Positions 1-64,000 of a DNA stretch of 64,000 bases are shown piece by piece (within the stretch, counting starts at the first letter, position 1; each line of letters begins with the position of its first letter). The notes below the pieces were generated by a model. It ran no database searches, was not told the DNA's origin, and saw only the letters and a program-made list of their open reading frames with translations. The DNA is from Planctomycetota bacterium (lineage in GTDB: Bacteria; Planctomycetota; Phycisphaerae; UBA1845; UTPLA1): contig JAATGM010000059.1 in assembly GCA_015654675.1 (NCBI GenBank), positions 124,001-188,000 of the forward strand. The letters run 5' to 3'. The translations under genes were made by a program, and so were the position numbers.

Positions 1-653
1 TCGTAGCCGAAACCGAATCGCACTTCCGCCGCGCCGTCGAACTCATTCCTTCCTACACCGAGGCTTGGGTCGGACTCGCCGAATTGCTGGCCGCGACGAA
101 CCGCCGAGAAAGCGCCGTCGAATACTACGCAACCGCCCTCCAAACCAGGCCCTCCTATCTGCCCGCAATCTGCGGACTCGCCGAACTCCTCTGGTCACTC
201 GATCGCAAACCTGAAGCGCTCGACGCCATGCGAATGCTCGTCCAATACGACCCCAACAATGAAAATGCTCGCCTGCAACTGGCCAAAGCCCTTGCAAACG
301 CCGGCCAACCCCACGAAGCCACCACCGTGCTCGAATCCGCCATTGTTGCGATTCCCACGGCGCCCGTGCTCCGCCGCAACCTGATCTGGCTCCTCTCCAC
401 CCACCCCGATCCGGCCGTCAGGAACGGCAAACGCGCGATGGTGCTGGTCCAATCAGGGCCAACCTCCGGCGATTGGCCCGACGTCGTCGTCGCCGCCGCC
501 GCCTATGCCGAAACCGGAGACTTTCCCCGCGCAGCGAATCTGCTCGACGATGTCGCTTCCAAACTTGATTCGCAACAAGCCGCCGCGATCAAAAAGAGCG
601 CCGACCAATTCCGCCGTGGTGAGCCGATTCGAGCGCAGCCGTTATACCCCTAA
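1..653 (+). CDS. TPR-repeat protein, 3' part only
   Basis: Partial gene: the frame is already open at position 3 and runs to the stop at 653, so the start lies before the window. The visible 216 residues are tandem helical repeats with the TPR spacing of small and aromatic residues (AWVGLAELLAAT, then LPAICGLAELLWSLDRKPEA, then NARLQLAKALANAGQPHEA). The last 70 residues look like the degenerate TPR tail seen in planctomycete secreted TPR proteins. The repeats imply protein-protein contacts; no catalytic domain is visible. It precedes the M23 peptidase gene by 31 bp on the same strand, so co-transcription is likely. Confidence 0.85.
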   Translation, partial: VAETESHFRRAVELIPSYTEAWVGLAELLAATNRRESAVEYYATALQTRPSYLPAICGLAELLWSLDRKPEALDAMRMLVQYDPNNENARLQLAKALANAGQPHEATTVLESAIVAIPTAPVLRRNLIWLLSTHPDPAVRNGKRAMVLVQSGPTSGDWPDVVVAAAAYAETGDFPRAANLLDDVASKLDSQQAAAIKKSADQFRRGEPIRAQPLYP

Positions 654-684
654 ACCGCATCGCAGATTGTCGAAAGGAGCCTTC

Positions 685-1638
685 GTGCCGATTACCGCTG
701 CCCTGCTTCTGCCGCTCGTGTTCGCCGCCCCACCCGAGCGCATTACGCGTACTGCCCAGCGCGTCGTCGACCTCATCAACTCCGCCGACGACACCGCCGT
801 TCAGGAAATGTTCTCACCCGAGATGAAAAAGGCGATCCCGCCGGCCAAGTCCGGCCCGTTCCTCAAACAAATCCGTGGCTTCGGAAAAATCGAAGCCATC
901 GCCCCCATGCGGGTCGAGGACGATCACGGCACGTTTCGCCTCATCACCCCGCGCGGCCCGCTCCTGCTCGATCTGGCTCTCAACGCGAAAGGACAAATCA
1001 GCGGGCTGCTCATCAAGCCCGCCGGCCCCGAACTCCAAGCCCAGGAACGAAACACCACCACCCTCAAGCTCCCGTTCAAGAACGAATGGCTCGTCGTCTG
1101 GGGCGGTCCCGACAAAGAGCAAAACCAGCACCACGATCAGCCCAACCAGCGCTTCGCCCTCGACCTCGTGATGGTCGGACCCGACGATAAATCATTCGGC
1201 GACGATGGCGCCGAAAACGCCGACTACTACTGCTACGGCCGCGAAATCTACGCGCCTGCCTCCGGCGAAGTCGTCATGGTCGTCGAGGGTGTACCCGACA
1301 ACACCCCGGGCTCGATGAACCCCTATTCCGCCATGGGCAACTGCGTCATGATCCGACACGCCCCAAATGAATACAGCGTTATGGCCCACTTCCAGCCAGG
1401 CACGATCAAAGTGAAGAAGGGCCAAAAAGTGAAGACCGGCGACTTCATCGGGAAATGCGGTAACAGCGGCAATTCAAGTGAACCCCACCTGCACTACCAC
1501 CTGCAAAATACGGAAGTCGTCCAGGATGGGCTTGGGATCGCCCCCTACTTCGACTATGTCCACATCCGCCACGGCGCAAAAATTTTCCAAAAGAGGGACT
1601 ACACGCCCGTCAAGGGCGACAAGATCGCGCCAATCTAA
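685..1638 (+). CDS. Secreted M23 (LytM) family metallopeptidase
   Basis: Predicted exported zinc endopeptidase cutting peptidoglycan cross-links. I place the start at GTG 685 because AAGGAG lies at 674-679 and the first residues form a signal peptide (ITAALLLPLVFAA); a longer frame from 505 would overlap the upstream TPR gene. Residues 25-110 resemble a DUF3887-type domain. The C-terminal LytM domain has His149/His150 and Asp160 upstream and the HLHYH motif at 268-272, which matches M23 metal and catalytic positions. The final ~45 residues follow the domain without another recognisable fold. Family assignment is firm; substrate is inferred. Confidence 0.9.
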   Translation: MPITAALLLPLVFAAPPERITRTAQRVVDLINSADDTAVQEMFSPEMKKAIPPAKSGPFLKQIRGFGKIEAIAPMRVEDDHGTFRLITPRGPLLLDLALNAKGQISGLLIKPAGPELQAQERNTTTLKLPFKNEWLVVWGGPDKEQNQHHDQPNQRFALDLVMVGPDDKSFGDDGAENADYYCYGREIYAPASGEVVMVVEGVPDNTPGSMNPYSAMGNCVMIRHAPNEYSVMAHFQPGTIKVKKGQKVKTGDFIGKCGNSGNSSEPHLHYHLQNTEVVQDGLGIAPYFDYVHIRHGAKIFQKRDYTPVKGDKIAPI

Positions 1639-1652
1639 ATAGCGAGAAAAAT

Positions 1653-2234
1653 CTATCCCCGCAGCTTCACGCACACCTGAGCCACGCGCGCCCCGATCCC
1701 CTCGACCGCCGCCTGCTGCTTAGCATCCTTAAGCTTTCCACCCTCGTCAAACGCCTCGTGCGCCTTCGTAACCGCAACTTGATCCGGCAGCACAATCACT
1801 TTGATGTTGCCCAGGATGGATCGCACCGTCACGAGCCCGCGCAGCCCTCCCAGCGCTCCGGGCGACGCCGCCATCAATCCCGCCACCTTTCCGTCAAAGC
1901 ACTCCAGCGATTTCTCACCCTGTACCGGGCGCGACGCCCAATCGATCGCATTCTTCAAAGCCGCCGAAATCGAGCTGTTGTATTCCGGTGACGAAATCAG
2001 AAACCCATCATGCGCGAGCATCAAATCCTTGAGCTTCCGCGCATTCGAATGCAGCCCCTCGCTCTTCTCCAGGTCCTCATCGAATACCGGCAGCGGCAAC
2101 TCTTTCAAGTCTATGACCGTGACCGCCGCGCCCGCCGCCCGCGCCCCGTCAACCGCGATCCGCACAAGCTTCTTGTTCCACGAATCGCGTCGCAAGCTGC
2201 CCGCAAAAGCCAGAATCTTCGTCTGATATGCCAT
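1653..2234 (-). CDS. NADPH-dependent FMN reductase family protein
   Basis: A 193-residue flavodoxin-like protein that would reduce flavin or quinone substrates in the cytoplasm using NAD(P)H. The N-terminal GSLRRDSWNKKL matches the GSxRxxSxN phosphate-binding loop, and SPEYNSSISAALKNAIDW matches the second conserved FMN-site motif (PEYN..SI...LKNAIDW). Length is normal for the family (170-200). The Rieske oxygenase gene ends 12 bp upstream on the same strand, so the two are probably co-transcribed and this could supply reduced flavin or electrons, though that pairing is inference. Confidence 0.93.
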   Translation of the reverse strand: MAYQTKILAFAGSLRRDSWNKKLVRIAVDGARAAGAAVTVIDLKELPLPVFDEDLEKSEGLHSNARKLKDLMLAHDGFLISSPEYNSSISAALKNAIDWASRPVQGEKSLECFDGKVAGLMAASPGALGGLRGLVTVRSILGNIKVIVLPDQVAVTKAHEAFDEGGKLKDAKQQAAVEGIGARVAQVCVKLRG

Positions 2235-2246
2235 CCGACCGCCTCC

Positions 2247-3338
2247 TTATGCCTTCGATAGATCAGAGTGTAGCAGCCGATGAAACAGATGTTCACCCGC
2301 CTCGCGCCGCACGCTCAATCGGCCGGTGTTGTACGCCCGCGAACCAAGCCCGCGCTGCACGGACTCGCACACACCAATATCTTCCTGCTGAATTCGCTCC
2401 GATACGGCGATGCTCCGTTCCCGCTCCGTCACAGAGTCGGCGAAATAAAAGTCGAATATTACCCGGCAACGATCGACGCCCAGCGGCAGCACCAGATTGC
2501 TGTCCATGATCCCCTCATACCAGTTCACCATGAAGTTTGGATAGAGCCAGTAATAGTGCGCCATTGCCCCGCCCCGAACCGACGCGGTCTCGGCCTCTCC
2601 GCCGCTCGAATCAAGCGGGCTCGATTGCACGCAGCATCGCCCGAAATTCTCAATCGTGTACGCCGAATAATCGAGAACGCTGCCCAGCCCCTGATGGATA
2701 TGCGGAACGTGATACCCGCCGTCGAGATAATTATCGACGAACACCTTCCAGTTGCAGTTCAGGTCATACGTCCGACGATCGACAAACTTCATTGTCCCAA
2801 GTCCGAGCGGCGCCACGCGCATCGGCAGCTCACCCAGAAAATCCGCCAGTTCGCCGGCGTTGGAATCGAGGCAGACAAAGACAAAGTGCTCCCAAACCCC
2901 AACGCGCACCGGCACAAGCCCGCTCTTCGACTTATCAAAATCACAAACCCCGTCAAACTCCGGCACACCCTTAAGCTCTCCATCGAGCCCATACGTCCAC
3001 CCGTGATACGGACATTTGAGCGCCGTCGCCCGCCCGGCCGGTTCCGTGCAAACCGCCGCCGCGTGATGCCGACAAACATTGAAAAATGCGCGCAGCAACC
3101 CGTCCCGCCCGCGAACAACCACGATCGGCTCGCCCGCCACTTCGGCAGTCAGATACTGCCCCGCATCGCGAACCTGATCCACGCGCCCGACGACCACCCA
3201 GTTCCCGCCAAACACGGTTTGCCGCTCGTGGAAGTAAACTCCCTCATCGAAGTACCAGCTCGCCGGAATCGTCTCAGCCAATGCGAGCGGCCGATTCGGA
3301 TCGTACTGCCGAACGAGCTCTGCAACCCATCGTGTCAT
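2247..3338 (-). CDS. Rieske [2Fe-2S] ring-hydroxylating oxygenase, alpha-subunit type
   Basis: Aromatic-ring-hydroxylase family oxygenase of 363 residues. The Rieske cluster ligands are Cys89-x-His91 and Cys109-x2-His112 (CRHH and CPYHGW). The mononuclear iron site is NWKVFVDNYLDGGYHVPHIH, giving His210 and His215. The close spacing of these motifs and the single-gene arrangement resemble the GbcA/carnitine-type oxygenases rather than two-component naphthalene dioxygenases. No reductase or ferredoxin gene is adjacent except the downstream flavin reductase (12 bp away). Substrate cannot be read from sequence. Confidence 0.93.
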   Translation of the reverse strand: MTRWVAELVRQYDPNRPLALAETIPASWYFDEGVYFHERQTVFGGNWVVVGRVDQVRDAGQYLTAEVAGEPIVVVRGRDGLLRAFFNVCRHHAAAVCTEPAGRATALKCPYHGWTYGLDGELKGVPEFDGVCDFDKSKSGLVPVRVGVWEHFVFVCLDSNAGELADFLGELPMRVAPLGLGTMKFVDRRTYDLNCNWKVFVDNYLDGGYHVPHIHQGLGSVLDYSAYTIENFGRCCVQSSPLDSSGGEAETASVRGGAMAHYYWLYPNFMVNWYEGIMDSNLVLPLGVDRCRVIFDFYFADSVTERERSIAVSERIQQEDIGVCESVQRGLGSRAYNTGRLSVRREAGEHLFHRLLHSDLSKA

Positions 3339-3500
3339 GCGTTCTCCCGTCCGATTCGCCGCATCATGCAGTCGCCGAACGCCGCTGCCAATTTCACGCT
3401 CGAACTCGAAAATAAGTGAGCAGCCTGTATGTGCATAACAATAGAAATATCCAGAGATTACGTCTCGGCTGGCTCTGCGGCCTGAAAAATCCTTGCGGAA

Positions 3501-3538
3501 TTACTATGAACATAGTAAGATTCCGACGTTCATAGTAA
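3501..3538. promoter_or_regulatory. Operator-like palindrome upstream of the BlaI-type repressor
   Basis: TTACTATG-AA-CATAGTAA at 3501-3518 is a perfect 8-bp inverted repeat with a 2-bp centre. A second copy of the half-site CATAGTAA sits at 3531-3538, 13 bp before the repressor start. BlaI/MecI dimers bind short dyads of this kind in their own promoter, so autoregulation is the natural reading. A weak -35/-10 pair (TTGCGG 3493-3498, TAAGAT 3516-3521) would place the palindrome inside the promoter. The dyad is seen; the binding is inferred. Confidence 0.7.
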
Positions 3539-3551
3539 CCAGAGGTGTTAC

Positions 3552-3983
3552 ATGGGAAAGCCAGTCCCCCACATCACGTCAGCCGAGCTCAATGTGCTCA
3601 AAGTCCTATGGAAAAGTAGCGCCGCCACCGTCCGCGACGTAAAGGACGCCCTCGCTTCCGAATCCGCCGAGCCGCTCGCCTACACCACCGTGATGACCCT
3701 CATGAACCAGCTAGCCGCAAAGGGCGCGCTGGAAGTCGACCGCTCACGCCAGCCCTTCATCTACAAACCGGCCGTCCGGCGCGAACAGGTCCTCGCCCAG
3801 CGCCTCAAGCAATTCGTTCATAGCGTCTTCGACGGCCAGGCCGGCGAACTCGTTCTCCGCCTCGTCGACGAGGCCGAAATCTCCTCCGAAGACCTCAAAA
3901 AAATCGAACAACGTATCGAACAGCGCGAGCGCGATGAATCGACATCCCCGCGCAAGCCCGGATCGAAAGGAGGTCGCCCATGA
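3552..3983 (+). CDS. BlaI/MecI-family transcriptional repressor
   Basis: A 143-residue winged-helix repressor. The N-terminal half (residues 8-75: AELNVLKVLWKS, VRDVKDAL, YTTVMTLMNQLAAKGAL) is the BlaI/MecI DNA-binding domain, including the TTVMTLMNQL recognition helix. The C-terminal half is the dimerisation region that BlaR1-type proteases cut. A ribosome-binding site AGAGGTG lies at 3541-3547. The stop overlaps the start of the M56 peptidase gene by 4 bp (ATGA), the standard repressor-sensor arrangement. It probably represses its own operon through the dyad at 3501-3538. The target in this organism is unlikely to be a beta-lactamase, since none is nearby. Confidence 0.95.
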   Translation: MGKPVPHITSAELNVLKVLWKSSAATVRDVKDALASESAEPLAYTTVMTLMNQLAAKGALEVDRSRQPFIYKPAVRREQVLAQRLKQFVHSVFDGQAGELVLRLVDEAEISSEDLKKIEQRIEQRERDESTSPRKPGSKGGRP

Positions 3984-5998
3984 ACGCCCTCATCACCGAT
4001 CCTCGCTTCGAATCCCTCACGACCGCCGTCCTCGGCTGGGTCGGAAACGCCGTCCTCTTCGGCACAGCGCTGGCCCTCGTCACCTGGCTCATCCTGAAAC
4101 TCGTCGGCCGTCGCCTCCATCCGGCCTTGCACGGCCTCTTCTGGATGATCGTCCTCGTCAAGTTCCTCCTCCCCGTCGGCCCGTCCTGGTCCTACTCGCT
4201 TTCATCCGGTGTCCGCGCCCTCTCGCGATCATGGGCCGCCATAGCGCCCAGTTCACCAGCCCGCGTAGCCCCTGATGCGGGTGCCACCGATGTTCTGATC
4301 GTCAACGAGGTCAATCGAACTGCATCGTCGGCGGCTTCCTCCACTCCGTCGGCTCCGCCAAGAATCCCGCTCGCCGCGATCATCGCAGCCGTCTATTGCA
4401 TTGGCGCATCCATCGTCCTCGGCCTTCGCCTCGCCGCCTACCTCCGATTCGCACAGCATTGCCATAAGCTGCCGCATGCCGATGCCGCGACCCGCGCCGC
4501 CGTCGAAGCCGCCTGTCAGCGGCTCGGCGTACGCCGAGCCCCCGACGTCCGCGTCAGTGAAGACTCGCCCGCACCATTCATCTTCGGATTCGCCCGCCCC
4601 GTACTCGTCCTCTCGCGGCGCCATCTGCAAAACGCCGAAGAGCTCGAAGCCGTCATCCTTCACGAAATCGCCCACCTCCGCCGAGGCGATCTGTTCGTCC
4701 GCTACCTCCAGTGGTCGGCGGGAACTCTGCTGTTTTTCTGGCCGGTCGTGGCTTGGGTCAACCGGCGCATCGACCTGGCGCGTGAGCACGCATGTGACGA
4801 ATGGGCCCTTCGTCACGGGCGGCTGACAGCCGGGGCGTACGCCCGTTGCCTCCTCGACGCGGTGCATTCGGCTAGCGCGCGCCGTTTCACCTACCGTCCC
4901 GCCGCCATGGCCGCCAATGTCTTTACTGTCAAAAGGAGAATTGAAATGATTTTGGAATCCACACCCAGCCGCAATCGCGCGGCCTTCGGTATCCCGTCCC
5001 TCATTGCCGCATTGGCGTGGTCAAGCTTCGCCCTCTCGGGCTTTGCCGCCGCTGGCGACCCGGCGCCGTCCGCCGGTGAACCCCTGCAGAAGAAGGTCGT
5101 GGTCGTCACTGCTAACGGCGATCCGGACAACGTCGAAGTCCAGGTCAACAACGCCGACGGCGACAAGCCCTGCGTCTGGTTCGACAAAAAGACCGGCGCG
5201 GGCGAAGCCATGAAGGTACACATGGCCCGCTTCGGCATCCCGAGCGAGAAAGAGCTCACCGCCTTCCTGGCCGCCCATCCGACCGCCGACGCCAACGCCG
5301 ACGGCAAGCTTTCGATCAGCGAGCGAAACGCATTTCTGGTCGCAATCGCGATGAGCAACACGGCCGGCGTCCTCCAGCAGTTCCCCGACGCCGATCTCGA
5401 TGGCAACGGCACGCTCGAAGCCAATGAGGCCGGTCAGCTCGTCGGCGGCGGCATGTTCATTCGCCGCGTCGAAGGCGAGAACCCCGGCGAAACCCGCGAA
5501 AACGTGATGATGTATCGCGTCGCCGTTCGGACCGGCGGCACGCCTGCCAAAGACGCCCCGAAAATGCCGACCACCAGCCCGCGTGAGGCCGCGACCTGGC
5601 TCGTCGACAATGCCAAGGCCGAGCCGACCGCTGCCGAAGTTGCCCAGTTCGTCGTCGTGGTTGAGCAGGCCCCCTTCGCACAGATTCTGAAGGATCACCC
5701 GGAAGCCGACACCGATGGCGACGGCAAGCTCTCCCCCGCCGAGCACGAGGCCCTCATGGCCACTGAGCAGGCCCACGTGGGCAAGATCCTCTTCAAGCAT
5801 TTCCCGGAAGCCGACACGAACGGCGACGGCATCATCAGCCGCGAAGAAATGCGAAACCTGAAGGGCAGTCGCAAGATCGTCCTGAAGACCTCGAACGGCG
5901 GCACAACCACCGACGAGAAGGTCCAGGTCAACGGCGACCAGCAGGAGCATGAGGTAATCATCCTCCGCGACGACGCTGGCGATTCGAACGAAAAGTAA
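3980..5998 (+). CDS. M56 (BlaR1/MecR1-like) membrane metallopeptidase with four EF-hand loops
   Basis: A 672-residue sensor-protease partner of the BlaI-type repressor. Residues 1-340 are the M56 domain: membrane segments near 15-38, 47-70 and 130-155, the zinc motif HEIAH at 228-232, and a further hydrophobic segment near 250 and 335-355. The rest is extracytoplasmic. Instead of the penicillin-binding domain of BlaR1 it carries DxDxDG-type calcium loops beginning at residues 437, 472, 577 and 612 (for example DTDGDGKLS and DTNGDGIIS), each followed by an acidic residue at the loop end. This suggests a sensor whose ligand is calcium or a calcium-dependent partner. Domain reading is firm; the sensing role is inference. 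Confidence 0.93.
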   Translation: MNALITDPRFESLTTAVLGWVGNAVLFGTALALVTWLILKLVGRRLHPALHGLFWMIVLVKFLLPVGPSWSYSLSSGVRALSRSWAAIAPSSPARVAPDAGATDVLIVNEVNRTASSAASSTPSAPPRIPLAAIIAAVYCIGASIVLGLRLAAYLRFAQHCHKLPHADAATRAAVEAACQRLGVRRAPDVRVSEDSPAPFIFGFARPVLVLSRRHLQNAEELEAVILHEIAHLRRGDLFVRYLQWSAGTLLFFWPVVAWVNRRIDLAREHACDEWALRHGRLTAGAYARCLLDAVHSASARRFTYRPAAMAANVFTVKRRIEMILESTPSRNRAAFGIPSLIAALAWSSFALSGFAAAGDPAPSAGEPLQKKVVVVTANGDPDNVEVQVNNADGDKPCVWFDKKTGAGEAMKVHMARFGIPSEKELTAFLAAHPTADANADGKLSISERNAFLVAIAMSNTAGVLQQFPDADLDGNGTLEANEAGQLVGGGMFIRRVEGENPGETRENVMMYRVAVRTGGTPAKDAPKMPTTSPREAATWLVDNAKAEPTAAEVAQFVVVVEQAPFAQILKDHPEADTDGDGKLSPAEHEALMATEQAHVGKILFKHFPEADTNGDGIISREEMRNLKGSRKIVLKTSNGGTTTDEKVQVNGDQQEHEVIILRDDAGDSNEK

Positions 5999-6044
5999 CC
6001 AATCCGACCAGAGCGGATCGACCGCTTCGATCCCCCAAAAAAAC

Positions 6045-6087
6045 AGAAGCCCCGCCGGCATACCGCTGGCGGGGCTTCTCTATTTTT
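6045..6087. terminator. Bidirectional Rho-independent terminator
   Basis: A perfect 12-bp stem, AGAAGCCCCGCC at 6045-6056 with GGCGGGGCTTCT at 6068-6079, closes an 11-nt loop. It is followed by a T-rich tract (CTATTTTT, 6080-6087) and preceded by an A-tract (6037-6043), so it can end transcription from both sides: the M56 gene on the plus strand and the VOC gene on the minus strand. Confidence 0.92.
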
Positions 6088-6104
6088 CCAGCTTCGCGAT
6101 CTCG

Positions 6105-6428
6105 TCAGAGCGACGACGCGTCCATGATCTCGACCGAATTCCCGGCCGGGTCGTCCACATACACCGACCGCGTCCCATCGCGATGCGGCTTCAGCGTCCC
6201 GAACTCTGCCGCTCGTTCGCTGCTGAATCCAATGTGCGGCGGATGCTGCTCAGGAATGACCAAGGCAAGACTGATGTTCGCAAACTTAAGCAGCGCCCAC
6301 GTCTCATCGCGATAAGCAATCTCGCATCGGAATGTCTTCGTATACCATTCCACCGCCGCTCCGACGTCCTTGACTGCAATCGCCACGTGGTGAATCGTGT
6401 CCAGTTCGTTCTGAGTTTGAGTCTTCAT
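6105..6428 (-). CDS. Glyoxalase/bleomycin-resistance (VOC) family protein
   Basis: A 107-residue single VOC domain. HHVAIAVKDVGAAVEWY opens the first beta-alpha-beta module and DDPAGNSVEIMD closes the last; candidate metal ligands are the N-terminal His, the His of PPHIGF and the Glu of NSVEI. I chose ATG 6428, which has GCGAGG upstream; a TTG at 6470 would only add an unrelated basic leader. Members of this family act as lyases, isomerases, dioxygenases or binding proteins, and the sequence does not say which. The gene ends at the shared terminator at 6045-6079. Confidence 0.9.
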   Translation of the reverse strand: MKTQTQNELDTIHHVAIAVKDVGAAVEWYTKTFRCEIAYRDETWALLKFANISLALVIPEQHPPHIGFSSERAAEFGTLKPHRDGTRSVYVDDPAGNSVEIMDASSL

Positions 6429-6575
6429 TTCAACGGCCTCGCTTCGCCCGACGGAGCGACCGATCGCCAACCGAGAATGGCCGATCGCCCGTCGAGACGC
6501 TGCCCCGACAAGTCTGAATCTTGGATTATTAACGGGAATGGGCTGGGTTCAAGTCGCCGCGATACGCGAAAATCG

Positions 6576-7154
6576 CTATGCCTCGGCCCCGAGTGCCTGC
6601 TCAACAGCCGCCAGCAGGGCCGCGGCGTCGATGGGCTTGCTCAGACATCCGACGAACCCCTCGTCCAGAAGCTTTTGTCGCTCGCCGTCGCGAATGCTCC
6701 CGGTCAGCGCGATCACGCCCCGAATCGCCATCTCCGCGTGCTCGCGCATCGCACGAAACAGGTCCCGTGCCGCGAAGCCCGGCAGATCGACATCAACCAG
6801 CATCACGCGTGGCCGAAACAACGCCGACAGCAGCGCCGCGTCAAAAAGCGAATTCGCCGTCCGAACCTCGAACGTCACGTCTTCCGCCAGCGCCGCTTGA
6901 ATCAGACACCCGATTTCCGCGTCCTGCTCAGCCACCAGAACGCGAACCACGCCTTCCTCTAATCCGTTCAGCGGAATGCTGTGCGCCCGCATGAACCGGA
7001 TCAGGTGCTCGATCGGAACGCGCCGATCCCGGCTCCCCGGAATGCGATAGCCCCGAAGCTGTCCCGTATCGAACCACTTCGAAACCGTGCGCGGTGCGAC
7101 ACTGCAGATCTTCGCGATCTCTCCCGTCGTCAGTACTGATTTGTGGCGAGGCAT
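6576..7154 (-). CDS. Regulator with N-terminal HTH (excisionase/MerR-like) and C-terminal receiver domain
   Basis: A 192-residue protein with an uncommon domain order. Residues 6-56 form a helix-turn-helix of the excisionase/HTH_17 type (LTTGEIAKICSVAPRTVSKW, then RGYRIPGSRDRRV). Residues 70-190 form a response-regulator receiver domain: acidic pocket E76/D78, phosphoacceptor Asp121 in LVDVDLPG, Thr151 and Lys173 in LSKPI. Phosphorylation of the receiver would presumably modulate DNA binding. No histidine kinase is adjacent, so the partner is unknown. Typical response regulators put the receiver first; here the DNA-binding domain leads. Confidence 0.9.
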   Translation of the reverse strand: MPRHKSVLTTGEIAKICSVAPRTVSKWFDTGQLRGYRIPGSRDRRVPIEHLIRFMRAHSIPLNGLEEGVVRVLVAEQDAEIGCLIQAALAEDVTFEVRTANSLFDAALLSALFRPRVMLVDVDLPGFAARDLFRAMREHAEMAIRGVIALTGSIRDGERQKLLDEGFVGCLSKPIDAAALLAAVEQALGAEA

Positions 7155-7319
7155 ATAGCCGATTCCAATCGCTCACGGGCAGCCATCAGATGATATGGCC
7201 GTCAAAGACCGCGAATCCGGTCTATCCGGTTCTTCGGTTCACCTGAGACTGACATGAGAAAAATCACGCCTCGGCACTGGACTACGTGCCATTGCGGATC
7301 AAAAATGAAGATTCGGACG

Positions 7320-7955
7320 CTACGCGTCCTCGGCCTCTTCCCCGGGGGCTAGAATATTGCTGACCGGCCCCGACCGTCGCAGCCCTTCAAGCTGATACCA
7401 CAGACCGGCAGCGAGCAATCCATACGCCGCAACCGTCCGCACGATCCAGGCCGTCTTTCGCTGCCCCAGTGTTACCTCGTCCGAGAACCCCCGCGCTACC
7501 GTCAGGTTCGCCGTCCCGCTCCGCGCAGCCCAGCGACAATATCCAATCACACCCCCCGGCCGATATCGCTCGCCGAGCATCGTCTCGAACGCCGCGGTCG
7601 CATCCAGACCCACCACGCGCGCCGAATCGCCGCGTCGAACCGCATCCATACGCCCTTCGGCGAAACGAGGCGGCGATCCGATTTCGTCCGCGCGGTATCT
7701 GTATTCAAAATACAGTCCGAACGCCGTCCCCACGATCGACAACAAGGCGACGCCGAACCACACCCGTCCGCGGCTCACCGGACGCATCGAGCGCGCCATT
7801 CGAAACGGCCCCGCCCCCGCCAGCATCCCGCCGATGATGAAAAAAAACACCCCGAAATACGCCGGAATCCAGATCACCCGCGCCAGAAGCCAGACCAAGG
7901 GAACGATCACCAGCACCCCGACCCCCAGCGCCGCGTTCCACCGACCATTAAGCAT
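7320..7955 (-). CDS. Hypothetical integral membrane protein
   Basis: A 211-residue protein, not recognised. Hydrophobic segments lie near residues 7-26, 29-48, 62-82 and 175-192, with a soluble stretch of about 90 residues between the third and fourth. I chose ATG 7955 (MLNGRWN...); the frame opens further up to an ATG at 8036, but that start would interlock with the start codon of the divergent gene at 8035 and adds a non-hydrophobic basic leader. No conserved catalytic motif is apparent. Confidence 0.75.
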   Translation of the reverse strand: MLNGRWNAALGVGVLVIVPLVWLLARVIWIPAYFGVFFFIIGGMLAGAGPFRMARSMRPVSRGRVWFGVALLSIVGTAFGLYFEYRYRADEIGSPPRFAEGRMDAVRRGDSARVVGLDATAAFETMLGERYRPGGVIGYCRWAARSGTANLTVARGFSDEVTLGQRKTAWIVRTVAAYGLLAAGLWYQLEGLRRSGPVSNILAPGEEAEDA

Positions 7956-8034
7956 GTGTCGGAAGCTATGGCACCGAACGTTCCCGTACAAGCGCCAAGT
8001 GGACCGGCCGCCCCCTCGCGAATACAGTAATACC

Positions 8035-9060
8035 ATGATCCGATCACTGTTTTTCTGGTTGTTCTCCGCAGCGTGCTGTCTTTCCGTCGCCTCCGGTCAG
8101 GTTTGGGCCGAGGGCGACGCGCCTTTGGACTCGCAGCCGGTAGTCATTCGGGCCGGCTGCCTCGCCCCCGGACTCGTCGCGACGTTTGACGTCACAGGCG
8201 AGCACGGCATGGAGCACGAACCCGAACAGCGCAACATCGCCGGCAAGGCCGTCGCCGTCGCGTTCAAAGACGGCGAAGGCGTGCAGCTCATCACCCTTTT
8301 CAAACCCGATGCCGCCGAAAAAGTTCTCATCGGCTGCCCGTTCTCATTCTTCCATATCTCCAAGGCCGGCGAGCTGAGTCCCGAGGGCGAATTCCGCATC
8401 GCATACGTCTGCCGCCTGCTCAACAATATTCTCATTCCACGCAACATCCTGAAGACCGAAGAGCGGCTCACCGACCTGCTCCAGGAAGTCCCCGTCATCG
8501 ACTCGTCGATCGCGGCCAATCTCAAAGTCCAGACCGTGCCCGATCGCAATGGCGCCGGCTGGGTCCGCACCGAGGCACTCGCACGCAACAGCGATTCTAA
8601 AATGCTCCCGCCCGGCCGATCGCAACTGGTCGAATGGACGGCCAAGTTCGACGTAGACGCCCGCAACCTGCTGACGCTCGGCGAGGTCCGCTACAAACTT
8701 CGCGTCTCCGATCAGGGCAACTCCATCATTGTCGTCAGCACGCGCGTGACACGTACCAATCTCTCCGAACTCACGTCCCCGCAGCTCGCCGCAGTCGAAA
8801 CCGACGCCCCGATCCTCAAGAGCATCGCCCGCGACTGGGTCAACGACCGGGCTCGCGCCATGAAAAGCGTCAACTTCCTGATCGAAAAATCAAAAAACTC
8901 GCCTTTCACGGACTATTATCCCTGGTTGAAGAAGCAGCTCGAGGAAGACATTCGCAAGATGGGCGAACGCGACAAGTGGCGCGAGCCGCGCGGCGGCCGG
9001 CTGCCCCCGGGAGGCGTCCCGGCGACCAGGCCCGCCCCGGTCCCGATTCCGTCGCACTGA
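8035..9060 (+). CDS. Hypothetical secreted protein
   Basis: A 341-residue protein of unknown function. It begins with a clear signal peptide (SLFFWLFSAACCLSVASG, cleavage near residue 24-27), so the start at ATG 8035 is preferred over the upstream open frame. The mature part is soluble with no recognisable domain, and the tail is proline-rich. It lies 5 bp upstream of larE and is probably co-transcribed, although a functional link is not evident. Confidence 0.8.
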   Translation: MIRSLFFWLFSAACCLSVASGQVWAEGDAPLDSQPVVIRAGCLAPGLVATFDVTGEHGMEHEPEQRNIAGKAVAVAFKDGEGVQLITLFKPDAAEKVLIGCPFSFFHISKAGELSPEGEFRIAYVCRLLNNILIPRNILKTEERLTDLLQEVPVIDSSIAANLKVQTVPDRNGAGWVRTEALARNSDSKMLPPGRSQLVEWTAKFDVDARNLLTLGEVRYKLRVSDQGNSIIVVSTRVTRTNLSELTSPQLAAVETDAPILKSIARDWVNDRARAMKSVNFLIEKSKNSPFTDYYPWLKKQLEEDIRKMGERDKWREPRGGRLPPGGVPATRPAPVPIPSH

Positions 9061-9065
9061 TTCTT

Positions 9066-9917
9066 ATGAACGCAGCCCCAACCACGACCATCGACGCCAA
9101 GCTCGCCCGCATGCAGGAAATCCTGCGTGATCTAGGCACCGTGGCCGTTGCATTCTCAGGTGGGGTCGATTCAACCTTTGTCTTGAAAGCCGCCCTCGAT
9201 ACGCTCGGCCCCGAAAGAGTCGTCGCAGTCACCGGTCGCAGCGATAGCGTCGCCGCCGACGATTTTGACGATGCCCGTCGCCTCGCCACGCTGCTCAACG
9301 CTCGTCACATCATCATCGACACCAACGAATTCGCCGACCCCAACTATCTCGCCAACCCCGCCAATCGTTGCTACTTCTGTAAGACAGAGCTTTACACCCG
9401 GCTCGCCGACTTCATTGGCCCCAGCGGAATGAACGCCGTCGTCAATGGCGTTAACGCCGACGACCTCGGCGATTGGCGGCCCGGACTAAAAGCCGCCGAC
9501 GAACACCGCGTCCGCGCACCGGCCGCCGAAGCCGGCCTGACCAAACTCGAAATCCGCGAACTCTCCGCCCGCTGGGGCTTGCCGACGTCCGACAAACCGG
9601 CCAGCCCGTGCCTTTCAAGCCGCGTGCAATACGGCGAAAACATTACCCCTGAAAAACTTCGCATGATCGAGCGCGCCGAGCGATTCCTTCACGATCTTGG
9701 AATTCGTGAATGCCGCGTCCGACATCACAACAACCTCGCCCGCATCGAGATTCCCCCCAACCAGATCGAAGCCCTCATGCAACCCGAAACCCGCGCCAAA
9801 ATTGACGCCGCTTTCCGCGAATTCGGCTACGCCTACGTCGCCATGGACCTGCGCGGTTTCCGCTCCGGTAGCATGAACGAAGTCATCGCCTTCGGCCGCC
9901 GCCAGCCCGCTCTCTAA
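9066..9917 (+). CDS. larE: LarE-type ATP-dependent sacrificial sulfur transferase
   Basis: A 283-residue PP-loop ATPase. LarE adenylates and sulfurates pyridinium dicarboxylate mononucleotide in biosynthesis of the nickel-pincer cofactor of lactate racemase. The PP-loop is SGGVDS at 31-36. The sulfur-donor cysteine is Cys182 in PCLSSR, and there is an additional CYFC pair at 102-105 as in many family members. Start at ATG 9066, 5 bp after the upstream stop. LarA, LarB and LarC are not in the window, so this copy is an orphan and may sulfurate something else. Confidence 0.92.
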   Translation: MNAAPTTTIDAKLARMQEILRDLGTVAVAFSGGVDSTFVLKAALDTLGPERVVAVTGRSDSVAADDFDDARRLATLLNARHIIIDTNEFADPNYLANPANRCYFCKTELYTRLADFIGPSGMNAVVNGVNADDLGDWRPGLKAADEHRVRAPAAEAGLTKLEIRELSARWGLPTSDKPASPCLSSRVQYGENITPEKLRMIERAERFLHDLGIRECRVRHHNNLARIEIPPNQIEALMQPETRAKIDAAFREFGYAYVAMDLRGFRSGSMNEVIAFGRRQPAL

Positions 9918-9918
9918 T

Positions 9919-10974
9919 TTACCGGCTGCCCCCGACCGCGTTTGCGATCGCCAATCCCGCCCGCTGCTGCTGCGCCCAGTTTCGCAATTGCCCATCCAGT
10001 TTCGAATCGCCCAGGGCCGCCTCGTACCACGTTCGCGCGTGCTCGGGGTCGCCTGTCCGGCGATAGAGTTCGCCAAGCAGATACTTCGCCGCCCCCTCAT
10101 TCTCCGGCCTCACTTCATGCCGAGATACTGCCAGTTCAAAATGCTCCCTCGCAGCAAAAAGCAGCCGGCGCTCCTCTGCGATCGATGCCTCCATTTTCGC
10201 AATCGCCCCCGGCAGCGGTTCCGCCAGCACTATCCCCTTAAGACCACCTAACAAATGCCCCGACTGCTCATTTTCGCCATGCCGCCGCAGCACCAGTGCA
10301 AGCACGAGCCGCACGTACGGGTCCAGCGCGGCGTCAAACGAACCCTCCATCCAATCGGCCGTAAGCAGATTCACGGCCTCCAGCTCGCGATCGCCCTGAT
10401 TTACGCCCGCCTGCGCCGCCGGCAATCTCGGTTCAATCTCGCGCATCGCCATCATTAGCGCCGACGTCGGCGGAAGGTACGAGCCGTCTTCGCGTACCAC
10501 CCAGGCCCAGCGCAGGTACACCCACGCCCGCGCCTCCTCTGAGCAATTTCGCCAGTCAAATACCTGCGCCGCCAGTGCATACCGTGTCGCCGCCGGAATC
10601 TCGTCCGGCTTCATCGTCGTCGAAATCGCCGTCGCCGGCCGCAGCTTCGGACTCTTGAGAATCTTGTTCCGCAGCGCGGCATCAACCCGCCCCTTGCTTT
10701 GAAAGTCGTCCAGATAGCCGCTGAAATAGCACTTGGGACAGGTTGAAATCAGGTAGTAGATCGATTGCGGCCCCAGGGCTCGCGCAAACAAATCCCGAGT
10801 AACGCCACCCCGCGTGTCCTGACCGTCATAAACCAGCGTCTCGAAGGCGTGATCGCACACCGGGCAAACTACGCTCAAGGTCGAAAGCCCGACGCCCGAG
10901 GCCGTCCCGCAAACGGCTCCCCACAACCCCGCCACAACCCACAACAGCTCAACTCGCCTCGCGCCGCATAACAC
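9919..10974 (-). CDS. DUF2225-like protein with two CxxC pairs and TPR-like tail
   Basis: A 351-residue protein. After an N-terminal hydrophobic leader (about residues 10-30) come CPVC and, about 50 residues later, CPKC with an intervening SIYYLISTCPKCYFSGY stretch, the pattern of DUF2225 metal-binding proteins. The C-terminal third has a TPR-like repeat ending in RRTGDPEHARTWYEAAL. The start is GTG 10974 with AGGAT about 8 nt upstream. Zinc binding is likely from the paired cysteines; the biological role is unknown. It is convergent with larE, whose stop is 1 bp away. Confidence 0.82.
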   Translation of the reverse strand: MLCGARRVELLWVVAGLWGAVCGTASGVGLSTLSVVCPVCDHAFETLVYDGQDTRGGVTRDLFARALGPQSIYYLISTCPKCYFSGYLDDFQSKGRVDAALRNKILKSPKLRPATAISTTMKPDEIPAATRYALAAQVFDWRNCSEEARAWVYLRWAWVVREDGSYLPPTSALMMAMREIEPRLPAAQAGVNQGDRELEAVNLLTADWMEGSFDAALDPYVRLVLALVLRRHGENEQSGHLLGGLKGIVLAEPLPGAIAKMEASIAEERRLLFAAREHFELAVSRHEVRPENEGAAKYLLGELYRRTGDPEHARTWYEAALGDSKLDGQLRNWAQQQRAGLAIANAVGGSR

Positions 10975-11108
10975 GGTCGCATCCTAACCAGCGCCCGACC
11001 GATAGAACAGCTACGAAGATTTGGCGTGAAACTGCCCGCGGGATACGATGTATGGACTAAGCGCACCCTGATGGCGGGCCCCACGCCGGTAACTGCGGGT
11101 AATTCCTG

Positions 11109-13814
11109 ATGCCGTCAAACCGATTGGCTTCGGTCACCCTCCTCGCTCCCCTCCTCATCGCGCCGACCCTCTGCGCCCAATCCGAGCCGCCCGTCTCGAT
11201 CGATCTGTCCCCCGCGATATTCGAGCCCCTCGTCTTCTCGCAAATCATGGACGAAGGCAGCGTACTTCAGCCGCGCGAGGGCAGTCGCTTCGTTGCGATC
11301 CCATTCCGCTACGCAACCGACACCACCTACGATCTCCGCCGCACATCTTTCGATATCCACCCGATGCCTCCCGCGCCGGTCAAGTTCATCGGATTCCGTG
11401 CCATGATCTGGAACGACGGTCGCGCCGAATTCTCCCGTCGCGCCAACGATCCGCTCTATGAGCGACTTCAGGTCACACAGGCCGAGCTCGGCGCTCCGGC
11501 TTCCGTCGTTGGAATTAACCAGACACGCCCGGTCGCGCAGCAGCGTACCCCCAATACCAAGAACCGACTCGCCCGCTCGGGATGGGCCGCCGTCATTTTC
11601 GAATTGCCCGGCAATGTAGACAACTTCACAATCGCCGCGGCCGGTGCACCCGCTCAGGAAGTCCGCGTCTCGCTTCTCGAATTCGCCAGCAAGTGCCGGG
11701 AGGGCGCCAAGGGCCCCAATTCTCCCGAACTCGCCCGCTGGATTCGGGCCATCGGCTCAAACTCGCCGGCCACTGTCCGCCTCGGCATCCAGTGCCTCAC
11801 GACCCTGCGCCAGGACGTGAGCCAGAATGATTACGCCCGCTGGGCCGTCCCCGTGGATGCCGCCATCATCGATGCCATCGCCCAGCTCGAAACGGAGGCC
11901 CGCCGCGACGCCTGGGCCGGCCTCGTCCGCTTCGGTCCAATGCCTCCCGAATCGCGAGACGCGATCAATGCCTCCGACCCGCACGTACAACTTAACTTGG
12001 TTGAAGCCATTCGCGGAGAGTTTACGGAACCATCCCCCGGCTCTTACGCGCGTACCAACGCCCTCGCCGCCCTTGCCGCAATTCTTCGCTCCAGCGACAG
12101 CGACGTCGGCCGCGCCGCCGTTGACCTGTTCGCCTCCGGCGCGCCGGACGAGGCCTTCGATTGCCTCATTACCGCGTCACCGACGGTCCGCACCATTGCG
12201 CTCGAAAAATGTAAAACACTCGACGATGCCTCGGTACGCCGCCGCATGGTCCACGCCCTGGCCGTGCAAGCCGGCCCCAACGACGCCGCCGCCCTCGGCG
12301 AGTTGATCAAGCGCGACCGAATCATCGTCGCCGATCCAAATGATCCGATCCTCATCCGCCTGCGCGATGCCGAATCCGACAAATCTCGTCAGAGTCTGAT
12401 TTCGATGCTGAATGGCATCTCCCTCGTTCCGGTCCTCCGCAGTCCCACCCTGGCTTCAATTTTTGACGACCTCAGCGATGACGACGCTCCCGAGCTGCTC
12501 CGGCGCAGTGTCGCCGAACTCGCCTCCGATCAGGTCCGTCTGCGCTCTGCCGCCGCCCGAACGGGCGAATTCCCGATGCGCTACCCGCCCCAATTTCGCG
12601 ATCCGGTTCGCACGGTGCTCCATCGAACGACGCTGCGCGGCCCCGATGAACTTCGCGTTGAATCGGTCGCCGCCATGCTCAGGGAAGGAAACGCCCTCGA
12701 CGCCTTTGAAGACATCCGCGCTGCCTTCTCCGGAAAGTCCTCCGACCGATTGGCATTCATCCAGGCCCTGGCCGCCCGGCCCAACATCGAGCGCATCGAC
12801 GCCGTGTTCGCCCTTCTCATGCGAATTCTCAGTCTCGCCGACCCGGACTCCGCCCTTCCCGTTCTCCAGACGCTCGACCGCCTCGCCCGCCAGCGCGGCG
12901 AGCGCGAGGCCGTCAGCGTAAATCTCGCCGCCAAAGCCGGCCTTTCCTGGGAAAGTCTTGCCGATTTCAGTCTCTCCCCCGACCCCAAGCTTGCCGCCCT
13001 TGCCTCCAAATGGATCTTTCGCCTTGCCCACCTCTCGCCGCAAGACCGCCGGCAATTCCTCGCCGCGTCCGATCGCGATGCCCGCGCCGTCCGTCTGAAC
13101 AGCGCGTCCACTCGCCTCGCCCGAATCGTCGCCGGGAACTACGACCTCGTCTTCATCGTCGAACTGGCATGGCCGGTCCCGACATCCGGCCCGCAAAGTG
13201 TCGCGGCATGGCTCCCGCCGCAGCGCCTCACTCTGTCAGGCGGCGTCGTTGAAATGAAAACCCGCGATGCCGGCCGCGACATTCAACTCTACGTGAACGA
13301 CAAGCTCCGCGGATTCGGAACCGCCCAGGTCGGCTCCGCCGGCATGCAGGCCCCAGAAAACTGGTTGCCCCATCTCGAACCGGCCGACGAAAACTCGCTC
13401 CTCGCCGGCCTTTCGATCCCGGGTGCATCCTCGCCCCCGCTAGTCATGGCCTCTGGCGACGTCGATTCATCATCCCGCCCCGGCACCCTCAAGATGGAAA
13501 TCACGGACCTGTTACGACAGGCAATCACTTCGGACCCCGCCGCTGCCTCCCTTGCCCAATCCGTAGACCAGGTCATCCCCGCCAACCTCAGCATTACGCT
13601 CCGCTACGCCGGAATGGGCTCCTACATCGGCATCGCCGCGCGGCGCAGCATCAATACGCCGCCGCCTTCGCCGTCGGCCCCACCCGTCTTGATCAATTAT
13701 GCAGTTTTGCTCGAACGAAGTGACGCGTCCGACAGCCCGCCCGCTTCAGCCGACCTCACCCATCGCGCCGCCGCTACCGTCAGTCCACAATATCCAGCGT
13801 CGAATCCCCGATGA
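11109..13814 (+). CDS. Large secreted protein with HEAT-like middle region
   Basis: A 901-residue protein of unknown function. It starts with a signal peptide (LASVTLLAPLLIAPTLCAQ). The first ~190 residues are beta-rich; residues about 200-650 are alpha-helical repeats that resemble HEAT/ARM units (VRLGIQCLTTLRQ, TNALAALAAILRSSDSDVGR, and similar); residues about 680-860 return to a beta-rich segment. The last 35 bp overlap the end of the convergent L,D-transpeptidase gene. No catalytic residues stand out; a scaffold role is a guess. Confidence 0.8.
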   Translation: MPSNRLASVTLLAPLLIAPTLCAQSEPPVSIDLSPAIFEPLVFSQIMDEGSVLQPREGSRFVAIPFRYATDTTYDLRRTSFDIHPMPPAPVKFIGFRAMIWNDGRAEFSRRANDPLYERLQVTQAELGAPASVVGINQTRPVAQQRTPNTKNRLARSGWAAVIFELPGNVDNFTIAAAGAPAQEVRVSLLEFASKCREGAKGPNSPELARWIRAIGSNSPATVRLGIQCLTTLRQDVSQNDYARWAVPVDAAIIDAIAQLETEARRDAWAGLVRFGPMPPESRDAINASDPHVQLNLVEAIRGEFTEPSPGSYARTNALAALAAILRSSDSDVGRAAVDLFASGAPDEAFDCLITASPTVRTIALEKCKTLDDASVRRRMVHALAVQAGPNDAAALGELIKRDRIIVADPNDPILIRLRDAESDKSRQSLISMLNGISLVPVLRSPTLASIFDDLSDDDAPELLRRSVAELASDQVRLRSAAARTGEFPMRYPPQFRDPVRTVLHRTTLRGPDELRVESVAAMLREGNALDAFEDIRAAFSGKSSDRLAFIQALAARPNIERIDAVFALLMRILSLADPDSALPVLQTLDRLARQRGEREAVSVNLAAKAGLSWESLADFSLSPDPKLAALASKWIFRLAHLSPQDRRQFLAASDRDARAVRLNSASTRLARIVAGNYDLVFIVELAWPVPTSGPQSVAAWLPPQRLTLSGGVVEMKTRDAGRDIQLYVNDKLRGFGTAQVGSAGMQAPENWLPHLEPADENSLLAGLSIPGASSPPLVMASGDVDSSSRPGTLKMEITDLLRQAITSDPAAASLAQSVDQVIPANLSITLRYAGMGSYIGIAARRSINTPPPSPSAPPVLINYAVLLERSDASDSPPASADLTHRAAATVSPQYPASNPR

Positions 13815-14799
13815 CAAACAGGCGGAATACCGCCTCAATGTCTTCCGGCGCGAGCCGCACGCACCCCAGCGACATCTGCCGTCCGATGCTCGACGGATCG
13901 ATCGTCCCGTGTACGCCAAAGCCCCGCTTCCCGACCGCGTCTCCCTCGACCCCCTCCAATCCGATCCAGTAATCCCCGATCGGATTATCCGGCGCATCCG
14001 GATGGTAATACTCATTGGTCCGCGGATCGGTCCAACCCGGATTGGCCAGTTTGTCGCGCACCAGCCACTTGCCCGTCGGCGTGCTTCCATTCGTCCCCAG
14101 GCCGACGCGGAAGCTCCGTACCGTCACGCCATCCAGCAAAATGTCCAGTCGGAAATCCTGCTTGAACACCCGGCCGCAAAACGGCCCATGCACAACCTTG
14201 AGCGGTGTCCCGACCGCCAGCCGGTCTTTGTTCGTCAGCTCGTTGACCCGCGCGATCAGGTCCGGCGTGATCTTGAACCGCTTCGCAATCACCGCCAGCG
14301 TGTCGCCCTTGCTCACAATGTAATGTTCCGCCAGCCCGTCTCCCGGAAGCACCAACTGCGAAAAAATGGCCGTGTCCGCCAGTTTGCTCAACTCGCCCCG
14401 CACGCTCTCGCGCATCTCGGCCGGCAATCCCGCGTTCAGCGCATCCGCAAAAATACGCCGGGCCGTCAACGCATCGCCGCGCGACAGCGCATCTCGCGCC
14501 GTCTGCAATCCGCTGAGTTCCGCCTTCTCGCTCGACTCACGCCGCGGATTCAGCGCCGTCAGCGCCACTTCTGCTCGCGCGAGCTCTACCTTCGGAACAA
14601 TCGATGCCGCCGGAGCCGCCTCTTCCGGCTTTTCAATGGCGTGCGGCGAAGCCACCAGACCCGCTGGCTGCGCAACCCCCTTGGCCGATGTCGCCCGCTG
14701 GTGCTGTCGGATGTAGATGACGCTCAGCGCGACTGCGAGGCCGCACAGAAACCAGACCACCCGAATTGTTGAAGACGATGATCGCTGCCACAGCGCCAT
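13780..14799 (-). CDS. LysM-containing L,D-transpeptidase (YkuD domain)
   Basis: A 339-residue envelope enzyme that would form or edit 3-3 peptidoglycan cross-links or attach proteins to peptidoglycan. A signal anchor spans about residues 13-32. A LysM repeat follows (HYIVSKGDTLAVIAKRFKIT). The C-terminal YkuD domain has the catalytic signature GVHGT...SLGCVRL with the Cys nucleophile. The start is ATG 14799 because AGGGAGGT sits 7 nt upstream; a GTG at 14829 is less likely. Its 3' end overlaps the convergent gene by 35 bp. Confidence 0.94.
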   Translation of the reverse strand: MALWQRSSSSTIRVVWFLCGLAVALSVIYIRQHQRATSAKGVAQPAGLVASPHAIEKPEEAAPAASIVPKVELARAEVALTALNPRRESSEKAELSGLQTARDALSRGDALTARRIFADALNAGLPAEMRESVRGELSKLADTAIFSQLVLPGDGLAEHYIVSKGDTLAVIAKRFKITPDLIARVNELTNKDRLAVGTPLKVVHGPFCGRVFKQDFRLDILLDGVTVRSFRVGLGTNGSTPTGKWLVRDKLANPGWTDPRTNEYYHPDAPDNPIGDYWIGLEGVEGDAVGKRGFGVHGTIDPSSIGRQMSLGCVRLAPEDIEAVFRLFVIGDSTLDIVD

Positions 14800-14849
14800 C
14801 GGATACCTCCCTGCAAACTGGCCACGCACGACCTATCCACCCGGCCGCG

Positions 14850-14866
14850 GCGTTCCAACGGAACGC
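14850..14866. repeat. Short perfect hairpin in the leader of the L,D-transpeptidase gene
   Basis: GCGTTCC-AAC-GGAACGC, a perfect 7-bp stem with a 3-nt loop, lies 51 nt before the transpeptidase start and after the stop of the cyclo-ligase gene. No T-tract follows on either strand, so it is not a canonical terminator; it may be an operator or a processing/stability hairpin. Confidence 0.45.
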
Positions 14867-14929
14867 GATAACTTAACAACCCGCCGAAAGATGGCAACGA
14901 AAAACCGCTCGGCAAACCGGCCGCCGCGA

Positions 14930-15490
14930 CTAAAACCGCACTACCCGCTGGTCAGTCACCAGCATCTTCATCCGCACGTCGTTCGGGTCGGCCGCGATCG
15001 CGGGAACCACCTGCTCCTCAAGCGCCAGTCCGCACGGAATTCCGCGAAACTCGCGCCGTCCGAGAAACCGGTCATAGAATCCGCGCCCGCGCCCCAGGCG
15101 CGTCCCGGTCGGGTCAAACCCGAGTCCCGGCACGACCACCAGCTCGATATCCGAAATCGGTGCCGGCTCTCCGCGGATCGGTTCCCGAATTCCCATGGCG
15201 CTGTTGGCCACGTCGTCCTCGAGCGACCGAATCTCGATCGGGATCATCTGCTTGCTTTCCCACATGACCTGCGGCGCGACCACCCGCTTTCCATCCTGCC
15301 ACGCCCGCACCACGATCGGCGTCGTGTCCACCTCCCGCGGCAGCGACAGATAGACCATCAACGTCTCGCAGCGCTGATATTCGGCCTGCGCAAACAGCAA
15401 CCCCGCCGCCCGCGCGGAGCGTTTCACGAGTTCGTCACTCGGGATGGCGGCCATTACCGCCCGCAGTTGGTTTCGAAGCTCAGTCTTCAA
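14930..15490 (-). CDS. 5-formyltetrahydrofolate cyclo-ligase
   Basis: A 186-residue cytoplasmic enzyme that converts 5-formyl-THF to 5,10-methenyl-THF with ATP. The C-terminal signature GRGRGFYDRFL is the family's folate/ATP site, preceded by VVVPGLGFDPTGTRLG. Length is typical (180-200). The only start giving the usual N-terminus (KTELRNQLRAVMAAI) is TTG 15490, with AAAGG about 7 nt upstream; I see no ATG that would give a full-length protein. It is followed at 131 bp by the L,D-transpeptidase gene. Confidence 0.93.
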   Translation of the reverse strand: MKTELRNQLRAVMAAIPSDELVKRSARAAGLLFAQAEYQRCETLMVYLSLPREVDTTPIVVRAWQDGKRVVAPQVMWESKQMIPIEIRSLEDDVANSAMGIREPIRGEPAPISDIELVVVPGLGFDPTGTRLGRGRGFYDRFLGRREFRGIPCGLALEEQVVPAIAADPNDVRMKMLVTDQRVVRF

Positions 15491-15625
15491 ATAAACCTTT
15501 GCCGACGATTCCTAAGTTAATCCCCGTCCGCGCAACCGACAAGCTCGCCTCGCCCTCTGAAAAATCGACCCGCCCGCCCGCCGCACTTGAGTGTTCTCGC
15601 GCCAACACCCATCATACCCGACCAT

Positions 15626-17002
15626 ATGAACGTCTGGCCCCTTCGCCTCACCGCTTTCGTGCTCCTCGTGCTCATCGCTCCCCCGGCCCGCGCCGACGAC
15701 GCCCTCGTCCCGGAAAACGTCCGCGCCGCACGCGATCGCGTCTTCCCCGCCGTCGTCCGCATCGACGTCCACAGCCGCGCCTACAGCGAAGGCGAGCAGG
15801 AAATCATCCGCGGCACCGGCTCCGGCGTCATCATCGACCCCCGCGGCTATATCCTGACCAACTACCACGTGGCCGGCAAAGCCGAAAAGCTCATCGTCAC
15901 CCTCGTGAACAAAGAGCGTGTCCGCGCCCGGCTTATTGGTGCCGACCATTGGACCGATCTCGCCGTCATCCGCGTCGACCCCGACGACCTGAAGCGCAAG
16001 GGCGTCACACCGCTGGCCGCCCCCCTCGGCGACTCAGCCAAAGTCGTCATCGGCGAGCCGGTCCTCGCCATGGGCACCCCCTTCGGCCTCTCGCGCACCA
16101 TGACCTCCGGAATCATCACCAACAACGACCGTTACTTCGCCGGTGAATCCTCCGACGGCTACGAAACCGGCGAGTTCAACAACTGGCTCCAGACCGACGC
16201 TCCGATTAACCCCGGAAATTCCGGCGGCCCGCTCGTCAACATGCGTGGCGAAGTCATCGGAATCAACACCCGCGCCGTCACGCTCGCCGAGGGCCTCGGC
16301 TTCGCCGTTCCGATCGACGTGGCAAAGTCAGTCGTGCAGCGCCTCCTCAAGGACCACCACGTCATCCGCAGCTACATCGGTCTCCGCTTTCGCGAGCTGC
16401 AGGACCTCGAAACCCACTTCGGACTCCTGGCCAACACCGGCGTCCTCATAGAATCCGTCGATCCGCGCTCCCCGGCCCAGCTCGCCGGCGTCCACGCCGA
16501 AGACGTGCTCCTGAGCATCGACGGCGTCCGGGTCTCAGCCCGCTTCCCGGAAGAACTCCCCGCCGTCCGGCGACTGATCGCCGAGCGTCCCGTCGGTTCC
16601 GAGGTCAAGCTCGCCATCCAGCGCGCCGGCAAACCCATTGAGATAACCGTCAAGACCATCCAGCTCGAAGGCGAAATCGCCGACGACGAACGCGAGTTTC
16701 CCGATTGGGGTATCACCGCCCGCTCAATCACGGCCGTCTACGCCGCCCGCGAACAGCTCCCCGACCGAAAAGGCGTCCTCGTCACGGGTGTAAAGTCCGC
16801 GTCACCCGCCCAGCGCGCCGGCCTCCAGATCGGCGACATCGTCCGAACCGTCGATCAATGCGACGTCGCTGACCTCGGCGCGCTCCGCAAGCTCTACGAC
16901 GAAAGACGTACCCGCGCAAAACCAAAGGTCCTAATCGAGGTCCTCCGCGGCATGACCTACCAGATTCTCGTCCTGAAAACGACCGAAAAGCCCCCGAAAT
17001 AG
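15626..17002 (+). CDS. HtrA/DegP-type periplasmic serine protease with two PDZ domains
   Basis: A 458-residue exported protease for envelope protein quality control. Signal peptide residues 1-23. The trypsin-like domain has the triad His81 (TNYHVAG), Asp111 (HWTDLAVI) and Ser199 (NPGNSGGPL). Two PDZ domains follow, opening at GVLIESVDPRSPAQLAGV and GVLVTGVKSASPAQRAGL. The start is ATG 15626; a TTG 39 nt upstream would extend the signal peptide without benefit. An identifiable stress promoter was not found. Confidence 0.95.
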   Translation: MNVWPLRLTAFVLLVLIAPPARADDALVPENVRAARDRVFPAVVRIDVHSRAYSEGEQEIIRGTGSGVIIDPRGYILTNYHVAGKAEKLIVTLVNKERVRARLIGADHWTDLAVIRVDPDDLKRKGVTPLAAPLGDSAKVVIGEPVLAMGTPFGLSRTMTSGIITNNDRYFAGESSDGYETGEFNNWLQTDAPINPGNSGGPLVNMRGEVIGINTRAVTLAEGLGFAVPIDVAKSVVQRLLKDHHVIRSYIGLRFRELQDLETHFGLLANTGVLIESVDPRSPAQLAGVHAEDVLLSIDGVRVSARFPEELPAVRRLIAERPVGSEVKLAIQRAGKPIEITVKTIQLEGEIADDEREFPDWGITARSITAVYAAREQLPDRKGVLVTGVKSASPAQRAGLQIGDIVRTVDQCDVADLGALRKLYDERRTRAKPKVLIEVLRGMTYQILVLKTTEKPPK

Positions 17003-17011
17003 CCGCCCCGA

Positions 17012-17941
17012 CTACAGGATCCCCGCCGATTTCTGCCACGCCACCGCCTTCGCCAAACCTGTCGGCAGCGGTGTCTTCGGCTCATATCCCAATAGTTCGC
17101 GCGCTTTCGAAATATCAGCGACGTACCGCATCACTTCCCCCGCCCGCGCCGGCTCATACGAAACCTTCGCCGGCTTCCCAAGCGAGTCTGCCAGCACGTT
17201 GACAACATCCACCAACGAACCACCCTGTCCGTAAGCAAGGTTGATCGTCTGATTGGTCACTCGCCGCGACGTCAGGGCATCGATCCCGCGCATGATGCCA
17301 TTCACCGCGTCCTCGTAGTAAGTGAAATCGAGCACCTTCTCGCGCCCGAAAATCACGATCGGCTCGCCCCGCGCGATCCGCCGCGCAAACAGCGGAATAA
17401 CCCGCTCCATGCGCTCCAGGTCGGCGTCATACCGGCCATAGACATTGCTGAACCGGAACACGAGGTACGGCAGCTCGTAGCATTCCGCGTAGGAATAGAT
17501 GAACGCCTACCCCGCGATCTTCGACGCCGAGTAGGGGCTCTCGGCAACGACGAAATCCGCCTGCGATTCCACCGTAATGTGTCGATGGATGTCCCCATAA
17601 ACCTCACGCGAGCTGGCAAAGATGAACGGAATCGAGTTCAGCCGTGCGAACTCCAGCGCCGTGAACGCCATCTGCACGTTTTCCAGCGCCCGCTCGGGGT
17701 GCTCGACCAGCTCGAAAACCTTCGCGTAAGCCGCGAAATGCACAACCGCGTCGAAGTCCGTTGCTGTCGCGATCTCGCGCGGCGACGTCCGCCGCAGGTC
17801 CACCAGCCGCGTGGGAACCTTCTCCGTCCACGTGTTCCGCCGGATATCAATCCCCTCGACCCGATCCCCGCGCTCCATCAACGCCAGCGCCAAGTTCGTG
17901 CCGATCTGCCCGCTTGATCCCGTAATCAGGATCTTCTTCAT
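17012..17941 (-). pseudogene. NAD-dependent epimerase/dehydratase interrupted by one in-frame TAG
   Basis: A single reading frame of 309 codons encodes a complete extended-SDR sugar-nucleotide epimerase except for a TAG at 17507-17509 (codon 145). Before it: Rossmann motif GSSGQIG at residues 8-14 and catalytic YSASK. Immediately after it, in the same frame, homology resumes with AFIYSYAECYELPYLVFRFS and NVYGRYD and continues to the normal end. Relatives have a Glu or similar residue just after the SKIAG motif, so GAG to TAG is the simplest explanation. It is either a recent nonsense mutation, a base-call error, or readthrough. Its likely role was NDP-sugar epimerisation for envelope polysaccharide. 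Confidence 0.88.
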
Positions 17942-18050
17942 CTACCAACCCTCGTCTGACTCAATCGTAAGCCCTCCAAATATATCGCCCCCAACCCCCA
18001 ATCGCTATCATGCGGCCCGCGGCAAGCGAAGCCCGCCATTGGAACGCGCC

Positions 18051-18941
18051 ATGATCCGCGTCGACGATCTCCGAAAATCCTACGGCTCGCTCAAAGCCGT
18101 CGATGGCGTCACCTTCGATATTCAAGCCGGCGAAACATTCGCCCTCCTCGGCCCCAACGGCGCCGGGAAAACCACCACCATCCACATGATGGTCGGCGCC
18201 CTCAAGTCCGATTCCGGCTCGATCTCCATCGACGGCGCCACTGACCCCACACGCCCCGTCGTCCGCCAGAAGCTCGGCATCGCCCCGCAGTCCCTCTCCC
18301 TCTACGAAGACCTGTCCGCCGAAGAGAACCTGCAATTCTTCGCCCGAATCTACGGCCTCCACGGACCTCGGCTTAAAGAACGCGTCGACCACGCCCTAAA
18401 CTTCGCCGGCCTGGCCGACCGCCGCGCCGATCACGTCAAGACATACTCCGGCGGAATGCAGCGCCGCCTCAACCTCGCCGCCGCCCTCGTCCACGAGCCC
18501 AAAGTCCTCTTCCTCGATGAGCCCACCGTCGGCGTCGATCCCCAATCCAGAAATTATCTCTTCGACAACATCGAAGCCCTCAAGCGCGCCGGCTGCACGA
18601 TTCTTTACACGACGCACTACATGGAAGAAGCCGAGCGCCTCTGCGACCGAGTCGCCATCATGGACCATGGCAAAGTCCTCGCCCTCGACACGGTTGAAGG
18701 CCTGATCAGCAAGTTCGGCGGCAAATCCGTCATCCTCGCACAGCTCGACCGCCCCCCCACCGATCCGACTCGTCTCCCGGGTCGGCTGGACGGTCTCACG
18801 CTCCGCATCGAGTCCGAGCATCCATTAGAAGACGTCGCCCGCCTCTCATCTGACGGCCTCCGCTTCACGACGCTGTCGATCAAACGTGCCGATCTCGAAA
18901 CAGTCTTTCTCTCCCTCACCGGAAGGACGCTGCGCGACTGA
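18051..18941 (+). CDS. ABC transporter ATP-binding protein (ABC-2 exporter type)
   Basis: A 296-residue nucleotide-binding subunit. Walker A is GPNGAGKTT, the signature is YSGGMQRR, Walker B is VLFLDEPTVGVDPQS, and the switch His is in TTHYMEEAE. A C-terminal extension of ~70 residues is typical of drug/sodium/polysaccharide exporters of the CcmA/NatA group. The start ATG 18051 gives the standard N-terminus (MIRVDDLRKSYG). The stop overlaps the start of the permease (TGATG, 18939-18943), so the two are translationally coupled. Substrate unknown. Confidence 0.95.
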   Translation: MIRVDDLRKSYGSLKAVDGVTFDIQAGETFALLGPNGAGKTTTIHMMVGALKSDSGSISIDGATDPTRPVVRQKLGIAPQSLSLYEDLSAEENLQFFARIYGLHGPRLKERVDHALNFAGLADRRADHVKTYSGGMQRRLNLAAALVHEPKVLFLDEPTVGVDPQSRNYLFDNIEALKRAGCTILYTTHYMEEAERLCDRVAIMDHGKVLALDTVEGLISKFGGKSVILAQLDRPPTDPTRLPGRLDGLTLRIESEHPLEDVARLSSDGLRFTTLSIKRADLETVFLSLTGRTLRD

Positions 18942-20242
18942 TGCACGCGATTCTCACAATGGCCTTGAAAGACCTCCGCCTCCTCTGGCGCGACCGCTTC
19001 GGCATGTTTTGGGTACTCGTATTCCCCCTGCTTCAAGCCCTCTTCTTCGGCGCTATCTTCCGCGGTGACGGCAAAGACACCGCAAAAATGACCATCGGCG
19101 TGGTGGATGAAGACCAGTCCCAATCTACCCAATCATTCATCAAACGCCTGCGCGATTCTTCCGCCCTCTCCGTAGAGCCCCCGCTGGACGCGAACGGAAA
19201 GCCCGCCACGCCCCTGACGCCCGACCAGGCCCGCGACATGGTCCGCACAGGCAATCTCGTAGCGTTCGTCATCGTGAAGAAAAACACGGACGAGAACGAA
19301 GGATTCACATTTGCCGAAATGCCCAAGCTAGAAGTGGGAATCGATCCGTCGCGCAAGGCCGAAGCCGGCTACTTGCAGGGCATCCTCACCGAGGCCAGCT
19401 TCAAGGGACTGCAGGACGCCTTCACCAATCCGGCCGGAATGCGGGAGCGCATCGAAAAGGCCAGCAAACAGCTCGATGTCGGCTCAGGCCTGTCCGCACC
19501 GCAGCGAATCGTCCTCAAAACGTTCTTCACTTCGCTCGACCAGTTCCTCGGATCGGTTGACCCCAAGGTCTATCACGAAGGCCCCCAAGCCATGGGCGGA
19601 GCAAACATCCAGTTGGTCGACATTACCCGCGAAAAGCACGGCACCGACAACTCCTTCGAAATCACTTTCCCCTCGGCCATGCTCTGGGGCGTCATCGGCT
19701 GCACCGCCGGCTTCGCCATCTCCCTCGTCACCGAGCGCCGCACCGGGACGCTTCTCCGCCTACGCGTCGCCCCGCTTCAGCGAACGCAAATCCTCGCCGG
19801 AAAAGCCCTCGCCTGCTTCCTCGCATGCTCAGGCGTCATCCTTCTGCTCCTCACCGTCGGACACTTCGTCTTCGGTGTTCGCACGACCCACCCCGCCCTG
19901 CTCGCCATGGCCATTTTCTCCACCGCCATTTGCTTCGTCGGACTGACGATGCTCTTCGCCACGATGGGCAGCACCGAACAAGGCGTCGCCGGCGTCGGCT
20001 GGGCCGTCATGCTCGTTTTCGCCATGATCGGCGGCGGAATGATCCCCCTGATCGCCATGCCTCAATGGATGACCGTCGCCAGCAACTTTAGTCCGGTCAA
20101 ATGGGGCATCTACTCGCTCGAAGGCGCGATCTGGCGCGGCTTCTCATTCGCCGAAATGCTGCAACCCTGCGGCATCCTTGTCGCCATCGGCGTTATCTGC
20201 TTCGCGATCGGCGTACAACTGATCAAACGCCGCGAGACGTGA
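18941..20242 (+). CDS. ABC-2 type transporter permease
   Basis: A 433-residue membrane subunit partnered with the ATPase immediately upstream. One membrane segment near residues 20-38 is followed by an extracytoplasmic domain of about 200 residues, then five or so segments between about 248 and 430 (SAMLWGVIGCTAGFAISLV, GVILLLLTVGHFVFGV, and others). This is the NatB/YhgE-like layout of ABC-2 exporters with a large outer loop between TM1 and TM2. The start overlaps the ATPase stop by 1 bp. Confidence 0.93.
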   Translation: MHAILTMALKDLRLLWRDRFGMFWVLVFPLLQALFFGAIFRGDGKDTAKMTIGVVDEDQSQSTQSFIKRLRDSSALSVEPPLDANGKPATPLTPDQARDMVRTGNLVAFVIVKKNTDENEGFTFAEMPKLEVGIDPSRKAEAGYLQGILTEASFKGLQDAFTNPAGMRERIEKASKQLDVGSGLSAPQRIVLKTFFTSLDQFLGSVDPKVYHEGPQAMGGANIQLVDITREKHGTDNSFEITFPSAMLWGVIGCTAGFAISLVTERRTGTLLRLRVAPLQRTQILAGKALACFLACSGVILLLLTVGHFVFGVRTTHPALLAMAIFSTAICFVGLTMLFATMGSTEQGVAGVGWAVMLVFAMIGGGMIPLIAMPQWMTVASNFSPVKWGIYSLEGAIWRGFSFAEMLQPCGILVAIGVICFAIGVQLIKRRET

Positions 20243-20275
20243 GATCCACCGCGTTGGTGCGATTCGTCGAAGGAA

Positions 20276-21145
20276 TCAAAGCCCGTAAGCGTAGAAAACC
20301 GCAGTGAAGATTACGTCCGTCGTGATCAGCGCAACGATCGACTTGATGACCGTGTTCGTCGTCGCCCGCCCGACCCCCTCCGCCCCACCGCTCACCGTCA
20401 GCCCCTCAAGACACGCAATGGTCGAAATCAGTACGCCAAACACGCACGCCTTGAACAGCCCGGTAAGAAAATCCCGATGCGAGATCGCCGCTTGCGTGTA
20501 CTGCAAATACTCGCTCGCCCCGATACCCAGCACCCCGGTGCCGGTAATCAGCCCACCCAGCACGCCGACCGTGTCCGCGATGACAGACAGCCCGGTCAGC
20601 ATGATTGCCGTGGCCACCACCCGCGACACCACCAGGAACCGCACCGGGTTCATGGCCATCGCCTTCATGGCCTTGATCTCTTCCCCCTCCACCATGGTTC
20701 CCAGCTCTGCCGCAATACTCGCCCCGGCAAACCCTGACAGCACCACTGCCGAGAGCAGCGGCCCAAGCTCGCGGAACATCGCGATCCCCACCACGTCCGC
20801 AACGCGCTGAAGCTGCCCATACGACTTCAGCGTCGGCGCCATCTGCAGCGCCAGAATAATTCCCACAAACGTCTGCACCAGCACGATGATCGGAATCGAC
20901 CGCACCCCCACCCGCACCATCTGCGACGCGACCACCGTCGCCCGAATCGGCGCCGTACGCACAATCAGCGCGCGCCACGTCCATGTCGCCGTGTCGCGCA
21001 ACAGCATCGCCAACTTGCCGACAAACGCCGCCGTGCCCCGCGCGCTGTCGACCAGCCCGTACGCCGCCAGCCCGACCGCCTCCGCGATCCGCCGCGGAAT
21101 GCTCGACCCTTTGGTCGTCTCGGGCGCCGGTGCCGTATCGCTCAT
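20276..21145 (-). CDS. mlaE: MlaE-family lipid ABC transporter permease
   Basis: A 289-residue inner-membrane permease of the Mla/Ttg2 family, which moves phospholipids between inner and outer membrane. Characteristic motifs are TFVGIILALQMAPTLKSYGQ, the conserved ELGPLLSAVVLSGFAGASIA region and EEIKAMKAMAMNPVRFLV. It is the last gene of the minus-strand operon 24758-20276 and its start overlaps the STAS gene by 4 bp, so permease and STAS protein are translationally coupled, as with MlaE and MlaB elsewhere. Confidence 0.94.
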   Translation of the reverse strand: MSDTAPAPETTKGSSIPRRIAEAVGLAAYGLVDSARGTAAFVGKLAMLLRDTATWTWRALIVRTAPIRATVVASQMVRVGVRSIPIIVLVQTFVGIILALQMAPTLKSYGQLQRVADVVGIAMFRELGPLLSAVVLSGFAGASIAAELGTMVEGEEIKAMKAMAMNPVRFLVVSRVVATAIMLTGLSVIADTVGVLGGLITGTGVLGIGASEYLQYTQAAISHRDFLTGLFKACVFGVLISTIACLEGLTVSGGAEGVGRATTNTVIKSIVALITTDVIFTAVFYAYGL

Positions 21146-21492
21146 CCGTTCAGCGCCTGTTCCTCGGTCAGATAAATGCTGAAGAACTTGTCCAGCTTCG
21201 TGATCTCAAACACGCTCTTGACCCGTGCCGAAAGATTCACGAGCGCCAGCTTCCCCTTGTACCCATTCACGCGCCGCAACAGCTCGACCAGCGTTCCAAC
21301 GCCCGACGAATCCATGTAACCCACGTCCGTCATGTTCAGCACCAGCCGTTTCGGCCGCCCGTTCGCGACGTCCACCAGCGCCGCATGCAGCGCCGGCGAT
21401 TGGTGCATGTCCACCTCTCCGGATAGCACCACCACCGTCGCGTCCGTTTCCTGCCGGACTTCCTTCACCAGTGTCGAGCCCTTGGCTGTCAT
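21142..21492 (-). CDS. STAS-domain protein (anti-sigma antagonist / MlaB-like)
   Basis: A 116-residue single STAS domain (VVVLSGEVDMHQSPALHAAL, then VLNMTDVGYMDSSGVGTL). DSSG at 61-64 holds the serine that partner kinases phosphorylate in SpoIIAA/RsbV-type proteins. The start is ATG 21492; a longer frame upstream lies inside the kinase gene. It overlaps the kinase gene by 4 bp on one side and the permease by 4 bp on the other. So it could be the MlaB-like cap of the ATPase, an anti-sigma antagonist, or both. Confidence 0.92.
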   Translation of the reverse strand: MTAKGSTLVKEVRQETDATVVVLSGEVDMHQSPALHAALVDVANGRPKRLVLNMTDVGYMDSSGVGTLVELLRRVNGYKGKLALVNLSARVKSVFEITKLDKFFSIYLTEEQALNG

Positions 21493-21935
21493 GTTGTCCT
21501 CGCCCCCGCGTCGCCCGGCTTCCGTGCGCCACCGTCGCGGTATTTCACCATCTCCAGATGCATTCCCCCGTCGATCGGGCACGAAAATTCAACCTTGTCC
21601 ATCACCGTCCGCATGATGTGCACCCCCAGGCCGCCCGGACGCACGTCATCCAGATCGCGTCCCTTGATCGTGTGCGGATCAACCTGTCGCCCATGGTCCC
21701 GAACCTCAACCCGGATCCCGCCCCGCCCGTCCGGCTCGTCGAACCCCTCCAGCTTGATGTGGATCGGCTTGTCGCACGGCCCGCCGTACCCATGCTTGAT
21801 CACATTCGCCAGCGCCTCGTCCACCGCCAGCGTGATCTTATGAATGTCTTCCGCCGCCATGCCCTCCAGCTCCGCCATGCGTGCCAGCGCGCTCCGAACC
21901 ACCGGCAGACTGTCCGTGCTGCCCGTGATCGTCAT
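21489..21935 (-). CDS. RsbW/SpoIIAB-like serine-protein kinase (HATPase_c)
   Basis: A 148-residue GHKL ATPase of the anti-sigma-factor type. The N box is DEALANVIKHGY, the G1 box DHGRQVD, the G2 box RPGGLGVHIMR. Such proteins bind a sigma factor or another target and phosphorylate a STAS antagonist. The start is ATG 21935 (GGAG 8 nt upstream) rather than TTG 21965. The stop overlaps the STAS start by 4 bp, so kinase and likely substrate are made together. No sigma factor gene is in the neighbourhood. Confidence 0.92.
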   Translation of the reverse strand: MTITGSTDSLPVVRSALARMAELEGMAAEDIHKITLAVDEALANVIKHGYGGPCDKPIHIKLEGFDEPDGRGGIRVEVRDHGRQVDPHTIKGRDLDDVRPGGLGVHIMRTVMDKVEFSCPIDGGMHLEMVKYRDGGARKPGDAGARTT

Positions 21936-21990
21936 GTCGACGCTCCGCTGATGATGTTCGTGCAAGGAATTCGAAATGACTGGCTCCCGT

Positions 21991-22398
21991 CTACTCCGTC
22001 GGCCTCGATCCGTCGCCGTCCCGCGCCGCCCTCGATTCCTCCGCCGCCGGGCGGCTCGTCGCCCGCGCGAATGCTCCCGAATTCATCGCCTCGCGCCAAC
22101 GCTCGATCGCTTCGTGCCGCACAGCCAGCGAGCTGCCGTAATCATAACCCATCCGAGTCCCCGTGATCCGTTCAAGCGCCAGGATCGCGTAAAATCGAAC
22201 CGCGTCGTCCTCGTCGCTCAGTCGGTCCACCAGCAGCGGCACCGCCGACTGATCCCGCGCGCTCCCCGCTGCACGGATCGCCATAATGCGAACATCCGGC
22301 TCGGCCGACTGGATGCCGACTCGCGCCCCCTGCTCGCCGCAGCCGCCCAATCCGACCGCCACAGCCGCCAACATCAGCCGTCGACGCAATTCGCGCAT
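21991..22398 (-). CDS. Small lipoprotein with a HEAT-like repeat
   Basis: A 135-residue lipoprotein of unknown function. The N-terminus is a type II signal (RRRLMLAAVAVGLGGC; lipobox LGGC). Residues about 38-85 form a HEAT/PBS-like helical pair (VPLLVDRLSDEDDAVRFYAI, then LALERITG). The tail is rich in Arg, Ala, Asp and Glu. The start at ATG 22398 gives the lipobox; the frame is open further upstream but without signal-like sequence. It sits between the MCE gene (113 bp) and the kinase gene (55 bp) in the Mla operon. Confidence 0.83.
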   Translation of the reverse strand: MRELRRRLMLAAVAVGLGGCGEQGARVGIQSAEPDVRIMAIRAAGSARDQSAVPLLVDRLSDEDDAVRFYAILALERITGTRMGYDYGSSLAVRHEAIERWREAMNSGAFARATSRPAAEESRAARDGDGSRPTE

Positions 22399-22511
22399 GC
22401 ACCTCGCAGGTCCTGATCGCCGGCCGGCATCCTCCGCTCGAACCTCCACCCTCTCATTGTAACCGGCGCGAGCCCCCGGGCCACCAAGCCGCGCAACCCC
22501 GTGCGGCCGCT

Positions 22512-23870
22512 CTAGTGCTTCACGTCCAGGGCGCGCCACAGTGAAGATTCCGCCTGCTTGAACTTGGCAAACGTTGCCTCGATTTCCGTTCGGATTTTGG
22601 GTAATTCAGGGTTGTCCGCCGCAATTTGCCCGTTGTTCATGTCCGCTAATGACTTCAACTGCGAAGTCGCGTCATCCAGACTCTGGGCCGCCTCCGCGAA
22701 ACTCCGCGCCGCGTCAAAGATCGCCTGCTGCTTCGAGGCCGTCGCGCTCGGTTCCCGGAATATCACCCACGGGTGCGCCGCCACATACCGCGCCGCCCCC
22801 TTGATCTGCTCTGAAACCTGCCGGAAATTCAGCAGGATCGTGTTGACGTTGTCCTTGTTATAGACAACCACCTCGCGCGTCGTCCCCGTCACGACCGTGA
22901 TGTCCTTCAGCGCCTTGTTCAGGTCATCCATGGCGACGTTGACCTTCGCCACAATGCCTGACGCGTTCCGCGTGTCTACCTGGTCCGCGATTGACTCAAC
23001 TACCCGAGTATCCAGCTTTGCCGAAGTAGACTCCAGGTGCTTCACGATCTGGTTGATCGGCACCTTATTTTCTTCCAGGATCGTTGCCGCCGTCTGTAGA
23101 CCGCCATTCAGCGTGTCCAGCGCCTTATGCACCTTCCCCATCACCACATCCGGCCGGCCTGCATCAAACTGCGTCCGCAGACTCCCCGTCGTCGCGTTGA
23201 TTTCATCCAGCGTGCGCTCCAGTTTCGCCATCAGCGATCGCTTCTGCTCCGGATCAAGCTGCAACGCGGCACTCCGCGTCACGGCGTTCAAGTCGTCCAT
23301 CGAAAGCTGAAGCTTCGCCATCACCGTCCCTTGCTTGTCCGCCATCAACTGATACTTGATCAATCCCAGCATCGAATGCGGATTGTTCGCGTCCAATTCC
23401 CGCCCCAGGTTGTCAAGATAAGCGTTGAATCCGCCGGGCGATGCCCCATTTAACACCCGCGTCAGGTCCGCGTCCGCAGCGCTCGACCCCACATCCACGA
23501 GCAGCGTCCCGTTCCCGCCCAAAACCTCCCCAACCGCCCTGATCTGGCAATCCTTCTTCAGTTCAACCGCCTTCTCCATCTTCGCGGAAACAACCAGATA
23601 CAGATCTGTCCCGCGCGACGCCTGCTCAGGATCGATCGCCATCTCCTCCAGCTTGATGTCCGTCACCTTCCCCACCGGCCGCCCCGCCACCAGCACCTTG
23701 CTGTCCTTGATCAGTGTCGGAAGCGCCCATTCCTGCGGAAACCGCACCTTGAATGTCTGCATGGGCCCGCTCCCGAGCGAGTTCGGCAGCCACAGCAGAA
23801 TTCCGAAAAACAGCAGGAAGATGACGATCAGCGTCGTCCCCAGCTTTACCGCGTTGCGTTCAGCCGGCAT
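22512..23870 (-). CDS. mlaD: MlaD-like MCE-domain lipid transport protein
   Basis: A 452-residue membrane-anchored MCE protein. An N-terminal segment (LIVIFLLFFGILLWLP, residues about 12-28) anchors it, and the MCE domain covers about residues 36-131 (KDSKVLVAGRPVGKVTDIKL is the hallmark). The remaining ~320 residues are alpha-helical with heptad-like patterns, much longer than E. coli MlaD (about 183 residues), so a helical needle or barrel spanning the periplasm is possible. It lies 6 bp after the ATPase gene. MCE proteins ferry lipid between membranes. Confidence 0.94.
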   Translation of the reverse strand: MPAERNAVKLGTTLIVIFLLFFGILLWLPNSLGSGPMQTFKVRFPQEWALPTLIKDSKVLVAGRPVGKVTDIKLEEMAIDPEQASRGTDLYLVVSAKMEKAVELKKDCQIRAVGEVLGGNGTLLVDVGSSAADADLTRVLNGASPGGFNAYLDNLGRELDANNPHSMLGLIKYQLMADKQGTVMAKLQLSMDDLNAVTRSAALQLDPEQKRSLMAKLERTLDEINATTGSLRTQFDAGRPDVVMGKVHKALDTLNGGLQTAATILEENKVPINQIVKHLESTSAKLDTRVVESIADQVDTRNASGIVAKVNVAMDDLNKALKDITVVTGTTREVVVYNKDNVNTILLNFRQVSEQIKGAARYVAAHPWVIFREPSATASKQQAIFDAARSFAEAAQSLDDATSQLKSLADMNNGQIAADNPELPKIRTEIEATFAKFKQAESSLWRALDVKH

Positions 23871-23876
23871 TCGGCG

Positions 23877-24758
23877 TCACTCCTTCTCGGGTACGAGCAG
23901 TTTCTCGTACTCGCTCAATCCCTCGGTGTCCGTCAGCGGTCCCGACGAGTGCCCGTTCAGAAATTGATTGATCAGCTTTTCTTCGCGCGATTTCAGCGTC
24001 TTCGGATCGGCCTTCCGTAGATCATCGAACTCATCCCGCGTCCCGATCTTCAAAACTCGCCCGCGCTCCAGCATGACCATTCGGTCCGCTATTCGAAACG
24101 CCGAGTCCATCTCGTGCGTCACCACGATGCTCGTCACGCTCAATTTCTTCGACAGATCGATGATCAGCTCATCAATGGCCGCCGAAGTCACCGGGTCAAG
24201 CCCCGCCGACGGCTCGTCATAAAACAGAATCTCCGGGTCCATCACCGTCGCCCGCGCCAGTGCCGCCCGCTTCTTCTGCCCGCCGGACAGCATCCCCGGC
24301 ATCTTCTCGCGGTGCGGCAGCATGTGCACCTGCTGAAGCTTCAGCGTCACGACGATATCGATAATCGTGTCGCCCACGTCGCTGTGCTCCTGCAGCGGCA
24401 GCGCCACGTTCTCCGCCACCGACAGCGAGTTAAACAGCGCTCCGCTCTGAAACAGAATCCCGAATTTGAGCCGAATGTCGTTCAGCTCATCCTCCCCCAT
24501 CCCGACGATATTGCGCGCTCCCTCCATGTCCTTCGTCCGGTACCGAATCTCGCCCTCGTTGACGCTGTATTCCCCGATCATGCAATTCAGCAGCGTCGAC
24601 TTCCCGCAACCCGACCCCCCCATCACGACCAAAGTCTCGCCCCGGTGAATATCAAACTGAATCCCGTCCAGAACCGCGATCCGCGAACCGTCCCGCGCCT
24701 CGAAGTACTTCCGAAGATTCACAATGGAGATGACAACGTCGTCGGCCGCCAAACGCAC
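23877..24758 (-). CDS. mlaF: MlaF-like ATP-binding protein of the lipid transporter
   Basis: A 293-residue ATPase of the Mla complex. Walker A is GGSGCGKST (47-55), the MlaF-type LFQSGALFNSLSVAENVALP follows, the signature is LSGGQ (157-161) and Walker B is ILFYDEPSAGLDP (D181 E182). The GTG at 24758 is the likely start; it gives MRLAADDVVISIVNLRKYF. It heads the minus-strand operon whose order is ATPase, MCE protein, lipoprotein, kinase, STAS, permease. Confidence 0.94.
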   Translation of the reverse strand: MRLAADDVVISIVNLRKYFEARDGSRIAVLDGIQFDIHRGETLVVMGGSGCGKSTLLNCMIGEYSVNEGEIRYRTKDMEGARNIVGMGEDELNDIRLKFGILFQSGALFNSLSVAENVALPLQEHSDVGDTIIDIVVTLKLQQVHMLPHREKMPGMLSGGQKKRAALARATVMDPEILFYDEPSAGLDPVTSAAIDELIIDLSKKLSVTSIVVTHEMDSAFRIADRMVMLERGRVLKIGTRDEFDDLRKADPKTLKSREEKLINQFLNGHSSGPLTDTEGLSEYEKLLVPEKE

Positions 24759-25155
24759 GCTCCAGTCAGAACCGCCCGGATTCTAACCCCCGTCCCCACC
24801 ACCGAATAGGGACCGATTCCCCCATTTCGGAGCGCGCACGCAAGCCAGCCAACGCGCGATTCACCGCTAACAAGCGAACCTCCACTTCCGCGTAAAGCAA
24901 ACTGCCATTGCCGCCGGCCGTTCGGGAATCGTGCTCACGCGTGCGGGCAGGGCCGCGCGTGCCGGAACGCCTCCGATTGAATCGATAGCGAACAAGGCAA
25001 GGCACGCTCTCATTACTGCGAATGGCACGCGTACCCTCTACACAACCCAACCTCATTTGCTCATGTCTCCCCTTTGGACCCCGACGACATCTCGCTAAAC
25101 TCATCAAACTCCCGGCCTCGCACCAGCGCGGGCCGCGCTAAGAAAGGCCCCCAAA
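24759..25155. other. Intergenic region between divergent mlaF-like gene and trpS
   Basis: 397 bp that must hold promoters for both divergent transcripts. I searched by eye for tRNA cloverleaves, convincing -35/-10 pairs, long dyads and T-box-like elements and recognised none. AAAGG (25143-25147) near the 3' end is the probable ribosome-binding site of trpS. An 8-bp CACGCGTG at 24936-24943 is the only notable palindrome. Confidence 0.5.
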
Positions 25156-26130
25156 ATGCGAGTCCTCTCAGGCATCCAATCCTCAGGCAAGCTCCACCTT
25201 GGCAACTACTTCGGAGCCATGAAGCAGCACATCGACGACCAGCACCGCCACGAGTCCTTCATCTTCATCGCCAACTTCCACGCCCTCACCACCGTTCAGG
25301 ATGGCCCGCGCCTCCGCGACCTCACCCGCGACGTCGCCCTCGACTACCTCGCTCTCGGCCTCGACCCCAACAAGGCCCTCCTCTTCCGCCAGTCCGACGT
25401 GCCCGAGGTCACCGAACTCGCCTGGATCCTCTCCACCGTCACCGGCATGGGCCTCCTCGAACGCGCCCACTCCTACAAGGACAAGGTCGCCAAGGGCATC
25501 GCCGCCTCCGTCGGCCTCTTCACCTACCCCATCCTCATGGCCGCCGACATCCTGATCTACCGCTCCAACCTAGTCCCCGTCGGCAAGGATCAGGTCCAGC
25601 ACATCGAAATGACCCAGGACATGGCCGGCTACTTCAACAACACCTACGGCCGCGAAGTCTTCGTACGCCCCGAAGCCAAGCTCAACGAAGCCGCCGTCGT
25701 CCCCGGCGTCGACGGCCAGAAGATGTCCAAGAGCTACGGCAACACCGTCGAGCTGTTCGAAGACGCCAAATCGGCCCGCAAGAAAATCATGTCCATCAAG
25801 ACCGACAGCACGCCGGTCGATCAACCCAAAGATCCGTCCACCGACAACGTTTTCGCGCTTCTAAAACTCATCGCCCCGCCCGAGGAAGTAGCCGAGTGGG
25901 ACCGCCGCTATCGCGCCCCCGGCATGGGCTACGGCGACGCCAAGAAGCGCCTCGCCGAACTTTTCGAAGCAAAGTTCGGCCCCGCCCGCGAAAAACGCAT
26001 CTCGCTCGAAAAAGACCCAGACTATGTTGAGGATGTGCTGAAGACAAACGGCCGCAAAGCCCACGCAGAAGCCGAAAAGACCATGCAAGCCGTCCGCGAG
26101 GCGTGTGGCATCGTCGTATCCAGCGACTAG
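25156..26130 (+). CDS. trpS: Tryptophanyl-tRNA synthetase
   Basis: Charges tRNA-Trp with tryptophan in the cytoplasm. 324 residues, normal length for bacterial TrpS. The class I HIGH-type motif is in SSGKLHLGNYFGA near the N-terminus, tryptophan-site motifs include TYPILMAADILIY and GKDQVQHIEM, and the KMSKS loop is at 189-193. AAAGG precedes ATG 25156. The gene is monocistronic by position (divergent from the mlaF-like gene, convergent with a methyltransferase). Confidence 0.97.
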   Translation: MRVLSGIQSSGKLHLGNYFGAMKQHIDDQHRHESFIFIANFHALTTVQDGPRLRDLTRDVALDYLALGLDPNKALLFRQSDVPEVTELAWILSTVTGMGLLERAHSYKDKVAKGIAASVGLFTYPILMAADILIYRSNLVPVGKDQVQHIEMTQDMAGYFNNTYGREVFVRPEAKLNEAAVVPGVDGQKMSKSYGNTVELFEDAKSARKKIMSIKTDSTPVDQPKDPSTDNVFALLKLIAPPEEVAEWDRRYRAPGMGYGDAKKRLAELFEAKFGPAREKRISLEKDPDYVEDVLKTNGRKAHAEAEKTMQAVREACGIVVSSD

Positions 26131-26146
26131 CTGAATCGCCAGCCGG

Positions 26147-26926
26147 CTACGACAGTGTGCCGACGAACAAACGAGTCTCGTAGGTAAGCACCACCACGCC
26201 CTGGATGGCAAACCGATCGAAAAGCGCCTGGAGGGCGACAAGCATGGGGCCGTGTTGGGGATGGCCGGCCGCGGGCATGTACGAGGCCGACAAAACACGG
26301 CCGCGCAGGCCAGTGAAGTCGAGCGACTGCTCATTCGGAAATGTTCGCCGGGCGATGGGCCGTTGTTCGAAAAACTGGTCTAGCACCCCCTCAGCGGCAA
26401 TGTTCTGATGGCGAACAGCGGCGTAATCGTTTCCCCACGATTCGAGGAATTCTTCGAACGCGGCGAGAAACGGTGTGTTCGTGCAGCGATCGTTCCAGAG
26501 TAACGCGACTGGCGCCGGCGGCCGCAGAACGCGGCGAAACTCGCTCCGCGTTCGATCGACGTTGAACCAGTGAAATGCCTGCGCCGCCGTCACCCAGTCC
26601 ACGCTCGCATCGGCAAGCGTCGTCGCTTCAGCCGTCCCCCCCACGCTTCGAAACCGCGGCTGCCCCGCAAGCATTCGCTCCGCCGCCGCCCGCATCGGCC
26701 CATTCGGCTCCACTCCGATCACCGCGTTGCCACCGCGCAGCAGCAGCTCGCTCCAGATCCCCGTTCCCGAGCCAACGTCCGCTACAACGTGCTCAGCCCG
26801 CAGGCCGAACTCCCCACGAAGGCACTCCACGACAGCCGCCGGATAAGTCGGCCGGAAGCGGACGTAGTCCTCCACGCGATCTGAAAAACGCTGTGTGGCA
26901 TCGCGAATGGGCTGCTGAGCGGACAC
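26147..26926 (-). CDS. Class I SAM-dependent methyltransferase
   Basis: A 259-residue methyltransferase of the UbiE/type 11 group. Motif I is VVADVGSGTGIWSELL, motif II GVEPN, and the later TAAQAFHWF region is typical of the family. The N-terminal RFSDRVEDYVRFRPTYP is the conserved opening of these proteins, so a start at GTG 26926 is preferred over the open frame that reaches 27046 and overlaps the divergent lipoprotein gene. Substrate unknown. Confidence 0.88.
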   Translation of the reverse strand: MSAQQPIRDATQRFSDRVEDYVRFRPTYPAAVVECLRGEFGLRAEHVVADVGSGTGIWSELLLRGGNAVIGVEPNGPMRAAAERMLAGQPRFRSVGGTAEATTLADASVDWVTAAQAFHWFNVDRTRSEFRRVLRPPAPVALLWNDRCTNTPFLAAFEEFLESWGNDYAAVRHQNIAAEGVLDQFFEQRPIARRTFPNEQSLDFTGLRGRVLSASYMPAAGHPQHGPMLVALQALFDRFAIQGVVVLTYETRLFVGTLS

Positions 26927-27031
26927 GATCAAGAGATTATCCGACCCCGCGTCTGCTGGGAACGCGACGACCAATCGCCCTACAATCAGTGGAAGCCGAC
27001 GGCCGAAGCGCCGTCGAAGGGGGAGTGGGAA

Positions 27032-27667
27032 ATGAAGGCCGCGCATAGGACGCGCCTCGTTCGAGGCGTCACTATTTCAGCGTTGTTCATGGCTGGTTGC
27101 GGAACGGTTTCGCCACCCGATGGACCGCCCGCTCCGCCTCCGTTCGATCCGGTCAACACGGTCGGCGTCGTCGACGTTACCAATCCGTTCATCGGAACCT
27201 TTGACGTCAACATCACCGGGCAGGTCTTCAGCGCAACGAGCAGCCCGAGCTATTCGCAGCCGGCAGTTCTAAGCGTCGAGCAGACGCCAACCGCCTACCT
27301 CGGCACCAATACCGTGATCGTCGGCCTCAATACGCGCGTCATTCCGTCGGCGGCGGGCGGATCGATCGGAGCCGTGCGACTGACGACATCCGCCCTGACC
27401 GGCGGAATCCCGTCGGACGCAATCCCGGTATCATTTGTGGTTGACCGCCTGCTCATCAATGGAGGAACACCCGGCATACCGCTCGCGAACGGTGCCGCCG
27501 CCGAGTTCCGCCCCGGACCGGGCATCGCCAACGGCGTCGTCCGCGTCGCCACTGTCCACGCGACTCTGATCCTCAATGGCAATCTGATCTCGGGAACAAT
27601 CGACATGACCGACGTCTCCGGTCTGATCCTGGACGGTGCCCAGCTCACCGGAACGCGCCGCCCCTGA
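27032..27667 (+). CDS. Hypothetical lipoprotein
   Basis: A 211-residue lipoprotein of unknown function. Type II signal peptide with lipobox MAGC (GVTISALFMAGC) followed by a proline-rich linker. The rest is beta-rich with no recognised domain. GGGGGAG (27019-27025) is the ribosome-binding site and supports ATG 27032. It is convergent with the L,D-transpeptidase gene (2 bp apart). Confidence 0.82.
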   Translation: MKAAHRTRLVRGVTISALFMAGCGTVSPPDGPPAPPPFDPVNTVGVVDVTNPFIGTFDVNITGQVFSATSSPSYSQPAVLSVEQTPTAYLGTNTVIVGLNTRVIPSAAGGSIGAVRLTTSALTGGIPSDAIPVSFVVDRLLINGGTPGIPLANGAAAEFRPGPGIANGVVRVATVHATLILNGNLISGTIDMTDVSGLILDGAQLTGTRRP

Positions 27668-27669
27668 TA

Positions 27670-28290
27670 TCAGGATGCCGCAATGTAAACCGGCGTCCCC
27701 GTAGCAACGCGCTCAAACAACGCAATCACATCGCGATTTGACATGCGAATGCATCCGGCCGATGCGGGGGTCCCCAGCCGATCCTCCCCGGATGTCCCGT
27801 GAATGTAGATGTAGCGATCATACGAATCGATCCCGGGCCCCGAGTTAAGATATGGCTCGCTGCCGCGCAATCGAATGATTCGCGTCAAAATCCGATCATG
27901 CCCGTCGTCCGGCGCGGGTGTCCAAATCTCACCCGTGAACTGCCGCTCCTTGAGTACGGCGCCAACGGGCAGCCCCGCCCCGATCTTGTCCGCGACGACA
28001 TGCCATCCCAACGGCGTTTGCCGCGAACCCTCAACCTGCCCCGTCCCGCGCGCGGCCGTCGAACATGCATATGAAGCCACGACAACCCCGCGCTCAATCA
28101 ACCAGATGCGTTGTTCCCGCGTGGATACATAGAGCCCCGCACCGTCACCGACATGCGACTTCCAGCCCGAAGCCGCCAGTGCTGAAGCCGTCGGCCCGTC
28201 GGCGCGATTCGCGTCAGAGTGCGTCATCGATTGCGAACATCCCGAAACCAGCAACACGCCCACCCACAAAGTCGAATTCCGCAACGACAT
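27670..28290 (-). CDS. L,D-transpeptidase lipoprotein (YkuD domain)
   Basis: A 206-residue lipoprotein (VLLVSGC lipobox) with a YkuD domain. The catalytic region reads IYIHGTSGEDRLG followed by ASAGCIRMSNRD, with the HGT and GCIR signature. It has no LysM module, unlike the other L,D-transpeptidase at 13780. The start is ATG 28290, 4 bp after the NusG-like gene stop; the frame is open up to 28371 but inside that gene. A role in peptidoglycan remodelling is inferred from family. Confidence 0.92.
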   Translation of the reverse strand: MSLRNSTLWVGVLLVSGCSQSMTHSDANRADGPTASALAASGWKSHVGDGAGLYVSTREQRIWLIERGVVVASYACSTAARGTGQVEGSRQTPLGWHVVADKIGAGLPVGAVLKERQFTGEIWTPAPDDGHDRILTRIIRLRGSEPYLNSGPGIDSYDRYIYIHGTSGEDRLGTPASAGCIRMSNRDVIALFERVATGTPVYIAAS

Positions 28291-28294
28291 TGCG

Positions 28295-28852
28295 TCAATC
28301 AACCCGCTCGACAAGATCTCGATCAACTTCAACCGAGACGGCCTGCCCCAGAATCTCCACATTGAGAACAATCCGAACTGCCGACCGCCAGCGCGTCACC
28401 ACGCCTTCGAGACCCGTCAGCGGCCCGGCAATGACGCGCACCCGATCGCCCGCCGCAAGCCGCGCCGAGCGCGCAATCGGTTCGCCGCTCCGCAAAGCAA
28501 GATCAATCTGCCGCAACTGCCCGATCAACCCGGCGACATCGACCACCGGAAGCGTCCGGGCGATGTGATTGGTCCCCATCGCTCGATGTCGCTGCTCCGC
28601 GTCCGCGGCAAAAAAAAGATACCCGGGGAACACCGGCACCACGCTGCGCGTCACGCGCCGGGTCGTCCGGCTGCGCGTGACGCTCTGGCAGAGCGGCAGG
28701 TAGCAAAAGATTCCAATCTGCTCCAACTCATCGGCCAGCGTCTTTTCGTGCCGGGAGCGGGTGTGCGCCACCCACCACGACGACGCGATCTCATCGGGCA
28801 ATTCGGCCAGATCGCCAATCGAACCAGTTAATCCAGAAAGCAGTGTCGCCAC
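28295..28852 (-). CDS. NusG-family antitermination paralogue (UpxY/RfaH/LoaP-like)
   Basis: A 185-residue NusG paralogue. The NGN domain occupies about residues 22-110 (WWVAHTRSRHEKTLADELEQ, then VFPGYLFF). The KOW motif follows near 130-155 (AGDRVRVIAGPLTGLEGVV). Paralogues of this kind specifically prevent termination in long envelope or natural-product operons, and typically sit in or near them. This one follows a polysaccharide deacetylase by 9 bp and precedes an L,D-transpeptidase by 4 bp. Start is GTG 28852. Main housekeeping NusG would be near rpl genes elsewhere, so this is a specialised copy. Confidence 0.9.
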   Translation of the reverse strand: MATLLSGLTGSIGDLAELPDEIASSWWVAHTRSRHEKTLADELEQIGIFCYLPLCQSVTRSRTTRRVTRSVVPVFPGYLFFAADAEQRHRAMGTNHIARTLPVVDVAGLIGQLRQIDLALRSGEPIARSARLAAGDRVRVIAGPLTGLEGVVTRWRSAVRIVLNVEILGQAVSVEVDRDLVERVD

Positions 28853-28859
28853 GTCGTCA

Positions 28860-28894
28860 GATTATACGGATCGAATCGCATCGCCAATTGGCGA
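28860..28894 (-). promoter_or_regulatory. Candidate internal promoter before the NusG-like gene
   Basis: On the minus strand TATAAT (28865-28860) overlaps the deacetylase stop codon and lies 7 nt before the GTG start, close enough for a leaderless transcript. Upstream is a perfect 14-bp palindrome TCGCCAATTGGCGA (28894-28881) covering the place of a -35 (TTGGCG, 15-nt spacer). It is inside the deacetylase coding sequence, so chance cannot be excluded. Confidence 0.35.
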
Positions 28895-29764
28895 CACCGC
28901 GAAGCTTGAAAGCAGCTTCCGTAGCCGCGGCTCGACTCGCCCGCGAAACAGCGACTGCGTCACGCCGACGCGCCGCGGAATTTGCCACCCGTCGCGGCGC
29001 AGCTCGCCCATCTCGGCCGCGTCCAGTTCATAAGGATGAAAATAGAGCACCGCCGAACGCCCCTCTTTCTCAATCGACCTCATCGCGGCCCGCGTCAGCG
29101 CCCCCGGCATCAACCGAAAATAACCACCGCCGCCGATAGGCCAGCGACTCCCGGCAAACTCAATGGTGCTCAACGGCACCTCCATCAAATCGCAATTGGG
29201 CCAGCGATGCATAAATCGTGCCGCGTCAGCAATGCCATATCGCCGGCCGCGAAATGGAAAGACGCTCGAGCTATACCGAATGCCCAGCTCGGCCAGAATC
29301 GGACCAGCCCAGCGCGTCTCGTCCACAATCGAAAACGCCGGCGCGCGGTATCCGATCGGTCGCACGCCGACGATTCGCTCAATGACATCCAGACTCCGTG
29401 CGACATCCGCCCGAAATTGCGATGGCGACTGCCGCGTCACCAGTTGATGCGAATAACCATGCGACGCGATCTCATGCCCCGCATCAGCAATCTCAGTAAC
29501 CAGGTGCGGATACGACTCGGCCACCCGCCCCAGCACAAAAAAAGTCCCGCGCGCCCCAAAGCCGTCCAGCAATTGCAACATGCGACGCGTGTTCCGAACC
29601 ACGCGCCCGGTCAAATCGACATGCGGTCCAAGTACCGCAACCGGCCAATCATCGACATCAACGGAAAGTAAATGAGTGCGCCGAACTGGCGACTCCGCCC
29701 GCCCCACTCGCGCCGGATTCGTTGCAGTGTTCGCAACGGCCGGCGAAATAGCACAGCGTTCCAT
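28862..29764 (-). CDS. Polysaccharide deacetylase (XrtA/PEP-CTERM-linked type)
   Basis: A 300-residue NodB-type deacetylase resembling the family found with exosortase/PEP-CTERM exopolysaccharide loci. Motifs: SVDVDDW (catalytic Asp and metal Asp), SHGYSHQ (metal His residues), RAPAFSI, and a C-terminal FHPYELD block typical of DUF3473. It deacetylates N-acetylated polysaccharide. ATG 29764 is preferred over the TTG at 29788. A 97-bp-or-less spaced run of envelope genes follows and precedes it on the same strand. Confidence 0.92.
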   Translation of the reverse strand: MERCAISPAVANTATNPARVGRAESPVRRTHLLSVDVDDWPVAVLGPHVDLTGRVVRNTRRMLQLLDGFGARGTFFVLGRVAESYPHLVTEIADAGHEIASHGYSHQLVTRQSPSQFRADVARSLDVIERIVGVRPIGYRAPAFSIVDETRWAGPILAELGIRYSSSVFPFRGRRYGIADAARFMHRWPNCDLMEVPLSTIEFAGSRWPIGGGGYFRLMPGALTRAAMRSIEKEGRSAVLYFHPYELDAAEMGELRRDGWQIPRRVGVTQSLFRGRVEPRLRKLLSSFAVSPIGDAIRSV

Positions 29765-29811
29765 GCCGAATTCATCGGCATCCCGCAATCCTGCCCCGCA
29801 GGCCCGCCCCC

Positions 29812-30534
29812 TTATTTCTTCGGCGGCCCCGAGCGCTTCTTCTCCTGCTCGCGAACGTTCCGAAGCGCCTCGATATACTTCTCGCCTATGACCCGCTCTT
29901 CCGGCGTCGTATCACTGACGATCAGCTTCACAAGATCCTCCGGATTTCGCGGCAGCCCCACCGCCATCACGCTCGAAAGATCCCGCGTCGGGTCGCCGCT
30001 CCCCTTGATCCAGGCCGTCTGCGCCAACGCATCGCTGATGTTCGACAGCAGGAACTTATAAGTATCGCCGCCGGACTTCGACAACCGCTGATACTCCCGC
30101 GCATTCTCCATGAATTGCCGCTTGCCGATCTGATAAAGCACAGTGCGAACTGCCGACCGCGAAGACTCATCCGCCCCTTCCAGATATTGTTTCAGCGCCC
30201 GCTGTTGATCGCTGCCCGCATAATGCTTCTGCCAGGTCGCCAGAAAGCGATCCTGATCAAACTTCGGCAGATGCATCAAGCCGCGATCGTTGACCACAAA
30301 TGTGATCACTTCCTGCGCCGAAGCCGTCTGGATGTTCGGAATGGGCGGCGTGGCCAGCTTGTCGTAAATGGCCCAGCCGACCCAGCCGAGAATCGCAATC
30401 GCTCCGATGATCGCACCAATCCACGCACTGCTGCGGCGGCTCGCCGGACGGGGAGACGGGGTCGAACTCGCGCCAGGATCTGACATAGGTCGTTCCAAAG
30501 TTGAAGTCGTTTCGCTCATTGTCTCGAAATTCAC
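29812..30534 (-). CDS. Hypothetical membrane-anchored protein
   Basis: A 240-residue protein. A flexible N-terminal ~35 residues is followed by one membrane segment (IGAIIGAIAILGWVGWAIY, about 39-57) and an alpha-helical exported domain without recognised family. Its GTG start overlaps the TGA of the pseudopilin-like gene by 4 bp (GTGA), so the two are coupled; an ATG 15 nt later is the alternative. Function unknown; coupling suggests it works with the pseudopilin-like protein. Confidence 0.8.
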   Translation of the reverse strand: MNFETMSETTSTLERPMSDPGASSTPSPRPASRRSSAWIGAIIGAIAILGWVGWAIYDKLATPPIPNIQTASAQEVITFVVNDRGLMHLPKFDQDRFLATWQKHYAGSDQQRALKQYLEGADESSRSAVRTVLYQIGKRQFMENAREYQRLSKSGGDTYKFLLSNISDALAQTAWIKGSGDPTRDLSSVMAVGLPRNPEDLVKLIVSDTTPEERVIGEKYIEALRNVREQEKKRSGPPKK

Positions 30535-31190
30535 TTTCCGCTGATGCGCAGCTTCAACTGACCGCGTTCCGGTCTCGCCTTGAAATCAGCGTACAAAATA
30601 TTGAAAGCACCCGGTTCATCTCCGCGCGCATGAAACGGACCAAAATCCCACACGATCGGCTGGTCCGCTGCCCCCATTCCAAATCCATCGGCCCGCGTGA
30701 GCGGGTCACGCCCAACCGGCTGCCCCGCGTAGAGGTTCTGCAATACCCACTCGTAGCTCGTGCCTTCGGTCTCGAAGTAGGTCGTATGCTCGCCGAACTT
30801 ACCGAACAGCGGATGGCCTTCTTCCAGCGTTCGCGTATCGGCCGGACATCGGAATCGCTCGGCCTGCCCCTCCATGAACGGTCGCAACACCTCAGGCAAG
30901 CTGTGCCACGCCGGTTGATGGTCCTCGACAGACGGCAGCTTCGCCACCCACGGCCACTTTCCGCCGCTCTGGGCGGCGTATTCCGACATCGCTCGGCCGA
31001 TCACCTCGAGATTGGACAAGCATTGCTGACGGCGCGATTCGCGTGACATTCGCTGCATCGCCTGCACGCCGAACGCCCCGGCGGCCAGTAGCACAACGAT
31101 GACAACGATTAGATCGCGACGTGAAAAGCCGGCCCGTGCGTGGAGTGCAGATGCGGTAAACGACGAGTGCAACCCGGTTCGGCGCCTCAA
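30531..31190 (-). CDS. Type II/IV-like pseudopilin (prepilin-type N-terminus)
   Basis: A 219-residue protein with a prepilin-like leader: GFSRRDLIVVIVVLLAAGAF has the G-F cleavage site, the +5 acidic position as Asp instead of the usual Glu, and a long hydrophobic helix. The rest matches the DUF1559-type planctomycete pseudopilin layout (SNLEVIGRAMSEYAAQSGGK, FRCPADTR). Start codon is uncertain (TTG at 31190 or a second TTG 18 nt further on). It is the upstream partner in a coupled pair with the membrane-anchored protein 29812-30534. Confidence 0.8.
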   Translation of the reverse strand: MRRRTGLHSSFTASALHARAGFSRRDLIVVIVVLLAAGAFGVQAMQRMSRESRRQQCLSNLEVIGRAMSEYAAQSGGKWPWVAKLPSVEDHQPAWHSLPEVLRPFMEGQAERFRCPADTRTLEEGHPLFGKFGEHTTYFETEGTSYEWVLQNLYAGQPVGRDPLTRADGFGMGAADQPIVWDFGPFHARGDEPGAFNILYADFKARPERGQLKLRISGK

Positions 31191-31273
31191 AGATTAGGGC
31201 TCCGATGGAGTCACCTCCATGCCGGAGCCCGTCTGGGGAATACTAAATGGATTGTCGAACGCCGTCAACGCGA

Positions 31274-31918
31274 TCAGAGATTGTCCATGCCTGACAATTC
31301 CGTTCTGGAACTGGTCTGTGTCTCGGTTTTGCCGCCTTCGCGCGGTGTCCAAAGTCGCACATCGCTGATTTCGCAGGCCACCGTCCGATCGCCCTTGCGC
31401 GATCGCCGGTTCGTTCGGATCTGCCGAGTCGCACCCGGCATCAACGGGCCGCGCCAATCATCGCCACCCGCCACGGGCGTTGCCGCATACTCAACCCATT
31501 CAAGCAGCGGCGCGCCGCTTGAATCCATCAGCGCCACGTGCAGCGGCAACATCGACACCACCTTGTCGCCGCGATTCTTCACTTCCATGACGATTCGGTA
31601 CGCGCCCTCTTCGCCGTTGTCTGGAACGAGCCGGCCGCTGACTTCGAGCTTTCCGGCGTAGTCCGGCGATCGCGCATCATCCATCGCATCCGCGAGAACG
31701 GGCGGCAACGACTTCTGCAATTCCGGCAGACCCTTGATCGCCGCTTGCCCAAGTCCCATCAGCGAGCCCGTCCGCTGATTCAAGACCACCATGCCGTAGC
31801 AGACGATTCCGGTGCCGCAGAAAATCGCGGTCATCAGCACCCCTGACACACCCAGGACGGCGGCCGTAAGGAATGACATTCGTGACTTCTGGACGAGATA
31901 ATCTGGGCTTGCGTTCAT
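31274..31918 (-). CDS. Hypothetical single-pass membrane protein
   Basis: A 214-residue protein of unknown function. One membrane segment near residues 17-45 (VLGVSGVLMTAIFCGTGIVC), then an exported part that is beta-rich from about 90 on (RIVMEVKNRGDKVVSMLPLH), resembling an FxLYD/DUF4352-like sandwich. The start ATG 31918 is supported by GGAG 8 nt upstream; an ATG at 31957 extends it with a basic segment. It precedes the pseudopilin-like gene by 83 bp. Confidence 0.78.
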   Translation of the reverse strand: MNASPDYLVQKSRMSFLTAAVLGVSGVLMTAIFCGTGIVCYGMVVLNQRTGSLMGLGQAAIKGLPELQKSLPPVLADAMDDARSPDYAGKLEVSGRLVPDNGEEGAYRIVMEVKNRGDKVVSMLPLHVALMDSSGAPLLEWVEYAATPVAGGDDWRGPLMPGATRQIRTNRRSRKGDRTVACEISDVRLWTPREGGKTETQTSSRTELSGMDNL

Positions 31919-32108
31919 GGACCAATCTCCGTGCGACGTGCGTTGACGAAATCTCATGCCCCGATATTGCCCGCTCGCCGTCGAATATTCGACGGCAAGC
32001 CCTGCGCTGCGCGACGAGCCGGTTCAAGACCGCCGAAAGCGTTGTCCGATAAGCTCTTACCGCCCGGCGTCGATGCCAGGATCATGATTCACCAGGACTT
32101 GCGCGTAT

Positions 32109-33089
32109 ATGGCTGATGTCCTCGATCAGAGCGAAGTTGACGCACTCCTGGCGGCCGTAGCCGAAGGCGGCGTCGATGGCGGAATGGCCGAACCCGATTT
32201 TGCCGCGGGCGGCCGTTCAGACGTACAGGCCTACGACTTCAAACGTCCCGAGCGCGTCAGCAAAGACCAGATGCGCGCCCTGCAGACGCTGCATGAGATG
32301 TTTTCGCGTAACTTCGGCGCATCGCTTTCCGGCTTCTTGCGGACGATCGTCGAAGTCCGCGTCGCAACCGCCGAACAGCTCACCTATAGCGAATTCATCC
32401 ATTCACTCCCCAGCCCGACCGTCTTCAGTTTGCTCGGCGCACCGCCCCTGCAGGGTCAGATGTGTCTCGAGCTCAGTCCGCTCATTGTCTATCCCATCAT
32501 CGATCGCCTGCTCGGCGGCAACAGCGACGACATCTACATCCCGCAGCGCCCGTTGACCGACATCGAGCAGCGACTCGTTCAACGCATTACCGATCGCGCC
32601 CTCGCCACCCTCACCGAAGTCTGGTCCGACCTGGTCGAGGTAAAATTCGAACTGCATCAAACGGAGAGCAATCCCCATCTGGTGCAGATCGTCGCACCGA
32701 ACGAAGTCGTGGTCGTCGTCGGGTTTGAAATCAAGATGGGCGCCCGCGGCGGAACGATGAGTCTCTGCATTCCATTCAATGTCATCGAACCCGTGATGGG
32801 AAAACTGGCTGCCCAGAGCTGGCTCGCCTACAGCCGTCGCGGATCAAGCTCCGACACCGTCCGCCGCGTCCAGTCCAGCGTCACGCGCTCAAAGGTCTCC
32901 CTTCGCGCGTTTCTCGCGAAAACCACCATCACCTGCGGCGACCTGCTTTCCCTCGCCCCCGGCGACATGATCACCACCAGCGTCCCGGCCTCCGCCGAAT
33001 TCTCGGTCGAGGTCGAAGGCAAACCAAAACTCCGCGGCGCACTCGGCCAATACCGGGGAAATCGCGCCATCAAGGTAACGAAACGCTAG
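32109..33089 (+). CDS. fliM: Flagellar motor switch protein FliM
   Basis: A 326-residue flagellar C-ring protein that binds CheY-P and sets rotation sense. The N-terminal LDQSEVDALL is the FliM CheY-binding motif. The middle CheC-like domain includes RVSKDQMRALQTLHEMFSRN and LGAPPLQGQMCLELSP, and the C-terminal SpoA/FliN-like domain ends with GQYRGNRAIKVTKR. No other flagellar or chemotaxis gene is in the window, so it is an isolated copy. Its last 20 bp overlap the convergent membrane-protein gene. Confidence 0.96.
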   Translation: MADVLDQSEVDALLAAVAEGGVDGGMAEPDFAAGGRSDVQAYDFKRPERVSKDQMRALQTLHEMFSRNFGASLSGFLRTIVEVRVATAEQLTYSEFIHSLPSPTVFSLLGAPPLQGQMCLELSPLIVYPIIDRLLGGNSDDIYIPQRPLTDIEQRLVQRITDRALATLTEVWSDLVEVKFELHQTESNPHLVQIVAPNEVVVVVGFEIKMGARGGTMSLCIPFNVIEPVMGKLAAQSWLAYSRRGSSSDTVRRVQSSVTRSKVSLRAFLAKTTITCGDLLSLAPGDMITTSVPASAEFSVEVEGKPKLRGALGQYRGNRAIKVTKR

Positions 33090-34722
33090 CCGGCGCACTC
33101 GAATGTGAACGCCCCGATTCCGAAACGCGTCGTCGGACGTGGACAGCTGCAAACAGCAGCGCCGCCACTGCAATCAGCGCCGGAACAAATACGAGCACTT
33201 CAATCGTCGCCTTGATCGGCCCGAGCCAATACTGTCGGACTCCAAACAGCTCCAGAATCGCGGAAACGAATCCCAGTCCGCGCGCCTGCACATACGCAAA
33301 GCTCGCCAGCAGTGCGGTCATCATGGTTACGACGCGGGCGCGACCACGCCCCGGGGGCGCTTCGCCCTGATCTTCAATTTCGTCGGAGTACGCAAGCAGC
33401 GTCGATCGCGCTCCAGCCACGACCAATATTGCGAAAGCCCAGCCAAGACCCAACGTCACGCCCCGCTCGAACGACAGCACGCCAAAATAGCTCGACCAGG
33501 GTGATAGAATTGCTCGAATCGCCAAACCCGACAATGCGAGCACGAAAAAGGTCGTTGCATCGCGCTGGTGCGTCGCGGACGAGACGCCAATCGGTCTGCC
33601 TGAGCCCATGCGCCACATAACCGTGATAAGCGCGACAAGCCCGATTGCCGCCAACCCCAATGCCGCGACAAAACCGATCGCGTCAGAGTCGCCGCCCCAA
33701 TCAACCGCCCGCGAAATCATCAACCACGCAAATATGCAGAAAAGTAGACCCAACGAGCCCAGCAGTACGCCCAGCGCCCCGAGAACCCTCCGCGCCTGCG
33801 CACACGCGATCTGACTCGCCCCCGCACCCAACGCATCGCCGTCCGCCCGCCCGACTCGTAATCGTTGACTGCCCAGCGCCAGTGCGAGCACAACAAACCC
33901 GATCGGTACACTCGAAAGCGCATCGCCGGCCGAAAATACACCAACCGCGCGGCCCACTGCCCGACCCACGCACGCCTCGGCGAACAGCCACAATCCCAAA
34001 CAAACCCCCAGACCGATCGGAATCCAGATTCCAATCCATGCCGCGCTTCGTCCCCCGATCCGCTCGTTCGAACTACGCATTGATCCAATTCGTCCGCGCA
34101 CCCCGAGCGCCAGCGCGATCATTGCCCCCAACGCCACCGGCCATAAAACGCGGTTTACATATAGCATCGCGGCCACCACGCCCCAGGACGATCCAAACAC
34201 GCGCATGACGAAGCGCGAATTCAAAATGAACGAGGAATAATCGAGCAACACCGACAACAGATGAACGATCACGAATCCCACCACGATCCACGGAAGGGTC
34301 TGCACCTGCTTCGAACCGGCCGGAGTGAAAACAGCCGCACCGCCGGTCATCATGCGCGCCCGGTGAACGCAGTACAACAATGCAATCATCAGAATGCATC
34401 GAAGCACAGACCCGCCGTAATACTCAATCCCAAGTAACCCCGGCGAATTGATAGCCCCCGGCCCGAGGTTGATCGTCACATTCAGGGAAGCCCCCATCAG
34501 CGCGAATAGGCCGGCCATCGCCATCAGCAGTCTGGAAAGCGACCGGCTGCGATTGCTCCCCGGATCAAGCAGCGCTTCGGCGAACGCCCGCGAGTCCGCT
34601 ACCGGCAACCCGCACTCCGAACATTTGCCCCCGATGCTCGCCCCGCGCAAGTCATAATTGCATCGCGCACAACGCAGCCACGGCTCGAATTCCGTCGAAC
34701 GAAGCCCGGTGTCTGCCATCAT
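33070..34722 (-). CDS. Polytopic membrane protein with N-terminal zinc ribbon
   Basis: A 550-residue protein. CARCNYDLRG and KCSECGLPV (residues about 18-42) form a CxxC...CxxC zinc ribbon of the kind seen in many planctomycete membrane proteins. About twelve hydrophobic segments follow from residue 60 to the end. No transporter signature is evident. The function is unknown. The start is ATG 34722 (a second ATG is the next codon). It overlaps fliM tail to tail by 20 bp. Confidence 0.82.
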   Translation of the reverse strand: MMADTGLRSTEFEPWLRCARCNYDLRGASIGGKCSECGLPVADSRAFAEALLDPGSNRSRSLSRLLMAMAGLFALMGASLNVTINLGPGAINSPGLLGIEYYGGSVLRCILMIALLYCVHRARMMTGGAAVFTPAGSKQVQTLPWIVVGFVIVHLLSVLLDYSSFILNSRFVMRVFGSSWGVVAAMLYVNRVLWPVALGAMIALALGVRGRIGSMRSSNERIGGRSAAWIGIWIPIGLGVCLGLWLFAEACVGRAVGRAVGVFSAGDALSSVPIGFVVLALALGSQRLRVGRADGDALGAGASQIACAQARRVLGALGVLLGSLGLLFCIFAWLMISRAVDWGGDSDAIGFVAALGLAAIGLVALITVMWRMGSGRPIGVSSATHQRDATTFFVLALSGLAIRAILSPWSSYFGVLSFERGVTLGLGWAFAILVVAGARSTLLAYSDEIEDQGEAPPGRGRARVVTMMTALLASFAYVQARGLGFVSAILELFGVRQYWLGPIKATIEVLVFVPALIAVAALLFAAVHVRRRVSESGRSHSSAPASVSLP

Positions 34723-34755
34723 CGATCCCAGCCGGCGCGGGCTAGCGCAGACGCC

Positions 34756-36180
34756 TCATCCCCCGCCGCTCCCGATGTTGTCCGCGCTCGGCATGGTCAT
34801 GCTCATCGGGTCCAGCAGCTTGTTGAGCTTGTCAGCCGGCAGAATCGCATCCTCGATGCATATCTGCCGCACCGTTTTCCCCGTCTTGTGCGCCTTTTTC
34901 GCAATATCGGCCGCCTTGTCGTATCCGATCACCGGCGCCAGACTCGTGCACATCGCCAGACTGCGTTCGACCATCTCTCCGCAGTGCTTTTCGTCCGCCT
35001 CGATGCCCGCCGCACATCGCTCGCTGAAAACGGATGTCGCCTTCGAAAGAATCCGGATGGCCTCCAACATCGCGTTCGCCATCACCGGCATGCCGACGTG
35101 CAGGTCAAACGTCCCCAGCGTCGCCCCCGCATACGCCACCGTCGCATCGCAGCCAATCACCAGCGCCGCCGCCTGCAGGACCATTTCCGACATGACCGGG
35201 TTGACCTTCCCCGGCATGATCGAGCTGCCGGGCTGCGTCTCCGGAATGCGAATCTCGCCGATCCCGCACCGCGGTCCACTCGCCAGCCAGCGAATGTCGT
35301 TCGCGACCTTCGTCAAGCTGATCGCAATCGTCCGCACCAATCCGCTGGTTTCAACCACGCCGTCCTTCGCGCCTTGCGCCTCAAAATGGTTGGCCGCCTC
35401 CACGAACTCGATCCCGGTCTTCTTTGCCAGCAGCGCCGACACCCGCCGGCCAAACTCAGGGTGCGAGTTAATGCCCGTACCGACGGCAGTTCCGCCGATC
35501 GGCAATTCGCGCAGCGCCCGAATCGCCTTCTGCGCCCGTGTCTCCGCCAGAGCAATTTGAGTTGCGTAGCCCGAGAATTCCTGCCCGAGCCGGATCGGCG
35601 TCGCATCCTGCAAGTGCGTCCGCCCGATCTTCACAATCTTGTCGAAAGCGACCGCCTTCTTGGCCAGCGTCTCCTGCAGCCGCCGCAACGCCGGAATCAT
35701 GTCGTGCTGCAGCGCCTCCGCGATCGCGACATGCATCGCCGTCGGAATGACATCGTTCGACGACTGCGCCATATTGACGTGATCATTCGGATGAACCGGC
35801 GACTTGCTCCCGACCACTCCGCCCGCGATCTGAATCGCTCGATTCGCGATCACCTCGTTGGCGTTCATGTTGCTCGAAGTCCCCGAGCCCGTTTGGAACA
35901 CGTCGAGCAGGAAATGTTCATCCAGCTTCCCGTCAATCACTTCCTGCGCCGCCTGACCGATCAGCATCGCCGGCTTCTCAGGCAGAATTCCCAGCTCGCG
36001 ATTGACCTCAGCCGCCGCCTGCTTGATCAACCCCATCGCCCGAATGAATCGCCGCCCCAGCCGGTGACCCGATATCGGAAAATTCTCCACCGCCCGCTGC
36101 GTCGATGCCCCCCACAAAGCATGGGACGGCACCGTCATCGGCCCCATCGAATCCTTCTCAATCCGCGTAGCTTCAGCCAT
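34756..36180 (-). CDS. fumC: Fumarate hydratase class II
   Basis: Interconverts fumarate and malate in the TCA cycle. 474 residues, normal for iron-independent FumC. Motifs include TGSGTSSNMNANEVIANRA, the substrate-site HPNDHVNMAQSSND, and the fumarase/aspartase signature GSSIMPGKVNP. ATG 36180 is preceded by GAGGA, whereas TTG at 36198 adds nothing conserved. It is 33 bp upstream of the zinc-ribbon membrane-protein start only by strand order, with no clear functional tie. Confidence 0.97.
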   Translation of the reverse strand: MAEATRIEKDSMGPMTVPSHALWGASTQRAVENFPISGHRLGRRFIRAMGLIKQAAAEVNRELGILPEKPAMLIGQAAQEVIDGKLDEHFLLDVFQTGSGTSSNMNANEVIANRAIQIAGGVVGSKSPVHPNDHVNMAQSSNDVIPTAMHVAIAEALQHDMIPALRRLQETLAKKAVAFDKIVKIGRTHLQDATPIRLGQEFSGYATQIALAETRAQKAIRALRELPIGGTAVGTGINSHPEFGRRVSALLAKKTGIEFVEAANHFEAQGAKDGVVETSGLVRTIAISLTKVANDIRWLASGPRCGIGEIRIPETQPGSSIMPGKVNPVMSEMVLQAAALVIGCDATVAYAGATLGTFDLHVGMPVMANAMLEAIRILSKATSVFSERCAAGIEADEKHCGEMVERSLAMCTSLAPVIGYDKAADIAKKAHKTGKTVRQICIEDAILPADKLNKLLDPMSMTMPSADNIGSGGG

Positions 36181-36275
36181 CGTTTCCTCGCTTTCCAATG
36201 GAGCGAAATTGTAGCGTGAACGAGGAGGCGGCGTGAAGGCGGAGCGGTCCGGCGCTTAAGTGAAGGAAATTGATT

Positions 36276-37361
36276 TCAGCGCGGTACGAAACTCACCGTG
36301 ATGTGCATGATCGTCCAGTAGAGGAACGCCTGCGGAGCCAACAGCCAATTGAGCGCGGGCGGCTTGTTGAACCCGAATACCCACACCGCCCCGATCGCCA
36401 TCAAGACAACAACCATCCCGATATGCAACACGCGAAAACCCGAAAGCGTCGTCCGCATCCACTGCCAAACGCCCGTCGGCGCCACCTTCGGCGGATGCTT
36501 CGCATACTGATAGCAGGCGAAGATGTACCACGACGTGACGTGAAAAAGGATCAGACAATAAGCCCGCTGCGTAACCAGCATCGAAAGCCCGAGCACCGCC
36601 GCCGAACCCGCCATCAACCGAATCAGCGGCGCGTGCATGCGAACCAGCGCCGGCACGCCACCGACAAATCCCCGCGCGTAATAAGCCAGCGCCAGCCGCG
36701 CCGTCGCACACCACGCAACAATCGGCCCAAACGCCAAAAGGCACTTGAACGCGATCGACCGCGCCGGATCGACCGGCAGGAAACCCCGCGGATAAAGCCC
36801 GAACGGCACTCCTGACCAGCCGATCACAATCACCGCCAGCAGCGTCAGTGCCACAAGCGCCCGCGTAAACGATTTGAACCGCGCCTTGTCCGTGATGTGC
36901 GGTGCATCCCCCAGCACGACGTAAAACATCCCTTCGTCGCGCAGCTCATGAATCAGGAAGTATAGATAGATGGATCCATATGCAAGCTTAAACGCCTTCC
37001 CGCCCGTCACGGCGAATGAGTAATAAACACTGCAGAGTGCAATCCCAATCAAAATGAGCCCAGCGACCCACGCCCGCTTTGCCGCAGTCTGGTTATTTCG
37101 CGACGACACCATGAACAGAAAACCAATGATGATGTGCGGGATAGTGATATACCGCATCGCCGCCTCGGTCCCTTCGCCTGTGAAGTAGCGGACGTCGTGG
37201 CCGCGATGGTAGACGTTGCGCTCGATCCACGAGGCGAGCGAGAAGATCGCCGCAATGACGATCGTCAGCGCCACGGCCTTCCAGAAGTTCTTCTCGGTGG
37301 TGCTCAGCGCCCGCCGCGGCGCGCTCGCGTAGTCAAATGCAACAGCGGGTGTCGATGACAT
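36276..37361 (-). CDS. Hypothetical polytopic membrane protein
   Basis: A 361-residue protein with about nine predicted membrane segments, the first at residues 28-45 (AVALTIVIAAIFSLAS). Conserved-looking polar residues occur in FYVVLGDAPHITDKARFK and ILFHVTSWYIFACYQYAKH, where His and Tyr cluster at a membrane face. I do not recognise the family. CGGAG about 13 nt before ATG 37361 is a weak ribosome-binding site. Confidence 0.8.
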   Translation of the reverse strand: MSSTPAVAFDYASAPRRALSTTEKNFWKAVALTIVIAAIFSLASWIERNVYHRGHDVRYFTGEGTEAAMRYITIPHIIIGFLFMVSSRNNQTAAKRAWVAGLILIGIALCSVYYSFAVTGGKAFKLAYGSIYLYFLIHELRDEGMFYVVLGDAPHITDKARFKSFTRALVALTLLAVIVIGWSGVPFGLYPRGFLPVDPARSIAFKCLLAFGPIVAWCATARLALAYYARGFVGGVPALVRMHAPLIRLMAGSAAVLGLSMLVTQRAYCLILFHVTSWYIFACYQYAKHPPKVAPTGVWQWMRTTLSGFRVLHIGMVVVLMAIGAVWVFGFNKPPALNWLLAPQAFLYWTIMHITVSFVPR

Positions 37362-37492
37362 GCGGCCGTCAAACTCCGATTCAGTCTGGGCGAGGCAAGC
37401 CGAGCGATGCCCATCCGCCGCTCACGCCGCCGGGCGGACGAAGTCCTGCTTCCAATAGATTATCGGCGACCGCCCCGTCCGCAAGCCAGCCC

Positions 37493-38680
37493 CTACATTC
37501 CCACCTGCACCGGCTTTTCACAGCTCCACCGCCGCAACAGATCTTCGCTCACGTCTACGCCCCACCCCGGCCCGGCCGGCGCCCCCGCCCGCCCGCCATA
37601 CCCGAATCGAACCGTTCGCTTCGAAACATCGCCGCGCAGCAAAAACCGGCCATAGCTCCCTTCAGCAAACCCGACCCGCCCAACGCAATTCAAAAACCAT
37701 CGCCCCGCTGCCGAAAGCAAGCTCGTCTCCCCCACCATGCAGCCAAGCTGCACATTCAGCCCATGCTTGTGCGCCAGATGCGCCAACCGCAGCGCAGGCA
37801 GCAACCCACCATTCTTGCTTAGGCGCACGTTGAACCACCCCGCCGCGCGATGCCGCAGTAACGAATCCGCGTCCTCCGGCGTCACCAACGACTCATCCGC
37901 CATTAGCGGAATCGGGCTCGCCGACAAAAGCTGATACCACGAATCCTCGTGCCCTCGCGCCAGCGGCTGCTCAACACACGCAATCGGCAGATCCGCCCAC
38001 GACCGCAGCCGCTGCAGCGCCTCATCCAGTGTCCACCCCGCATTCGCATCCACTCGCAACGTCGCCCGCCCCGCCCGCAACGGCCCCGCCAGAACAGCCA
38101 CCGCCGCCCGCACCCGCGCGTCGTCGCCCGGATCGCCCACCTTTAGCTTGAAGTCGCGCAACCCAAAACACCGCATCTTCCGAATCGATCGCGTCACACC
38201 CTCGGGCGTCTCGCCACCGACGACGCCGCTATATCGAACCGCCCCAATGCTCCCCGGCGGCCCCAGCCCGGGCAGTCCCAGCCACCCCGCCACCTCCGAA
38301 ATCGGCCGCCGAAACGCCCGCGCATATCCGTCCAGCAGCGCCAGCTCCACCGCCGCCCGCGCCGCCGTGCACGGCCGCCCCATCGCGTCCACCAGCGGAA
38401 GCGTGTCGATCTGCTCCAATGCCTCCGGAAAATTCTCAGCTCTGATTTCCGGCAACTGCGGTGCAAGCAACTCGCGAATATCCGCCACCGCAGACTCGAC
38501 TGTCTCCCCACTCACGTACGACCGCGGATGCGTCTCACCAAACCCGGTCGCCCCGCTCGACAAATCCACCTGAACCATCAGCGGCTCGCTCACCGCCCGT
38601 TCCGACAGCGCATGCCGGAACTTCCCGCGCATCGGAATCGCCAGCCGCCAGAGGGTGAGCCGCGTCACATTGACTGCCAT
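37493..38680 (-). CDS. Enolase-superfamily enzyme, muconate-lactonizing/dipeptide-epimerase type
   Basis: A 395-residue barrel enzyme. The active site is complete: KxK at Lys178/Lys180 (FKLKVGD), metal ligands Asp211 (DAN), Glu237 (EQP) and Asp262 (DES), and the second base Lys289 (KNGG). This pattern is that of the MLE subgroup (L-Ala-D/L-Glu epimerase, o-succinylbenzoate synthase, cis,cis-muconate cycloisomerase). Dipeptide epimerisation in peptidoglycan recycling is the most plausible function but is inference. Start ATG 38680 is preferred over GTG 38704. Confidence 0.92.
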   Translation of the reverse strand: MAVNVTRLTLWRLAIPMRGKFRHALSERAVSEPLMVQVDLSSGATGFGETHPRSYVSGETVESAVADIRELLAPQLPEIRAENFPEALEQIDTLPLVDAMGRPCTAARAAVELALLDGYARAFRRPISEVAGWLGLPGLGPPGSIGAVRYSGVVGGETPEGVTRSIRKMRCFGLRDFKLKVGDPGDDARVRAAVAVLAGPLRAGRATLRVDANAGWTLDEALQRLRSWADLPIACVEQPLARGHEDSWYQLLSASPIPLMADESLVTPEDADSLLRHRAAGWFNVRLSKNGGLLPALRLAHLAHKHGLNVQLGCMVGETSLLSAAGRWFLNCVGRVGFAEGSYGRFLLRGDVSKRTVRFGYGGRAGAPAGPGWGVDVSEDLLRRWSCEKPVQVGM

Positions 38681-38814
38681 CGCCCGCGATTCTAGGGACC
38701 GCACTCCCGAAGTAGAAGAATCCCGCCGCCCCGGTTGCCCCCGTCCCCTGATCGATTACATTCCGCCGATCCGCCGCCCGAAGCGCGGCCTTTCGCAGAT
38801 CGATCGGCAACGAT

Positions 38815-40236
38815 ATGAACCAATCCGACGCATCCGTCGCCGCGACCTACGAGACGATTCACGCCCACCCCCCGGGCTACCGTGCCCGCCGTGGCCGCAA
38901 CTGGTTCTTCCTCGGCCTAACCTACGCCTCCTACTACCTCTGCCGCTACAACCTAAGCCCCGTGGCCCCCGAACTAAAACACGACCTAGGTCTAAGCAAT
39001 TCCGACTACGGCGGAATCAACACCGGCCGCGACGCCGCGTACGCGGTCGGTCAGATGGTCAACGGTCTATTCACCGATCGCGTTGGCGGCAAGCTCGCCA
39101 TGACCATTGGTGCAATCGGCACCATCATTTTCAATCTGGCATTCGGGCTCGCCACCTTCTCCAAGCTTGGCGGACTCTCGCTTCTCTGGACTCTGATCTT
39201 CCTCCGCTCAGCCGATGGTTACCTCCAGGCCTTCGGCGCCCCGGGCATGATCAAAATCAACACGGCATGGTTTCGCCGCAAAGAACGCGGGGCCTTCGCC
39301 GGAATCTTCGGCGCCATGATCAATCTGGGCGCCATCGGCGCCGGCTATCTCGCAAAAGTCCTCGTGGCCGGCGGCCTCTACGTTGGCTCATTCGTGCTGA
39401 TGACCTGGCCGCAAATCAACTGGCGCTATGTCTTCATCATTCCGCCGGTCGCCGTGGCCGTGATTGTCGTGCTCATGAATCTCATGGTGAAAAATACTCC
39501 GGAAGAGGCCGGATTTCGGGTTCGACACGAAGACGATTCGACCGACGACCCCAACGAAAAAGTCTACCTCATCGACGTGCTTCGAAAGATCGCGTCTAAC
39601 CCCACCGTCTGGATCGTCGCCGGGGCATACTTCTGCACCGGCTTCGTCCGCCGCGCAATCGAATCGTGGTGGTCAGTCTATCTCGAGGATATTTGGACCG
39701 CGGGCAAGCTATCCCCCCTCTACAGTGCCTTCGTGTGGGGACTCCCCATCACCGCGACCATCGGCTCAATGGCATCCGGCTACATCTCCGATTTCGTCTT
39801 CGCCGGCCGTCGCGCCCCGGTTGCCGCCATCCTCTATCTAGGCCAGGTTGCCCTCACCGTCCTCGCGTGTCTGCTTCCCCACGGCCACGGGTCAGCTGCC
39901 GTCGCGGTCGCGGTCGCGATCGGCATCAGCATGATGTGCAATTCAACCCACTCTTTGCTCGGAACCGCCGCCGCGATGGACTTGGGCGGTCGCAAAATGG
40001 CGGGCTGCTCATCCGGGATCATCGATTCATTTCAGTACTATGGTGCCCTGATCAGCGGTTACGGCCTCGGTGTGCTTTTTGATTTCGTAACGCACCGATC
40101 GCACGGCGGCGGCGCTGCCGGAAAGCTCCACCCAACCATCTGGTTCGGCTCCATGCTCCCCTTCGGCCTCCTCGGCGCAGGCCTGATGATCTACCTCTGG
40201 ATCAAGCACCACGGAAAAGACACCCGCGGCGCCTGA
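38815..40236 (+). CDS. MFS transporter of the organophosphate:phosphate antiporter (GlpT-like) family
   Basis: A 473-residue transporter with 12 predicted membrane segments. YASYYLCRYNLSPVAPEL near the N-terminus is the OPA signature (YxxYYLCRxN), and the sequence continues with GGINTGRDAAYAVGQMVNGLF and TDRVGGKLAM (loop 2-3 motif). OPA members exchange glycerol-3-phosphate, hexose phosphate or phosphoglycerate for phosphate. The exact substrate is not visible. It is divergent from the enolase-superfamily gene. Confidence 0.92.
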   Translation: MNQSDASVAATYETIHAHPPGYRARRGRNWFFLGLTYASYYLCRYNLSPVAPELKHDLGLSNSDYGGINTGRDAAYAVGQMVNGLFTDRVGGKLAMTIGAIGTIIFNLAFGLATFSKLGGLSLLWTLIFLRSADGYLQAFGAPGMIKINTAWFRRKERGAFAGIFGAMINLGAIGAGYLAKVLVAGGLYVGSFVLMTWPQINWRYVFIIPPVAVAVIVVLMNLMVKNTPEEAGFRVRHEDDSTDDPNEKVYLIDVLRKIASNPTVWIVAGAYFCTGFVRRAIESWWSVYLEDIWTAGKLSPLYSAFVWGLPITATIGSMASGYISDFVFAGRRAPVAAILYLGQVALTVLACLLPHGHGSAAVAVAVAIGISMMCNSTHSLLGTAAAMDLGGRKMAGCSSGIIDSFQYYGALISGYGLGVLFDFVTHRSHGGGAAGKLHPTIWFGSMLPFGLLGAGLMIYLWIKHHGKDTRGA

Positions 40237-40474
40237 CTTCCCCGCAAACTAACAGCGATAAAAAATTTCCCACACAACCCTCCCATCCCGCTACTGCTGT
40301 ATTGAAACCTGCCGCTGCCCCCACTGCATGGAACGTATTCGCATTCACGAACTTGTTCCTCATACTTTCGATTCGCGTCCCATGCTCGCTCCTCACGTCG
40401 TCATCCGAGTAATACGCGTCAAACGCACCCAGAATTCGTCCCGCGAGTCATGGCTTGCACACATGTGCGCATAT

Positions 40475-40912
40475 TCATCGCTTCTTCTTCGACCTCGTCG
40501 AAGCACCGGACCGATCCGCCAGGCGAATAACAAACCGCAACCCCGACCACGTCTCATCAATCGCACAAACCTTGTTATCCACCAGCCCCGCCGCCAGCCC
40601 AATCGCTCGGACCTCCGTTTCAGTAATGTCCGTGGCAACTCCCGAGGCCTTCTTCGGCCATGCAACCCAGAATCCCCCCGTCTCGTTCAGCCGCCTTGCG
40701 ATGGGCCCAAACCGCTTCGCCAGTTCGGCCCGCCGATCCACAAAGAAAACAATGACGTCCGCCGCCCCGCGCGACTCCGACGAAACCCCCACGTCGCTCG
40801 GCAGCGTCCCCAGCACATCCAGAAATCCGCGCGGCGCACCAATCAAGGCCACGCGATGCCCGGCCTTGATCCCCAGCTTCTGCGGAAGTGGCGTACCCGA
40901 ATAACCCGCCAC
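40475..40912 (-). CDS. DUF3052-like protein
   Basis: A 145-residue cytoplasmic protein. The opening MAGYSGTPLPQKLGIKAGHR is the recognisable start of DUF3052 proteins, and GFWVAWPKKASG...TDITETEVRAIGLAAGLV matches its second half. Function is not established. The start is GTG 40912, giving the conserved N-terminus. It is 6 bp downstream of the YHS-like lipoprotein gene and so likely in one operon with it. Confidence 0.85.
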   Translation of the reverse strand: MAGYSGTPLPQKLGIKAGHRVALIGAPRGFLDVLGTLPSDVGVSSESRGAADVIVFFVDRRAELAKRFGPIARRLNETGGFWVAWPKKASGVATDITETEVRAIGLAAGLVDNKVCAIDETWSGLRFVIRLADRSGASTRSKKKR

Positions 40913-40918
40913 GCGTCG

Positions 40919-41281
40919 CTATTTCTTCGCGGGAATGTTCATCGCCATGACGGCCTTCTTCACGTCCCCTTCAAATTCCTTCTTGCAACCCGGTGAGCAG
41001 AATTGAATGGTGTACCCCGAATAAACAATCACCTGATCGGGCTTGCCTTCCATCCCCAGGTTGCACTTCGCGCACTTCGAAACCGTCTTATCCACCTTGC
41101 CGTCGAAGGCATCCGCCTTTTCAAGCAACGCGATGACCGCAATGTCCGTCGCCTGATTCGCCGCGTCCGCCGCCGCCTTCTGCAGCGCATCGGCCGGCTT
41201 CGGCTCCTCTTTCTTCTCGCAGCCCGCGAACGCCCAGACACATCCCGCTATTACAGTCAGAGTCGCGATCCGCCGAATCAT
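40919..41281 (-). CDS. Small lipoprotein with YHS/TRASH-like metal-binding domain
   Basis: A 120-residue lipoprotein. Type II signal with lipobox FAGC. A helical linker of ~45 residues is followed by CAKCNLGMEGKPDQ and then YTIQFCSPGCKKEF. The Cys arrangement CxxC...CxxxC with the aromatic residues is that of YHS/TRASH domains, which bind copper, zinc or another soft metal. A role in metal sensing or buffering at the envelope is likely but inferred. ATG 41281 is the start. Confidence 0.87.
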   Translation of the reverse strand: MIRRIATLTVIAGCVWAFAGCEKKEEPKPADALQKAAADAANQATDIAVIALLEKADAFDGKVDKTVSKCAKCNLGMEGKPDQVIVYSGYTIQFCSPGCKKEFEGDVKKAVMAMNIPAKK

Positions 41282-41333
41282 CAGATTCTCCTATTTCGAA
41301 CTTCTGCGCTCGAAAAGCGCGCCACCCGGCCGA

Positions 41334-41768
41334 TCACCCGGCCGGCTTTTCGTAAAGATAACGCTCAAACGCATCGCGGTATCGCTGCGGAATCTGGCAC
41401 GTCTGCCACGTTCGATTGTCCGCGAATGCACAGCTATGCCGCGCCTCCGATACGACCTGTCCCGTCGGAAGCTGCCGCATCTCGTAATCAAATCGGATAC
41501 TCCGATTTCCAAGATGCCCCACCCGAATCGCGATCTCCCCCGCGTCGCCAAATCGCAGCGGGCTGTGATAATCGATCTGAACATTCACCGTCGGCATCAC
41601 AACGTGATCAGCGTCCAGCATTTTGTCCCACGGCAGACCCAACCCGTCGCGGAAAAAATCTTCGAGCCCGACCATGCAAAAGTGGATATACCGTGCAAAA
41701 TAGAGAACCCGGGCGTAATCCACGTCATCCAGCCGCACTCGAAACGGCGTGCGAAATATTTCGTTCAT
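41334..41768 (-). CDS. Acyl-CoA thioesterase, 4-hydroxybenzoyl-CoA thioesterase family
   Basis: A 144-residue hotdog-fold thioesterase. The N-terminal RLDDVDYARVLYFARYIHF aligns with the conserved DxDaagvvYfarY motif, including the catalytic Asp. Length and the central helix fit the YbgC/FcbC group. It cleaves acyl-CoA or acyl-ACP; substrate not determined. Gene lies 52 bp from the lipoprotein gene downstream on the same strand. Confidence 0.92.
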   Translation of the reverse strand: MNEIFRTPFRVRLDDVDYARVLYFARYIHFCMVGLEDFFRDGLGLPWDKMLDADHVVMPTVNVQIDYHSPLRFGDAGEIAIRVGHLGNRSIRFDYEMRQLPTGQVVSEARHSCAFADNRTWQTCQIPQRYRDAFERYLYEKPAG

Positions 41769-41973
41769 CGCGGCATATTAAGCGATCGCGCCCCCTCGGT
41801 CCCTGTCCCGCAAAACCCATCACCAGCGTGTGCAATTTCACACGCACACCCCCTGCAACCGACCGAAAATGCCCCCAAACTTGTTCGCCAACGCCCCCAC
41901 CATCGGGTAAGATGGCAGTAATCCTCGCCAGGAAGCGCCGTCGAGCCGATCGGGGGCGGGCGCTCGCTGCGGA

Positions 41974-44900
41974 ATGAGAATTCACAGCCGGAGGGCTTAC
42001 CAAACCGCCATGCAAAAGTGCTGTCATGCTATCGGTGCCGGAAGGCGTCTCGCCGGCTTCTGTCTTGTTGTTTTCGCCGTCGCCGCGCCGCGGATGGCCT
42101 TCGCTCAAGGCACCATCGTCCGCGCCAGTCTCACCCCCGCCAACGCCGCCGCCAACGGCCAGCAGGCCTCCATGTCCTCCGATGGACACCTCGTCGCGTT
42201 CGTCAGTGCTTCCGACCTGGTGGCCGAAGACGCGAACGGCGTCTCCGACATCTACCTCCGCAACATGGATGCTGGGACCACCACCCTCGTATCAGTAAGA
42301 ACCGACCTGGCAGCCACCTCTGACTGCTCCGATCCCATCATTTCCGGCGACGGCCGCTTCGTCGCATTCGTCTCGTCCGGCGCAAATCTTGACGGCCAGT
42401 CCACCGGCGGGTTCAAACAAGTCTTCGTCCGCGACCTCCAATCGAGCACTACCGCAAGAATTTCGATCGCTACCGCCGGCACGGCCAATGGTGATAGCGG
42501 CCTCCCGTCAATTACGTCCAACGGGCGTTTCGTTGCGTTTGAAAGTCTCGCAACTAACCTCACCGCCGACAATACCGGCGGCGTGAAACAGATCTTCATT
42601 CGCGATCGCGACCTCGATAATGATGGCACTTTTGACGAAGCCGGCGCCGGCCAAACCAGCACCACCCTCGTGAGCCGCTCCGGCGCCGCTGGCGCAGTGG
42701 GCAACGGCGCAAGCTTCAGTCCCTCGATCTCCACCGACCTGGCCGCAAATGGCCGCTACATCGCATTCACAAGTTTTGCGACGAACCTCGCAAGTCTGGA
42801 CGCCAACAACGCGTCCGACGTGTTCGTCCGCGATCGCGCGTTGAACTCGACCACGCGCGTCAGCGTCGGCCCCAATGGCGTTGAAGCCACTAGCAACAGT
42901 TTCGGCGCTTCCCTCTCGGGCTCCGGCCGCTACGTAGCATTCTTCAGCGAAGCGCAGAATCTGGTCGTCCTAAGCGGTGGTCAATCGCCGCCGGCTTTCC
43001 GCCAGGCATACGTGCGCGACCGCGACCAGGATAACAACGGCGTCTTCGACGACGTCGCCGCGGCAAACCCCAATCGTGCCATCAGCGTGGATGCAACTGG
43101 AGTCTTCGGAAACGACGGCAGCGGACTGGGTGATGCCACCGAACGCGCTGCGATTTCGGCGGATGGCCGCTTCGTGGCCTTCCGCAGCAAAGCCACCAAT
43201 ATCGGCGGACCGCCCACCGTCGCCCGCGCCGACATCTACTTGCACGATCGCGATCCAGACGAGAATTCCATTTTTGACGAAGCCGGCTTGACCGCGAACT
43301 ATCGCGCGAGCGCGTCGCTGCCGACCACGGTCCTTCAGCCGAGCGATTGCAGCCGGCCATCCGTAACTCGCTCCGCCTCCCACACCTTTGTCGCATACGA
43401 AACGCTGTCGAACGAATTAAGCCCCGGAAACTTCAACGCTACCGGCGCGAACACCTTCCGCTCCGAACCAACTCTCTGCACCGAGCCACACGTCACGAGT
43501 CAGCCCGCAGCCACCACCTCCGTCTGCCTCGGCCAACAACTTTCACTGACAGTCGTATCCGACGGCGCCGAACCTCTGGCCTACCAGTGGCGGCGAAACG
43601 GGACAGCCATCCCCACCGCCATCGCTGCAACCTACACCAAGCCCGGCGCAACCGCCGGCGACAGCGGCACCTACACCTGCGTCGTCAGCAACGCCTGCGG
43701 AACGGACACCAGCGCCAACGCGATCGTCACGGTCAGCAGCTTCGGAATCCTCGTTCAGCCGCCGGCCACGCAAAACAAGTGCACCGGCGCGACCGCTTCA
43801 TTCAGTGTGGCCGCGTCAGGAGCAACCGCCTTCCAGTGGCGCAAAGATGGCGTCAATCTCGTAAACGGCCCGACAGGTACCGGCTCGACAATCGCGAATG
43901 CCACCGCGTCCAATCTCACGATCACAAGTCTCACGCTACAGGATGCCAGTAACAGTCCCGGCTATGACTGTGTCATCACCAGCACCGGATGCGGCGTCCT
44001 GACATCCAACGCCTCAGTCCTCACCGTTGGCCAGGCCCCCGCCGTCACCTCGCAACCCGCCGACGCCACCGCCTGCCTCGGCCGCCCCTTCTCCCTCACC
44101 ATCACCGCCACGGGTGGCCTCCCGCTCACCTACCAGTGGAAGAAAAACGGCGCCAACATCGCCAACACAAACAACCCGACCTACTCCAAGGCCTCCGCCG
44201 TCGCCGCCGATGCGGGCAACTACACCTGCCAGGTCTCCAACAGTTGCGGCGCGCCGGCCACCAGCAATGCCGCCGTCGTCGCCGTCCTCGGAAACCCATC
44301 CGTCACGCAGCAACCCGCTACGCAGACCGTCTGCTCCGGCGCAACCGCCAGTTTCAGCATCACCGCCGCCGCACAAGCCGGCCTCACCTATCGATGGCGT
44401 CGCGGCGGCACCGACCTGAACAATGGCGGCAATATCTCCGGCGCGGACACGCCCACCCTCTTCGTCAGCCCGGCCACCACGGCCGACGCCGCCACCAACT
44501 ATTTCTGCGTCGTCACCGGCCAATGCGGTGCGACCAACAGCAGCTCCGTCGCCCTGAACGTCAACACCGCCCCGTCCATCTCGCAGCAACCCGCCAACAC
44601 CACCGTCGTCTCCGGCGATGTCGCCACCTTCCGGGTCACCGCATCCGGCTCCAATCCGCTCAGCTACCAGTGGCGAAAGAACAACTCCCCCATCTCCGGC
44701 GCGACCGCCGCCACGCTCAACGTGAATCCCGCCACGGCAAACTCGGTTGGCAACTACGATTGCGTCGTCACCAACCTCTGCGGTTCACTCAGTAGTCAGG
44801 CCGCCACGCTCGCCATCTCTGGCGGCGGCGGAAACCCCGACCCAGGCAACCCCGATCCCGGCAATCCCGACCCGGGTACACCGGACAACCCAACCCCATC

Positions 44901-45003
44901 CGGCGCATCCTGCGGCGCCTGTGGAGCGGCCGCCCCGCAAGGCCTCGCCCTGGCCCTCATGGCAATGGCCTGGTCGCGCTTCCGCCGCGCCCGACGCCGC
45001 TAA
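41974..45003 (+). CDS. Secreted PD40 beta-propeller and Ig-like repeat protein with CGACG C-terminal tail
   Basis: A 1009-residue exported protein. Signal peptide to about residue 45. Residues about 50-480 are PD40/WD40-like propeller repeats (SGDGRFVAFVS, SADGRFVAFRS, SGSGRYVAFFS) with inserts such as RDRDLDNDGTFDE. Five Ig-like modules follow from about 502, each with a paired Cys (YQWRRNG...YTCVVSNACG). A PDPGN linker (about 953-975) precedes CGACG at 980-984, a hydrophobic helix and a terminal RRARRR: the shape of a CTERM cell-surface sorting signal. ATG 41974 is used; ATG 42010 with GGAGG 14 nt upstream is an alternative. Confidence 0.9.
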   Translation: MRIHSRRAYQTAMQKCCHAIGAGRRLAGFCLVVFAVAAPRMAFAQGTIVRASLTPANAAANGQQASMSSDGHLVAFVSASDLVAEDANGVSDIYLRNMDAGTTTLVSVRTDLAATSDCSDPIISGDGRFVAFVSSGANLDGQSTGGFKQVFVRDLQSSTTARISIATAGTANGDSGLPSITSNGRFVAFESLATNLTADNTGGVKQIFIRDRDLDNDGTFDEAGAGQTSTTLVSRSGAAGAVGNGASFSPSISTDLAANGRYIAFTSFATNLASLDANNASDVFVRDRALNSTTRVSVGPNGVEATSNSFGASLSGSGRYVAFFSEAQNLVVLSGGQSPPAFRQAYVRDRDQDNNGVFDDVAAANPNRAISVDATGVFGNDGSGLGDATERAAISADGRFVAFRSKATNIGGPPTVARADIYLHDRDPDENSIFDEAGLTANYRASASLPTTVLQPSDCSRPSVTRSASHTFVAYETLSNELSPGNFNATGANTFRSEPTLCTEPHVTSQPAATTSVCLGQQLSLTVVSDGAEPLAYQWRRNGTAIPTAIAATYTKPGATAGDSGTYTCVVSNACGTDTSANAIVTVSSFGILVQPPATQNKCTGATASFSVAASGATAFQWRKDGVNLVNGPTGTGSTIANATASNLTITSLTLQDASNSPGYDCVITSTGCGVLTSNASVLTVGQAPAVTSQPADATACLGRPFSLTITATGGLPLTYQWKKNGANIANTNNPTYSKASAVAADAGNYTCQVSNSCGAPATSNAAVVAVLGNPSVTQQPATQTVCSGATASFSITAAAQAGLTYRWRRGGTDLNNGGNISGADTPTLFVSPATTADAATNYFCVVTGQCGATNSSSVALNVNTAPSISQQPANTTVVSGDVATFRVTASGSNPLSYQWRKNNSPISGATAATLNVNPATANSVGNYDCVVTNLCGSLSSQAATLAISGGGGNPDPGNPDPGNPDPGTPDNPTPSGASCGACGAAAPQGLALALMAMAWSRFRRARRR
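44833..44877 (+). repeat. Three tandem 15-bp units encoding NPDPG
   Basis: Three in-frame copies of AAY-CCN-GAY-CCN-GGY within the linker of the secreted PD40/Ig protein. They encode NPDPG three times, with third-base differences only, so the repeat is maintained at protein level. The likely role is a stiff spacer before the C-terminal sorting tail. Confidence 0.9.
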
Positions 45004-45278
45004 ACCTCGTCCTGCGTCGGTCGCTGTCCCGCATACCGGCCCGTCGTGCGCCCGGCCGACTTCTGCCCGCACAGCGGACAGACGAACTTGAATCGCACCG
45101 TCACCTCATCCTCGACCATCAATTCGAGTTCAACCCCGGCCAGTTCCACCGGCTGCGGCCCGCCCGGGCCGAAATGCATCGCGATCGGATCATTCCCCGG
45201 GCTGATCCCCATCGCGAACTCAACATATTCGTCGCAAGCCGCACACTTGCCCTGAAAGTCCCCGGCATATCGAGCCAT
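45000..45278 (-). CDS. Small zinc-ribbon-like protein
   Basis: A 92-residue protein with two Cys pairs (GKCAACDEYVEF near residue 12 and VCPLCGQKSAG near residue 68) that would form a zinc ribbon, separated by a beta-rich segment. The start at ATG 45278 is supported by the strong GGAGG 4 nt upstream; the frame continues to 45302 but without signal. Function unknown. It ends 4 bp inside the stop of the convergent secreted-protein gene. Confidence 0.82.
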   Translation of the reverse strand: MARYAGDFQGKCAACDEYVEFAMGISPGNDPIAMHFGPGGPQPVELAGVELELMVEDEVTVRFKFVCPLCGQKSAGRTTGRYAGQRPTQDEV

Positions 45279-45443
45279 TTCGCCTCCAATACCACGGCAC
45301 ACGCGCCCGGTCAGAGCCCCCGGTCGAAGATTCGCCGTGGCGAACAGGGCCGGGCATCATCGCCTCCGGAATTGCAATAAACCCCGGTCCACCTATCATC
45401 TACTTTGCCGCCGTCCAAGTCACGCGTGCGGCCCGGAGCGCCC

Positions 45444-45719
45444 ATGAGCTTTCAAATTCGCGGAGAGACCGTCACCGCCGCCCACGACCTCGAGGAACTC
45501 AAACTCGTCTTCCGCGTGCTGCATCGCCACCTCAGCCAGCATCCGGATCTCATGGATTCGCATTTCCTCATCGAGCTGCAGCGATTTCTCCACGAACAGG
45601 CCACCCACGACGGCGTCGACATCGCCGACCACGGCGCATGGGACCGCTGGCTCGGCAACGAAGCCGTTCCCTGCTCCACGCGCGTCGCCGCTCGCAAAGA
45701 CTTCAAACCCGCCCCGTGA
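45444..45719 (+). CDS. Conserved-looking small protein, first gene of the kinase-like trio
   Basis: A 91-residue soluble protein. Charged helical stretches (HDLEELKLVFRVLHRHLSQH and HFLIELQRFLHEQATHDGVD) suggest an alpha-helical fold. ATG 45444 is preceded by GGAG at 45435-45438; an earlier TTG is unsupported. The stop (TGA 45717-45719) interlocks with GTG 45716 of the next gene, so it is translationally coupled to the WaaP-like kinase. No family recognised. Confidence 0.82.
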   Translation: MSFQIRGETVTAAHDLEELKLVFRVLHRHLSQHPDLMDSHFLIELQRFLHEQATHDGVDIADHGAWDRWLGNEAVPCSTRVAARKDFKPAP

Positions 45720-46591
45720 CGGACTTTGCCTTGTCTCAGTCCGCCCCCGCACACGACTCGGCGCCATCGCACGATGAATCGCGAACTCACGCCGATCGCC
45801 GCCGCACGCCGTCACCCTGGCTCTTCGCCCTCGGAAAGTCGAATCTCCCGGACACCGTGCAGGTCGCCGGCCGCACCTACCGCCAACTTCGCGTCTTCAA
45901 GCACGACTTCTTTGCCGCCACCGGCCTCTACGAATCCGATGGCCGCTGCGCCGTCATCAAGTTCGGCCGCATGGCCCCCCTGCTCGGACTTCCCCTCGGC
46001 TGGCTCGGCCGCCGTATGGTCGGCCACGAAGCCCGCCTCTACGAACGCGTAAACGGAATCCCCGGCGTCCCGCCCTTCCTCGGCCGCATCGGCGACCACG
46101 GCTTCGCCCATGAGTTCGCTGAAGGTCGCGACCTTCGCCGCGACGACCATCCCAACGACGAATTCTTCCCGCGCCTCGAATGCCTCATGGAAGCCATCCA
46201 CCAGCGCGATGTCGCCTACGTCGATCTCGAGAAACGCGAAAACGTCCTCCTCGGTGACGACCAGTGCCCGCACCTCATCGACTTCCAGATCTCCTGGCAT
46301 TGGCCCGAGCGTAGCGGCGGACACACCGCCATCGCCCGCCGCATTTTGGCGGTGCTCCAGGCCTCCGACCGGTATCATCTCTACAAGCATTGGCGCCGGC
46401 ACCGCCCCGACCAGCTCACGCCCGAGCAATTCGCAAAGGCCGAGCCGCCGCCCTGGATCGCCTGGCACCGCGCCGTTTTCCGCCCCATCACCCTCGCCCG
46501 GCGGCGGATTCTCGAATGGCTGGGAGCCCGAAGTCGCGGCCAGATCGGTCGATCGGAAGAAGCACGATATTCAAAAACCTCGGAGAGCTGA
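45716..46591 (+). CDS. Protein-kinase-fold (WaaP/Kdo-kinase or RIO-like) protein
   Basis: A 291-residue kinase-like protein. The Lys of the ATP site is in CAVIKFGR, the glutamate of the C-helix is in GHEARLYERV, the catalytic loop is HQRDVAYVDLEKRENVLL (Asp and Asn positions conserved), and the metal Asp is in LIDFQISW. The compact size and divergent loop resemble lipopolysaccharide-heptose or Kdo kinases and RIO proteins, not Hanks kinases. GTG 45716 overlaps the upstream stop (GTGA). It lacks a transmembrane segment. Substrate is unknown. Confidence 0.87.
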   Translation: MTDFALSQSAPAHDSAPSHDESRTHADRRRTPSPWLFALGKSNLPDTVQVAGRTYRQLRVFKHDFFAATGLYESDGRCAVIKFGRMAPLLGLPLGWLGRRMVGHEARLYERVNGIPGVPPFLGRIGDHGFAHEFAEGRDLRRDDHPNDEFFPRLECLMEAIHQRDVAYVDLEKRENVLLGDDQCPHLIDFQISWHWPERSGGHTAIARRILAVLQASDRYHLYKHWRRHRPDQLTPEQFAKAEPPPWIAWHRAVFRPITLARRRILEWLGARSRGQIGRSEEARYSKTSES

Positions 46592-46596
46592 TTTTA

Positions 46597-47085
46597 ATGG
46601 CACTGACGACGGCACAAATTCAAAACATCAAGGACTTCCGCGAATGGATCGAACGCGGCCTCGTAGGCGACGCTCGCTTCGCCCCGCCGGCCCGCGAAGA
46701 TCGCCCCGACCATTCCACGCTCGCCACGCGCTGGCCGTCCGCCGCGAATCCCCATCTTTGGTTCGAAGTGGCCGTCCGCCCGTTCCTGCCACAGGTCCGC
46801 ATCGGCATCCTCACCGACGACCGTTGGAAGAGCGAAGACTTGGAAGAAAAAATCCAGGAATCAGGCGACTCGATGAGCGAGTTCGTCGGCCTCGGCTTCG
46901 AGGAAAACGGCCTCGACTGGCCCGAGCCCCCCGTCGAGCACTACCGCGAGCAGCTCAAATACTTCTACTTCGCCACGCCGTTCGAGATAAAGTCGATCGA
47001 TGAACTCGCCGGCGATGCAGCCCGCCGCAAATCGCGCCAGATGATCGACGGCTACTTCATGGCCTTCGAAAAGTTTCTCGCCTGA
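46597..47085 (+). CDS. Hypothetical protein, third gene of the kinase-like trio
   Basis: A 162-residue soluble protein of unknown family. Trp- and Tyr-rich stretches (LWFEVAVRPFLPQVRIGIL, LKYFYFATPFEI) occur in an alpha/beta pattern. ATG 46597 is supported by GGAGAG at 46582-46587; the open frame continues upstream into the kinase gene and is not used. The gene begins 5 bp after the kinase stop, so all three genes (45444-47085) form one transcript. Confidence 0.82.
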   Translation: MALTTAQIQNIKDFREWIERGLVGDARFAPPAREDRPDHSTLATRWPSAANPHLWFEVAVRPFLPQVRIGILTDDRWKSEDLEEKIQESGDSMSEFVGLGFEENGLDWPEPPVEHYREQLKYFYFATPFEIKSIDELAGDAARRKSRQMIDGYFMAFEKFLA

Positions 47086-47095
47086 CCGGCGCCAC

Positions 47096-47704
47096 TTAAC
47101 GAATATTGTCGCTGCGGACGTCGTCAACCGTCACAATCGACGGCTCCACCATCTCGCGAACATGCGCCAGCACGCGCCCGCCCATGCGATAACTCTGCAC
47201 CGCGATCACCAGTGCAATAGCCGCTGACACAGCCAGTGCCGCCAATCCCGCGGTCGACATCCCGCGCCGAACAACCCGCGTTGCCGGCCACACGGAGATG
47301 ATCAACAAGATTACCGCCGCCGCGACCGCCGCGTCATAGCTCGCCCGCTGCCAGTACGACCCGCCCAGGTACAGCCACATCCCGAATTCATCCAGCGTGA
47401 GCCCCAGCCCGACGCCGTAAACCATCGCCATCAGCCGCGGTGATCGTCGCGCCCGCTCCGAAACGAGCAGGCAAAGTCCCGACACCGCCAGCAGCAGGAT
47501 TCCCCACACATGATGATGAATGTGCGTGCCATTCACGCGCAGATACAGATCCGGCGCGTCGTTGTACATGATGGCAAACACAACCAGCCGCGAAACGATA
47601 AACGTCGCCAGAAACGCCGCCAGCGCGTACACCGACTGCGGTGCGACCCCGCGGCGCAATCTTCGAATCACGTCCACCAACATACCCCTGACGAACAACG
47701 CCAT
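47096..47704 (-). CDS. Integral membrane protein with HIHHH and LDEF motifs
   Basis: A 202-residue protein with five or six membrane segments. THIHHHVWG after the first segment and LTLDEFGMWL before the fourth place four His residues and an Asp-Glu pair at a membrane face, which is suggestive of a metal-binding or hydrolytic site, as in small membrane metalloenzymes. I do not know the family name or function. ATG 47704. The downstream trio is convergent with it. Confidence 0.8.
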   Translation of the reverse strand: MALFVRGMLVDVIRRLRRGVAPQSVYALAAFLATFIVSRLVVFAIMYNDAPDLYLRVNGTHIHHHVWGILLLAVSGLCLLVSERARRSPRLMAMVYGVGLGLTLDEFGMWLYLGGSYWQRASYDAAVAAAVILLIISVWPATRVVRRGMSTAGLAALAVSAAIALVIAVQSYRMGGRVLAHVREMVEPSIVTVDDVRSDNIR

Positions 47705-47818
47705 CCCCCAGCGAAGTCGCTATTCTAGCGTCGCCCCGTCCAAATGCGCGCAGGAACCTGCGATCGGCGCGCAAGCATATCCCTGATTGGATCTTACGAT
47801 GTTCATCGAACGAATGGT

Positions 47819-49897
47819 TTACTTCTTCGCTGCTTCTCGCGCCGCCGTGACGACTTCCTCCTGAAGCGCCGCCGGAATCTTGCGGTACTTCAGAAACTCC
47901 ATCGTAAACGACGCCTTGCCCTGCGACATCGACCGCACCTCGGTCGCGTAGCCGAACATCTCGGACAGCGGCACGTCGGCCAGAATCGCCGTGGTCACGC
48001 CTCGCCGCTCGACATTGATGATCAACCCGCGCCGCGAAGCCAGATCGCCCGTGATGCCGCCCTGGAACTCAGTCGGCGTCTCAACCTCGACCTTCATAAT
48101 CGGCTCAAGCAGGATCGGCGTCGATCGCAGGAACGTCTCTTTGAAACAATCCCGCGCACAAATCTGGAACGCCAGGTCCGACGAATCGACCGCGTGGCTC
48201 GATCCATCTTCCAGGATCATCTTCACGCCCACGATCGGGAAGCCCGCCAGCGGGCCCTTCGGAAGAATCTGCTTGAATCCCTTGTCGACCGACGGAATGT
48301 ACTCGGTCGGAATCTTGCCGCCGAACACCTTGTTCTCAAACACATACGGAAGCTCAGATCCCTCCGGCAGCGGCTCCAGCCGGCCGACCACGTGGGCATA
48401 CTGGCCCGATCCGCCGGTCTGCTTCTTGTGCTTGTAGTTGTACTCAACGACCTTCGTCGGGGCCTCGCGATAGCTCACCTTCGGCCGGCCGACATTCAAC
48501 TCGACCTTGTATTCGCGCCGAATCCGCTCAGTGTAAATTTCAAGGTGCAACTCGCCCATACCGGCGATCAGCGTCTCGCTCGACTCATGATCGACGCGCA
48601 CGTGGAACGTCGGATCCTCGCGCGAAAACCGATTCAGCGCCTTCGAAAGCTTGTCCCGATCGCTCGTCCGCGCCGGCGCGATCGCCAGCTCAATGACCGG
48701 CTCCGGAACATGGATCGATTCCAGCGAGTAGTTCACGCTCTCGTGGCAGAACGTGTCGCCCGACGCGCACTCCATACCGACGACGGCAATGATGTCGCCC
48801 GCCGGCGCCGATTCGATTTCGACTCGGCTGTTCGCATGCATGCGAACCAACCGGCTGAAGCGAACTTCGCGCCCGGTGCGTGTATTGATATACCGCTCGC
48901 CGCGCTTGATCGTTCCCTGATAGATTCGAATGTAAGTCAACTGGCCGAACGTCTCGTCCACCAGCTTGAACGCCATCGCCACCGCCGGCGCATCCGGATC
49001 GGCCGAAAGCGGCGTCTCCGCCCCGTCGTTGCTGATGTCGTCCGCAAAGACCTCGCGATCCAGCGGCGACGGCAGATACCGGCAAATAGCGTCAATCAGA
49101 AGCTGCACGCCCTTGTTGTCGTACGCGCTGCCCATCAGCACCGGCGTAATCTCGTTCGCGATCGTGTGTCGCCGGATGATCTTGTGCAGCATGTCCTCGG
49201 GGATCGGCTTCTCCTCCAGCATCAGCTCCATCAGCGAGTCGTCAAACAGCGACAACGAGTCGAGCATTCCCGACCGCGCCGCCTGCGCCTCTGCCTTCAG
49301 CTCATCCGGAATTGCCACCCGCTTGACCTTGTCGCCGTGCTCACCTTCGAAATACACCGCCTCCATCGTGATCAGATCGATCAGTCCCTTGTGCTGGTCG
49401 CCCAGTCCGATCGGAAGCTGCAGCGGAACAACCGTCAGTTCCAGTTTCTCTTCAAGCCCCGCCATCACCGGAACCGGATCGGCGCCCGTGCGGTCCAGCT
49501 TGTTGATAAACGCCAGTCGCGGAACCTGGTAGCGCTTCATCTGCCGATCGACCGTGATCGACTGCGACTGCACGCCCGCAACGCCGCACAACACCAGAAT
49601 CGCCCCGTCCAGAACGCGCAGCGATCGCTCCACCTCGACCGTGAAGTCCACGTGTCCCGGCGTATCGATGATGTTGATCTGCTTGTCTTTCCAATGCACC
49701 GTCGTCGAAGCCGACGTGATCGTGATCCCGCGCTCGCGCTCCAGCTCCATGTGGTCCATCGTGGCTTCGCCTTCGTGGACCTCGCCGATCGCGTGCGTCT
49801 TCCCCGTGTAATAGAGAATCCGCTCGCTCAGGGTGGTTTTGCCCGAATCGATGTGGGCGGATATGCCGACGTTTCGGAGATTCGCTAACGCTTCCAT
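47819..49897 (-). CDS. fusA: Elongation factor G, spd/mitochondrial EFG1-like type
   Basis: A 692-residue translocation GTPase. G1 is AHIDSGKTT (14-22), G3 DTPGHVDF, G4 NKLD. The HIDSGKTT variant (Ser in place of Ala) and RNVGISAHIDSGKTTLSERI opening are those of mitochondrial EFG1 and spirochaete/planctomycete spdEFG1, not canonical FusA (HIDAGKTT). The spd forms are reported to specialise in translocation while a second paralogue works in recycling; no second copy is in the window. ATG 49897 has AAGGTAG upstream. It follows the ribosomal operon and is likely separately transcribed. The locus symbol is by family; paralogue type is inferred. Confidence 0.95.
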   Translation of the reverse strand: MEALANLRNVGISAHIDSGKTTLSERILYYTGKTHAIGEVHEGEATMDHMELERERGITITSASTTVHWKDKQINIIDTPGHVDFTVEVERSLRVLDGAILVLCGVAGVQSQSITVDRQMKRYQVPRLAFINKLDRTGADPVPVMAGLEEKLELTVVPLQLPIGLGDQHKGLIDLITMEAVYFEGEHGDKVKRVAIPDELKAEAQAARSGMLDSLSLFDDSLMELMLEEKPIPEDMLHKIIRRHTIANEITPVLMGSAYDNKGVQLLIDAICRYLPSPLDREVFADDISNDGAETPLSADPDAPAVAMAFKLVDETFGQLTYIRIYQGTIKRGERYINTRTGREVRFSRLVRMHANSRVEIESAPAGDIIAVVGMECASGDTFCHESVNYSLESIHVPEPVIELAIAPARTSDRDKLSKALNRFSREDPTFHVRVDHESSETLIAGMGELHLEIYTERIRREYKVELNVGRPKVSYREAPTKVVEYNYKHKKQTGGSGQYAHVVGRLEPLPEGSELPYVFENKVFGGKIPTEYIPSVDKGFKQILPKGPLAGFPIVGVKMILEDGSSHAVDSSDLAFQICARDCFKETFLRSTPILLEPIMKVEVETPTEFQGGITGDLASRRGLIINVERRGVTTAILADVPLSEMFGYATEVRSMSQGKASFTMEFLKYRKIPAALQEEVVTAAREAAKK

Positions 49898-50127
49898 GAT
49901 TACTACCTTCGGTCTCTTCGTTCGCAGTCCGGCTCGCATCGGTCTTCGCCGGCGACGCCTTTCTGCCCTATTTCTATGTCTTTCGGTGCATCCATCCCGC
50001 TAAACCAGCGTTAATCTTGCGCCAATTAGCGTCCGAACGCCCAAATCCGTCTCCCAGTATAGGGCTGCAAACCCTGTCCGCCTGCCGACACCAACCGGCA
50101 GGCCGCCAAACGGCTCTCCGGCTGTAA

Positions 50128-50162
50128 CAAAAACCCCCGACGAGGAAATCCTGGTCGGAGGG
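50128..50162 (-). terminator. Terminator after rplT on the minus strand
   Basis: On the minus strand, CCCTCCGAC (50162-50154) pairs with GTCGGGGGT (50141-50133), a 9-bp stem with one G-T wobble and a 12-nt loop, followed by TTTTGTT. It lies 55 bp after the rplT stop and would end the thrS-infC-rpmI-rplT transcript before the EF-G gene. In the remainder of the 319-bp interval (49898-50216) I see only a TATACT (50061-50056) that could serve as a -10 for EF-G, with no good -35. Confidence 0.7.
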
Positions 50163-50216
50163 CGGAACCCCTGCAAATCTTGCGAGACGTTTGCCGGCGG
50201 CTGGGTCCCCGGTGAA

Positions 50217-50588
50217 TTATGCCGCCGATCGCTTTGGCAGATGCGAACGGGCCAACTCGACGAACTTGTCAAACGCCGCGGGATCGACGATTGCAATCTC
50301 GCTGAGCATCTTTCGATTCACGTCGCAGTTAGCCAGCTTCAACCCGTGAATGAGCTGGTTGTACGAAATATCGCGCTCCTGGCATGCCGCCGAGAGCCGA
50401 ACGATCCACAACGCCCGAAACTCGCGCTTCCGCGCTCGCCGATCGCGTGTCGCATATCGACCCGCGCGGCGAACCGTGTCGCGCGCCGGACCGAGCAGCT
50501 TGCTTCGCGCGCCATAGTAGCCCTTGGCTCGCTTGAGAAGTCGTTTGACCCGCTTGTGGTGGGCTACATGCGTGCGTGTACGCGCCAT
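50217..50588 (-). CDS. rplT: 50S ribosomal protein L20
   Basis: A 123-residue early-assembly 23S rRNA-binding protein. The conserved sequence RTRTHVAHHKRVKRLLKRAKGY opens the protein and RDRRARKREFRALWIVRL is the centre; the tail is slightly longer than usual. It ends the classical thrS-infC-rpmI-rplT order. AAGGGAG about 9 nt before ATG 50588 is the ribosome-binding site. Confidence 0.97.
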   Translation of the reverse strand: MARTRTHVAHHKRVKRLLKRAKGYYGARSKLLGPARDTVRRAGRYATRDRRARKREFRALWIVRLSAACQERDISYNQLIHGLKLANCDVNRKMLSEIAIVDPAAFDKFVELARSHLPKRSAA

Positions 50589-50630
50589 CGCCTGATTCTC
50601 CCTTGATCAATCCTGATATGAGCTTGCGGC

Positions 50631-50825
50631 TCAGGCCTGCAGCGCTCGAATCGCCTTCTTCGCGTACGGCCCGATGATGAAACCGGCCTTGCGAAGCCGC
50701 TGTCGCCGGGAACCCGGCTTTCCGCTCATCAAGTGCCCGGTGAACTGCCGGCGGTGCTTGACCTTGCCGCGCGCCGTCACCTTCACGCGCTTCTTCAATC
50801 CCTTATGAGTCTTCATCTTCGGCAT
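50631..50825 (-). CDS. rpmI: 50S ribosomal protein L35
   Basis: A 64-residue ribosomal protein starting PKMKTHKGLKKRVKVTARGK and ending near KKAIRALQA; size and basic composition are typical. The start ATG 50825 has AAGGAAGAG about 7 nt upstream. The open frame further up (to 51032) is inside infC and not used. It is followed by rplT after 42 bp. Confidence 0.96.
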   Translation of the reverse strand: MPKMKTHKGLKKRVKVTARGKVKHRRQFTGHLMSGKPGSRRQRLRKAGFIIGPYAKKAIRALQA

Positions 50826-50937
50826 CGCTGGCTCTTCCTTCATCTTGCGCCCAATGCGCAGAAAGAAAAGTGTACCCGTCACTTTGCGGGTTGGCAAGAC
50901 GAAATCCGCCGCGGCTATCCTGCTGCCGGGAAGAGAA

Positions 50938-51567
50938 TTACGAGCTCGGCTGGGCCGGCTCCGGCGCAGCGGCCGGGGCCACCGCAGCCGCTGAAATCGG
51001 CGCGGCCGCCGGCTTGGGCTTCGGCTTCGCATCCGCCGGTTTGCTGGGTTTCTTCGTCGGCGGCGGCGCTGCCTTCGCCGGAACCAGGACCATCGAAAGC
51101 CGCCCGCCCTCCATCTTCGGAGCGCGTTCCACCTTCGCGACCTCGTCCAGCTCCTTCATGATATCAATCAAGGCCTTATACCCAAGGTCCTGATGCTGCC
51201 GCTCGCGACCCTTGAAGACCATGGTAAATTGCACCCGGTCGCCGTGCTCCAGCCACTGCTTCGCGTGCTCAACCTTGATCAGCCGGTCGTGCGCATCCGT
51301 CTTCGGACGCATCCGCACTTCCTTGAGCTTCTGCTCGTGGTGCTTGTGCTTTTGTGACTTGGACTGGCTGTACTTGAACTTGCCATAGTCCATGATCTTG
51401 CACACCGGCGGACGTTCGGCCGGCGAAACTTCAACCAGGTCCATACCGACATCGCGCGCACGTCGCAGCGCCTCGTCTGTCTGGACCACCCCTGCCATGC
51501 CGCCAACCTCGTCGATCAGACGAATCGGCGAAATGCGAATCTGCTCATTGCATCGAAGGTTCTTAAT
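50938..51567 (-). CDS. infC: Translation initiation factor IF-3, AUU start
   Basis: A 209-residue IF-3 with N domain, lysine-rich linker (KFKYSQSKSQKHKHHEQKLK) and C domain, plus a Pro/Ala-rich tail of about 45 residues absent from most IF-3. The conserved N-terminal block NEQIRISPIRLIDEVGG precedes the first ATG (51498), so translation must begin upstream. Between a TAG stop 18 nt further out and that block the only plausible start is ATT 51567 (IKNLRCNEQIR), the codon that E. coli infC uses for autoregulation. AGGCAGGTG lies just before it. Confidence 0.92.
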   Translation of the reverse strand: MKNLRCNEQIRISPIRLIDEVGGMAGVVQTDEALRRARDVGMDLVEVSPAERPPVCKIMDYGKFKYSQSKSQKHKHHEQKLKEVRMRPKTDAHDRLIKVEHAKQWLEHGDRVQFTMVFKGRERQHQDLGYKALIDIMKELDEVAKVERAPKMEGGRLSMVLVPAKAAPPPTKKPSKPADAKPKPKPAAAPISAAAVAPAAAPEPAQPSS

Positions 51568-51614
51568 GGACCTACACCTGCCTTTCTATTCCTACAAACA
51601 TTCCCGCCCGGTGC

Positions 51615-53822
51615 TCAGCCGGCTCTCCCCGCCGGCCCCGCTCCCCCGGGCACGCTTTCTTCAACCATCATCTGCACGAACGCGTCCAGCGCCATATCGC
51701 CCGAACGTCGCCCGTCACGATCATTCACGTTCACCGTCTTCGATGCGGCTTCTTTCTCGCCGACGACCACGATGTATGGAACTTTCTGCTCCCGCGCCCG
51801 ATGCTTCTTCGGACCGATCTTCTCGGCCGAATCATCCAGCTCCACCCGCACGCCTTTCTTCCGCAGCGCCCCGGCCACCTGCCCCGCGTACTCCGCGCTG
51901 GCGTCGCTGATCGAAGCCACTACCACCTGCACCGGCGCCAGCCACGCCGGAAACGCACCCTCAAAGTGCTCAATCAGGATGCCGATGAACCGCTCCATGC
52001 TCCCCAGTGGAGCTCGATGGATCACCACCGGGCGGTGCGGGCGGTTGTCTTTCCCAACGTATTCCAGCTTGAACCGCTCTGCCTGATTGTAATCGACTTG
52101 CACCGTCCCAAGTTGCCATTCCCGCCCAATGCAATCCTTGACCACAAAATCGATCTTCGGCCCGTAAAACGCCGCTTCGCCTTTCTCTTCCGTGGCCGCC
52201 AGTCCGGCCTGCGTTGCGGCCTTCCGCACCGCATCCTCCGACAGCGCCCACCCTTCCGGATTCTTGATGAACTTGGGATCCTCCGGATCGTGCAGCCCGA
52301 TTCGAACGCGGTAATCCTTCAGCCCGAGCATATCGAGCACGTACCGCGTCAGACTCAAACACCCCGCCAGCTCCGCCTGAAGCTGCTCCGGCGTGCAATA
52401 CAAATGCGCATCGTCCTGCGTAAAACCGCGCACGCGCGTCAATCCCGAAAGCTCTCCCGACTGCTCGTACCGATAGACCGTCCCGAACTCCGCCAGTCGC
52501 ACCGGCAGGTCGCGATAGCTCCGCGGCTCGCTCGCATAGATTCGCGCATGATGCGGACAGTTCATCGGCTTGAGCAGGAATCCGTCATCCACCTTGAGAT
52601 GCTCGCGAATCACCTGCAGGTTGTGCTGCTGATGTCCCGGCGCAACCAGAAACCGCTTCGACTCCGGCTGCGACTCGTCGTCCAGCAGTTCCTTCCACAG
52701 ACGCGGATTGGCGACCTTCAGCTCGTCGAGATATTTCTGTTCCGCAGGCGACATCGGCTTGTCATCGCCGCGCTCATGCACCGCCACCCACAGCTCATTC
52801 AAAATGCGCGCCGTATCCGTCTCATACAAAGGCGGAAACTGCGATTCGCGGTAATACGGAAAGTGCCCGCTCGTGCGATAGAGCTCGAGCCGCCCGATAT
52901 GCGGCGTAAACACCGTCTGATATCCCTGCTCGCGCAACTTGTCGCGCAGGTGCGTCTCCAGAATCAACCGCAGCATCGCCCCCTTGGGCTTCCACAGCAC
53001 GACACCGCTCCCCACCAGCGGATCAATCGTGAATAGCCCCAATTCCTGACCTATTTTGCGATGATCGCGCGACTTGGCCTGCTCCAGCTGCGCCAGGTAA
53101 GCATCCAGCTCCTTCTTCGCCGGAAACGCCGTCCCATACACGCGCTGAAGCTGCTGCTTCGTCGCATCGCCATGCCAGAACGCGCCCGCCACGCTCAGCA
53201 ATTTGAACGCGCCGATCCGCCCTGTGCTGGGAACATGCGTCCCCATGCAAAGGTCTTCCCAAAATCGCCCCGGCTCCGCACCGGTGACGTAGAAACTCAG
53301 CACGTCCCCTTCGGCCCGCTCGGCGTTATCGACTTTGTACGGATTCCCCTCGGCCTGCAGCTTCTTCATCGCCGCGTCGCGCGACATCTCATACCGCTTG
53401 AACGGCCGATCTTCCTTCACGATCCGCGCCATCTCCGCCTCGATCGCGACAAAGTCCTCGGGCGTCAGTCGTTTGGCCAGATCGATGTCGTAGAAATATC
53501 CGTTTTCAACCGGCGGACCATAGACCAGCTTCGTCTCGGGGAAGAGCTTGCAGATCGCCTCGGCCATCACATGCGCCGTGCTATGTCGAATAATCCGCAG
53601 CGCGTCCGGGTTCTCGGCCTTCGCCGTCACAATCTCGAGCTTGCAGTTCCCCGGCAGAGGCGTCGCCAGATCCACAAATCGCGCCGCCTGACCGGCCGGC
53701 GTAATCCGTCCACCAATCGCCGCGCGTGCCAGACCGGGGCCGATCTTCGCAGCCACGTCGCCGGCCGATGCGCCGTCCGGCATATCCAAGGTTTTTCCGT
53801 CAGGGAGCGTGATCGTCAGCAT
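51615..53822 (-). CDS. thrS: Threonyl-tRNA synthetase
   Basis: Charges tRNA-Thr. 735 residues, slightly longer than most (about 640-690) because of a central extension. The TGS domain covers 1-62 (MLTITLPDGKTLDMPDGASA), the editing domain includes RHSTAHVMAEAI, and the class II core has PMNCPHH and LTRVRGFTQDDAH (motif 2). The C-terminal anticodon domain contains PVQVVVASISDASAEYAGQV. First gene of the thrS-infC-rpmI-rplT operon; infC starts 47 bp further on. ATG 53822. Confidence 0.97.
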   Translation of the reverse strand: MLTITLPDGKTLDMPDGASAGDVAAKIGPGLARAAIGGRITPAGQAARFVDLATPLPGNCKLEIVTAKAENPDALRIIRHSTAHVMAEAICKLFPETKLVYGPPVENGYFYDIDLAKRLTPEDFVAIEAEMARIVKEDRPFKRYEMSRDAAMKKLQAEGNPYKVDNAERAEGDVLSFYVTGAEPGRFWEDLCMGTHVPSTGRIGAFKLLSVAGAFWHGDATKQQLQRVYGTAFPAKKELDAYLAQLEQAKSRDHRKIGQELGLFTIDPLVGSGVVLWKPKGAMLRLILETHLRDKLREQGYQTVFTPHIGRLELYRTSGHFPYYRESQFPPLYETDTARILNELWVAVHERGDDKPMSPAEQKYLDELKVANPRLWKELLDDESQPESKRFLVAPGHQQHNLQVIREHLKVDDGFLLKPMNCPHHARIYASEPRSYRDLPVRLAEFGTVYRYEQSGELSGLTRVRGFTQDDAHLYCTPEQLQAELAGCLSLTRYVLDMLGLKDYRVRIGLHDPEDPKFIKNPEGWALSEDAVRKAATQAGLAATEEKGEAAFYGPKIDFVVKDCIGREWQLGTVQVDYNQAERFKLEYVGKDNRPHRPVVIHRAPLGSMERFIGILIEHFEGAFPAWLAPVQVVVASISDASAEYAGQVAGALRKKGVRVELDDSAEKIGPKKHRAREQKVPYIVVVGEKEAASKTVNVNDRDGRRSGDMALDAFVQMMVEESVPGGAGPAGRAG

Positions 53823-53905
53823 TCAGTGCGGCTCAGCGTTTCCATACTTTCATGACAAAACAAAAACGGCGAACGATTCCATCGCATGCGACAGGAGCCA
53901 CGCCG

Positions 53906-53922
53906 CGTCGGATTATCCGACG
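53906..53922. promoter_or_regulatory. Perfect 8-bp dyad upstream of thrS
   Basis: CGTCGGAT-T-ATCCGACG, a perfect inverted repeat with a 1-nt centre, lies 84-100 bp before the thrS start. Length and symmetry fit an operator for a dimeric regulator. The protein that would bind is unknown. Confidence 0.5.
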
Positions 53923-54053
53923 AAACGGGCATCACAAAGCTGTCTGCGGTGTCATCATACGCCGTTTATTGGCTTTCGCTGCAATCACTTACATTCTTAA
54001 CATACATTGCGTCCGCCCCCCAGTCAAGCACGTCCACGCAGATGCAACCTAAC

Positions 54054-54087
54054 CTACCATCCCTCATATGTATCTATAGGGATGTAG
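54054..54087 (+). repeat. Bulged hairpin in the leader of the 54-residue lipoprotein
   Basis: CATCCCT (54058-54064) pairs with AGGGATG (54078-54084) around a 13-nt loop, extended by CCTA/TAGG with one bulged C. It lies about 40 nt before the lipoprotein start, within the expected 5' UTR, and could be a stability or regulatory hairpin. Confidence 0.45.
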
Positions 54088-54122
54088 GGGTTCCAAAGCT
54101 CGAACCAAGTAAGGGAGACACC

Positions 54123-54287
54123 GTGAAAACTCGTTTCGTTTCTCGTCTGGCAAAGGGCACTTTGATTTCCGCCCTCGTGCTTCCGTTCGTCACTGGCTGT
54201 GACACCGGCGGCGTCGATGTGGCCGCCATCGTTGGCGTCTCGATCGACGCGGCCCTGTCGATCCTTTCCATCGTCGGAGTCCTCTAA
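54123..54287 (+). CDS. 54-residue lipoprotein
   Basis: A small lipoprotein with type II signal (ALVLPFVTGC) and a short hydrophobic mature part ending IDAALSILSIVGVL. The start is GTG 54123 with AAGGGAG about 7 nt upstream; the frame is open further up but with no coding signature. Its stop overlaps the convergent YbaK gene by 4 bp. The mature peptide is only ~30 residues, so it could be an envelope stabiliser or signalling peptide; function unknown. Confidence 0.78.
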   Translation: MKTRFVSRLAKGTLISALVLPFVTGCDTGGVDVAAIVGVSIDAALSILSIVGVL

Positions 54288-54769
54288 ACGCCCGCCTGAC
54301 TGTCGGCGGCGAACTTGAGGATTCGCGGTGCCGCCACACGCCGATAGTCCGCCACCGACATCACAATCGAATCGGTCAGACTGCCCGCGTTGAACGCGAT
54401 CTTGTCGTTCGCCACGATCGATTCGTCCACCAACAGCTCAAACGGCAGGATCGGTCGCCCAAACGGCGGCACCGACCCGGGCACAAGTCCGGTCAGCTCC
54501 CGCAGTTCGTCCGCCGTCGCGAATCGCGTGCTCTTCACGCCAAGCTGTTTCTTGACGGCCCCGGAGTCGAGCTTGAGCGCGGCGCTCAGCACAAACAACC
54601 GAAACTCTCCGTCCGTCTTGATCAAAAGCGCCTTGCCACCGATTCGCACGTCTTCACCCCGCGCCTTCGCGGACTCCTCCGACGTCAGCGTCGGCCCGTG
54701 CTGCACCGTTCGATACGGCACACCCTCGCGTGCCAGCCATTCGCAAATCGTTTCGAAAACCGTCACCAT
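54284..54769 (-). CDS. YbaK/ProX-type aminoacyl-tRNA deacylase
   Basis: A 161-residue editing-domain protein that hydrolyses mischarged tRNA-Pro (Cys or Ala). KALLIKTDGEFRLFVLSA carries the conserved catalytic Lys, and TGLVPGSVPPFGRP is the loop characteristic of YbaK and related deacylases. ATG 54769 has GGGAGG 5 nt upstream; TTG 54787 is less likely. Convergent with the 54-residue lipoprotein gene and divergent from the Cys-rich membrane peptide. Confidence 0.92.
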   Translation of the reverse strand: MVTVFETICEWLAREGVPYRTVQHGPTLTSEESAKARGEDVRIGGKALLIKTDGEFRLFVLSAALKLDSGAVKKQLGVKSTRFATADELRELTGLVPGSVPPFGRPILPFELLVDESIVANDKIAFNAGSLTDSIVMSVADYRRVAAPRILKFAADSQAGV

Positions 54770-54792
54770 CGCGCCTCCCGCGTCCAACGCGA

Positions 54793-54798
54793 TATAAT
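54793..54798 (+). promoter_or_regulatory. TATAAT hexamer just upstream of the Cys-rich membrane peptide
   Basis: A perfect -10 consensus lies 9 nt before ATG 54808, leaving almost no leader, and no good -35 is visible at 16-18 nt. If real, the mRNA would be near-leaderless. Chance occurrence is possible in this GC-rich sequence but less so than in AT-rich DNA. Confidence 0.4.
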
Positions 54799-54807
54799 CC
54801 TAGCGTC

Positions 54808-55029
54808 ATGTGGTGGCAGTATGCGATCATCGCCGTCGTCGTAGCGGGCTCTGCCGCAATTGTCGTCCGGGCCCTCATCCGAACGCTTCGCGCCAAATCC
54901 TGCTCCGATACCGGCTGCGGTTGTTCCGCCACACGCCACTCCGACCCCCTGGCCGATCGCCGGGGCCGCGAAATCCGAACCGTGCCGCTCAATATCACCC
55001 GGCCGCACGCGGTGCCGCCCAAATGTTGA
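54808..55029 (+). CDS. 73-residue Cys-rich membrane protein (FeoB-associated type)
   Basis: One membrane segment (YAIIAVVVAGSAAIVVRALI) followed by a Cys-rich motif CSDTGCGC and a charged tail. This is the layout of FeoB-associated Cys-rich membrane proteins, which are thought to assist iron handling, but no feoA or feoB gene is in the window. The gene overlaps the next one (SDR at 55023) by 7 bp. Membership in the family is by pattern; function uncertain. Confidence 0.75.
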   Translation: MWWQYAIIAVVVAGSAAIVVRALIRTLRAKSCSDTGCGCSATRHSDPLADRRGREIRTVPLNITRPHAVPPKC

Positions 55030-55718
55030 AAGGCAAGACTGTTATCGTAACCGGCGCGGGCCGCGGCATCGGCCGCGCCATCGCTCGCCGCCTCTCCGCT
55101 GCGGGAGCCAACGTCGCCATCGCCGCCCGCAGCGAACGCGAGCTGAACGAGACCCGCCGGCTGATCGCCCGCGAATGCCTCGCCGTCACAGCCGATCTAA
55201 CCCAGACCGAAGACGTCGATCGCCTCATCGACGAAGCCGTCGCCGCCTACGGCCGCCTTGATGGTCTCATCAATAACGCCGGAGTCGCGCCCTGCGGCCC
55301 GATTGAGTCGTTGGAGCCCGATCAATTCGACGACTTGGTCGCAATCAACATCCGCGCCGTCTATCTCTGCTGCCGGGCCGCCTGGTCCAAAATGGCCGAG
55401 TCCGGCGGAGGCGTGATCGTCAACATGTCCTCACTCGCCGCCGAAGACCCGTTCCCTGGCTTCGCTGCCTATGGTGGCACCAAGGCTTTCGTGAACCTGT
55501 TCAGCCAGGCCCTCCACGCCGAAGGGCACCCTCAAAACATCCGCGTCTACTGCGTCGCTCCCGGCGCGGTCGAAACCCAGATGCTCCGCGGCCCGTTCCC
55601 CGATTTTCCCGCTGACAAGGCCTTGGATGCCGACGAAGTCGCCACCCTCGTCGAATCGCTGTTCTCCCCCGCCGCCAAGCACATCGGCGGCCAACCCATC
55701 CGAATCCGCCGCCACTAA
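55023..55718 (+). CDS. Short-chain dehydrogenase/reductase (SDR)
   Basis: A 231-residue classical SDR. Cofactor motif TGAGRGIG, NNAG in DGLINNAGVAPCG, catalytic Ser in VNMSSLAAEDPF and YGGTK (Tyr, Lys). The start ATG 55023 gives the standard N-terminus (MLKGKTVIVTGA); the open frame upstream lies inside the Cys-rich peptide gene. The 7-bp overlap suggests translational coupling with that membrane peptide. Substrate unknown. Confidence 0.93.
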   Translation: MLKGKTVIVTGAGRGIGRAIARRLSAAGANVAIAARSERELNETRRLIARECLAVTADLTQTEDVDRLIDEAVAAYGRLDGLINNAGVAPCGPIESLEPDQFDDLVAINIRAVYLCCRAAWSKMAESGGGVIVNMSSLAAEDPFPGFAAYGGTKAFVNLFSQALHAEGHPQNIRVYCVAPGAVETQMLRGPFPDFPADKALDADEVATLVESLFSPAAKHIGGQPIRIRRH

Positions 55719-55772
55719 TCGCTTTGCCGATCCGCTTTAGCCCCGCGTAACCCAAGTCCGATAAGACTAGTA

Positions 55773-57101
55773 ATGACCGGTCTTTACCGGAATGCCGTCC
55801 TCTGCATCGCGCTCGCGGTCTCCGCCTGCGCCTTCGCGCGCGCCGATTCCGAACAGCCCCTCACACCCGAAGTCCCGCTCGCCGCGCCCGAACCGCAGTC
55901 CGTTCGCTTCGTCCGCGCCCCCGGCGTCAAGATCGACTTCGAACTCTGGGCCGGCCGCGGCTCGCTCACTTCAGTCGACTTGTGGATCACCGACGACCGC
56001 TCCGTCACCTGGAAGCACGCCGAGATCGGCACAATCACAAAACCACCCGTCATCTGGACCGCCCCGCGCGATGGCCTCTACGGCCTCTACCTAATCGTCT
56101 CCAATTCCGCCGGTGCATCTTCACCGCCACCAACCCCGGGCACCGCTCCGCAGCAGTGGGTCGCCGTCGACTCCAGGCCCCCGCGCATCACAAAAATTTC
56201 CGCCACCCGCGATCCAAACTTCGAACTCAACCGCCGCGTCGATATCCGCTGGACCACCGATGACGACCACCTGATCGATCGCCCCATCTCAATCTACTTT
56301 CGCCCGTCCGACGACGCCCTCTTCGCCCCGATCGCAAAGTCGCTCCCCAACAATGGCTCGTTCGCCTGGACCGTCCCCAACGAACTCGACGGCCGTATCG
56401 TCATCAAGATCGAAGCCACCGACCGCTGCGGCCAGACCGGCGAAGCCCTCATGTCTTCAATTGACATGCCCGCCTCAGCCAGATCATCCACGACCCTGGC
56501 GCAAGCCGCGCCCGCCAAATCCGAACATCGCGCCGCCGCCAACAGTTCCGCCCTTTCCGACTTCCTCGACCCTCCCGCCGCGGCCGTCATACCGCCCACA
56601 GCCCCCGACCCTGCCGCCGAACCCGCCGACGCCGAATCGAAGCGCAAACGCGGCGACTGGCACCGCGCCCGCGGAGAGTGGCAACTCGCCGAAGAGCGCT
56701 ACCGCGAAGCCATCCAGCTCGATCCCGCGTCTGTCCCCGCCCGCCGCGGCCTCGCGGCGGTCCTCTTCCGATCAAAAAAATACGACGACGCCGACGCCGC
56801 CTACGGCTGGCTCCTCAGCACCGACGCCGACGACATCGACTCCCTTCGCGGTCGGGCTATGGTGCAGGTCTCCCAGCGGCGTTACGCTTCTGCATCGCAG
56901 ACCATGCAGCGATTGCTACAACTTCGGCCCGAAGACGCCGAAATCTGGCTCGCCTCGGGCGATGTCGCCATGCTCATGGGCGACCGCGCCGTCGCCCGCA
57001 GGGCGTGGCTCAAAGTGCAGGCGATTTCCAATGTCCCGGACGAACTGGTCGAACGCGCCCATCGTCGACTCGTGATTTATCCGGCCGACTCGGCGCCGTA
57101 G
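55773..57101 (+). CDS. Exported TPR-repeat protein with beta-rich N-terminal half
   Basis: A 442-residue protein. Signal peptide (AVLCIALAVSACAFARA). Residues 45-240 are beta-rich and contain two Ig-like-looking segments. A Pro/Ala linker follows and residues about 288-435 are TPR repeats (KRKRGDWHRARGEWQLAEER, then YREAIQLDPASVPARRGLAA). Such proteins scaffold envelope complexes. Start ATG 55773. It precedes holA by 52 bp on the same strand. Confidence 0.85.
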   Translation: MTGLYRNAVLCIALAVSACAFARADSEQPLTPEVPLAAPEPQSVRFVRAPGVKIDFELWAGRGSLTSVDLWITDDRSVTWKHAEIGTITKPPVIWTAPRDGLYGLYLIVSNSAGASSPPPTPGTAPQQWVAVDSRPPRITKISATRDPNFELNRRVDIRWTTDDDHLIDRPISIYFRPSDDALFAPIAKSLPNNGSFAWTVPNELDGRIVIKIEATDRCGQTGEALMSSIDMPASARSSTTLAQAAPAKSEHRAAANSSALSDFLDPPAAAVIPPTAPDPAAEPADAESKRKRGDWHRARGEWQLAEERYREAIQLDPASVPARRGLAAVLFRSKKYDDADAAYGWLLSTDADDIDSLRGRAMVQVSQRRYASASQTMQRLLQLRPEDAEIWLASGDVAMLMGDRAVARRAWLKVQAISNVPDELVERAHRRLVIYPADSAP

Positions 57102-57153
57102 CGCCGGTCGCCCAGACGACTGACGTCGCTGCCGCAAAGCGAATGGTGGAACC

Positions 57154-58233
57154 ATGACCGCGGCCAAAACCAAGCCCAGGCCCAGTGGCCCGAAACCGAT
57201 CTACGCCATCCACGGCGAAGACGCCTTCCTCAAACTCGAAGCCCTGCGCTCCGTGCTGAAAGAAATCCTCGGCGATGACGCCGATCCAATGTCCATAGTC
57301 GAGCTAGAAGGTGCATCCGCCGCCCTCGCCGACGTCCTCGACGAACTCCGCACCCCCTCCTTGCTCACTCCCATGCGCGTGGTCATCCTTCGCGACGCCG
57401 ATCCATTCATCTCAGGCCGCGGCGGCCCATCCGACGACGAACCCACCGACGATTCCGACGAAACCGAGCCCGGCTCAACCGGCGTCAACCGCGCCGGCCT
57501 AGAAAAATATCTCGCCGCCCCCAGCGAAACCGGAACGCTGATCCTCTTACTGAAGTCCTTCCCCTCCAACCTCCGCCTCTACAAGCTCGTCGCCAGCGCC
57601 GGCGAAGCCATCAAATGCGAAGCCCCCAAGTCCGCTGCCCTCTCCGGCTGGGCCGCCACCCGCGCCAAGTCCGCCTTTGGGTGCGACTTCGGCCCCGGTG
57701 CCGCCGATCGCCTCGCCGATCTCGTCGGCGCCGACTGCGGCCGACTCGATTCCGAAATCTCAAAGCTCGCCACCTACGTCGCGCCAAAAACGAAAATCAC
57801 CGTCGAGGACGTCGAAGAACTCGTCGGCTCCCATCGCGAAGAAAAGGTCTTCGCCATCGGCGACGCCATCGCCCGACAGGATGCCTCCGACGCCCTCAAA
57901 CTCTGGCACCAGGTGCTGGAGACCGACCGCGCCGCCCCCTTCCGCGCCCTCGGCGGCCTCGCCTGGGGCTTCCGCCGCTTCGTCAACGCCCGCCGCATGC
58001 TCGATGGCGGCGCGCCCGCCATGGCCGCCGCCCGCGCCGCCGGTTACTTCGGCGACCCCAATCTCTTCCGCCGCCAGGTCGGCCGCTTCTCCGTCCGCCA
58101 ATGGGAAGATTACCTCCGTCGTCTCCTCTCGATAGACGTCGGAACGAAAACTGGCCAGACGACCACGGAGTTGGCCGTCGAAAAACTGATCGTACAAATG
58201 TGTGCCGCCCCCGCGGCGAAGGATCGCCCGTGA
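57154..58233 (+). CDS. holA: DNA polymerase III delta subunit
   Basis: A 359-residue clamp-loader subunit that opens the beta sliding clamp. N-terminal GPKPIYAIHGEDAFLKLEAL and the TPSLLTPMRVVILRDAD block are the conserved opening; the middle has an acidic insertion at about residues 85-108. The C-terminal collar domain includes FRALGGLAWGFRRFVNARRM. GGTGG precedes ATG 57154. The stop overlaps the next start (GTGA at 58230), so it is coupled to the lipoprotein gene. Confidence 0.94.
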   Translation: MTAAKTKPRPSGPKPIYAIHGEDAFLKLEALRSVLKEILGDDADPMSIVELEGASAALADVLDELRTPSLLTPMRVVILRDADPFISGRGGPSDDEPTDDSDETEPGSTGVNRAGLEKYLAAPSETGTLILLLKSFPSNLRLYKLVASAGEAIKCEAPKSAALSGWAATRAKSAFGCDFGPGAADRLADLVGADCGRLDSEISKLATYVAPKTKITVEDVEELVGSHREEKVFAIGDAIARQDASDALKLWHQVLETDRAAPFRALGGLAWGFRRFVNARRMLDGGAPAMAAARAAGYFGDPNLFRRQVGRFSVRQWEDYLRRLLSIDVGTKTGQTTTELAVEKLIVQMCAAPAAKDRP

Positions 58234-59666
58234 GCAACAAACCGCTACGCCTCGTCCAGCTCGTGTCCCTGGCGCTGCTGCCCGCCACCGCCTGCAGCAG
58301 CATGAACAACTTCACCTGGTTCGGCCTGAAGAAGCCGACCGCGGCAAACTCCACGGCCGGCCCCAACCAATCCGCCGCAAACGCCGCGCCAAACGACCCG
58401 GTCAATGATCGCGTCAACGACTACGTCAAAGGTTTCGAGCCCGACGATTTCAACTCCAAAATCGCTCGGCAAGCCGCCCCCAGCCGCGCCAAGCCCGCCC
58501 GCATCGTCCGCATGGAGCAGACCCCGCAAGAGCCAACGCCGCCGGATGGCCCAGTCAACGATCCCCTCCCATCCGCTCCGCCAGCGGGCTCGCCCGACGA
58601 GCGCGTCGAAATCGCCGTCACAGACGCCGGCGCTTCTTCAAACGCATCAGCTCCCCCCGCCGCGCAACCAATCCCGCAATCCAACGCTCCTCAGACAGCG
58701 AATTCGACCGCTAACAAATCCGCAAAGTCGCCGGCCCCCACCACCACTCCGCCCGAAATCCACGCCTCAGCCGTCGGCGATACCGAAACTCCCTCGCACA
58801 CGCCCGCCACTCCCATGGCGCCGCGCCTGAAAGTCGTCTCCATCGCCGAAGCCGCCGGCCAGCCGACCTCGCCCAGCGCCCCCGCACCCAACACCGCCCC
58901 AATCGCCAACCAGTCCGCCTCGGCCCGGCCCGATCCCGGCATTGACGCAATGATTCACGAACTCGAAGCCAAGGTTACCACCAGCCCCAACGACGTCGAC
59001 CAGCAGGTCCGCCTCCGCATGCTCTACGCCGCCATCGGCCACGACGACAAAGCCGTCGCCCCCACCCCCGGCATGAACGCCGACGTGCAGGAACTCGTCA
59101 GCGGCCTCATGAAAACTCTCCTCGAAGCCCGCTCCTCCGGCGGCCGCGACCCCGCCAGCTCCGCCACCAAGCAACTCGCCGCCATGGAAGAGCTGCGAAA
59201 CTCCCTCAAGTCCCGCGCCGATCTCACCATCCCCGTCCTCGCCATCTGCAACCGCATCGAAGACTTTGGCCGCTATCAGGCCATCGACCCACCCGACTTC
59301 CCCGGCGGAGTCTCAAGCAAAGCCCTCCTCTACGTCGAGCTGGCCAACTTCAAGAGCGACAAAATGCCCGCCGGAGACTTCCGCACGCTCCTCTCCATGC
59401 GCACCAGTCTCCTCACCACCGACGGCGCCGAAGTCTGGTCCGAAGTGGACGACAACATCCAGGATCTCGCCCCCCGCGCTCGCACCGAGTTCTATCTCAT
59501 GAAGCCGCTCTTCCTCCCCGCCACCCTCGTCCCCGGCGAATACGTCGTGAAGACCGAAATGGAAGACAAACTCGGGGCAAAAACCAACTCGAAGACAACC
59601 CGCCTGCGAATCCTCGCCGCGGGCGACAAACACGCTCCCCTGGGCCAGTCCGTCCGCCGACCCTGA
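58230..59666 (+). CDS. Hypothetical lipoprotein coupled to holA
   Basis: A 478-residue protein. N-terminal signal with an approximate lipobox (LVSLALLPATAC). Residues about 30-250 are low complexity, rich in Pro, Ala, Asn and Ser. The C-terminal ~230 residues are folded with no recognised family (KQLAAMEELRNSLKSRADLT, LAPRARTEFYLMKPLFLPAT). GTG 58230 interlocks with the holA stop, which suggests coupling even though the two functions look unrelated. Confidence 0.8.
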   Translation: MSNKPLRLVQLVSLALLPATACSSMNNFTWFGLKKPTAANSTAGPNQSAANAAPNDPVNDRVNDYVKGFEPDDFNSKIARQAAPSRAKPARIVRMEQTPQEPTPPDGPVNDPLPSAPPAGSPDERVEIAVTDAGASSNASAPPAAQPIPQSNAPQTANSTANKSAKSPAPTTTPPEIHASAVGDTETPSHTPATPMAPRLKVVSIAEAAGQPTSPSAPAPNTAPIANQSASARPDPGIDAMIHELEAKVTTSPNDVDQQVRLRMLYAAIGHDDKAVAPTPGMNADVQELVSGLMKTLLEARSSGGRDPASSATKQLAAMEELRNSLKSRADLTIPVLAICNRIEDFGRYQAIDPPDFPGGVSSKALLYVELANFKSDKMPAGDFRTLLSMRTSLLTTDGAEVWSEVDDNIQDLAPRARTEFYLMKPLFLPATLVPGEYVVKTEMEDKLGAKTNSKTTRLRILAAGDKHAPLGQSVRRP

Positions 59667-59695
59667 CGCTCGCACGCGTCACTGGAACCGCTGCC

Positions 59696-60295
59696 ATGTC
59701 AAACCGTGTCGGTTCCACCTCCTGGCCGCGTCGAAACTGGGTCTACTTCAAACAACTCGCCCCGCACGTCTCTCGCATGTCCGGAGAGCCGTCCATCCTG
59801 CTCGTCGGCCCCGGCGCCGCCACCCGCTGCGTCAGCGGCTATCTCGCCGACGCCTCCAATCCGCCCACCACCCGCCTCGCCCGCTGGCGCGGCGACTTCG
59901 CCCGCTACGCCGACCAGGCCCTCCGCCGCATTCCCGGCATCGCCCTCGTCTCGTTCGAGCCGCTCGAACTCCAGGAAGCCGTCGACTGCCCCCATCGCCT
60001 CATTGTCGTTGACGAATCCGATCGAGTCCTCGCCGCCGTCAAACGCGACCTCCCCTCCGCCGGCTGCCATCGCATCGACATCGCAAGGTCCTACATCCCC
60101 TTCAACGCCGACGTCGTCATCGCCTTCAACGTCATCTCGCGAACCACCGACGGCGAAGCCGCCACCCAGCACATCGCCAACGCCGTCTCCCTCAACGGCC
60201 TCCTCATGCTCGACGACCGCTCCGCCAACCAATGGCTGAAAAAAACCGGCATCCGCTTCGAACGCGTCGAAGAAAAGCTCTATCGCCGGAAATGA
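59696..60295 (+). CDS. Hypothetical protein with a methyltransferase-like N-terminus
   Basis: A 199-residue cytoplasmic protein. ILLVGPGAATRCVSGYL resembles the glycine-rich SAM loop of class I methyltransferases, VVIAFNVISRT resembles a later beta-strand motif, and LNGLLMLDDRS is at the position where those folds end. The first ~35 residues are extra. The methyltransferase assignment is weak. ATG 59696, 29 bp after the preceding gene. Confidence 0.78.
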   Translation: MSNRVGSTSWPRRNWVYFKQLAPHVSRMSGEPSILLVGPGAATRCVSGYLADASNPPTTRLARWRGDFARYADQALRRIPGIALVSFEPLELQEAVDCPHRLIVVDESDRVLAAVKRDLPSAGCHRIDIARSYIPFNADVVIAFNVISRTTDGEAATQHIANAVSLNGLLMLDDRSANQWLKKTGIRFERVEEKLYRRK

Positions 60296-60325
60296 GCGCG
60301 GCCCATCGCCGGCTTCTCCGCGCCG

Positions 60326-62083
60326 CTATCGATCAACAATCACATTGCCGCCCGCCACCGCCCCCGGCTCACGGCGATCGAGATAGTAATACGCCACCGA
60401 CGCATAGCGTTGCACCATGGCCGGATTGTCGACCCCATACTGAAACCGCAGCCGAAACGATTCCTGAAAATCGATCGCGTCACTCAGCACATGCCACCGG
60501 CAGCACGACACCACCCCGGGCTCGCTCGCCAAACCACCCTTGACGTAATTCGCCGCGGCAAACGGGCTGTCAAACGCCCCCCGCCCGAAGTAAAACCCCC
60601 CGTTGAAATAATCCTCGGTTCCCGTCCCAAAAATCTTCGTCACGCCGTCGATCACCCCTTCTTCGTTGCCCTCCAGGATATTGAGCGAAGCCCGAAACGG
60701 CCCCATTCGCCGATCGCCATCGCCCGCGACAAACAGAAACGTGCCCACATACCGGCCGCGCCCCGAAACCGAAAGCACTTCGAATCGCGACTTCTCTGCC
60801 TGCGGCCCCGCAACGGCAAACGTCCGCGCGTGCAAATACCCCCACGGCTCAACCGGCATTGACCGATCAACATGCCCGCTGATTTTCAAGGAAACCGACC
60901 CATCCCCACGGTTGCGCACCACGACGCGAACGGATTGGCGATACGGCATCGGCAGGCACATCTCGGCCGATGCACCGCCCTCCGCCCGCTCAACGCGCAG
61001 CGCAAGCGTGCGCAGCGGCGCAAGCTGCTCGCGCGCCCCGCAAAATACATCCAACGGAATATCAAACGCCGCCCCCTCGGCCCCGTCGTAAAACACCCGC
61101 AAATCCACACCCGCCAGCCGCCCCGCCATCGCGTCGTCGAAGCTGACGCCCAGTCGCGTCAAAGTGCCGCCCGATGAATCGCTAAACGCCACGGCCTCGC
61201 CCCCGGCCGGCACGTCCACGACTTGCATCCACCCCCCATCCCCCGCCGATGCCTCCCGCACATCGCCCGCCCGATCAAGCATCTCCGCGCACGCCCCATA
61301 CGCAACATCATCCGCCAGTCGCGGCGAAAAAGCTCGCGTCACCGATTCGATCCGCTTGACGTCCACATGATAGAAGTAAGCGCAAAACGTATTCGTCCGC
61401 CCCAGCACGACTCGCAGACGCTTCTGAAAGCTGATCGGCGTATAGCTGATCGTCGCCGCAACCGTGCGACCCGCCATCGGCTTCGCGAAAGGCGCGCTCT
61501 CGCCCAGATCGGCCACCGGCACTTCCATCACCGGCCGCGACAAATCGTCGACATAGATCCGCAGCACCTCGTACTCAAATCGCCCGAGGTCCGGCAGATC
61601 GAAAAACCTGTTCCCGGCCAGCACATCGTCGAGGCGGAACCGCGTAAAAAACATCCGCGAGACAAAGCCCGGCCCATCATCAACCGAAGCAAGCACGTAC
61701 CCGCCCAGCGTGCCGCCGTCGGTGTCAGCCCGATCGACGTGCTCCATCAAAGTCGGCAAACTCAAACCCGAGAGCGCGATGAAGTTATCGAAGTCTTTGC
61801 CGCCCGGCTCAACCAGCAGCGTTCCCGGCCGCCGATGGTGGCTCGAAAACTGCTCGTAACGATCGTTCCGCAGATGTGGCAAACCCCGCCAGTCGCTCAG
61901 CTCCGCCAGCCCCTGATCCGTCTCAGGCGCGAGCGGTTCGGCCGTCCTGACCGCATCCCGATACCGCTCCCGGACACCACTCAACACACACGGACCGCAC
62001 ACGTCGATCGTGCACCCGCTCATCGCCGCGAACGGAAGCCCACAAAATAGCACCCAGCCCGCCAATCGGCGCACGGCATTCAT
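60326..62083 (-). CDS. DUF2961 (GH172-type) lipoprotein
   Basis: A 585-residue lipoprotein with two stacked jelly-roll-like halves as in DUF2961/GH172. Type II signal with lipobox AMSGC from ATG 62083; the frame extends to ATG 62143, but the extra leader is not signal-like. GTGTEDYFNGGFYFG is a hallmark of the family. GH172 members act on arabinan or difructose dianhydride-type substrates. Surface location and a glycan substrate are inferred. The gene has no other sugar-utilisation gene adjacent. Confidence 0.9.
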   Translation of the reverse strand: MNAVRRLAGWVLFCGLPFAAMSGCTIDVCGPCVLSGVRERYRDAVRTAEPLAPETDQGLAELSDWRGLPHLRNDRYEQFSSHHRRPGTLLVEPGGKDFDNFIALSGLSLPTLMEHVDRADTDGGTLGGYVLASVDDGPGFVSRMFFTRFRLDDVLAGNRFFDLPDLGRFEYEVLRIYVDDLSRPVMEVPVADLGESAPFAKPMAGRTVAATISYTPISFQKRLRVVLGRTNTFCAYFYHVDVKRIESVTRAFSPRLADDVAYGACAEMLDRAGDVREASAGDGGWMQVVDVPAGGEAVAFSDSSGGTLTRLGVSFDDAMAGRLAGVDLRVFYDGAEGAAFDIPLDVFCGAREQLAPLRTLALRVERAEGGASAEMCLPMPYRQSVRVVVRNRGDGSVSLKISGHVDRSMPVEPWGYLHARTFAVAGPQAEKSRFEVLSVSGRGRYVGTFLFVAGDGDRRMGPFRASLNILEGNEEGVIDGVTKIFGTGTEDYFNGGFYFGRGAFDSPFAAANYVKGGLASEPGVVSCCRWHVLSDAIDFQESFRLRFQYGVDNPAMVQRYASVAYYYLDRREPGAVAGGNVIVDR

Positions 62084-62270
62084 GCCCCCGGTCGCAGCGC
62101 GAGTCGTCAAATGCGCGATATCGCCGTCCTCCGGCATTGCCATCCGTCGCCAGGGCGCATTTCGCCCGCATCATCCAAAATGACCGGCGCATCATATCGC
62201 CGCGATCAAAGACCCACTGATTAATCTTGAGTGACCTGCCCGCAACCCCAATCCCGCCCGATCCCCGCCC

Positions 62271-63206
62271 TCATCCGCCAGCCAGCAAGCTCCCCACAAA
62301 CCCCGCCACGTCCCCGACGCCAATCACCCCATTCCCATCAAAATCCGCCGAGCACAAATCCCCGGCCGCGCTCGACCCCGCCACCACCGCCGCAACAAAC
62401 GCCTGAATATCCCGCCCGTTCGTCACGCAATCCTTTGTCATGTCCCCGTTCGGCAACACATCCGTCGGCGTAAACGACATGAACGCGCTCGCCAGGTTCT
62501 CCGCCGCCCCGTCTGCCGTATCCGCATCCACGCTCTCCGCCCGAAAGTGGTACGACCGGCACGGACACAGCACACCCGCCGGTATCGCAATCGAAGGCGT
62601 CGGCGCTCCGCCCGGCGGCGGAAAATGCCCCACGCCGGCCAGGTTCGAATCAACCACCAGAACGTGATACACCCGCACCAGCCCGCTCACATTCGGCGTC
62701 GGGTCCGGATCGGTAAACGTAAACGTCGGCGTAGTCGTCTGGTTGCTGACCGCCAGGTTCGTCGGCAAAGGAATGACCTCCAGCCGATTCAGGTTATGGC
62801 TCAGCAGCGAATCCATATCGTCGTTCACGTCCCACACGCGATAGTTGTACCGCCCGCGCAGATTCGGAAAGTCGGCTTCCACAATCGGCACCAGCCCGAC
62901 GAAATAATGTTCCGTCGCGGACCATTGGAGCGTAGGCAGCGGCACGGGATTCACATACGGAAATCCGTTATTGTTCGCCTCAGAAGTCGCCCGAGCCGGC
63001 GGCCCACTGAACCCCGCCAACCCGTTCGGATGGCTCACATCCGCCCGCAAAGAAAGATAAAGCCCCGGCGCCCCAAATATGTCATCCGGCGGCCGGTTCT
63101 CAATCAAAGTAGTCTCCCCAACAACACTCGGCCCCCCCGCCATCGCCGCCGTCCCGAAGCCGACCAGTAGCACGCCCCAAATCACTCGCGCAACCAAACC
63201 CACCAT
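62271..63206 (-). CDS. Secreted protein with dockerin-like C-terminus
   Basis: A 311-residue secreted protein. Signal peptide (LVARVIWGVLLVGFGTAAMA). The middle is beta-rich with no recognised family (HYFVGLVPIVEADFPNLRGR, RVYHVLVVDSNLAGVG). The final ~60 residues hold two calcium-binding half-repeats (NGDMTKDCVTNGRDIQAF, and SADFDGNGVIGVGDVAGF), the dockerin type I pattern common in planctomycete exported proteins. ATG 63206 with AGGAGGG just upstream is the start; a GTG-like frame to 63239 is less likely. Confidence 0.88.
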   Translation of the reverse strand: MVGLVARVIWGVLLVGFGTAAMAGGPSVVGETTLIENRPPDDIFGAPGLYLSLRADVSHPNGLAGFSGPPARATSEANNNGFPYVNPVPLPTLQWSATEHYFVGLVPIVEADFPNLRGRYNYRVWDVNDDMDSLLSHNLNRLEVIPLPTNLAVSNQTTTPTFTFTDPDPTPNVSGLVRVYHVLVVDSNLAGVGHFPPPGGAPTPSIAIPAGVLCPCRSYHFRAESVDADTADGAAENLASAFMSFTPTDVLPNGDMTKDCVTNGRDIQAFVAAVVAGSSAAGDLCSADFDGNGVIGVGDVAGFVGSLLAGG

Positions 63207-63694
63207 GCATCCCTCCTGCCCCCACCCCGAAACCCGCACCGGGCTTCCGCCTCCTCAACCCACCCCGGCATCATATCCCCATGCGCCAACACCCACCGAC
63301 GGGTGCCACGGGCAAACTTGTTTGCCCGTGCGCGTGCAAACCACCCGCCCCCCGCGCGAGCCGGGCCAACCCGGCCGTCCCCGGCCGGGCAGGTGACGTA
63401 CGAATGGAGTCGACACCCGCACTAAACCAACAACCTGCCCAGACTGCGATCCGATTCCTGCGTGGATAGCACGCCACACCATTGGCGCCCAACGCCGCCA
63501 AAAATTCCGCCCCCCCGCGCGGTAACAGTTTTCTCAAAAACTCCACATTTTCCCTGTTACAAAACCGCCCGGACTACGACTAGACCCCCGGCCTCCGGCT
63601 GGGTGGAGTCCGACCTCAGAATCGACCACCCGCCCGAAGAGCCCCAAAAAACCGCGAAAACCGGCACATTCACGCGGTTACGATGGAGCGAGAC
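63207..63694. other. Intergenic region with palindromes, no gene seen
   Basis: 488 bp between divergent genes. It holds the perfect palindromic element at 63307-63330 (listed), a GC-rich inverted repeat CCCGGCC...GGCCGGG around 63370-63389, and GTAACAG (63522-63528) with CTGTTAC (63554-63560) about 25 bp apart. No open frame with coding character was found. Confidence 0.6.
63307..63330. repeat. REP-like 24-bp palindrome
   Basis: CACGGGCAAAC-TT-GTTTGCCCGTG, 11-bp arms perfect with a 2-nt centre, preceded by GGGTGC (GGGTGCCACGGGC...). Intergenic position and perfect symmetry suggest a dispersed palindromic (REP/BIME-like) unit. Only one copy was spotted in this window, so multiplicity in the genome is not shown. 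Confidence 0.6.
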
Positions 63695-64000
63695 ATGTTG
63701 AAAAGACCCACACTCCAAGACGCAATGTGGCCGCCAAACGCCGCCATGCGAAGCGCCCTCCTACTACCTCTAATTGCTGCGAGCTTCGGACCGCCCGCCC
63801 TCGCACAGGACATGAACTGGTCCCGACCGCCGCTGCTCAATCCACGAACCCGGGCCGCAATGGCATTCGATAGCCGCCGCGGGGTGACCGTCCTCTTCGG
63901 CGGCGACAACGCCGGAGTACTGCGCGATACATGGGAGTGGGACGGCAAGAACTGGCGGCAACGCTTCCCGGCCGTCAGCCCCCCAGCATGTTGCGATAGC
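63695..64000 (+). CDS. Kelch-repeat secreted protein, 5' part only
   Basis: Partial gene running off the window (102 codons). From ATG 63695 (GGAG 6 nt upstream) the signal peptide is SALLLPLIAASFGPPALAQ; ATG 63683 and 63746 are alternatives. Residues about 60-95 form the first kelch-type blade (AAMAFDSRRGVTVLFGG, then GVLRDTWEWDGKNWRQR). The C-terminal part and function are outside the window. Confidence 0.83.
   Translation, partial: MLKRPTLQDAMWPPNAAMRSALLLPLIAASFGPPALAQDMNWSRPPLLNPRTRAAMAFDSRRGVTVLFGGDNAGVLRDTWEWDGKNWRQRFPAVSPPACCDS

Follow-up and report, generated by a model that had tools for sequence, protein, structure and literature searches.

The operon described here lies on the minus strand of a 64,000-nucleotide stretch of a Planctomycetota genome (assembly GCA_015654675.1, contig JAATGM010000059.1, positions 124,001 to 188,000), which we call the window and whose positions are used throughout. 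Read along the minus strand, the operon encodes an MlaF-like ABC ATPase (293 amino acids, GTG start; 23877..24758; Pfam ABC_tran, 2.9e-30), an MCE (MlaD-like) protein (452 amino acids; 22512..23870; MlaD match below the cut-off), a HEAT-repeat lipoprotein with the lipobox LGGC (21991..22398; HEAT_2, 2.1e-11), an RsbW/SpoIIAB-like GHKL serine kinase (21489..21965; HATPase_c_2, 4.2e-25), a STAS protein of 116 amino acids in the place of MlaB (21142..21492; STAS, 1.9e-23, and STAS_2, 3.2e-15) and an MlaE permease (289 amino acids; 20276..21145; MlaE, 2.7e-65). A sequence-only reading of the window had claimed this six-gene order as well as two 4-bp overlaps joining kinase, STAS and permease. Both claims were borne out: all six genes were in place with Pfam matches, the MCE gene being the weakest call of the operon, and the overlaps, read directly in the sequence, are both ATGA (kinase/STAS at 21489-21492 and STAS/permease at 21142-21145).

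The best NCBIfam match of the ATPase was MlaF (PRK11831, 5.5e-49; 166.9 bits, not reaching the equivalog cut-off of 441), and its closest PDB sequence was Pseudomonas aeruginosa MlaF (7ch8, 2.6e-47). Escherichia coli MlaF (6xbd) matched at 8.4e-42, its residues 5-263 aligning with residues 9-286 of the window ATPase, and the alignment takes in the C-terminal QFLNG..GP tail. We considered whether this tail marks binding of STAS and dropped the idea because the QF..G...GP pattern also occurs in STAS-less systems: it was present in the MlaF proteins of 23/49 kinase-linked, 0/29 fused-STAS, 11/32 STAS-less and 1/2 kinase-less separate-STAS systems. Since the tail is not STAS specific, it was not counted as evidence for docking. 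The permease scored 220.4 bits against PF02405 (cut-off, 22.5) and narrowly missed the cut-off of NCBIfam TIGR00056 (210.2 versus 212.2 bits). The MCE protein reached 19.9 bits against an MlaD cut-off of 25.1 and also had a weak NCBIfam match, below the cut-off, to Mtu_fam_mce; among 10 relatives in the MCE position, 4 were over the MlaD cut-off, 3 were under it, 2 had no match and 1 had another weak Mce match.

The start of the kinase gene is uncertain (TTG at 21965 or ATG at 21935). Numbered from the TTG, the N box (21804..21818, minus strand) contains Glu50 (codon 21818-21816) and Asn54 (codon 21806-21804), which, by SpoIIAB, we take to be the catalytic base and the Mg ligand, respectively. 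Both residues were invariant in a 14-sequence alignment (A1) and present in 101 of 101 MlaE-linked kinases; the G2-box glycines were kept in 101/101 of these kinases and the G1 Asp in 98/101. The best PDB match of the kinase family profile was RsbW (6m36, 2.9e-24). The STAS protein exceeded the cut-offs of both STAS (PF01740) and STAS_2 (PF13466), and a DSSG motif can be read in its sequence, the first Ser of which, Ser62 (codon at 21307..21309, minus strand), is presumably the equivalent of the SpoIIAA/RsbV phospho-serine and corresponds to Thr52 of E. coli MlaB. Its PDB relatives were SpoIIAA/RsbV-type antagonists, and MlaB was absent from its PDB matches at an E value of 0.01. Judged by sequence, the operon fulfills the membership criteria of an MlaF-type ATPase, an MlaE-family permease, a GHKL serine kinase whose N box and G boxes are intact, and a STAS antagonist with a phosphorylatable Ser/Thr site, phosphorylation itself being inferred. 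For the read-through kinase and STAS chain of a relative (L140), AlphaFold gave a model with a pLDDT of 93.4 and a pTM of 0.88, the halves of which resemble in fold the respective chains of the SpoIIAB:SpoIIAA and RsbW:RsbV cocrystals. The kinase and STAS of this relative are confidently joined in the predicted structure, which was judged by pLDDT, pTM and fold matches only.

All 98 kinase-linked separate STAS proteins carried Ser or Thr at the phospho-site, whereas in kinase-less STAS-MlaE fusions this position was Ser or Thr in 12/30 and Gly in 17/30. The raw Fisher value for the association of kinase with Ser/Thr, kinship ignored, was 2e-14. This contrast is confounded, since kinase-linked versus kinase-less also means separate versus fused STAS. 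In a phylogeny-aware test, the permease tree showed only 4 changes of kinase status; the 3 to 4 independent pairs that these provide cannot yield significance, and we therefore did not take the Fisher value as proof. Ser was also kept in all 3 separate STAS proteins without an adjacent same-strand kinase (L115, L116 and L122), and E. coli MlaB has Thr52 and, to our knowledge, no kinase, so the residue may serve other reasons. The accessible portions of PMC7367683 and PMC5016091 indicate that Thr52 maps to the STAS phospho-site.

Across 199 Planctomycetota genomes, kinase, STAS and MlaE were encoded in one operon in at least 29; the three genes were contiguous in 27 (15 family codes) and within the same operon in 2 more. 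Of the top 23 kinase matches in these genomes, 21, including that of the window, lay directly upstream of STAS-MlaE, and the remaining 2 were G071, where the genes share the operon but are ordered differently, and G147, whose contig ends just after STAS. This conservation excludes a chance arrangement. In a set of named genomes, from which the 80 best kinase relatives were kept using a query that favors this kinase group, STAS lay downstream of the kinase in 77/80 loci and MlaE in 72/80; in 8/80, the available sequence showed no MlaE gene within 1.5 kb. A relative of the HEAT lipoprotein gene was found directly 5' of the kinase in 48/80 named loci, and a lipobox pattern was present in 51 of 71 kinase-linked copies. 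Where an ATPase gene is near, the order in most other loci is kinase-STAS-MlaE-ATPase; among the 48 Planctomycetota-labelled loci, 38 had no ATPase within 4.5 kb downstream, partly owing to contig ends. Synteny had been proposed as a check on the arrangement, with an order not conserved outside this genome as its refutation. The kinase-STAS-MlaE block passed, being kept in other families and phyla, but the order with ATPase and MCE first recurred, among the relatives' loci compared, only in the nearest relative, L139.

A SpoIIE-type phosphatase gene was located directly upstream of the kinase in 22/80 named loci, none of them labelled Planctomycetota; 21 of the 22 had STAS next, and 20 of those 21 had MlaE. 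According to record titles, these loci span KSB1, Calditrichota, Nitrospinota, Nitrospirota, Desulfobacterota, Alphaproteobacteria and Gammaproteobacteria. Fusions were observed in both orders, GAF-SpoIIE-kinase (L195 and L200) and kinase-GAF-SpoIIE (L120 and L121), and a further SpoIIE-kinase fusion (L210) is cut at the contig start. The operonic or fused phosphatase of relatives strengthens the idea of a phospho-switch. A SpoIIE profile found no phosphatase gene in the window, which speaks against such a switch here, although the genome as a whole contains 15 SpoIIE-type candidates.

Partner switching by RsbV-RsbW-RsbU and SpoIIAA-SpoIIAB-SpoIIE controls sigma B and sigma F, respectively. 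The window operon shares with these systems a DSSG STAS protein, a GHKL serine kinase and the same folds, to which relatives add a SpoIIE-family GAF-PP2C phosphatase, but it differs in that the window has no sigma factor match and the conserved neighbor is an ABC lipid transporter. With E. coli MlaFEDB it has in common an MlaE permease, a probable MCE protein, an MlaF-type ATPase with a QFL(D/N)G..GP tail and one STAS subunit with Ser/Thr at the SpoIIAA phospho-site; unlike that system, it has a dedicated RsbW-like kinase, a SpoIIAA/RsbV-like STAS and a HEAT lipoprotein. As far as the accessible parts of PMC5016091 and PMC7367683 go, both propose phosphorylation of MlaB as a possible means of regulation, the latter calls the regulation of active MlaB an open question, and no demonstrated phosphorylation of MlaB is reported. 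In Bordetella, the RsbU/V/W-like proteins BtrU/V/W form a partner switch that acts on type III secretion, an output other than, or in addition to, a sigma factor (from the portions of the review PMC8256260 that were available); here, the inferred output differs in being the ATPase of an MCE transporter, and the STAS protein occupies the position of an established subunit of the transporter.

We consider it likely that the operon encodes an Mla-type lipid ABC transporter under reversible serine phosphorylation of STAS, that is, partner switching with a transporter rather than a sigma factor as the output. What we observed is the gene content and order, the motifs, the deep conservation, the phosphatase linkage in relatives and the predicted kinase-STAS unit of one relative. 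The earlier proposal that lipid transport is switched by STAS phosphorylation through the co-encoded kinase gained support from the conserved block and the phosphatase linkage, with phosphorylation, docking and sign remaining inferences. The RsbW-like kinase would phosphorylate Ser62, a step for which there is no biochemistry, and a SpoIIE-type PP2C phosphatase would strip the phosphate from STAS, acting in trans in the case of the window operon and perhaps drawn from the 15 candidates. Unphosphorylated STAS would sit on the MlaF-like ATPase, as E. coli MlaB does, and permit assembly and ATP hydrolysis, a docking that is inferred without a model. Phospho-STAS would be unable to dock and transport would be off, although the sign is likewise an inference, and transport would resume when the phosphatase, probably via its GAF sensor domain, answers a putative signal. 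Which lipid the transporter moves is likewise a matter of inference. On this mechanism, the kinase probably shuts transport down through phosphorylation of the STAS subunit.

Because of the likeness to RsbV and RsbW, the operon was also considered as a sigma-control module. A profile of sigma-70 region 2, made from the genome's own factors and recovering 20/20 source loci, detected no sigma factor in the window and matched 2/80 named loci (L139 and L189) and 3/40 of the first regional loci (L091, L098 and L101), with sigma domains confirmed by Pfam in all five. Sigma linkage, as gene linkage only, was thus not met, and the operon was not filed as such a module. Kinase and STAS could still be an ordinary anti-sigma/anti-anti-sigma pair for a sigma factor elsewhere or, in relatives, nearby, with their place in the mla operon reflecting co-expression only. 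In sequence and fold the two proteins are closest to SpoIIAB/RsbW and SpoIIAA/RsbV, the 49 Sigma70_r2 matches in the genome mean that targets in trans exist, and in L139 an ECF-type sigma gene, together with archease and RtcB genes, lies between the MCE and lipoprotein genes. The L139 gene slightly lowered our confidence in the transporter switch and slightly raised that in a sigma target. However, the L139 factor shows regions 2 and 4 only and stands alongside archease and RtcB, the window's genome carries its RtcB gene on a different contig, and the association with MlaE persists from phylum to phylum; together with the rarity of linked sigma genes, this makes a sigma target improbable.

RsbW holds RsbV, and by this model the kinase could instead keep STAS off the ATPase, with phosphorylation mainly resetting or recycling the proteins and the sign possibly reversed. 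The confidently predicted kinase-STAS unit speaks for such sequestration. So does E. coli MlaB T52A, which abolishes ATPase activity without affecting assembly (available portions of PMC5016091), so that removing the hydroxyl does not just leave the system "always on." Yet the phosphomimetic T52E reduces MlaF binding in E. coli (available portions of PMC7367683), and a SpoIIE phosphatase kept in the operons of relatives argues that the phosphate state matters; we regard sequestration as unlikely. STAS might also be a fixed structural subunit like MlaB, with the kinase an evolutionary passenger or acting on another protein, as the kinase-less relatives with a separate STAS that keeps its Ser (G185/L115 and G064/L116) would allow. 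This is very hard to reconcile with the invariant N-box residues of the kinases, with the recurrence of phosphatase linkage and fusions and with a kinase linkage that holds over long evolutionary distances.

If the transporter switch is correct, partner switching is applied directly to an ABC transporter, which would show how the flow of lipids toward the outer membrane could be adjusted rapidly in diderm bacteria. In this operon family a single gene cluster holds a dedicated kinase, joined in relatives by a phosphatase with its sensor domain, and the question of MlaB-type regulation thereby becomes testable with small soluble proteins. No published description of the kinase-STAS-Mla arrangement and no paper pairing MlaE with RsbW or with SpoIIE was found in titles and the beginnings of abstracts, a coverage that left out many subscription journals and bioRxiv, and the main text of the partner-switch review PMC8256260 contains neither "Mla" nor "ABC transporter." We lean, by a little, toward the broader view that SpoIIE phosphatase-RsbW-like kinase-STAS cassettes in MCE operons of many phyla form a widespread, undescribed class of phospho-switched ABC transporters, with the ATPase replacing the sigma factor as partner; the switch would be ancestral, and lineages with STAS-MlaE fusions, in which the phospho-site is often Gly, would have lost it. 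In an alignment of STAS, permease and ATPase as one chain, the STAS and permease rows were only 8 to 21% identical to the first sequence and apparently misplaced. Among the loci checked, STAS, permease and ATPase were all in one frame only in L109.

On the minus strand, the six genes of the operon spanned 24758 to 20276 in the order proposed by the sequence-only reading (MlaF-like ATPase, MCE protein, HEAT-repeat lipoprotein, RsbW-like kinase, STAS protein, and MlaE permease), and the two 4-bp overlaps it had noted, one between kinase and STAS and one between STAS and permease, were confirmed, each being ATGA. All of the genes except the MCE gene scored above the Pfam cut-off. Among ten relatives of the MCE gene, four passed the MlaD cut-off, three matched MlaD below it, two matched no family, and one gave a weak match to another Mce model. 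Two plus-strand genes flanked the operon, an ABC-2 exporter gene ending at 20242 and a class I (W/Y) tRNA synthetase gene starting at 25156.

Searches of 199 phylum genomes gave matches to the kinase in 134 (at 1e-6) and to the permease in 196, and 40 regions were picked from these matches for comparison of gene order. The kinase-STAS-MlaE block was conserved in part of the phylum: the three genes directly adjoined one another in 27 genomes (26 besides the window's own), with 15 family codes among them. Genomes G071 and G107, of a sixteenth family code, also carried the kinase in the operon, with the genes arranged as permease ... ATPase-STAS-kinase, and overall the kinase shared an operon with STAS and MlaE in at least 29 of the 199 genomes. 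Twenty-one of the 23 top-scoring kinase matches lay directly upstream of STAS-MlaE; the other two were the rearranged operon of G071 and a contig (G147) that ended after STAS. Kinases with lower scores mostly did not adjoin MlaE. No same-strand kinase was found within 5 kb of MlaE in 60 further MlaE regions (59 down the permease score list and the second copy of the window's own genome), and one of these, in G068 (L292), had a kinase match about 3 kb from MlaE on the opposite strand. Three higher-scoring MlaE places (G169, G171, and G178) were left out of the 60, and their kinase matches were on other contigs. Two regions, L115 (G185; 302-1926) and L116 (G064; 5304-8978), had HEAT lipoprotein, STAS, and MlaE genes without a kinase between lipoprotein and STAS, while retaining the DSAG/DSSG motif, and are putative candidates for kinase loss.

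A scan of named genomes with an alignment of 14 kinase sequences (A1) retrieved 307 relatives, the best 80 of which were analyzed; their phylum assignments are the labels of the database records. STAS immediately followed the kinase in 77 of these best 80, MlaE was within 1.5 kb of it in 72, and an ATPase was within 4.5 kb downstream in 33. Because the query was made from mla-linked kinases, these fractions describe the behavior of this kinase group and not its frequency, and because some named loci duplicate phylum-sample genomes (the permeases of L098 and L189 were identical), the counts from the two samples are not fully independent. In the eight loci without MlaE nearby, the kinase stood alone (L176 and L213), with STAS and without MlaE (L199), with STAS and no MlaE in the stretch examined (L152, L182, and L193), in a SpoIIE-STAS-kinase-SpoIIE cluster without MlaE (L212), or about 4 kb from MlaE (L197). 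The permease of L198, labelled Cyanobacteria, was placed among Phycisphaerae MlaE in the permease tree, and this contig may be mislabelled or mis-binned.

All 101 kinases had the Glu and Asn of the N box and the three Gly residues of the G2 box, and 98 had the G1 Asp. The phospho-site of the STAS proteins (Ser62 in the window, the first Ser of DSSG) is at the position that we take to be that of SpoIIAA Ser58 and RsbV Ser56. Of the 98 kinase-linked separate STAS proteins, 94 carried Ser there and 4 carried Thr, and all three separate STAS proteins without an adjacent same-strand kinase carried Ser; the 30 kinase-less STAS-MlaE fusions had Gly (17), Ser (6), Thr (6), or Ala (1). A Fisher test of kinase against Ser/Thr at this site gave 2e-14, ignoring kinship. 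In a phylogeny-aware test, with four changes of kinase status on the permease tree, significance was unreachable; since there were only three to four independent pairs, the association is a pattern and not proof. In that tree (166 of 170 rows; SH-aLRT, quick method, midpoint root), kinase-linked sequences were spread over several branches, and the fused-STAS rows fell within a group of 39, and this whole group joined 18 further kinase-linked rows with a support of 90. This topology fits the loss of an older switch without showing it.

At 18 loci, kinase and STAS were in one frame with a stop codon alone between them. The read-through chain of L140 (275 residues, 92 alignment rows), the kinase of which is 59% identical to that of the window, was predicted with a pLDDT of 93.4 and a pTM of 0.88, which we took as confident mutual placement of kinase and STAS on the scores only, without coordinates or a control pair. 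With Foldseek and VIA-align, each half matched one of the two partner proteins in the SpoIIAB:SpoIIAA and RsbW:RsbV crystal structures (Z of about 17 to 19), and sequence searches agreed; the kinase-STAS unit itself remains a prediction. The alignment of the window ATPase with E. coli MlaF extended through the C-terminal tail, which was rejected as a mark of STAS, not being specific to STAS-bearing systems.

Directly upstream of the kinase, 22 of the 80 named loci had a SpoIIE-type phosphatase, 48 had a HEAT lipoprotein, and 10 had neither; the first two were never seen together there in these 80 loci. The phosphatase form occurred in KSB1, UBP3, Auribacterota, Calditrichota, Nitrospinota, Nitrospirota, Desulfobacterota, Rhodospirillales, and other Proteobacteria including Halorhodospira, in two unclassified bacteria, and in the Bacteroidota cluster lacking MlaE (L212). 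STAS was next to the kinase in 21 of the 22 phosphatase-form loci, 20 of which also had MlaE. Nine of ten upstream phosphatases scanned had a GAF domain ahead of SpoIIE, and in three of the ten (L195, L200, and L210) the SpoIIE protein ran on into the kinase domain as a fusion; L216 had phosphatase and kinase in a single open frame. Within the phylum sample, SpoIIE lay just upstream of the kinase in L107 and L112, and the operons of G071 (L120, 8478-10196) and G107 (L121, 2791-4539), with MlaE, ATPase, and STAS and, in L120, an MlaD match, encoded the reverse fusion, kinase-GAF-SpoIIE, a chain presumed to unite the kinase with its antagonist. Given this adjacency and these fusions in relatives, kinase, phosphatase, and STAS therefore travel together with the transporter. 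A two-STAS form of the switch may exist in L122 (G151), where about 3 kb separates a divergent SpoIIE-kinase-STAS group from an mla operon whose own STAS adjoins MlaE, and in G068, whose kinase match is at a similar distance from its MlaE. The short HEAT-repeat lipoprotein (21991-22398 in the window) holds the place of the SpoIIE phosphatase of other phyla, and a lipobox pattern fit 51 of 71 kinase-linked copies. In the window's lineage it is the lipoprotein that occupies that place, and any phosphatase for this STAS would need to work in trans.

We read the operon as encoding an MCE lipid ABC transporter whose STAS subunit would be reversibly phosphorylated by the co-encoded kinase; phosphorylation of Ser62, docking of STAS on the ATPase, and the sign of the effect are inferred. 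The on/off model is carried over from E. coli MlaB-MlaF. According to two papers, Thr52 of MlaB is near the center of the contact with MlaF, T52E weakens binding to MlaF, T52A abolishes ATPase activity, and isolation of the MlaF-MlaE complex requires MlaB (PMC7367683, PMC5016091). With the kinase active, STAS would be phosphorylated, the ATPase would not be held, and transport would be off; with the phosphatase active, STAS would be free, the transporter assembled, and transport on. Also inferred are the signal that the GAF domain senses, which lipid is moved, and in which direction. It was left open whether the kinase acts by sequestration of STAS, and whether a hydroxyl at the phospho-site is needed independently of phosphate. 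As for a sigma factor as the target of kinase and STAS, no sigma factor gene was found in the window, and two of the 80 named loci have one. These two include the nearest relative, L139, in which genes for an ECF-type sigma factor, archease, and the RNA ligase RtcB lie between the MCE and lipoprotein genes (2811-5550) and separate the ATPase-MCE part from the lipoprotein-kinase-STAS-MlaE part; in the window, in contrast, no gene lies between the MCE and lipoprotein genes, and the RtcB gene of the window's genome is on contig C48.

Each component of this proposed switch is already known; what is new is their combination, in which the probable output of partner switching is an ABC lipid transporter. 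The combination was not found described in the open-access literature searched, as judged from listings, and the main text of a review of STAS-only proteins (PMC8256260) contains neither 'Mla' nor 'ABC transporter'.

The window's own genome encodes a second MlaE, on contig C56; an ATPase of its own accompanies it, and neither STAS nor kinase was recognized beside it. This genome has 13 STAS matches and 13 HATPase_c_2 matches, of which two are strong kinases, that of the operon and one on contig C53 (22768-23902) with STAS genes on both sides. No MlaE was recognized within the 15 kb examined near the C53 kinase, which, judged by sequence, is with its STAS genes a separate RsbVW-like module. With 15 SpoIIE phosphatase and 49 Sigma70_r2 matches in 4.93 Mb as well, the genome is rich in signalling genes of this type.
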